Virus record (IMG/VR): IMGVR_UViG_3300022900_000064
Span: 1-25,077 of that record
Strand: one strand, 5' to 3'
DNA from: a virus
DNA length: 25,077 bases
This document shows positions 1 to 25,077 of the stretch, piece by piece; the first letter of the stretch is position 1; the number at the start of each line of letters is the position of its first letter. Made by a program: the position numbers and the translations under genes. Below the pieces are notes generated by a model. It had not been told where the DNA came from. It did no database searches and saw only the letters and a list, made by a program, of their open reading frames with translations.

Positions 1-1
1 C

Positions 2-223
2 GATGAGGGGTTATTAGAAACAGTTTGTGCTCAACATGAGATAGACCACCTTAATGGGATTCTAATCACCGATAAAGTTAGAAGGTATACTGCAACGATA
101 ACTGCACCTAAAAAATATGGTAGAAACGAACGAGTAATGGTAAAATTACCCGATGGTAAAACTGAATTTATGAAGTACAAGAAGGCAGAACCACTACTTG
201 CAATCGGATGTGAAATCTTATAA
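2..223 (+). CDS. def: Peptide deformylase, C-terminal part (cut by window edge)
   Basis: The reading frame is open from the window edge and ends in TAA. It contains QHEIDHLNG about eleven residues in, the third conserved motif of peptide deformylases: the two His are metal ligands and the Glu is the catalytic base. The enzyme removes the N-formyl group from nascent proteins in the cytoplasm, and virus-encoded versions are common in marine phages. Motifs 1 (GxGLAAxQ) and 2 (EGCLS) must lie upstream of the window. About 54 residues follow the metal motif, ending in a basic stretch (KYKKAEPLLAIG), so the C-terminus differs from the helical tail of bacterial PDF and looks like a small extra domain of unknown role. 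Family call is firm because of the motif; completeness cannot be judged. Confidence 0.85.
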   Translation, partial: DEGLLETVCAQHEIDHLNGILITDKVRRYTATITAPKKYGRNERVMVKLPDGKTEFMKYKKAEPLLAIGCEIL

Positions 224-235
224 TTTGTATTAAAA

Positions 236-490
236 ATGGGAAAACTTATATTTAGATATACAGAGGAAGATTTCATTGAGGAGAATAGAGAGGCTAATGA
301 AATCGAATTAAGTGTACCAGATGATATGAATATCACAGAGTACAAGGTTATGTGTGTAAGAATGGCATATGCCATGGGCTATCATCCAGATTCTATAAAA
401 AGAGGATTTGGAGATATAATTTATGGAGATGAAGATATTAACACACTAAAGGATTTATTAGATGAGCTCAGTATCACAAGAAATAATTAA
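236..490 (+). CDS. Small acidic protein of unknown function
   Basis: An 84-residue protein that I do not recognise. It starts 12 bases after the deformylase stop, with no clear Shine-Dalgarno sequence but an A-rich leader (TTAAAA). It is acidic, with a cluster of Glu in residues 10-24, and has no membrane segment, signal peptide or Cys pair. The predicted pattern is a short strand (KLIFRY) followed by helices, including a segment around residues 34-48 (ITEYKVMCVRMAYAMGY). Its last 29 bases overlap the next gene. The position in a tight run with the deformylase suggests co-transcription from a promoter upstream of the window. Confidence 0.7.
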   Translation: MGKLIFRYTEEDFIEENREANEIELSVPDDMNITEYKVMCVRMAYAMGYHPDSIKRGFGDIIYGDEDINTLKDLLDELSITRNN

Positions 491-704
491 AGATTTAGCA
501 AGGCAACTTTTACAACAAGGTGCTATAATCGATGCTCTATGTGATATTTTAGTGGATAAGAATGTAATTACCGAAGAAGAACTTAATGGTGTCATCGATG
601 ATTATATTTTAGACCAAGAAAAATACATAGAAGAAATCAAACAACAACAAAAATCTGAAATAGATTTAGGGGCATTACACTTCGGGCCCATAGGAGAATG
701 TTAA
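462..704 (+). CDS. Small helical protein of unknown function
   Basis: An 80-residue acidic protein, overlapping the preceding gene by 29 bases in another frame. The ATG at 462 is the only Met start that keeps the predicted first helix (residues 3-30), and no alternative ATG follows in the frame. It is rich in Glu, Gln and Ile, mostly helical, with a terminal tail ending HFGPIGEC. No catalytic or binding motif is visible. The overlap implies translational coupling to the upstream gene. Function unknown. Confidence 0.65.
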   Translation: MSSVSQEIIKDLARQLLQQGAIIDALCDILVDKNVITEEELNGVIDDYILDQEKYIEEIKQQQKSEIDLGALHFGPIGEC

Positions 705-719
705 AAATCTGAAGAAACA

Positions 720-751
720 TTTGGTTATGTAATAATAATTTCGTATCTTTG
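720..751 (+). promoter_or_regulatory. Host-type (Bacteroidota sigma-A) promoter before the lysin/gp55 cluster
   Basis: TTTGG at 720-724 is followed, with 20 bases between TTG and the next element, by TATCTTTG at 744-751. This matches the Bacteroidota primary sigma consensus TTTG-N(17-23)-TAnnTTTG. Transcription would begin near 757-759, about 22-25 bases before the ATG at 781. A 6-bp inverted repeat (TTCGTA 740-745 and TACGAA 753-758) brackets the -7 element. Confidence 0.8.
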
Positions 752-758
752 TTACGAA
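740..758. repeat. Inverted repeat overlapping the -7 element
   Basis: TTCGTA (740-745) and its reverse complement TACGAA (753-758) are separated by seven bases (TCTTTGT) that belong to the -7 hexamer. The placement over the -7 box and start site is where a repressor operator would sit; it could equally be chance in AT-rich DNA. Confidence 0.35.
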
Positions 759-780
759 GTATTATCGAGGAACTATTCAC

Positions 781-1368
781 ATGAGAAACTTTTTTTTATC
801 ATTTATCATTACCATATCATCTTTTCTAATGGCATTCAAAGCCCATGAAGTAATTTTAGAATGGCAAACTCCAATAGAAATACCACAACCAAAGGCAATC
901 AAAGTTATTATGCCAAAGTTAGAGGTTCCTAAAGTTGAAATCAACTTGAAAGACCATGTTGCTTTTCTAAGAAACATTGGTAATTTTGAAAGTGGTAATA
1001 GATACGAAGTAGTAAACCGATGGGGTTATATGGGTAGATATCAATTTCACTTATCTACCTTAGAATCAATCGGTATTAAAACTACTAAGAAGAAGTTTTT
1101 ATCTTCACCTACTTTACAAGAAGAAGCGATGACGAGGTTACTTAAATCTAATAAGAGAACTCTTAGAAGATATATTAGGAAATATAATAACACATCTTTA
1201 CATGGAGTATATGTTACCGAAAGTGGTATACTTGCAGCTGCACATCTTGGTGGAGCTGGTAATGTGATTAAGTGGTTTAAAAAGGGAGAAGTTTTCAAGG
1301 ATGGTAATGGAACTCCTATTACTCGTTACATGAAAAGATTCTCAGGTTACGAATTAAATTTAGAATAA
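781..1368 (+). CDS. Membrane-anchored lysozyme-like/transglycosylase-like endolysin
   Basis: A 195-residue protein. Residues 4-19 form an uncleaved-looking hydrophobic segment, then a Pro/Lys-rich linker (about 28-55), then a lysozyme-like domain (about 57-192). The domain shows FESGN with a candidate catalytic Glu70, GYMGRYQF at 82-89, and an Ala/Gly-rich helix ILAAAHLGGAGN at 150-161, the arrangement seen in soluble lytic transglycosylase-like phage proteins. It would cleave peptidoglycan glycan strands from the periplasmic side, tethered by its N-terminal segment, and so could be the lysis enzyme or a signal-anchor-release endolysin. It is the first gene behind a host-type promoter and is followed one base later by a small membrane protein. 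The catalytic residue is inferred; the exact family was not verified. Confidence 0.7.
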   Translation: MRNFFLSFIITISSFLMAFKAHEVILEWQTPIEIPQPKAIKVIMPKLEVPKVEINLKDHVAFLRNIGNFESGNRYEVVNRWGYMGRYQFHLSTLESIGIKTTKKKFLSSPTLQEEAMTRLLKSNKRTLRRYIRKYNNTSLHGVYVTESGILAAAHLGGAGNVIKWFKKGEVFKDGNGTPITRYMKRFSGYELNLE

Positions 1369-1369
1369 C

Positions 1370-1633
1370 ATGGATTACATTTTAATTGGATTGATTACAT
1401 CAGGTGTAGTTAATCTATTATTCCTTATAGGAGTTCGAAATCTATTAAGACAGAACGAACAACTTGAGGATAGATTAGTTGGGACTATTAAAGATACCCA
1501 ATCTAAAGTATTAACTGCACTTGAGAAAATGCAAGAGATTGATACAAGACAAGCATTTGAAAAAGATGATGAGGTTGGTGTAACTTTTGACCAACTTAAA
1601 AAAATAGTAGAAGATTTAAACGAACAATTATAA
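1370..1633 (+). CDS. Small single-pass membrane protein with cytoplasmic-type helical tail
   Basis: An 87-residue protein with one N-terminal transmembrane segment (about 4-22, ILIGLITSGVVNLLFLIGV) and a charged helical remainder with heptad-like spacing (about 25-87). There is no signal peptidase or lipobox motif. It begins one base after the lysin stop and ends two bases before the gp55-like gene, so all three are co-transcribed. The adjacency to a cell-wall enzyme would fit a role in lysis (holin-like or inner-membrane spanin-like), but a single segment plus coiled tail is not diagnostic. Function not recognised. Confidence 0.65.
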   Translation: MDYILIGLITSGVVNLLFLIGVRNLLRQNEQLEDRLVGTIKDTQSKVLTALEKMQEIDTRQAFEKDDEVGVTFDQLKKIVEDLNEQL

Positions 1634-1635
1634 TA

Positions 1636-2412
1636 ATGCCAAGACCAAGAAAAAAGAAATCCAAAATATATTTTGGTACTCCTGCTCAAGAAGCAATAGA
1701 AGAATACAATGCATGTAAAGACCCAAACGAAAGGTCTAAAATTTATCAAGAAAGGATTAAACATCCATTTGAGAAACTAGCAGAGAATGTAATTAATACA
1801 TTTAAGTTCTCATACTTTGATGTTCCTAAGAAAGATATGCAAACCGAGGTGGTATCTACTATGGTAGAAAAGATGCATATGTTTCAACCAGATAAAGGTA
1901 GAGCATTTTCTTACTTTACTATCATTGCCAAGAATCATTTGATTTTAGCTAACAATGGTAATTACAAAAGATGGAAACAAAATGCTTTGATTTCAGAGAT
2001 GCCAGAAACTTGGAATCCTGAAAATGATTTCGATGATACTACTGAAGCAGGTGAGTTTAGAGAATTTAAAGATATTATGATTTCTTATTGGGATAAAAAT
2101 TTAAACTCTATCTTTAGTAAGAAGCGTGATTTACAAATTGCAGATGCCATTCTTGAATTGTTTCGTAGAAGTGAATATATTGAAAACTTTAATAAAAAAC
2201 ATTTATATCTTTTAGTAAGAGAGATGACTGATTGTAAGACTCATTACATTACTAAAGTTGTAAATACAATGAAGATACATCAGAAAAAAATGTTAAATGA
2301 TTATTTAGAGTATGGTGAATTTAGAGAACCAAAGAAACAACAATTCTGGCAAGCACCTACTCAAGATGATTATATAGATTCCAATCCATATATAGATGAA
2401 GATTTTTTATAA
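1636..2412 (+). CDS. 55: gp55-like sigma factor for late transcription
   Basis: A 258-residue protein related to T4 gp55 (185 residues), which directs host RNA polymerase to phage late promoters with help from the sliding clamp. Residues about 46-102 look like sigma region 2: KLAENVINTFKFSYF, then MVEKMHMFQPDKGRAFSYF and IIAKNHLI, with the typical FxPxKGxxFSYF core. The last residues, IDEDFL, are a hydrophobic-acidic tip like the clamp-binding C-terminus of gp55. A basic N-terminus (PRPRKKKSK) and a central acidic insertion (about 123-145) lengthen it compared with T4. It is the third gene of a cluster driven by a host-type promoter, as expected for a factor that must be made before late genes; the TATATTTATA motifs downstream are its likely targets. 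Confidence 0.85.
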   Translation: MPRPRKKKSKIYFGTPAQEAIEEYNACKDPNERSKIYQERIKHPFEKLAENVINTFKFSYFDVPKKDMQTEVVSTMVEKMHMFQPDKGRAFSYFTIIAKNHLILANNGNYKRWKQNALISEMPETWNPENDFDDTTEAGEFREFKDIMISYWDKNLNSIFSKKRDLQIADAILELFRRSEYIENFNKKHLYLLVREMTDCKTHYITKVVNTMKIHQKKMLNDYLEYGEFREPKKQQFWQAPTQDDYIDSNPYIDEDFL

Positions 2413-2463
2413 ATGATATTAATATAATAATATTGTTTCATAAATTTAATTTTACAATCTAAA

Positions 2464-2473
2464 TATATTTATA
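2464..2473 (+). promoter_or_regulatory. Candidate phage late promoter (TATATTTATA), copy 1
   Basis: Exact TATATTTATA, extended here to TATATTTATATA, 18 bases upstream of the carbamoyltransferase ATG. The leader is A-rich with no Shine-Dalgarno sequence. The motif is the reverse complement of a string containing the T4 late core TATAAATA, but all copies have the TTT on the coding strand. Confidence 0.65.
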
Positions 2474-2491
2474 TACAAACAAATAATACAA

Positions 2492-4198
2492 ATGAGTTAC
2501 ATACTAGGATTATCATGTGGATATCATGATTCTGCAGCTGCTTTAATTAAAGATGGAAAAGTATTGGGTGCATGTGAAGAAGAAAGATTCACAGGTATCA
2601 AACACGATTCATCCTTCCCTACCAATACTATCAATTGGTTATATAAAGAATTCAATGTAGATGGTAGAGAAATTACCGATGTTGTATTCTACGATAATCC
2701 TAAATTAAAATTAGATAGAATTGAGAAATCAACTAAACGTGGTCCTAAATCAGAAAAAGAACATCGTTTAGAAATCATCCAACGTAATAAAGAAAAGTTC
2801 GAAGAAATCGAACAACAGATACTTGATATAACTCATCCTTATGTAGATATTGAGTATGGTGACCATCATTTATCTCACGTTGCATATTCTTACTTTACAT
2901 CTCCCTTCCAAAAGGCATCTATTCTTTCAGTAGATGGTGTAGGAGAGTGGGAAACAACTTCTCTATACTATGGAGAAGGAAATAAATTATTCCCGCTACA
3001 ATCGATTAATTTCCCACATTCATTGGGGATGTTATATTCTGCTTTTACTGCCTTTCTTGGATTTAAACCAAACGAAGGTGAGTATAAAGTAATGGGATTG
3101 GCTCCTTATGGAAATCACGAAACTTATTTAAAACAATTTCAGAAACTTTACACTACTACCAAAGATGGTGGTTTTGAATTGGATATGAAATACTTTACAT
3201 ACGATTGGTCTGATGACCATATGTTTAATGAGAAGTTAGGTTCTTTATTTGGATTGCCAAATAGATTTCCAGAAGAAGAACTTACACAAGAACATAAAGA
3301 TTTAGCAGCAACTTTACAACATCAATACGAATTTCTTTTATTTCGTTTGATTGATAAGTTATACGTATCACGTTCCAATCATAGCTTATGTTTAAGTGGT
3401 GGATGTGCATACAACGGAACTGCTAATGGAAAAATCTTAGAGAAATCTTTATACAAACAATTATGGATTCCATCAGCACCATCTGATGCTGGTTCTGCTA
3501 TTGGTTGTGCATTAGAATTCTTTTATAGAACCAATCCTAACTCACCACGAATTGATAATGTTAATCCTTACTTAGGTCCTTCTTATTCTAAAGAAGATAT
3601 TGAATCTGCATTGAAAGAAATGGAGAAAGATGTTTATGGTGTTTATAAAATTGATTCTGAATTAATTCCTATCATCTCTCATCAAATTGTTGAAGGTAAT
3701 GTAATTGGTTGGTTCGAAGGTAAAATGGAATTTGGTTCTCGTGCATTAGGTAATCGTTCTATACTTGCAAATCCATGTGACCCACAAATGAAGGCAAGAG
3801 TAAATCGTGTAATTAAAAAACGTGAAGGGTTCAGACCTTTTGCACCAATGGTAAAGTTAGAAGAACAAACTCGTTATTTCGATTACGATAAAATAGTTCC
3901 TTATATGAACCAAGTGGTAAAGGTAAAAGAAGAACATCAAAAGTATCTTCCAGCGATTACTCACGTAGATGGTTCTGCAAGAATACAATCAGTATCTAAT
4001 CATCACCATAGAAGAATGTATAAGTTATTACAACAACTCGAAAAGGATAATGGTTATCCAATGGTTCTTAACACTTCATTCAACTTGAAAGACCAGACGA
4101 TGGTATTAGACCCACTAACGGCTATTAAAACTTTCTTAGATTGTGAAATGGATACCTTAGTTCTTGGTAATTATATCGTAAAGAAGAAGATTCGTTAA
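2492..4198 (+). CDS. Carbamoyltransferase, NodU/CmcH/TobZ family
   Basis: A full-length 568-residue O-carbamoyltransferase. The family transfers a carbamoyl group from carbamoyl phosphate to a hydroxyl acceptor through a carbamoyl-adenylate made with ATP. The N-terminal ASKHA/Kae1-like domain (about 1-345) begins ILGLSCGYHDSAAALI, has the EEERFTGIKHD segment, the metal-binding HHLSH at 125-129, SVDGVGEWE at 146-153 and LSGGCAYNG at 301-309. The C-terminal domain (about 355-568) has GWFEGKMEFGSRALGNRSI at 406-424, FRPFAP at 447-452 and LNTSFN at 526-531. No key motif is missing. It has its own late-type promoter and is alone in its transcription unit. Relatives in marine phages have been linked to carbamoylation of 5-hydroxymethylcytosine in phage DNA; small molecules or glycans are the alternative acceptors, and the sequence does not decide between them. 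Confidence 0.93.
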   Translation: MSYILGLSCGYHDSAAALIKDGKVLGACEEERFTGIKHDSSFPTNTINWLYKEFNVDGREITDVVFYDNPKLKLDRIEKSTKRGPKSEKEHRLEIIQRNKEKFEEIEQQILDITHPYVDIEYGDHHLSHVAYSYFTSPFQKASILSVDGVGEWETTSLYYGEGNKLFPLQSINFPHSLGMLYSAFTAFLGFKPNEGEYKVMGLAPYGNHETYLKQFQKLYTTTKDGGFELDMKYFTYDWSDDHMFNEKLGSLFGLPNRFPEEELTQEHKDLAATLQHQYEFLLFRLIDKLYVSRSNHSLCLSGGCAYNGTANGKILEKSLYKQLWIPSAPSDAGSAIGCALEFFYRTNPNSPRIDNVNPYLGPSYSKEDIESALKEMEKDVYGVYKIDSELIPIISHQIVEGNVIGWFEGKMEFGSRALGNRSILANPCDPQMKARVNRVIKKREGFRPFAPMVKLEEQTRYFDYDKIVPYMNQVVKVKEEHQKYLPAITHVDGSARIQSVSNHHHRRMYKLLQQLEKDNGYPMVLNTSFNLKDQTMVLDPLTAIKTFLDCEMDTLVLGNYIVKKKIR

Positions 4199-4204
4199 CA
4201 TTCC

Positions 4205-4233
4205 CTTAACATTACTTAACCTTTTCTTAACAT
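4205..4233 (+). promoter_or_regulatory. Three phased CTTAAC repeats, Pho-box-like operator
   Basis: CTTAACAT (4205-4212), CTTAACCT (4215-4222) and CTTAACAT (4226-4233) recur at 10- and 11-base steps, one helical turn, in the 64-base gap before the secreted-protein gene. Each unit fits the (C/T)TTAA(C/T) core of Pho boxes known from cyanobacteria, where tandem units bind the PhoB-type response regulator. A weak -7-like TACTTATA follows at 4239-4246. The match by eye is good; recognition by a Bacteroidota PhoB is inference. Confidence 0.5.
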
Positions 4234-4262
4234 TGGAATACTTATAATAAAGAAGATTTATT

Positions 4263-4577
4263 ATGAGAAAATTAACTACACTATTATTTCTTCTAATCTC
4301 AACAGCACTTTTCTCACAAGAGATAGAAGTAATCAAAGAAAAAATTAAAGTAAACGATGGAATCCAAAAGGGTACCTTAATTTACAATGGAACCAAGTAC
4401 GTACAAGATGGTATTTGGAAATCGGATTATGCGAAAGCAAAATACGATATGGGAAAATTAGTTTGGTATCAACCGAAAGATGATAAACGATATACTTATT
4501 CTTACATAGAGATGGAACAACTCCGTAGAAAGGTTCAACGTTTAGAAACACGTTTAGCATCTAATGATAAACCATAG
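4263..4577 (+). CDS. Small secreted protein with C-terminal coiled coil
   Basis: A 104-residue protein with a clear signal peptide: basic MRK, hydrophobic core about 5-17, and cleavage likely after ALFSQ or nearby, a pattern typical of flavobacterial secreted proteins. No lipobox Cys is present. The mature part has a β-rich region with a DGIWKSDYAKAKYDMGKLVW pattern (about 50-69) and a helical charged end (about 80-99, EMEQLRRKVQRLETRL) likely to oligomerise. It is preceded by phased CTTAAC repeats rather than the late motif and followed by a terminator, so it is a monocistronic gene with its own control. A periplasmic role such as exclusion of other phages or envelope modification is possible, but nothing identifies it. 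Confidence 0.75.
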   Translation: MRKLTTLLFLLISTALFSQEIEVIKEKIKVNDGIQKGTLIYNGTKYVQDGIWKSDYAKAKYDMGKLVWYQPKDDKRYTYSYIEMEQLRRKVQRLETRLASNDKP

Positions 4578-4598
4578 TCGTAGATTAAAGTGACTATG
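4573..4598 (+). other. Hairpin overlapping the stop codon
   Basis: CATAGTC (4573-4579) pairs perfectly with GACTATG (4592-4598) across a 12-base loop; the left arm contains the TAG stop of the secreted-protein gene. It lies two bases before the intrinsic terminator and may protect the transcript end. Confidence 0.45.
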
Positions 4599-4600
4599 AT

Positions 4601-4628
4601 AAAACCCTCCCAATACGGAGGGTTTTTT
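4601..4628 (+). terminator. Intrinsic terminator after the secreted-protein gene
   Basis: ACCCTCC (4604-4610) and GGAGGGT (4617-4623) form a seven-base GC-rich stem around the loop CAATAC, extended by A-T pairs, and run into six Ts (4623-4628). It is the strongest GC-rich hairpin nearby in an AT-rich genome and separates the secreted-protein gene from the tail block. Confidence 0.9.
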
Positions 4629-4635
4629 GTTTTAC

Positions 4636-4645
4636 TATATTTATA
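4636..4645 (+). promoter_or_regulatory. Candidate phage late promoter (TATATTTATA), copy 2
   Basis: Exact TATATTTATA eight bases after the terminator T-run and 22 bases before the ATG at 4668. It would start the long tail/baseplate transcription unit. Confidence 0.65.
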
Positions 4646-4667
4646 CAATGAACTAATGTATTAAAAT

Positions 4668-5078
4668 ATGAGTACAGATTTTGAATTATTCCCAGGAAAG
4701 AACTTGGGTGGTTTATTTAAAGATATCTACGATAACCAACAAACAAAGAAACTTCGTATATCTGAATTGATTGCTGAGATGAAAAAACTCATTCGTCATT
4801 CAGGTGATATGGCAGTCATGGGCCCTATTATAAGAGATTTAATTGATTCATCTATTAAGAATGATGATTCACTTGTTAAGATGGCAGCAATTGCTCAACG
4901 AATCATTGGAGCTCAACACAAAGCAGAAGGTGATGCTGGTTTCTTATCTAATGAAGAAAAAGAACAATTACTTAAAGAGTTAGAAGAAACAGTTCACGAA
5001 GTAGCAGATGAGCAGGATATCAAAGTAGATGAACTTACAAACGAAATTGAGGAGTTAAAACAAAAGGTAGGTAAGTAA
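4668..5078 (+). CDS. Small helical protein preceding the baseplate hub gene
   Basis: A 136-residue acidic protein, almost wholly helical, with no membrane segment. Residues 1-30 carry a distinctive ELFPGKNLGGLFKDIYDNQ start, the middle (about 35-85) is a compact helical region, and residues 98-136 form a Glu/Lys-rich probable coiled coil. It is the first gene after a late-type promoter, and its TAA overlaps the ATG of the gp5-like gene by one base, so the two are coupled. Size and helical content would allow a small terminase-like or assembly protein, but I see no motif that shows this; its place at the head of the baseplate block favours a structural or assembly role. Confidence 0.7.
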   Translation: MSTDFELFPGKNLGGLFKDIYDNQQTKKLRISELIAEMKKLIRHSGDMAVMGPIIRDLIDSSIKNDDSLVKMAAIAQRIIGAQHKAEGDAGFLSNEEKEQLLKELEETVHEVADEQDIKVDELTNEIEELKQKVGK

Positions 5079-6331
5079 TGGGAAGAAAGGAAGCATCATC
5101 ACGTAGTAGACACCAAGGTGTCATATCTAACACCAAACAAAATAATTCAGGTGTAGTATCTCATGTTATTTTAAATGCAGATGATGTATTTATTCCTGAA
5201 ATTCAAGACTCAGAAACTAATCCGAAACCTGTCGATTCTTACATTGGTCATGCAATTATTAAGAAACATACAGATTTTTCTTCAGCAGATTCTGACGGTG
5301 AGCCTTATGCACCATTCGACTCATCGGAAGGATTGCCATTGGTTGGTGAAACTGTTGCGTTAATATATTTAGGAGGAGCACCCTTTTATACTCGAATACC
5401 CAATAGGGATATAAATCGAGGAAATTCTCAAGAAGATAAATTACAAACACTATCTCCAAATACTGAAACTCCTTCTAATCAAGCTAGTGATTATAACGAG
5501 ATATCACAAACAAAAACACCAGCTGCAGGATCTGATTCAGCTGAAAGGAAAACAAAATTAGGTAACTATTTTGAACCTACTGATATAAATCAACTTGTTT
5601 TATATGAAGGTGATAAAGTTATACAATCACGATTTGGTCAATCAATTCGTTTTAGTGGATATAATAATACAGATAATTTATTTTCACCAACCATTATTAT
5701 TCGAAATAGACAGAATGATGAAAGTTTGTCTGCCCTTGAGAAAAATGAATTAGTTGAGGAGGATATAAATAAAGACGGGTCTACTATTTTATTATCATCT
5801 AATGATTATAAATTAGATTTCCAACCAGGTCTTGTTGATGATGGTGGTAATTCTGATTTTGAAACTACTCCAATTAAGTTTGAATTGCCTGAGGAATATG
5901 TAGGGTTTGACCAAATGTTATTGAACTCAGAACGAGTTATAATATCTGCCAAATCACAGGAGATGATTTTTTATTCTAAAGGAAATTATGGATTTATTTC
6001 AGATGGTAAGTTTACAATTGATAATGGTAACGGTGGTGCAGATTTAGATTTCGGTGATGATGTTAATATTACTACTGATAGAAACGATTCGGATTTAACA
6101 ATTATTACTGGTGATGGTAATATCTTACTAAACACAACCGAAACACAAGAACCGTTAGTTAGAGGAAATACGTTGGTAGAATTGTTAGGAGAGCTTATTG
6201 ATGCAATTAATCAACAAGTTTATAATACACCAGCAGGTCCTTCTGCAGTTGGCCCTACAAATCGTTCAACTTTTAATGATATAAAGTCAAAGTTGCAAGA
6301 TGCACTTTCTACACTAAACTATACAGAATAA
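5078..6331 (+). CDS. 5: Baseplate central hub, gp5-like, without lysozyme domain
   Basis: A 417-residue protein. Residues about 28-115 look like the N-terminal OB-fold of T4 gp5/VgrG hub proteins (SYIGHAIIKK, GLPLVGETVALIYL, PFYTRIP). A polar linker rich in Asn, Thr and Ser follows (about 118-165). The C-terminal part (about 170-375) has short alternating strands such as RVIISAKSQEMIFYSKG and KFTIDNG, as in the β-helical needle, and ends in a helical tail. T4 gp5 is 575 residues because a lysozyme domain sits between OB-fold and needle; here nothing of that size or with a lysozyme motif is present. It starts on the last base of the previous stop codon and is followed three bases later by a CHAP protein. 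Assignment rests on architecture and position, not alignment. Confidence 0.75.
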   Translation: MGRKEASSRSRHQGVISNTKQNNSGVVSHVILNADDVFIPEIQDSETNPKPVDSYIGHAIIKKHTDFSSADSDGEPYAPFDSSEGLPLVGETVALIYLGGAPFYTRIPNRDINRGNSQEDKLQTLSPNTETPSNQASDYNEISQTKTPAAGSDSAERKTKLGNYFEPTDINQLVLYEGDKVIQSRFGQSIRFSGYNNTDNLFSPTIIIRNRQNDESLSALEKNELVEEDINKDGSTILLSSNDYKLDFQPGLVDDGGNSDFETTPIKFELPEEYVGFDQMLLNSERVIISAKSQEMIFYSKGNYGFISDGKFTIDNGNGGADLDFGDDVNITTDRNDSDLTIITGDGNILLNTTETQEPLVRGNTLVELLGELIDAINQQVYNTPAGPSAVGPTNRSTFNDIKSKLQDALSTLNYTE

Positions 6332-6334
6332 ATT

Positions 6335-7744
6335 ATGTCTTGGGATATCTTTAAAAATATGATGAAATCCTACATGGATAATCCCAATGGAGTTAAATCC
6401 AAAGAGGCATTTGCAAAACAATTTACTACTGCATACGATACGGCTATTAAACCAGGTAGTGTTGTAACTCGTGGTCTGGGTGGATTCCCACTACCAGTTG
6501 CAAAAGGTAATACCGAAGTAATGGAGAAGTTGATGATTTCGGCTTGTGCCATTGCATTTACTAAAAGTGAAACTGGAAAACATACTTGGTTAAAAGATAT
6601 AGGTAAGGCTGTAATTGGTTATTGGGGAGGTGCAACTTTATATCAAGTACCACCAATGATACCAGCATTATTTTCATTTGCAAATCTTGGATTAACAAGT
6701 GGGTTGGTATCTAATCCAGGTAAATGGCCAGATACTCCACCTGAACAACCTGTGGATGATTCAGGTACGTTTTTAGATTTATTTATTTCATATGCACAAC
6801 TGCATTTAACAACTCTTCAATTTAGTTGTAGTACCATTTCGTTATATCCTGGGTTTCCATTAATACCAGCATTGCCTGGATATATATCTTTAACTGGATA
6901 CACATTAACTCCTGCATCACCAACACCACCGTCTGCGATACAAGAACCTGGTCTTTTAGATAAAATAATTGAAAAGATTCAAGATATTTTCAATCAAGAT
7001 GATACTATGAGTCCAGAACAAATTGAATCTGCAAAAATAGAAGTTGCTGAAGCAGAAGTGGTGGTAAATGATGTAACATTACCTGAAGTTGGTAGAACAT
7101 CTGCATCGGAATATATTGGATTGAAGAAATCAGAAATATCAACTGGTAAGCTAAATGCATTACCTGTACCACTATCAAATGAAGAACTTGAGGCTATACA
7201 AGAAAATACTCCCGATAAATATAAATGTGAAGTTGGTTCTAAAATAGTTGCTATTGCTAAAAAAGATATCGGTATATTAGAAACTGGTACACCACCTGGT
7301 CTTAACTATGGTGGATTTCCTGGAGGGGTTCAGAACAATCGTAGGGGTAGGATTGATGATATGTTTGATAATGTTGGATTAGATAATCAATCAAAGGTTA
7401 GAAAAACGGGTAGTGGATATTATTGGTGTGCAGCTGCCGTATCAACTTGGTGGCAAGAAGCAGGATTAGAAACTCCAAATGGTGGGGCAAGTTGTGATAA
7501 TTGGATGAATTGGGGTAAATCAAAAGGATATTGGTCATCAGAACCTAAGATAGGTGCAGCAGTTCTATATGGTAGTTCATCAGATGCACATCACATTGGA
7601 ATAGTATCTGCAGTATTACCAAATGGTTCCTTTACCACAATAGAAGGAAATACAAGTGGTGGTGGGTTTAGTAGAAATGGTTGTGGGGTATTCTTAAAAA
7701 CTCCAAAAAAATATTTAGGATTTGTAATACCACCTGGCTGTTAA
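6335..7744 (+). CDS. Tail-associated lysin: baseplate domain fused to a CHAP peptidoglycan hydrolase
   Basis: A 469-residue two-part protein. Residues 1-130 (MSWDIFKNMMKSYM start, GNTEVMEKLM, then GKAVIGYWGGATL and PPMIPALFSF) look like a virion-specific attachment region with hydrophobic segments. A Pro-rich stretch (about 131-205) and an acidic helix (about 205-245) link it to a C-terminal CHAP domain (about 297-469): nucleophile Cys365 in GYYWCAAAVSTWW, candidate His419/His420 in AHHIGIV, and Glu437/Asn439 in IEGNTSGGG. CHAP enzymes cut peptide bonds or the amide link in peptidoglycan. Directly downstream of a hub protein that lacks lysozyme, it probably makes the wall opening during infection. 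No signal peptide, which fits a virion enzyme rather than an exported one. Confidence 0.82.
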   Translation: MSWDIFKNMMKSYMDNPNGVKSKEAFAKQFTTAYDTAIKPGSVVTRGLGGFPLPVAKGNTEVMEKLMISACAIAFTKSETGKHTWLKDIGKAVIGYWGGATLYQVPPMIPALFSFANLGLTSGLVSNPGKWPDTPPEQPVDDSGTFLDLFISYAQLHLTTLQFSCSTISLYPGFPLIPALPGYISLTGYTLTPASPTPPSAIQEPGLLDKIIEKIQDIFNQDDTMSPEQIESAKIEVAEAEVVVNDVTLPEVGRTSASEYIGLKKSEISTGKLNALPVPLSNEELEAIQENTPDKYKCEVGSKIVAIAKKDIGILETGTPPGLNYGGFPGGVQNNRRGRIDDMFDNVGLDNQSKVRKTGSGYYWCAAAVSTWWQEAGLETPNGGASCDNWMNWGKSKGYWSSEPKIGAAVLYGSSSDAHHIGIVSAVLPNGSFTTIEGNTSGGGFSRNGCGVFLKTPKKYLGFVIPPGC

Positions 7745-7766
7745 AAAACTATAAACTCAACGAGAA

Positions 7767-7776
7767 TATATTTATA
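7767..7776 (+). promoter_or_regulatory. Candidate phage late promoter (TATATTTATA), copy 3
   Basis: Exact TATATTTATA in the 57-base gap after the CHAP gene, 25 bases before the ATG at 7802. No terminator precedes it, so it would boost rather than isolate the downstream genes. Confidence 0.65.
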
Positions 7777-7801
7777 TTAAGATAATAACAAAATATTTAA
7801 A

Positions 7802-8440
7802 ATGGATTCAAAAAAATTAGCAAAACTAATTAAAGTAATCGTAGAAGCTGAAGTAGCTAAGAAACAAGAACAATTTCTTTCTAAAACCTTCCCTAAGATA
7901 TTAGAGGAAGAAGTAAATCGTAGAGTCAAAAAGGCTCTAACAGAGGTGAAGGGGGGTGTTTCTGCGTCCTCGGCAAAAGTTGTTGAGGAGGTAGACCCGT
8001 TCGAAGCAGCTAATCAAGTTCTACAACAAGAAAGAACACAAGTTCAAGAACAAAGAAAATTCACTAAGAACCCAGTTCTTAATGATATATTGAATCAAAC
8101 ACAACCATTTAGTTCAGCACAAAGAAGTGGTGGACAAGTTGGTAGTAGTGGTGCATCTGTATTAGATAGATTACCACAACAACAGATTCAAGAAAATACA
8201 CACATACCATCTTACATGGATGCTGAACCAGATATTGACCAAACAATTAATATGGGTTCATCATTAGGTGCAGGTGGAACTGATGCTCTAAGAGCTCAGA
8301 TGGCTCATAAAATGGGCTATGGTGATGTGAGTTCCCAAGGTGGACCAAAAAGAGGATTAGGTGTATCAACTGGCTTAGCAGCATTGGATAGAGTATTGAA
8401 TAGAGATAATTCTGAACTTGTAAAAAAGTTTAAAAGATAA
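7802..8440 (+). CDS. Probable virion protein of unknown function
   Basis: A 212-residue protein with a basic helical N-terminus (about 3-50, KKLAKLIKVIVEAEVAKKQ), a Gln-rich charged middle (about 64-100), and a low-complexity Ser/Gly/Gln region (about 100-185). The C-terminus (about 188-212, STGLAALDRVLNRDNSELVK) is again helical. No enzyme motif or membrane segment. It has its own late-type promoter and lies between the tail lysin and gp25, so a baseplate or assembly role is likely, though the disordered composition could also suit a scaffold or chaperone. Not recognised. Confidence 0.7.
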   Translation: MDSKKLAKLIKVIVEAEVAKKQEQFLSKTFPKILEEEVNRRVKKALTEVKGGVSASSAKVVEEVDPFEAANQVLQQERTQVQEQRKFTKNPVLNDILNQTQPFSSAQRSGGQVGSSGASVLDRLPQQQIQENTHIPSYMDAEPDIDQTINMGSSLGAGGTDALRAQMAHKMGYGDVSSQGGPKRGLGVSTGLAALDRVLNRDNSELVKKFKR

Positions 8441-8551
8441 ATGCAAGAAATTCTAACCATACTTGTCGTGGGATATTCTATCAATATTTTGATAGGAATA
8501 TTCAGAGATGATAAGTGCGGGTGTAATGATTGTAATTGTGGAGATAAATAA
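8441..8551 (+). CDS. 36-residue membrane peptide with Cys-rich tail
   Basis: A short open frame fills the space between the 212-residue protein (its ATG directly follows the TAA) and gp25 (two bases after its own TAA). It encodes one hydrophobic segment (residues 4-21, ILTILVVGYSINILIGIF) followed by a polar tail DDKCGCNDCNCGDK with four Cys at 26, 28, 31 and 33. The perfect gene packing and sensible membrane-plus-tail structure support it as a real gene. The Cys cluster could bind a metal or form disulfides. No function recognised. Confidence 0.65.
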   Translation: MQEILTILVVGYSINILIGIFRDDKCGCNDCNCGDK

Positions 8552-8553
8552 AA

Positions 8554-8985
8554 ATGGCATATGTAATTGGTAGAAAAGTTGTAAAGGATACTGAATCAGA
8601 TTTTGATTCTTTTGCATATGGAATTGCATCGCCCACCAAACGTGGTGCAGTAATGTTTGAACAAACATTTACTTCATATGATGCAGCTAAGAGTAATCTT
8701 AGAAATTTAATGTTAACTGCTCGTGGTGAACGAGTAATGCAACCTGAGTTTGGTACTGGGTTACATGAACTATTATTCGAACCATTTGATGATACGTATG
8801 AGAGTAGGTTGCAAGAAATGATAACTCAATCTGTAAATTTTTGGTTACCATATATTACCATAGAATCAATTGAAGTTGATATGAGTGATGAAATGAAAGA
8901 TAGACATACAGCAAATGTTAGCATACAATTCACAGTTGGTAATGATATAGAAACACAAGAAATAACCTTTACAGTACAGGGATAA
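8554..8985 (+). CDS. 25: Baseplate wedge protein gp25
   Basis: A 143-residue protein of the GPW/gp25 family (T4 gp25 is 132 residues), a component of the baseplate wedge and of the sheath-initiating complex in contractile tails. The family signature is at residues 54-77: LTARGERVMQPEFGTGLHEL followed by LFEP. The C-terminal half (about 98-143) shows the strands IESIEVDM and ANVSIQFTVGN. It sits two bases after the 36-residue membrane peptide and six bases before gp6, the partner it contacts in the T4 wedge. Confidence 0.93.
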   Translation: MAYVIGRKVVKDTESDFDSFAYGIASPTKRGAVMFEQTFTSYDAAKSNLRNLMLTARGERVMQPEFGTGLHELLFEPFDDTYESRLQEMITQSVNFWLPYITIESIEVDMSDEMKDRHTANVSIQFTVGNDIETQEITFTVQG

Positions 8986-8991
8986 TACAAT

Positions 8992-11007
8992 ATGGCACTT
9001 AATAGTACAAATAAAAAAAATAAGGGTAGGGATATAAAGTATCTTAATAAAGATTTTGGACAATTCAGACAAAATCTAATTGAATACTCTAAAACATATT
9101 TTCCACAAACTTATACTGATTTTAACGAATCGTCACCTGGTATGATGTTCATAGAAATGGCATCATATCTTGGTGATGTTCTTGGATATTATATTGATGA
9201 TACTTTAAAAGAATCATTAATGACAACTGCTGAAGATAAAACTAATATAATGGCTTTATCACAATATTTGGGTTACAAACCAAAGGTAACTTCACCTGCA
9301 GTTGTTAAATTAGCAGTTTATCAAAGAGTTGGTGTATTAAATGCACAAACAAATCCAGAACCCAATACTGCTTATCTATTAAGAATTAAAGAAGGAATGA
9401 GTGTAGTTTCCAATACGGGAGTTTCATTTAGAACAACTGAATTGGTAGACTTTTCAGATGACATTGATAGAGAAGTGACCATATATAATCGTGATAGTCA
9501 AGGATATCCTGCAAATTATCTTATTAAGAAATATGTAAATGCAATTTCTGCAGAATTAAGAAGTGTTACAAAAACATTTACAAGTGCTGAACAGTTTTCT
9601 AAAATAGAAATTGGAGATAACAATGTAATTCAGATTTACGATGTTCGTGACACAAGTGGTAACAAATGGTATGAAGTACCATATCTTGCACAAGAAATGG
9701 TTTATGTTGATTATGCTAATACAGAACAATATGATAAAGATTTAGCACAATTTAAAGATTCGGTTCCAAGTATTTTAAAATTAACAAAAACATCGAGAAG
9801 ATTTACGGTTCAAGTAAATGAAGATAATACTACATCATTAGTATTTGGTGGAGGTAACTCTACTACATCAGATGAGACATTAATACCTAATTTTAAAAAT
9901 GTTGGATTAGGATTGAATTCATCTATTGATAATCTTGGAGCATCATTCGACCCTTCTAATTTTTTAAAAACTAAATCATACGGTCAGGCACCGGCAAATA
10001 CAACATTAACAGTTAGATATTTAGTTGGTGGTGGTGTTGAATCAAATGTAAGTGCAGGTGAATTAACAACGATAGATAGTATAGAATATGACGAAGATAC
10101 TACTATTTTTGATGCAGCTGAATTATCAATATATAACTCATACAAATCATCAATTGCAGTTGAAAATGAAGAACCTGCAACAGGTGGTAGAGGTTCGGAA
10201 ACTATTGATGAAATTAGAGAAAACTCTTTAGCTAACTTTGGTTCACAGAACAGAGCTGTAACTCGTAACGATTATCAAGTACGAGCTTTATCATTACCAT
10301 CCAAGTATGGTGGAATTGCAAAAGTATATTGTGCACCAGATGGAGAATTGGATAATAATTCACCTTCATCGATTCTAACAGACCCAAACTCTTTACAACA
10401 ATTTACTGAGTTAGTATTATCATTAAAAGAAAAAGAAGGTATAACTGAAAAAGAAATACAGAATCAAGTAAATACATTCTTATCAGGAAAACAATCTGAT
10501 TCTAAAGAGAAGAATAATCCATTTGCAATTAACTTATATGTTCTTGGGTATGATTCTACTAAAAAATTATCTACACTTAATCAGGCAATTAAAGAAAACC
10601 TAAAAACTTACTTAGGTGAATATCGATTGTTAACAGATGGTGTAAATTTATTAAATGGATTCATTATTAACATAGGTGTTGATTTTGAAATCCGTGTATA
10701 TGGTGGATATAATAAACGAGAAGTTCTTGTTAAGTGTATTTCAGAGATACAAAACTACTTTAATATTGATAATTGGACTTTCAATATGCCAATAAACCTT
10801 TCTGAATTAGAATTGATTATTGCAGGTGTTGAGGGAGTACAATCAGTACCAAAGTGTGAAATTGTAAATAAGTGTAAAGGTAGTTATTCGAATGTTTCAT
10901 ATAACATTCAATCGGCAACTAAAAATAAAATGGTATATCCTTCATTAGACCCATCGGTGTTTGAAGTGAAGTACCCAAACAAAGATATAAAAGGGAGGGT
11001 TGTTTAA
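8992..11007 (+). CDS. 6: Baseplate wedge protein gp6
   Basis: A 671-residue protein, close to the 660 of T4 gp6, the dimer-forming wedge protein of the inner baseplate ring (related to baseplate protein J). Residues 19-95 carry the usual opening: DFGQFRQNLIEYSKTYFP, DFNESSPGMMFIEMASYLGD, YYIDDTLKESLM and LSQYLGYKP. The middle has GGRGSETIDEIRENSLANF and FGSQNRAVTRNDY (about 398-425), typical of baseplate J-like proteins. The C-terminus contains a ferredoxin-like stretch (about 560-620) that could match the J-like end domain. It lies directly after gp25 and overlaps the next start by one base (TTTAATG). Confidence 0.92.
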   Translation: MALNSTNKKNKGRDIKYLNKDFGQFRQNLIEYSKTYFPQTYTDFNESSPGMMFIEMASYLGDVLGYYIDDTLKESLMTTAEDKTNIMALSQYLGYKPKVTSPAVVKLAVYQRVGVLNAQTNPEPNTAYLLRIKEGMSVVSNTGVSFRTTELVDFSDDIDREVTIYNRDSQGYPANYLIKKYVNAISAELRSVTKTFTSAEQFSKIEIGDNNVIQIYDVRDTSGNKWYEVPYLAQEMVYVDYANTEQYDKDLAQFKDSVPSILKLTKTSRRFTVQVNEDNTTSLVFGGGNSTTSDETLIPNFKNVGLGLNSSIDNLGASFDPSNFLKTKSYGQAPANTTLTVRYLVGGGVESNVSAGELTTIDSIEYDEDTTIFDAAELSIYNSYKSSIAVENEEPATGGRGSETIDEIRENSLANFGSQNRAVTRNDYQVRALSLPSKYGGIAKVYCAPDGELDNNSPSSILTDPNSLQQFTELVLSLKEKEGITEKEIQNQVNTFLSGKQSDSKEKNNPFAINLYVLGYDSTKKLSTLNQAIKENLKTYLGEYRLLTDGVNLLNGFIINIGVDFEIRVYGGYNKREVLVKCISEIQNYFNIDNWTFNMPINLSELELIIAGVEGVQSVPKCEIVNKCKGSYSNVSYNIQSATKNKMVYPSLDPSVFEVKYPNKDIKGRVV

Positions 11008-12065
11008 TGTATCAGTTTTTAACAGCATCAAAAGATGCAACCATATACTTACAACAACCAGCACAGAATACTGGTTTAGATGAGATATTAGAAGTTTCCA
11101 AAACTTATTATGGAAACTTAAAAGATATTGCACATTCGTTAATTAAGTTTGATACCAATTCATTATCATCATCACTTGTAAGTGGTGAGGTAACTATGAG
11201 TTCGGCAGAATTAATTCTAAGGGAATGTGAATCTTCTGAAATACCAGTTGATTATACAATCTTCGCACATCCAATTTATCAAGATTGGGATATGGGAATC
11301 GGAACTCGTTTCGATGAGATTTCTACTGATGGTGTAACTTGGAATACAAAAACCACAGGAACTGATTGGTTAGAAGGTGTATATGAAAGTGGTACAACTG
11401 GTTCCTTTAATGGTAAAGGTGGTACGTGGTACACTTCATCAGTTGCAACCCAATCATTCTCATACGAAACTTCAGATGTAGTTATGGATGTTATTACTCC
11501 ACTACAATCTTGGTTAGATGGCTCACTTCCAAATAATGGATGGATTATCAAACACGATTCTAATTTAGAAAATGATACTGAAGATTATGGACAACTAAAA
11601 TTCTTTGGTAAAGAAACTAATACAATCTATCAACCTAAATTAAGAATTGGTTGGGATGATTCTACCTTTGAGACTGGTTCTCTTACTGAACTTACCTCTG
11701 ATGATATTCACGTAACGTTTAAGAGATTAAAAACAAGATATAAGGTTGGTAGTTCACCTGAGATTAGAGTGTTCGGTAGAGAGAAGTATCCACTTAAAAC
11801 ATATACTAATCTATATGCTTACAACGATGTGAAATTCTTACCTTCAACTACTTATTATCAAGTGAAAGATGTAATTACTGATGAAGTGATTATTCCTTTT
11901 TCAGATTATACAAAAGTAAGTTGTGATTCTAATGGTAACTTCTTTAAACTCAATTTAAAAAATTGGGAAACACAAAGAGATTATTATTTAGAAATCAAAG
12001 TTGAAAGAGATGGCGTGGTTGAATACTTTGAAGATAAAGATTTAACTTTTACAATAGAAAAGTAA
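11007..12065 (+). CDS. DNRLRE-like virion protein, probable baseplate or fibre component
   Basis: A 352-residue protein. Its first about 215 residues follow the pattern of DNRLRE/CBM96-type β-sandwich domains: ASKDATIYLQQP, a KFDTNSL segment near the first third, AELILRECE, IYQDWDMGIGTRFDEI, then strands ending LKFFGKE and PKLRIGWDD. These domains are usually found in secreted or surface proteins and may bind glycans. The remaining about 130 residues are further β-structure. T4 has gp7 and gp8 after gp6; this protein is not recognisably either. It starts on the last base of the gp6 stop and ends three bases before the next gene. Domain assignment is by pattern only. Confidence 0.6.
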   Translation: MYQFLTASKDATIYLQQPAQNTGLDEILEVSKTYYGNLKDIAHSLIKFDTNSLSSSLVSGEVTMSSAELILRECESSEIPVDYTIFAHPIYQDWDMGIGTRFDEISTDGVTWNTKTTGTDWLEGVYESGTTGSFNGKGGTWYTSSVATQSFSYETSDVVMDVITPLQSWLDGSLPNNGWIIKHDSNLENDTEDYGQLKFFGKETNTIYQPKLRIGWDDSTFETGSLTELTSDDIHVTFKRLKTRYKVGSSPEIRVFGREKYPLKTYTNLYAYNDVKFLPSTTYYQVKDVITDEVIIPFSDYTKVSCDSNGNFFKLNLKNWETQRDYYLEIKVERDGVVEYFEDKDLTFTIEK

Positions 12066-12068
12066 TAA

Positions 12069-13235
12069 ATGGCAATAGATAATCAATTTAGAATAGGTGA
12101 GTTAATCAGTAGTGGTTCTCGTGCTATCGTTTCCAAAGACGAAGTATCGGGTAATCATACATTTACCATTGGTTCTAAAGAAACAGTTGATACCCCATAT
12201 CCACATATCAAAGGTGAACGAGATGGTGAATTAACTGGTAGAATTGAAAAACCAAAATATACAGAAGAGGAGCTTGTAAAGGCAGTTGATACTGAGGTTG
12301 ATGAACTTATTGGCCCACCAAAGAAAGAAAAACCACCAGTTGTTCCTAAACCATTATATGATGATTTAAGAAGATTATATGATGAACGTGGTGTTCGTAT
12401 TAATGAATTGGAATCGATAATCCTAGACTTAGAAGCTGAAGTGGAATCACTTCGAGCTGAAGTAGAATCCTTAATGATTCAAATGGATGCATTATCATTA
12501 CAAACTGCTGCAGCACAAAACGAGGCCCAAGCAACCAATGATAGATATATATCACTCCTACAAGATTTTTCAAGTGCAATTGTAAAGTCAACTAAAGAAG
12601 GTATTGAAAGAGTTTCTCTTAAAGCTCAAACAGAAGGTTTAATAGCACAGAAAGAATCTCTACGAGAGCAGTTAAAATCACTTAATTTAATTGTATCAAA
12701 TTTACAATCTCAATTAAGTGGAGCAGCAGCAGAATCATCTGCAGCAGCATCAGGGTTAGTACCAACTACTTCTAATGAAACATTCTATGGATTTGAACAA
12801 GGACAGCCAGTTGATGATGCATGGAAGGCTCAAGATATTGGTTGGACAACTATGAGAGATAACGGTGGTAAGAAAGATGGTTCTGCTGGTAAGGTTATTA
12901 TTCAAAACCTTAGAGATGAAAATGTACCAATTACTCAACTTAAAATTAATGTTGACAAGGGAAATATACTGGGTAGTGTAAGGCCTATATTAGGATTTGG
13001 TTCAGGTGTAAGTTCTACAAGAACAACTAATATTGAGCAAGGTGCAAAAGAACAATTTGATTTATATTTCAATATCCAATTAGGTGGTACAGGTGACTCG
13101 AAACCAAAACCTAGAGGTTCTTGGCAATCGGCTAGAGATTATCAAGGTACCTTTACCATTGATATAATTTATGACGATGGATTTACTGAAACTATTGATG
13201 CAACATGGGGTCTTAGAAAAAATAGAGGGTCTTAG
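12069..13235 (+). CDS. Coiled-coil tail or fibre protein
   Basis: A 388-residue protein. Residues 1-75 are polar; a Pro/Lys-rich linker (about 80-95) precedes a long coiled coil (about 100-225, with LEAEVESLRAEVESL and ESLREQLKSLNLIVSNLQSQ), then an Ala/Ser hinge and a β-rich C-terminal domain (about 240-388). This head-rod-head plan suits a trimeric fibre or spike. No enzyme motif. Its last codons lie in a 19-base tandem duplication (13209-13246) that moved the stop codon: a single-copy version would end GLRKNRG, the present one ends GLRKNRGS. Function beyond a structural role is not recognised. Confidence 0.7.
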   Translation: MAIDNQFRIGELISSGSRAIVSKDEVSGNHTFTIGSKETVDTPYPHIKGERDGELTGRIEKPKYTEEELVKAVDTEVDELIGPPKKEKPPVVPKPLYDDLRRLYDERGVRINELESIILDLEAEVESLRAEVESLMIQMDALSLQTAAAQNEAQATNDRYISLLQDFSSAIVKSTKEGIERVSLKAQTEGLIAQKESLREQLKSLNLIVSNLQSQLSGAAAESSAAASGLVPTTSNETFYGFEQGQPVDDAWKAQDIGWTTMRDNGGKKDGSAGKVIIQNLRDENVPITQLKINVDKGNILGSVRPILGFGSGVSSTRTTNIEQGAKEQFDLYFNIQLGGTGDSKPKPRGSWQSARDYQGTFTIDIIYDDGFTETIDATWGLRKNRGS

Positions 13236-13246
13236 AAAAAATAGAG
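13209..13246 (+). repeat. Perfect 19-bp tandem duplication at the end of a gene
   Basis: The unit GGTCTTAGAAAAAATAGAG occurs at 13209-13227 and 13228-13246 without a mismatch. Because 19 is not a multiple of three, the second copy is out of frame and supplies the TAG at 13233-13235. In the frame of the second copy the original ending (AGA GGA TAA, 13243-13251) is still intact, four bases before the next ATG. Confidence 0.95.
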
Positions 13247-13255
13247 GATAATTAA

Positions 13256-14962
13256 ATGGCAATCAGTAACTTTAAAAAAGTAGAAGATAACAAGGGTTAT
13301 CTCGTTAATGACAAAGATAGAAAAATCTTTGAGAGAGAAATCTCCAAAGGTTACTTTGGCATGAACATAGGTGATACTATTGAATTTATCTTATATGATT
13401 CAAGTGATAATCCTTTACCGCAAGAATCTGCAAAAGGTAAGACCGTACGATATATTGAGTATAATGATGATACGGAAAAAACTTATTTTGGTAAAACTCA
13501 AATCAATAAACAAAATATAAAATCTAACGGAGCTGAAGAATTCTTTATTGATACTGAAAAGTTGATTAAAGAGGCTGGATACTCTAATGGTATTTTCAAA
13601 TCTCAAGTTTCTTTGTTGAATAGAAGATTGGGTTCTGATGGTAGAGAAAATGATACAACATGGATACATGAAATTTCTCCGTCAAGAACTGAGATTAGAA
13701 TTTTACCAACCATCGATTCGGATGGAAAAGTAAATTCAGATTTAGAAGCAAGATACGAATGTTTGGTCCAAGGAAAAACTTTTTCTGCAGATGTATTTCC
13801 ATTATTGGATGAGTTTGTAGAACAATTTGATGTTCAGAAAACTTTGGAATCAATGTTAACCTTAAAAGGAATTGTATCATCTGGACAAAATTATATTAAC
13901 TTAATTAAAGAAGAATTCAAAATAACTAACTTTGAAATCTTTTTACAAAACGTTAAAGATAAATTCGTTCAAGCAGTTAATCATTATAAAGGTAATAGAG
14001 AATCCAATATCTTATCAAATAGATATGGTCAACCTTTGCAAACTACACCTCAACTATGTTTCGGTTCAAATGAGATAATGGATACCATTACTACGATTGC
14101 TAGTAATTGTATTGAATATTATTTACCAAAAAGAAATATACAAGAAGAAACTTCATTAACCATAGAACAACAAGAAACGTTGGATGAGGTTGGTAGGATT
14201 CTAAAAACTGTAACAGGTAATTCAAAATATAAATCAACTATACCAGAATCAGTATCTGCTAAAGTTGTTGGTTGTAAATCAGAAAATGCATTGAACAGAA
14301 ACATGAATGCAGATATTCATGATGAGTCATTATGTGTATATCCTGCTAAAGATGATGAAGGACCTGTTCAATTAGACCCACCACCACCACCTCCACCTAA
14401 ACCGGTGTTGTGTAATGATTCAAATGCATTAAATTTTGGATTGGAAGGGAGATGTATCTATGCACCACCAAAGGATGATAGACCAATTGAAGTTTTTCCA
14501 GACCTTGAATATGATACATCAATTTTAATTAAAAATAATACAACATATGTAATACCACTTGGTGAAAGAGAAAAGAATACTACAAAATCACCTAACATCT
14601 TTACAGACCAACGAGATATAAATGTTCGTGGGATTGGTTTTGATGATGAAGTGAGAATGGAAAACATCAATGGAGTTGCTCAAATAGCAAATACACAAAC
14701 CAATGATAGAATTGCAAACGCACAACAAAGATTAGTTGGTGGTACTGGTGATTTATCAATTCCATTAGGTAGAACACCTGGAACATCAGTTGTTGCTCAA
14801 CCAAACCCAAATATAAATAAGGTAGTTGAAACTGGTAGAGGAAACTATACTGCAAATGAACAACTTGCTGCAAGAGAACGATTGTTGAGTGGACAGAAAT
14901 CAACTAAACCAGTAACTAAGGTTACTGCTAAAAAACAAACAACTAAAGGGAGAGAAGTATAA
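13256..14962 (+). CDS. Tail/baseplate protein with two GCTDP-like Cys motifs
   Basis: A 568-residue protein. Residues 1-325 are an α/β region with no motif I recognise (start NFKKVEDNKGYLVNDKDRKI). Two related segments follow: Cys340-Cys360 (GCKSENALNRNMNADIHDES then LCVYP) and Cys386-Cys400 (CNDSNALNFGLEGRCIYAPP), separated by seven prolines (375-381). They resemble degenerate copies of the GCTDPxAxNYNPxAxxDDGSC motif found on the surface proteins of many marine Bacteroidota. The C-terminal about 150 residues are polar and end in a Lys/Thr-rich basic tail. It begins 21 bases after the previous stop and its TAA overlaps the next ATG. Probable structural protein; role of the Cys motifs unknown. 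Confidence 0.7.
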   Translation: MAISNFKKVEDNKGYLVNDKDRKIFEREISKGYFGMNIGDTIEFILYDSSDNPLPQESAKGKTVRYIEYNDDTEKTYFGKTQINKQNIKSNGAEEFFIDTEKLIKEAGYSNGIFKSQVSLLNRRLGSDGRENDTTWIHEISPSRTEIRILPTIDSDGKVNSDLEARYECLVQGKTFSADVFPLLDEFVEQFDVQKTLESMLTLKGIVSSGQNYINLIKEEFKITNFEIFLQNVKDKFVQAVNHYKGNRESNILSNRYGQPLQTTPQLCFGSNEIMDTITTIASNCIEYYLPKRNIQEETSLTIEQQETLDEVGRILKTVTGNSKYKSTIPESVSAKVVGCKSENALNRNMNADIHDESLCVYPAKDDEGPVQLDPPPPPPPKPVLCNDSNALNFGLEGRCIYAPPKDDRPIEVFPDLEYDTSILIKNNTTYVIPLGEREKNTTKSPNIFTDQRDINVRGIGFDDEVRMENINGVAQIANTQTNDRIANAQQRLVGGTGDLSIPLGRTPGTSVVAQPNPNINKVVETGRGNYTANEQLAARERLLSGQKSTKPVTKVTAKKQTTKGREV

Positions 14963-17900
14963 TGGCACTAAACCCAAGTACAAAACCCACAACACCTGGT
15001 AAATTTCCAAACGAAGTTCGTAATGGATGGACTTGGATTGCCAATTCTAATATGTGGCTAGATTTATCTGCTCTTGGTAGTTTTAATATTGGTCTTGGTA
15101 ATTTTAGTGGATTTACCACTGGAAATACTGGTATTGGTTTACCTAATTTTGGTATTGATATAAATACCATAACAGAAACTATTGAAAGGGAAAATCCCGA
15201 TTTTAATATTAATGTAAACGCTGGATTTGGTAATGGGCCGGAATTTAGGAATTTAAATACTAATCAGTTAAATACACTATTAAGAGATGTTCAACCAGAT
15301 AATATTGTAAACGAGCTATCATATAAATTGATAACGGTTGTTGTTTCTAATAGCTCAAATCGTGGTGCACTATATTTCAACAATGTAGAAGATGTTCGCT
15401 CGATAATACCAATACAGACAAAAAATATACCTTCAAGTGGCCATAAGTTTGAATTAAAAGAAGGTAATAAAACACACCCAGATATATACACCATAAAAAC
15501 TAATAATAATCTTCAATCGATTATCCCAATGGAACCAGCAGTTTCATTGTATAAAAATGGTAAAGCTATCAGTACAATAAAACCATCGGATGGTGGTCCT
15601 TCTGTATTAACTATACAATGGGATAATAACTGGCCAGCTGAAGAAGTGCAGGATATATATTTTAAGGCATCAGTAAATGTATTACTTGACTCTTCTGATA
15701 TTTCACCTTTACTAAGATATTCATTTGGTAATGAATCTGGTGATTTAAGTGAAACATTATATGAGTCAGATGGTGGTAAAGTATTTAGTGTTACACCAAA
15801 GACAAATGAATACACCTTTAAATATAAATTAACAAAGGTTAGTGTAAACATAGATGGAGACCAATCTTTATTAGAAAAGGTTGTTGATGAGTATGAAGGT
15901 AGTTCTCGTAGTTATGAATTACAATCATCTTCAAGATATAATTTATATATTTCTGCCTCTAAAATTCTATTTCCAAGTGATCCTATATTGAGTACACCGT
16001 TAATTAATGTTAGTTCGGATGTAATATCATATAATAGGTCAGAGAGTGGTAAATCACTATCATATACAACCGCTAATGCAGATAATGTAATATATTCTCT
16101 TGGAGGAGTTACACGAACACTACCTGCAAACGGTAAAGTAACTATAACCAAATCCGATGTTCCAAACGTTGGTACGTATGAATTGTTTTTACAACCAGTA
16201 TCTAATACAGGTGGGAGTGGTGCTGTTAAAAAAGTAATTATAAATGTTTTAGAATCAACCTTTTTACCAGGGCCCGATATTACTCATATTACATATCCTG
16301 AAAATATTATTGGTGAAGATTTCAAAGGATATGATGTTGATTTCAAACTGAGTTGGGCATCAATAAATACTAATTGGGTTGATGTATGGGTAGGTAAGAT
16401 TTCCGATTCAACTAAACTATTTTCTAAAAGAGACCCCCAAGGACAGCTTACATTAAATGTAAAAGATGTTCTTACTAAAGCAGGGAACTCATTAGAAGAA
16501 TCAACTGATGTTGTTGATTTCAAATTATTATTCATTCCTTATAATGATGAAGGTGATTCTCGATTTGCAGGTAAGACTGAAGAAATTACAATATCATTCG
16601 ATAAAGGTAATTTAAGATTACGTAGGGGAGATGTAGTTCGAGATATTAGAGAAGTAATCTCTAAACAATTTGATACAAGTATTCTTAAAAAAGAAGATTC
16701 CAAATATCTTACACACTTATTGCATTTAGGCAAAGGTGATAATAAACTTATTTCTACATGGGGAGTTGATACCGAAACTTTCTCTGAATATAAAGTTGTA
16801 GACCCATTAACTGGTAGGGAAGAAAAAACTAAAGAAGTAAAAACTTTAGTTTTAAAATTATACGAACCTCTTTCAAAATCAGTTCAACCAAACCAACAAG
16901 TTTGGATGTCTAAGGTTCAATCAATTCCTTTATTAGAAAGTATAACTGTAATAGATGAAGCAGTTGAAGAGTGTATCCCATTACAACCAAACTTCAATGA
17001 AAAGTTTTCGGATGATATTGGTTTACAGATTTATGATGATTTAATAGCAAGTGGGTCTACCTCATCCACTGGATTAGTTAATCAATTTGTAAGTGGTAGT
17101 GGATTTGATTTAAAGAAGTTAGATATACAATTTGTATCTGAGTCTTTTACATATATGGGTTCAGATGATACTGGTTATATAAAAGAATCAACTGGTGATA
17201 CTTCATGGTATTGGGAAAATTTTGTAAAATATTCATCTGCAGAAGAACGAGTTGAAAATTTTATTTATAAAGTAAAACTTATTGAATTCTATAATGATAG
17301 AATTTCATTAGTTACATCAGGTTCACAATATACAAGTTCTATATCACTTTTCAAAGAAAAAGAAAGATTAGATGGACAAATATCCAATACTATCAATGGG
17401 TTTGATGCATTTGAAGATTTCTTATATACTTCATGTTCTATAAATGAGTTAACATATCCAAAGGAAAATGGAACAGGTAGTTTATTACATTCTACAAGTT
17501 CAACCTCAATTGCTTGGTATGAAAATATTATATCATCTGCTAGTAAGTATGATTATGATAATAAACATAGATTAGTAAACAACTTACCACTTCATGTACA
17601 AAATGATGATGAAGGACAGGAGTTTGTTTTGTTCTTTGATATGTTGGGTCAACACTTTGATACTACTTGGTTATATACCAAATCACTTGCTAAGAGTAAA
17701 AAACTTGAACATAAATACCAAGACGGTATTAGTAATGAGTTCGTTTATCAGATGTTAGAATCCCTTGGATGGGATGCTGATATGGGTGTTCAATCACAAG
17801 CACTTTGGCAATATGCATATGGTAATTGGAATGCAGATGGAGACGAGAGAGGAATTGATGAAACATCTAAATCTATATCATCTGGAAAATCAAATCAAAA

Positions 17901-20121
17901 TGAAATTTGGAGAAGAATACTAAATAACTTACCATATCTTTTAAAACATAAAGGTACTAAACGTGCATTACATGCATTGATGAGTTGTTATGGAATTCCT
18001 TCTTCATTATTAACTGTAATTGAATTTGGTGGTCCAAGAGACACTACCAAGGAAGGAACTACACCATTCACATACGAGGATAGAACTGCATCGATAAACA
18101 TTAGTGGTTCTTCTAAAATTGAAATTCCATGGAAATCATTTGAAGGTAGTTTTCCAAATTCAGTAGAAGTACGAGTTAACTCTGAAATTAGACAAGACCA
18201 ACAAATTATATATGGTACCGATTGGTCAGTTGATGTAATTCAAGATACTGGTTCATTAGCAAGATTCCAATTAACAGTTGGTACTGAATCTGTTTTAACA
18301 GACCCAATGCCATTCTTTAATGATGAATATACTCAAATCGTTGTTAATAGAGAAACTGGTAGTTTAGGTAATGGTGATTTTACACTTTATGCAAAAGAAG
18401 GATTCCAAGAAAGAATCAGAAACGAAGTATCCGTAACTTTATCTGCACCGAGTTCTTCGTGGGAAAGTGGTAACTCTATTTTTATTGGAGATACAACATT
18501 CACAGGTTCGGTTGATGAGATTAGATTGTGGAATACTGCATTGAATGAATTGGTAATTGAAAATCATACACTATTACCTGATGCAATAAATGGTAACCAT
18601 TCATCTGCATCTTCTGAAGATTTATTATTTAGAAATGATTTTGAATATCCAAAGGATAGAGGAACTTATTCTGATATTAAAAACGTTGCAATAAAACAAA
18701 CTTATACAACATCTTCTATAGCAAGTGGGTTTGATTCAATTACCGAATACCCATACAACTATACTCCATATGAAAGAACTGTAACTGCGCAAGTTCCTCA
18801 AAGTGGATTTAATTATAGTAACAAAGTTAGATTTGAAACTCAATATAATTTAGATGGTTCAAGTATTAATGAGGATGAGGGCATTGGGTTATCATATAGA
18901 GAAAGAAGTACTCAAAAATCATTTGACCAATCACCAATTGATTCGGATAAGTTAGGATTATTCTTTTCACCAATAAAAGAAATCAATATGGATATTCTAC
19001 GTTCAGTAGGACCAATCAATGTTGATGATTTTATCGGTAACCCATCTGATGATTATAATGATTCATATACAGATTTAACAACCTTTAGAGAATATTATTT
19101 CCAAAGATATAATCTAAACTTTAATGAGTATATCCAATTAGTAAGATATATTGATAGAACTTTATTTGACCAATTAGAATCATTAGTACCTGCAAGAGCT
19201 AAAGTTGCTAAAGGTTTATTAATTGAACCACATATTTTAGAAAGAAGTAAAACTAAATGGAATAGACCGAGTGGTGAAGAAAATTATCACGAAACAACTA
19301 TTGATACTTCAGATGATACTATCTTAACAACTGAACAAAATACTTTCTTATCTTTAATATCAGCAAGTGAAGATACTAAATTATCAACCGAACAACCATT
19401 TTATGATGGATATATTGATACGGAAGAACTTAGTATTGTATCTGCTTCAATTGATAATTTTGAAGGAACTTATATAACAACAGATACATCTAATCAAAGT
19501 GGAGTTATTACACGAAATAGTGGTTCTACTATGGGTGGATTTGAAATTAATATAGATGCCAAAATGACTGGTTCTGCCAATTCATTCTACGACTCAACTG
19601 ACTTCTCTCAAGTTGGTGGATTTGGCCCCGATGATTTAGCAGTCGCTGGATTTGGATTATATGGTAGTGGTTCGTATTCAATCAGAACTCGTTTAGATTT
19701 AAATGGGAACATTGTTAAAGATAGAGTTAAGGTATTTAAAGTAAAAGAATCATACGAAGATACCGAACGAGTACAAGTTAGTGGATACCCAACTGGTAGT
19801 GGACTTGTAACATATGAAGTAAGAAATGTAACTCGTTATAAGGATTTTGTTACTATCCTACCATGGGATGGTGCAGATATTGAAGAGGGTGGTAATATCG
19901 TAGAGGCAACTCCATTGAATGGCCACTTCTCAACTCATTATAGAAACGTAGAAGATTTAACAACTGGTTTAGAAAATTCATACTTTAATGGTTCTAAACA
20001 AACACAACAAACAACCTTAGATGGTGGCCCTGCTTGGGAAATATTTACTACTAACCCGAATACATTAAGAGTATCTGATAGTGGTAGAGGAAGTGGTGAG
20101 CCAATTCTCGAAGTTGATTAA
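14962..20121 (+). CDS. Giant baseplate/tail-fibre protein with gpI-like and LamG-like regions
   Basis: A 1719-residue protein, the largest here. The N-terminus has a compact WTWIANSNMWLDLS segment (about 23-36) followed by Gly/Asn-rich sequence. Residues about 100-550 are a series of β-sandwich, probably Ig-like, domains. Residues about 930-1025 are helical, with IWRRILNNLPYLLKHKGT and RALHALMSCYGIPSSLL, a pattern like phage tail protein gpI and wedge gp7-type proteins of the baseplate. Residues about 1040-1200 look like a LamG/concanavalin-like sandwich ending TGSVDEIRLWNTAL. The C-terminal part is Thr/Ser-rich β-structure with a short internal repeat (about 1450-1495). In T4 the 1032-residue gp7 occupies this neighbourhood, so it may be a gp7 equivalent with additional fibre domains. 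It overlaps the preceding stop by one base and ends the tail block. Confidence 0.72.
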   Translation: MALNPSTKPTTPGKFPNEVRNGWTWIANSNMWLDLSALGSFNIGLGNFSGFTTGNTGIGLPNFGIDINTITETIERENPDFNINVNAGFGNGPEFRNLNTNQLNTLLRDVQPDNIVNELSYKLITVVVSNSSNRGALYFNNVEDVRSIIPIQTKNIPSSGHKFELKEGNKTHPDIYTIKTNNNLQSIIPMEPAVSLYKNGKAISTIKPSDGGPSVLTIQWDNNWPAEEVQDIYFKASVNVLLDSSDISPLLRYSFGNESGDLSETLYESDGGKVFSVTPKTNEYTFKYKLTKVSVNIDGDQSLLEKVVDEYEGSSRSYELQSSSRYNLYISASKILFPSDPILSTPLINVSSDVISYNRSESGKSLSYTTANADNVIYSLGGVTRTLPANGKVTITKSDVPNVGTYELFLQPVSNTGGSGAVKKVIINVLESTFLPGPDITHITYPENIIGEDFKGYDVDFKLSWASINTNWVDVWVGKISDSTKLFSKRDPQGQLTLNVKDVLTKAGNSLEESTDVVDFKLLFIPYNDEGDSRFAGKTEEITISFDKGNLRLRRGDVVRDIREVISKQFDTSILKKEDSKYLTHLLHLGKGDNKLISTWGVDTETFSEYKVVDPLTGREEKTKEVKTLVLKLYEPLSKSVQPNQQVWMSKVQSIPLLESITVIDEAVEECIPLQPNFNEKFSDDIGLQIYDDLIASGSTSSTGLVNQFVSGSGFDLKKLDIQFVSESFTYMGSDDTGYIKESTGDTSWYWENFVKYSSAEERVENFIYKVKLIEFYNDRISLVTSGSQYTSSISLFKEKERLDGQISNTINGFDAFEDFLYTSCSINELTYPKENGTGSLLHSTSSTSIAWYENIISSASKYDYDNKHRLVNNLPLHVQNDDEGQEFVLFFDMLGQHFDTTWLYTKSLAKSKKLEHKYQDGISNEFVYQMLESLGWDADMGVQSQALWQYAYGNWNADGDERGIDETSKSISSGKSNQNEIWRRILNNLPYLLKHKGTKRALHALMSCYGIPSSLLTVIEFGGPRDTTKEGTTPFTYEDRTASINISGSSKIEIPWKSFEGSFPNSVEVRVNSEIRQDQQIIYGTDWSVDVIQDTGSLARFQLTVGTESVLTDPMPFFNDEYTQIVVNRETGSLGNGDFTLYAKEGFQERIRNEVSVTLSAPSSSWESGNSIFIGDTTFTGSVDEIRLWNTALNELVIENHTLLPDAINGNHSSASSEDLLFRNDFEYPKDRGTYSDIKNVAIKQTYTTSSIASGFDSITEYPYNYTPYERTVTAQVPQSGFNYSNKVRFETQYNLDGSSINEDEGIGLSYRERSTQKSFDQSPIDSDKLGLFFSPIKEINMDILRSVGPINVDDFIGNPSDDYNDSYTDLTTFREYYFQRYNLNFNEYIQLVRYIDRTLFDQLESLVPARAKVAKGLLIEPHILERSKTKWNRPSGEENYHETTIDTSDDTILTTEQNTFLSLISASEDTKLSTEQPFYDGYIDTEELSIVSASIDNFEGTYITTDTSNQSGVITRNSGSTMGGFEINIDAKMTGSANSFYDSTDFSQVGGFGPDDLAVAGFGLYGSGSYSIRTRLDLNGNIVKDRVKVFKVKESYEDTERVQVSGYPTGSGLVTYEVRNVTRYKDFVTILPWDGADIEEGGNIVEATPLNGHFSTHYRNVEDLTTGLENSYFNGSKQTQQTTLDGGPAWEIFTTNPNTLRVSDSGRGSGEPILEVD

Positions 20122-20152
20122 CAAACAAAAAATAATTAAAAAATAAATTAGT

Positions 20153-20162
20153 TATATTTATA
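20153..20162 (+). promoter_or_regulatory. Candidate phage late promoter (TATATTTATA), copy 4
   Basis: Exact TATATTTATA in the 66-base gap after the giant tail gene, 25 bases before the ATG at 20188. A purine-rich AGAGGA lies between it and the start. Confidence 0.65.
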
Positions 20163-20187
20163 TATTGAAAACATAGAGGAATAAATT

Positions 20188-20817
20188 ATGGCATATTTAG
20201 ATAATTCAACGATTACAGTAGATGCAATCCTTACCAAAAAGGGTAGAGAGAAACTTGCAGCTGGTCAAGGGTTAAACATTACAAAATTCGCATTAGGTGA
20301 TGATGAGGTAGATTATACCTTATATGAACCAGCACATCCAAAGGGTAGTGCTTATTACGATTCTGCGATTAGAGCAATTCCAATTACTGAGGCTTCACCA
20401 GATGAAACTCAAGTATTGAAATATAAATTAGTAACTTTACCAAAAGGTACAAAGAAAATTCCAAAGGTAGAATTTGGTATTCCTTCTGTAACTGTAAACC
20501 AAACTTCTGGTCAAGTATCTCTTACACCAACAACTTCACCAAGTGGTAACTCACAAAGTGGATATACTATCGTTCTTTCTAACAAGAATGCTGGTTCTGT
20601 AATTGGTCAAGGTGCTTCTGCCGGTAGCGGTACTATTCCTACGTTCTTAGGTGATGAAATTACTACAACTGCAGCAGTTGAGACTGGGTTAACATTTACA
20701 TTTATTCCTAATCCAAATGTTACTCAAACAATTAAGACAACGATTACTGTATATGGTAATGAAACTGGTGGTTCACAAACTATTCCAGTAACAGTAAACT
20801 ATGTACAACCAACATAA
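20188..20817 (+). CDS. Virion protein with tail-fibre-attachment-like N-terminus and Ig-like C-terminus
   Basis: A 209-residue protein. Residues 9-41 (VDAILTKKGREKLAAG, LNITKFALGDDEVDY) have the spacing of the N-terminal domain of tail-collar fibres, which anchors fibres to the baseplate (ILTxxGxxxLA then FALGD). Residues 42-100 continue with SAYYDSAIRAIPITEASPDE. The C-terminal about 105 residues are Thr/Ser/Gly-rich β-structure like an immunoglobulin-type domain, possibly glycan-binding. The gene has its own late-type promoter and an AGAGGA Shine-Dalgarno-like sequence, which many other genes here lack, suggesting high expression. The fibre-adaptor role is inferred from the pattern; it could also be a neck or head decoration protein. 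Confidence 0.65.
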   Translation: MAYLDNSTITVDAILTKKGREKLAAGQGLNITKFALGDDEVDYTLYEPAHPKGSAYYDSAIRAIPITEASPDETQVLKYKLVTLPKGTKKIPKVEFGIPSVTVNQTSGQVSLTPTTSPSGNSQSGYTIVLSNKNAGSVIGQGASAGSGTIPTFLGDEITTTAAVETGLTFTFIPNPNVTQTIKTTITVYGNETGGSQTIPVTVNYVQPT

Positions 20818-20836
20818 TAACGGAGAATAAAAGAAC

Positions 20837-22057
20837 ATGGCACAAATACAAGGACAAGCAGGAGTAAATCTTTCTACCGAATTAGCTAACTATTTATCGG
20901 CTAATCAAGGTAACCTTACTTCTGAACAATTAGCTCAAATTATAAATCAGTATTTGACTGGTGGTGATAAGATTGCTGCACAAGGTGGTTCTATTTCTAC
21001 TGGTATTTACAAAAGATTTGGTGAATTTGACCAAGTAACAGGTAAGGTTGAAGTAGTAACAACTGGAATGTGGAGTGGAGATACTGGAAGTTTAGCTACT
21101 TTCTTTACTTCATCTACTCAAGTTGCTGCAACAAGTGGTGATTACTACTACAATGTATATAACCAAGACCCTGCAACTGATGGGGCTGCTATTCAATTTG
21201 CAATTGCATACGGACATCAAGGTGGTAGTGGTTCTATCTCATTAGAGAATGATGATAACTCTACATTGGCAACCAAAGCAACTTACGCTCAATATAAACA
21301 AATTCTTTTAGACCAAGATGATGCACAATTCACATTCGTATCATCATCTTCACAAGGAACACATGATTCAGATGATATCTATGTAATCAATATTGCTCGT
21401 GCTAGATATAAAGAGAAAATGGATGCAGGAAACTGGTCATTCCAATTAAGTGGTTCTAATGGTGAATTTACTTTCATCGATGATAGTGGTAAGAAATTCT
21501 CTGATACAGTTGGTAAAGCTGGTAGGGTATTTAATATTGCAGAAGGTTCATTAAACTTAGGCCAACAGGCTGAAGCTACTGTTACTTCTACAACTGCGTC
21601 TAATGGTGAAGGATATGGATTATTTTATCCAGACCAAGGACTTATGATTCTTAACCCATCTGCGTTTGCAGATAAACTTGGTTCTGAATTATCTCCTAAT
21701 TTAGGAGTAGATGCTGAATATCAAAATCATGGAAAATTATTCACTGCATTTAAACTTACTGAAGGTGGTTCAAATGGTGGTGATTTCCAGGCAAGAAGAA
21801 CAGAGAATGTTTCTACATCTCATTACTTCGTAAGAGCAACTAACAGAGAGTTTAACTATTCAAACAACCCAACGTTCGTAAGTGGTTCGGACGGTTCCTT
21901 TTCAGAATCAACTTTTGAAACTGACCCTAAGACATTCATTACAACGGTAGGGTTATATAACGATTCAAACGAATTATTGGCAATATCTAAAACTTCACAA
22001 CCAATCGTTAAATCATTTGATAAAGAAGTATTAATTAAAGTTAAATTAGATTTCTAA
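20837..22057 (+). CDS. Major structural/appendage protein, shares C-terminal module with the next gene
   Basis: A 406-residue protein with few charged clusters and many Ser, Thr, Gly, Asn and Gln, typical of an exported-by-assembly virion protein; no signal peptide. Residues 1-45 are helical (LSTELANYLSANQGNLTSEQ), the rest largely β. Residues about 326-406 form a module, EFNYSNNPTF ... DPKTFITTVGLYNDSNELLA ... SQPIVKSFDKEVLIKVKLDF, that recurs in the downstream 373-residue protein. It follows the 209-residue gene by 19 bases with a GGAG Shine-Dalgarno-like sequence (20822-20825) and is closed by a strong terminator, so these two genes form one highly expressed unit. Fibre, whisker or decoration protein are all possible. 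Confidence 0.7.
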   Translation: MAQIQGQAGVNLSTELANYLSANQGNLTSEQLAQIINQYLTGGDKIAAQGGSISTGIYKRFGEFDQVTGKVEVVTTGMWSGDTGSLATFFTSSTQVAATSGDYYYNVYNQDPATDGAAIQFAIAYGHQGGSGSISLENDDNSTLATKATYAQYKQILLDQDDAQFTFVSSSSQGTHDSDDIYVINIARARYKEKMDAGNWSFQLSGSNGEFTFIDDSGKKFSDTVGKAGRVFNIAEGSLNLGQQAEATVTSTTASNGEGYGLFYPDQGLMILNPSAFADKLGSELSPNLGVDAEYQNHGKLFTAFKLTEGGSNGGDFQARRTENVSTSHYFVRATNREFNYSNNPTFVSGSDGSFSESTFETDPKTFITTVGLYNDSNELLAISKTSQPIVKSFDKEVLIKVKLDF

Positions 22058-22080
22058 AAAACTTAAACGATAAAACACTA

Positions 22081-22105
22081 ACCCTCACTTCGGTGGGGGT
22101 TTTTT
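22081..22105 (+). terminator. Intrinsic terminator with UUCG tetraloop
   Basis: ACCCTCAC (22081-22088) pairs with GTGGGGGT (22093-22100), one G-U pair, around TTCG closed by C-G, a very stable tetraloop. Six Ts follow (22100-22105). It lies 24 bases after the stop of the 406-residue protein gene and just before a late-type promoter. Confidence 0.93.
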
Positions 22106-22112
22106 ATTTCCG

Positions 22113-22122
22113 TATATTTATA
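22113..22122 (+). promoter_or_regulatory. Candidate phage late promoter (TATATTTATA), copy 5
   Basis: Exact TATATTTATA seven bases after the terminator T-run and 15 bases before the ATG at 22138. GAGGAA sits immediately downstream, leaving a leader of only a few bases. Confidence 0.68.
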
Positions 22123-22137
22123 TAGAGGAATTATATT

Positions 22138-23259
22138 ATGCTAAAGTCAATACCAAAATCAAATATATCTCGTAGGAGTTTCAAAGTCTATAAGAAGTTC
22201 AGTGCTTCAGAGACAATATACCCAGTTATAAAGGTTTATAACGTAGATGGGTTGTTTGATTCAGATACATCTCCAATGGATGAGGGTGTATTTGTACATT
22301 TACTTTATCAATCTATAAAGAAAAAGTATTATACTGATAATGGATTGATAATGAACTATGGCACGTTAGATAATCCTGCTAACTTTTCAAGTGAAAGAAA
22401 TATTGGTGATGATGTTTTTGTAATAACGTTAGATAGAAATAAAGTTGGTGAAAAAATAAAACCCAACTCAGTTATTTTAGAAATTGATGGTACTACATAT
22501 GTAGATGACGGTAAGGGTAGAATTGTAAACCCAAATCCAACTTATACCTATACATCACTTGATGTAGAAAATGATAATTTAACAGTAACAGATGGGTTAA
22601 CTGACTATGAATTGGTAGTACAATCAATTGATTATGAATCTGGTACAGCAATTTTAACTTTCAACGGTGATACTGATGATATGCACGTTGTTTCAATGGA
22701 TGATAATAATAATCTTGTATCATTTGATGCTATTTTAAATTTCAATGGATTAGTAATAGATGAACAATCATATGGTAATGTATTTTACTCTGATGGGATG
22801 ATTTCACTAACAAATATTTCTGATTTTACTGAATATGATTTAGAATATCGTTCTACTACAACTATACATGAAACTGAAATATTATTAGAGGCTAAAGCTG
22901 GTGAGTTTAATTATTCACAAAATCCATCGGCAGTTAATGTTACCCTAAGTGGTTCATATGATTTCACAACAACCCCAATACCAAATGTATCTCCTGCTAA
23001 AACAGTTAAGATAAAAGAGGTACAAGATATATCATTAAGAAACGAATACCATGGAACGGTTGGTTCTAATATAGGTACGTGGGATGATTATTCAGTATCA
23101 TCTTCTATGGACCCAAGTGGTTCATTCCTAGCACCAATGGTATCAACAATCGGTATTTATGATAAAGATGGAGATATGGTTGCAGTTGCTAAATTACCAC
23201 AACCAATAAAGAATTTACCAGATTACGATGTGAACTTCATTGTTCGTTTCGACACGTAA
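22138..23259 (+). CDS. Virion appendage protein, C-terminal module shared with the preceding gene
   Basis: A 373-residue protein. The basic N-terminus (KSIPKSNISRRSFKVYKKF) is followed by an α/β segment (about 20-110) and a β-rich middle full of Asp, Thr and Tyr (about 110-255). Residues about 257-373 contain EFNYSQNPSA, DPSGSFLAPMVSTIGIYDKD, GDMVAVAKLPQPI and VNFIVRFDT, collinear with the end of the 406-residue protein but with an insertion of about 30 residues. The N-terminal two-thirds differ. It has its own terminator-isolated late-type promoter. Probably a second fibre or whisker component that docks through the same module; specific identity unknown. Confidence 0.68.
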   Translation: MLKSIPKSNISRRSFKVYKKFSASETIYPVIKVYNVDGLFDSDTSPMDEGVFVHLLYQSIKKKYYTDNGLIMNYGTLDNPANFSSERNIGDDVFVITLDRNKVGEKIKPNSVILEIDGTTYVDDGKGRIVNPNPTYTYTSLDVENDNLTVTDGLTDYELVVQSIDYESGTAILTFNGDTDDMHVVSMDDNNNLVSFDAILNFNGLVIDEQSYGNVFYSDGMISLTNISDFTEYDLEYRSTTTIHETEILLEAKAGEFNYSQNPSAVNVTLSGSYDFTTTPIPNVSPAKTVKIKEVQDISLRNEYHGTVGSNIGTWDDYSVSSSMDPSGSFLAPMVSTIGIYDKDGDMVAVAKLPQPIKNLPDYDVNFIVRFDT

Positions 23260-23261
23260 TC

Positions 23262-23271
23262 TATATTTATA
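23262..23271 (+). promoter_or_regulatory. Candidate phage late promoter (TATATTTATA), copy 6
   Basis: Exact TATATTTATA two bases after the preceding stop codon and 23 bases before the ATG at 23295, with AAAGGAGAAA (23278-23287) as a clear ribosome binding site between. Confidence 0.65.
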
Positions 23272-23294
23272 ATATACAAAGGAGAAATTAAACT

Positions 23295-23477
23295 ATGGCT
23301 TCAATACAAGAATTGTACGAAAAATCTGAATTTGCTAAATTGGCTGATAAATCGAAAGATAAAACACCAATCTCTGCAGATGAAGTAAACAAACTTCACA
23401 AAGATGATAAAGCTCTTGCTCAGGCAAGAGGTGGTAAGGTATCCGATAAAAAATATTCGGATACAGTTAAGTACTAA
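23295..23477 (+). CDS. 60-residue charged protein of unknown function
   Basis: A small hydrophilic protein, rich in Lys, Asp, Ala and Ser, with a helical N-terminus (SIQELYEKSEFAKLADKSKD) and a Gly-containing basic end (ARGGKVSDKKYSDTVKY). No membrane segment or Cys. It has the best Shine-Dalgarno sequence in the window (AAAGGAG, 11 bases before ATG) and its own late-type promoter, so it is probably made in quantity late in infection, as a small virion or DNA-condensing protein would be. Not recognised. Confidence 0.65.
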   Translation: MASIQELYEKSEFAKLADKSKDKTPISADEVNKLHKDDKALAQARGGKVSDKKYSDTVKY

Positions 23478-23488
23478 AACTTACTTAT

Positions 23489-24061
23489 TTGAGTTTACTC
23501 ATAAATCGTTCTAAAAAATGGGGGTATATTCACATACCTAAGACAGGTGGTACATCAATATCATCTATCTTACATAATGTAGACTATACCGAAGATATCA
23601 TTGTACATGATTCAATTCGTGTATTTAATGATGTAAAAGATTATTTTATTTTCACCATTGTCAGAAATCCTTTTACTCGTATTGCTTCGGCATACGAACA
23701 TGAAAAACGAAAAGGTAGACATGATTATAATTTTTACAATTTTTTAAAAAATTCGAGTGGAAACGAATTAGTTCTTTTACCCCAAAGTTATTATATTAAC
23801 GCGGGTCAATCTAAAGACAAAAAAGTATCTTTCGTTGGAAGATACGAAACATACGAAAAAGATGTATCTTACATCTTTGATAAAATTGGAGTTACTTCTC
23901 CAATTCCGCACTTAAACCGAAACCCACTTTACGAAAAACAACCAAATCTAAAACAAGAGAAATACTACAAGTATTTTTATTCAGAGGAATGGATGAAAGA
24001 TTGGGTACGAGAAAGGTACGAAAATGATTTCAAAATTTTTAACTATGGCATGGACATATAA
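23489..24061 (+). CDS. Sulfotransferase (PAPS-dependent)
   Basis: A 190-residue protein of the sulfotransferase fold, which moves sulfate from PAPS to a hydroxyl or amino group, usually of a carbohydrate. HIPKTGGTSI at 15-24 is the 5'-phosphosulfate-binding loop, with Lys18 as the expected catalytic residue; IVRNPFTRIASAYEH at 57-71 is the 3'-phosphate-binding motif (Arg59, Ser67); FVGRYETYEKD at 115-125 and the YENDFKIFNY end are also typical. It is short for the family but the core motifs are all present. No ATG precedes the first motif, so TTG at 23489 is the probable start, giving MSLLINRSKKWGYIHIPK; there is no clear ribosome binding site, hence low expression or coupling to the 60-residue gene 11 bases upstream. 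The 3' end overlaps the next gene by 17 bases. Acceptor unknown; host surface polysaccharide is a reasonable guess. Confidence 0.85.
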   Translation: MSLLINRSKKWGYIHIPKTGGTSISSILHNVDYTEDIIVHDSIRVFNDVKDYFIFTIVRNPFTRIASAYEHEKRKGRHDYNFYNFLKNSSGNELVLLPQSYYINAGQSKDKKVSFVGRYETYEKDVSYIFDKIGVTSPIPHLNRNPLYEKQPNLKQEKYYKYFYSEEWMKDWVRERYENDFKIFNYGMDI

Positions 24062-24470
24062 TGGAAGTGTGATAACAGAATTAGCTGATATGCCAGAAGG
24101 TACTATTGGGTTTATTTACAAAATCACAAATGTAGAAACTGGTGAATATTACGTTGGAAAGAAAAACGTATTATCAGTTAGAAAAAGAAAGTTTGGTAAA
24201 AAAGAAATTGCTGCACTTACTGATAAACGAGTAAAACATTGGGAGATGGTTACCAAAGAGTCAGATTGGAAAACTTATCGTTCTTCTAATGATACAGTAA
24301 AAAACTGGCCGATGGATAATTCTAAATTAGAAATTCTTCGTTTTTGTTCTTCCAAAAAATCCCTAACTTACTATGAATTACAAGAACAATTCGCACATGA
24401 TGTTCTTGGGGATGAATTGGCACTAAATGATAATTTATTAGGAAAGTTTTTCCGAAAAGATTTGGTATAA
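24045..24470 (+). CDS. GIY-YIG-like nuclease family protein
   Basis: A 141-residue protein from the ATG at 24045 (MAWTYNGSV); an in-frame ATG at 24024 would add seven residues but lies deeper in the sulfotransferase. Residues 22-40 carry GFIYKITNVETGEYYVGKK, matching the GIY-YIG core, though the first half reads FIY and the second YYVG. SDWKTYRSSNDTVKNW at 73-88 corresponds to the W-x-Y-x-x-S block common in phage homing endonucleases, and Glu112 in TYYELQEQF is a candidate metal ligand. It could be a free-standing homing endonuclease like T4 Seg proteins, or a resident nuclease; the domain is short and lacks an obvious separate DNA-binding region. It overlaps the sulfotransferase stop, so the pair may travel together. 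Confidence 0.75.
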   Translation: MAWTYNGSVITELADMPEGTIGFIYKITNVETGEYYVGKKNVLSVRKRKFGKKEIAALTDKRVKHWEMVTKESDWKTYRSSNDTVKNWPMDNSKLEILRFCSSKKSLTYYELQEQFAHDVLGDELALNDNLLGKFFRKDLV

Positions 24471-24484
24471 CGAATTATTTTTCG

Positions 24485-24494
24485 TATATTTGTA
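24485..24494 (+). promoter_or_regulatory. Variant of the late motif (TATATTTGTA)
   Basis: Differs from the six exact copies at one position (G for A) and lies 14 bases after the GIY-YIG stop, 106 bases before the next start codon. It may be a weak or decayed late promoter. Downstream, AAAGTG (24515-24520) can pair with CACTTT (24531-24536). Confidence 0.35.
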
Positions 24495-24547
24495 TATTAA
24501 AGTGTTATTTAAGAAAAGTGTAATATAATGCACTTTCACTAAAAAGA

Positions 24548-24579
24548 TTTGGAATATTCAAATAAATTCTGTATCTTTG
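24548..24579 (+). promoter_or_regulatory. Host-type (Bacteroidota sigma-A) promoter before the primase gene
   Basis: TTTGG at 24548-24552 and TATCTTTG at 24572-24579, with 20 bases between TTG and the -7 element, the same spacing and same -7 octamer as the promoter at 720-751. Transcription would begin about 24585-24588, about 12-15 bases before the primase ATG at 24600. Confidence 0.82.
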
Positions 24580-24590
24580 TTTCAAACAAA
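24576..24590. repeat. 7-bp palindrome over the -7 element and start site
   Basis: TTTGTTT (24576-24582), one base, then AAACAAA (24584-24590) form a perfect inverted repeat that includes the TTTG of the -7 element and the expected start site. The single central base makes a hairpin unlikely, so if it is functional it is a protein-binding site. Confidence 0.4.
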
Positions 24591-24599
24591 TGGTAAGTT

Positions 24600-25077
24600 A
24601 TGCTATCATATCATGATAAACAAGCGGTAATAAACATCTTAAATGATGTATTGGGAGTTGGTACATCTTTGAAAGGAGATGAACAAGCTCACCATTGTCC
24701 GTTCTGTCATCACCATAAAAAGAAGTTACAAATAAATCTTGAAACTCAACAATGGCATTGTTGGGTGTGTGATTCGAAAGGTAAACGAATTCAATCACTT
24801 TTAAGAAAGTTACATACGGATTCCCATAAACTAAAAAAGATTTTTGAAATCTATGGGGATGATTATATTACATATACTCCATCGACTGAAGATAAGATAG
24901 AGTTAAGGTTACCAAGTGAGTTTGAATCTTTACTAAAAGAACCAACAGGGTTTAACCCTGTGTTCAGAAAGGTTAAGGAGTATGCAAAAGCTCGTAACAT
25001 TACTAAAGAAGATATTATCAGGTATAATATCGGTTATTGCAAATCTGGCATGTATGCCGGTCGTATTATTATTCCTT
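24600..25077 (+). CDS. 61: DNA primase, N-terminal part (cut by window edge)
   Basis: The first 159 codons of a primase of the T4 gp61/DnaG zinc-finger type, which makes RNA primers for lagging-strand DNA synthesis with the gp41-type helicase. A CHC2-like zinc site is at Cys33-Cys36 (HHCPFC) and Cys54-Cys57 (HCWVC), with KLQINLETQQWHCW between. Residues 140-159 (IIRYNIGYCKSGMYAGRIII) match the beginning of the core domain that leads into the catalytic toprim region, which lies beyond the window. The start is fixed by an in-frame TAA at 24594-24596 just before the ATG. It has a host-type promoter, consistent with expression before the structural genes. Confidence 0.88.
   Translation, partial: MLSYHDKQAVINILNDVLGVGTSLKGDEQAHHCPFCHHHKKKLQINLETQQWHCWVCDSKGKRIQSLLRKLHTDSHKLKKIFEIYGDDYITYTPSTEDKIELRLPSEFESLLKEPTGFNPVFRKVKEYAKARNITKEDIIRYNIGYCKSGMYAGRIIIP

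Follow-up and report, generated by a model that had tools for sequence, protein, structure and literature searches.

Does a phage gene for a small secreted protein stand behind sites for the phosphate regulator of its host? The question was raised by the window, a 25,077-base IMG/VR virus record with T4-like baseplate genes, in which a tandem array precedes such a gene. Host Pho boxes in phages are already known from cyanophages, where they lie before pstS of P-SSM2 and S-PM2d genes bound by host PhoB; the cyanobacterial Pho unit, CTTAACCT or PyTTAAPyPy(T/A), comprises 8 bases with a 3-base linker (PMC1906773, PMC10976474). Predicted phage Pho boxes were not always bound by PhoB in a cyanophage study and are unreliable without binding tests (PMC10976474).

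Array and late box upstream of the secreted-protein gene

The gene (4263..4577, + strand) encodes a protein of 104 aa with a probable signal peptide (...LFSQE) and follows a Nol-like carbamoyltransferase gene (2492..4198, +), which has its own late box at 2466. Four TTAAC units precede it on the same strand, starting at 4195, 4206, 4216 and 4227, with steps of 11, 10 and 11 bases. Unit 1 (GTTAACAT, 4194..4201, +) shares bases with the carbamoyltransferase stop codon; its aligned counterparts are GATAACAT in L241 and GTTAACAT in L243. Units 2 (CTTAACAT, 4205..4212, +), 3 (CTTAACCT, 4215..4222, +, at the 10-base step) and 4 (CTTAACAT, 4226..4233, +) carry CTTAAC at 4205, 4215 and 4226, with steps of 10 and 11. 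The first-pass annotation had claimed these three CTTAAC units, and all are present; GTTAAC at 4194, 11 bases upstream of the CTTAAC at 4205 and overlapping the same stop codon, is a fourth. The array is real and larger than first reported.

To gauge chance occurrence, 1000 random sequences as long as the window were generated with a second-order Markov model. Neither the triple CTTAAC nor the quadruple TTAAC at the observed steps was obtained (0/1000 for each), and any exact 6-mer occurred thrice at steps of 10 and 11 in 2.3% of the sequences. The actual window has a single triple of this kind, the CTTAAC array, in agreement with its earlier description as the sole array of its kind there.

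The phage late box, TATATTTATA, precedes structural genes in the window, with six gene-upstream copies; in a 100-kb relative, 13 of 16 copies sit 13–50 bases before a gene. The secreted-protein gene had been said to lack this motif, which does not hold, since a variant one base off the consensus, ATACTTATAAT, lies downstream of the array at 4238-4248 (+). Relatives have ATATTTATAAT or TATATTTATAAT in its place, at equal spacing. Through this variant the gene belongs to the phage late promoter class, with its box 13–50 bases before the gene. The gene's own terminator, also claimed previously, was found as an intrinsic terminator at 4601-4626 (+); the ordinary late box beyond it (TATTTATA, part of TATATTTATA; 4638..4645, +), included for comparison, belongs to the next gene.

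The promoter is a composite of array and late box, and is not separate from the late class. An ordinary late promoter alone was rejected, since the other late promoters of the phage, examined in the window and in the 100-kb relative, are without the array. A Bacteroidota -33/-7 promoter was rejected because the housekeeping -7 box TAnnTTTG, present before the gene at 781, is missing upstream of 4263. In T4-type late promoters, structural and late genes are preceded by an AT-rich -10-like box with no -35 element, and the composite promoter resembles them in both respects. However, their box is TATAAATA, whereas the window phage has TATATTTATA, one copy of it with an upstream array.

In E. coli and elsewhere among bacteria, a PhoB box consists of direct repeats of 11 nt that lie some 10 bp before the -10 (PMC1906773, PMC4415409). 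Such an operator has at least two tandem direct repeats at 10-11-base steps in this position, and the four units at steps 11/10/11 have that form. Unit 4 ends at 4233 and TATAAT (4243-4248, +) starts at 4243, 9 bases past it, a spacing that is conserved. The likeness includes 7 conserved and 4 variable bases arranged head-to-tail; the array differs from the E. coli type in its sequence, TTAACATT, in having usually three to four units and not two, and in using a phage late box as the promoter box.

Conservation in phages and occurrence at host phosphate genes

Conservation in phage relatives had been proposed as a test of the array, and it was observed in 8/8 close relatives. An array-blind protein search yielded 40 viral loci with 28 distinct upstream regions, of which 27 have a forward array and 27 a late box, the exception being L554. 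The array-to-late-box spacing is usually fixed, the distance from unit 4 to the late box being constant across most relatives, and conservation reaches relatives at about 30–40% protein identity. In a 101-kb relative the only triple array precedes the secreted-protein gene. The 40-locus scan itself used a peptide pattern only, while members of the profile were partly gathered with a DNA pattern.

This protein-blind pattern, array plus late box, identified 22 viral contigs, in 21 of which it stands before members of the same protein family. It demands two TAAC units, and conservation was therefore judged only on the protein-based set and the 8 close relatives. The 84 phage units collected yield CTTAACATT; TTAACATT itself is conserved across them, with a TAAC core required at collection. 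In the remaining one of the 22 contigs (L285:1155-1187), the composite promoter precedes a different ORF of 35 aa (MYIPKLKKAYKHKFLKK...), a case that L320 resembles. Of four related contigs searched, three also carry phoH.

Arrays of 2–5 TTAAC units were also seen before many small genes in other flavophages (L012, L014, L049, L050, L054, L055, L067, L046 and L019). TAnnTTTG often follows about 15 bases past the last unit, the layout of host pstS promoters, and the small genes have no evident phosphate role.

TAnnTTTG boxes are typical of Bacteroidota, and their occurrence in the window, one preceding the gene at 781 and others near 24485 and 24573, makes a Bacteroidota host likely. Judged from sequence, the host is probably flavobacterial and marine. 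The baseplate wedge protein is closest to those of Microcystis phage Mel-JY01 (42%), an uncultured phage and immuto-group Flavobacterium phages (37.5%). A cyanobacterial host was considered for the Microcystis phage match and judged less likely, given the TAnnTTTG promoters, the Bacteroidota-like signal peptide and the relatives of the protein in Flavobacteriaceae hosts. The array partly fits the cyanobacterial PyTTAAPyPyT. Elsewhere in the window, two 39-base direct repeats 87 bases apart (24455-24580), located at and after the end of a GIY-YIG endonuclease gene, each end in a TAnnTTTG-type box (TATATTTGT, TATCTTTGT). A sulfotransferase-family gene lies at 23489-24061; its product and the carbamoyltransferase are possible modifiers of glycans or small molecules.

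The presence of similar arrays at host Pho genes, the other test named in the first-pass annotation, was evaluated in Flavobacteriaceae, taken as the host group. A matrix built from the 84 phage units only was applied unchanged to 250 bases upstream of genes, and a tandem pair was considered significant at p <= 0.02 against 50 shuffles. Tandem motifs were found upstream of 9/15 pstS and 13/29 phosphate-selective porin (Porin_O_P) genes, compared with 1/30 for gyrB (Fisher p = 4.8e-5 for pstS and 1.6e-4 for porins, several porin promoters being closely related, so that the counts are not fully independent). The host and phage promoters share the motif and have nearly equal geometry: host pairs step by 11 bases as the phage units do, and the distance from the last TTAAC is about 15 bases to the host -7 box versus 16 to the phage TATAAT. 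The motif is missing from several pstS promoters and from most of the PF05787 (PhoX-type) set, which showed no enrichment (2/27) and is probably for the most part not true phosphate-regulated PhoX.

Across 60 whole Flavobacteriaceae genomes, TAACATTNNNNTAACATT occurred 76 times versus 16 for its reversed control. Twenty-eight of the 76 sites have a phosphate porin, pstS or a host relative of the phage protein no more than 8 kb away, where about 0.5% was expected; 48 are away from these reference phosphate genes. When triple CTTAAC was sought widely across genomes, the matches were for the most part simple repeats in organisms of many phyla, with no direct bearing on the question.

For Bacteroidota, a PhoB-type regulator has been described together with target genes similar in kind to those seen here. 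PhoB of B. fragilis binds the pstC promoter (PMC3547664), and in the F. johnsoniae PhoBR cluster a TonB receptor and a lipoprotein rise by 8-10 log2 on phosphate depletion (PMC8115612). A search of passages from both papers gave no Bacteroidota Pho-box consensus. No report of such a consensus, or of Pho boxes in phages of Bacteroidota, was found in the literature searched. We propose TTAACATT at 11-base steps as a candidate Pho-box motif for Flavobacteriaceae.

The secreted protein and its host relatives

The AlphaFold model of the 104-aa protein has five strands and a C-terminal helix, and is confident for residues 27-101 (mean pLDDT 86). A PDB fold search with this model gave no significant match among solved structures, and neither Pfam nor PHROGs provided a family. 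The profile of the phage family matched proteins in 40 of 120 Flavobacteriaceae genomes, and the closest host relatives are small secreted proteins encoded in a phosphate locus. Of the 30 host loci inspected, 18 had a gene for a phosphate porin or for the phosphate permease PHO4 within 1.5 kb.

The relationship was recovered in both directions by reciprocal profiles, the phage profile finding the host family among 3215 host ORFs and the host profile recovering the phage family from 1368 phage ORFs. Mature proteins without signal peptides are weakly related (hhalign probability 94%), and the window's own protein was reached by the host profile only with the signal peptide included. The phage protein is a distant relative of the small secreted protein of the host phosphate locus. 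The divergent arrangement with PHO4 or a phosphate porin was not found in the phage: the gene follows the carbamoyltransferase gene, and neither was identified beside it.

In three genomes the host locus has the order array, small CarboxypepD_reg protein, then TonB receptor and lipoprotein in either order, followed by the small secreted protein, encoded on the opposite strand, a porin (in 2/3) and PHO4. It resembles the F. johnsoniae PhoBR cluster, the identity of the genes being deduced from order and type (PMC8115612).

The motif preceded the host small gene at 27 of 30 loci (L457-L486), with reversed polarity; read as TAACATT, this array adjoins the TATATTTG box of the gene. The phage, pstS and porin arrays, unlike this one, point toward their gene. 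Given the reversed polarity, control of the host gene may differ from that of the phage gene, for example with repression in the host where the phage copy is activated. Reversed PhoP sites are known at repressed Bacillus promoters, and the polarity at the host small gene would fit this pattern.

A conserved element, TTAGTTTTTGTCGACT, was observed between the small gene and the porin in L449:1080-1300, L434, L450, L451, L455, L456, L468 and other porin-PHO4 loci. It is followed by a terminator-like hairpin with a variable stem, and its sequence complements the 5' end predicted for the porin mRNA (GCGACAAAAACTAA). Rfam gave no match for the element, whose appearance suggests an antisense small RNA belonging to the phosphate locus.

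Predicted phosphate control and rival explanations

The Pho-box reading put forward in the first-pass annotation is supported by the array being kept in relatives, by the motif shared with host pstS and porin promoters and by the location of the host relatives in a phosphate locus. We consider it likely that the array is a Pho box, that is, a set of predicted PhoB-type sites of the probable Bacteroidota host that would control, late in infection, a phage secreted protein of the phosphate-locus type.

Other origins of the array were weighed against this reading. A phage-encoded regulator timing one late gene, with a convergent likeness to Pho boxes or a borrowed specificity, would fit the occurrence of one array per phage in the relatives, its coupling to the phage late box and the similar arrays that serve many small genes in a different group of flavophages. 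However, the motif recurs with near-equal geometry at host pstS and phosphate-porin promoters, and also beside the host relatives of the gene, away from any phage context, and we regard such a regulator as unlikely. The OmpR/PhoB family as a whole uses direct repeats at 11-base steps, so that the sites might belong to another host member of it, one responding to a different envelope or ion signal and also controlling some phosphate genes. The 48 of 76 host sites that are not near reference phosphate genes, and the PF05787 promoters, most of which are without the motif, are compatible with this. The motif is enriched at pstS, at phosphate porins and in the PHO4 locus, and that locus resembles the published phosphate-responsive PhoBR cluster (PMC8115612), both of which speak against such a regulator; the chance that another regulator is involved appears small.

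A structural or generic upstream element acting without a regulator, through curved DNA or contact with the polymerase alpha subunit, would account for an array that is AT-rich, helically phased and always adjacent to the late box. It would leave unexplained why the phage's other late promoters are without an array, why TTAACATT itself is conserved (a TAAC core having been required at collection) and why gyrB promoters do not have the motif, and is highly improbable. Single TTAAC sites are numerous in this AT-rich phage genome, which could favour a chance or low-complexity repeat without function. Chance was nevertheless rejected, with 0/1000 random sequences and conservation down to about 30–40% protein identity, and its remaining probability is negligible.

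Under the preferred Pho-box reading, the scheme that we infer has PhoB binding, phosphate control, host identity and protein function all as predictions. The array would offer a PhoB-type response regulator four sites in head-to-tail order, at a fixed distance of about ten bases before the phage late box. In an infected cell short of phosphate, phosphorylated host PhoB would bind the array and aid the late-phase polymerase at the adjacent late box, raising transcription of this one gene. The protein would then be produced late in infection, in greater amount under phosphate scarcity. After export, it would probably tune phosphate uptake or envelope function, as its host relative may.

The likeness to cyanophage Pho boxes is that of a phage gene behind tandem sites matching the host phosphate regulator. 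Here, in contrast to cyanophages, the host is probably a member of Bacteroidota, the array, a predicted PhoB target, is coupled to a late box, and the gene encodes a small secreted protein and not pstS or phoA.

Nutrient-responsive phage genes are known mainly from cyanophages. If the Pho-box reading is true, phage use of host phosphate sensing would extend to Bacteroidota, which are major marine heterotrophs, and a late promoter gated by a host regulator would represent a new design. The undescribed secreted protein family would be common to phages and a host phosphate locus, and its role in phosphate uptake is directly testable. It is about an even prospect that Bacteroidota phages have a phosphate-response layer of their own, in which a PhoB-array late promoter ties the late output of a captured phosphate-locus secreted protein to the phosphate state of the cell, and that flavophages more widely use Pho-type arrays for many of their genes.
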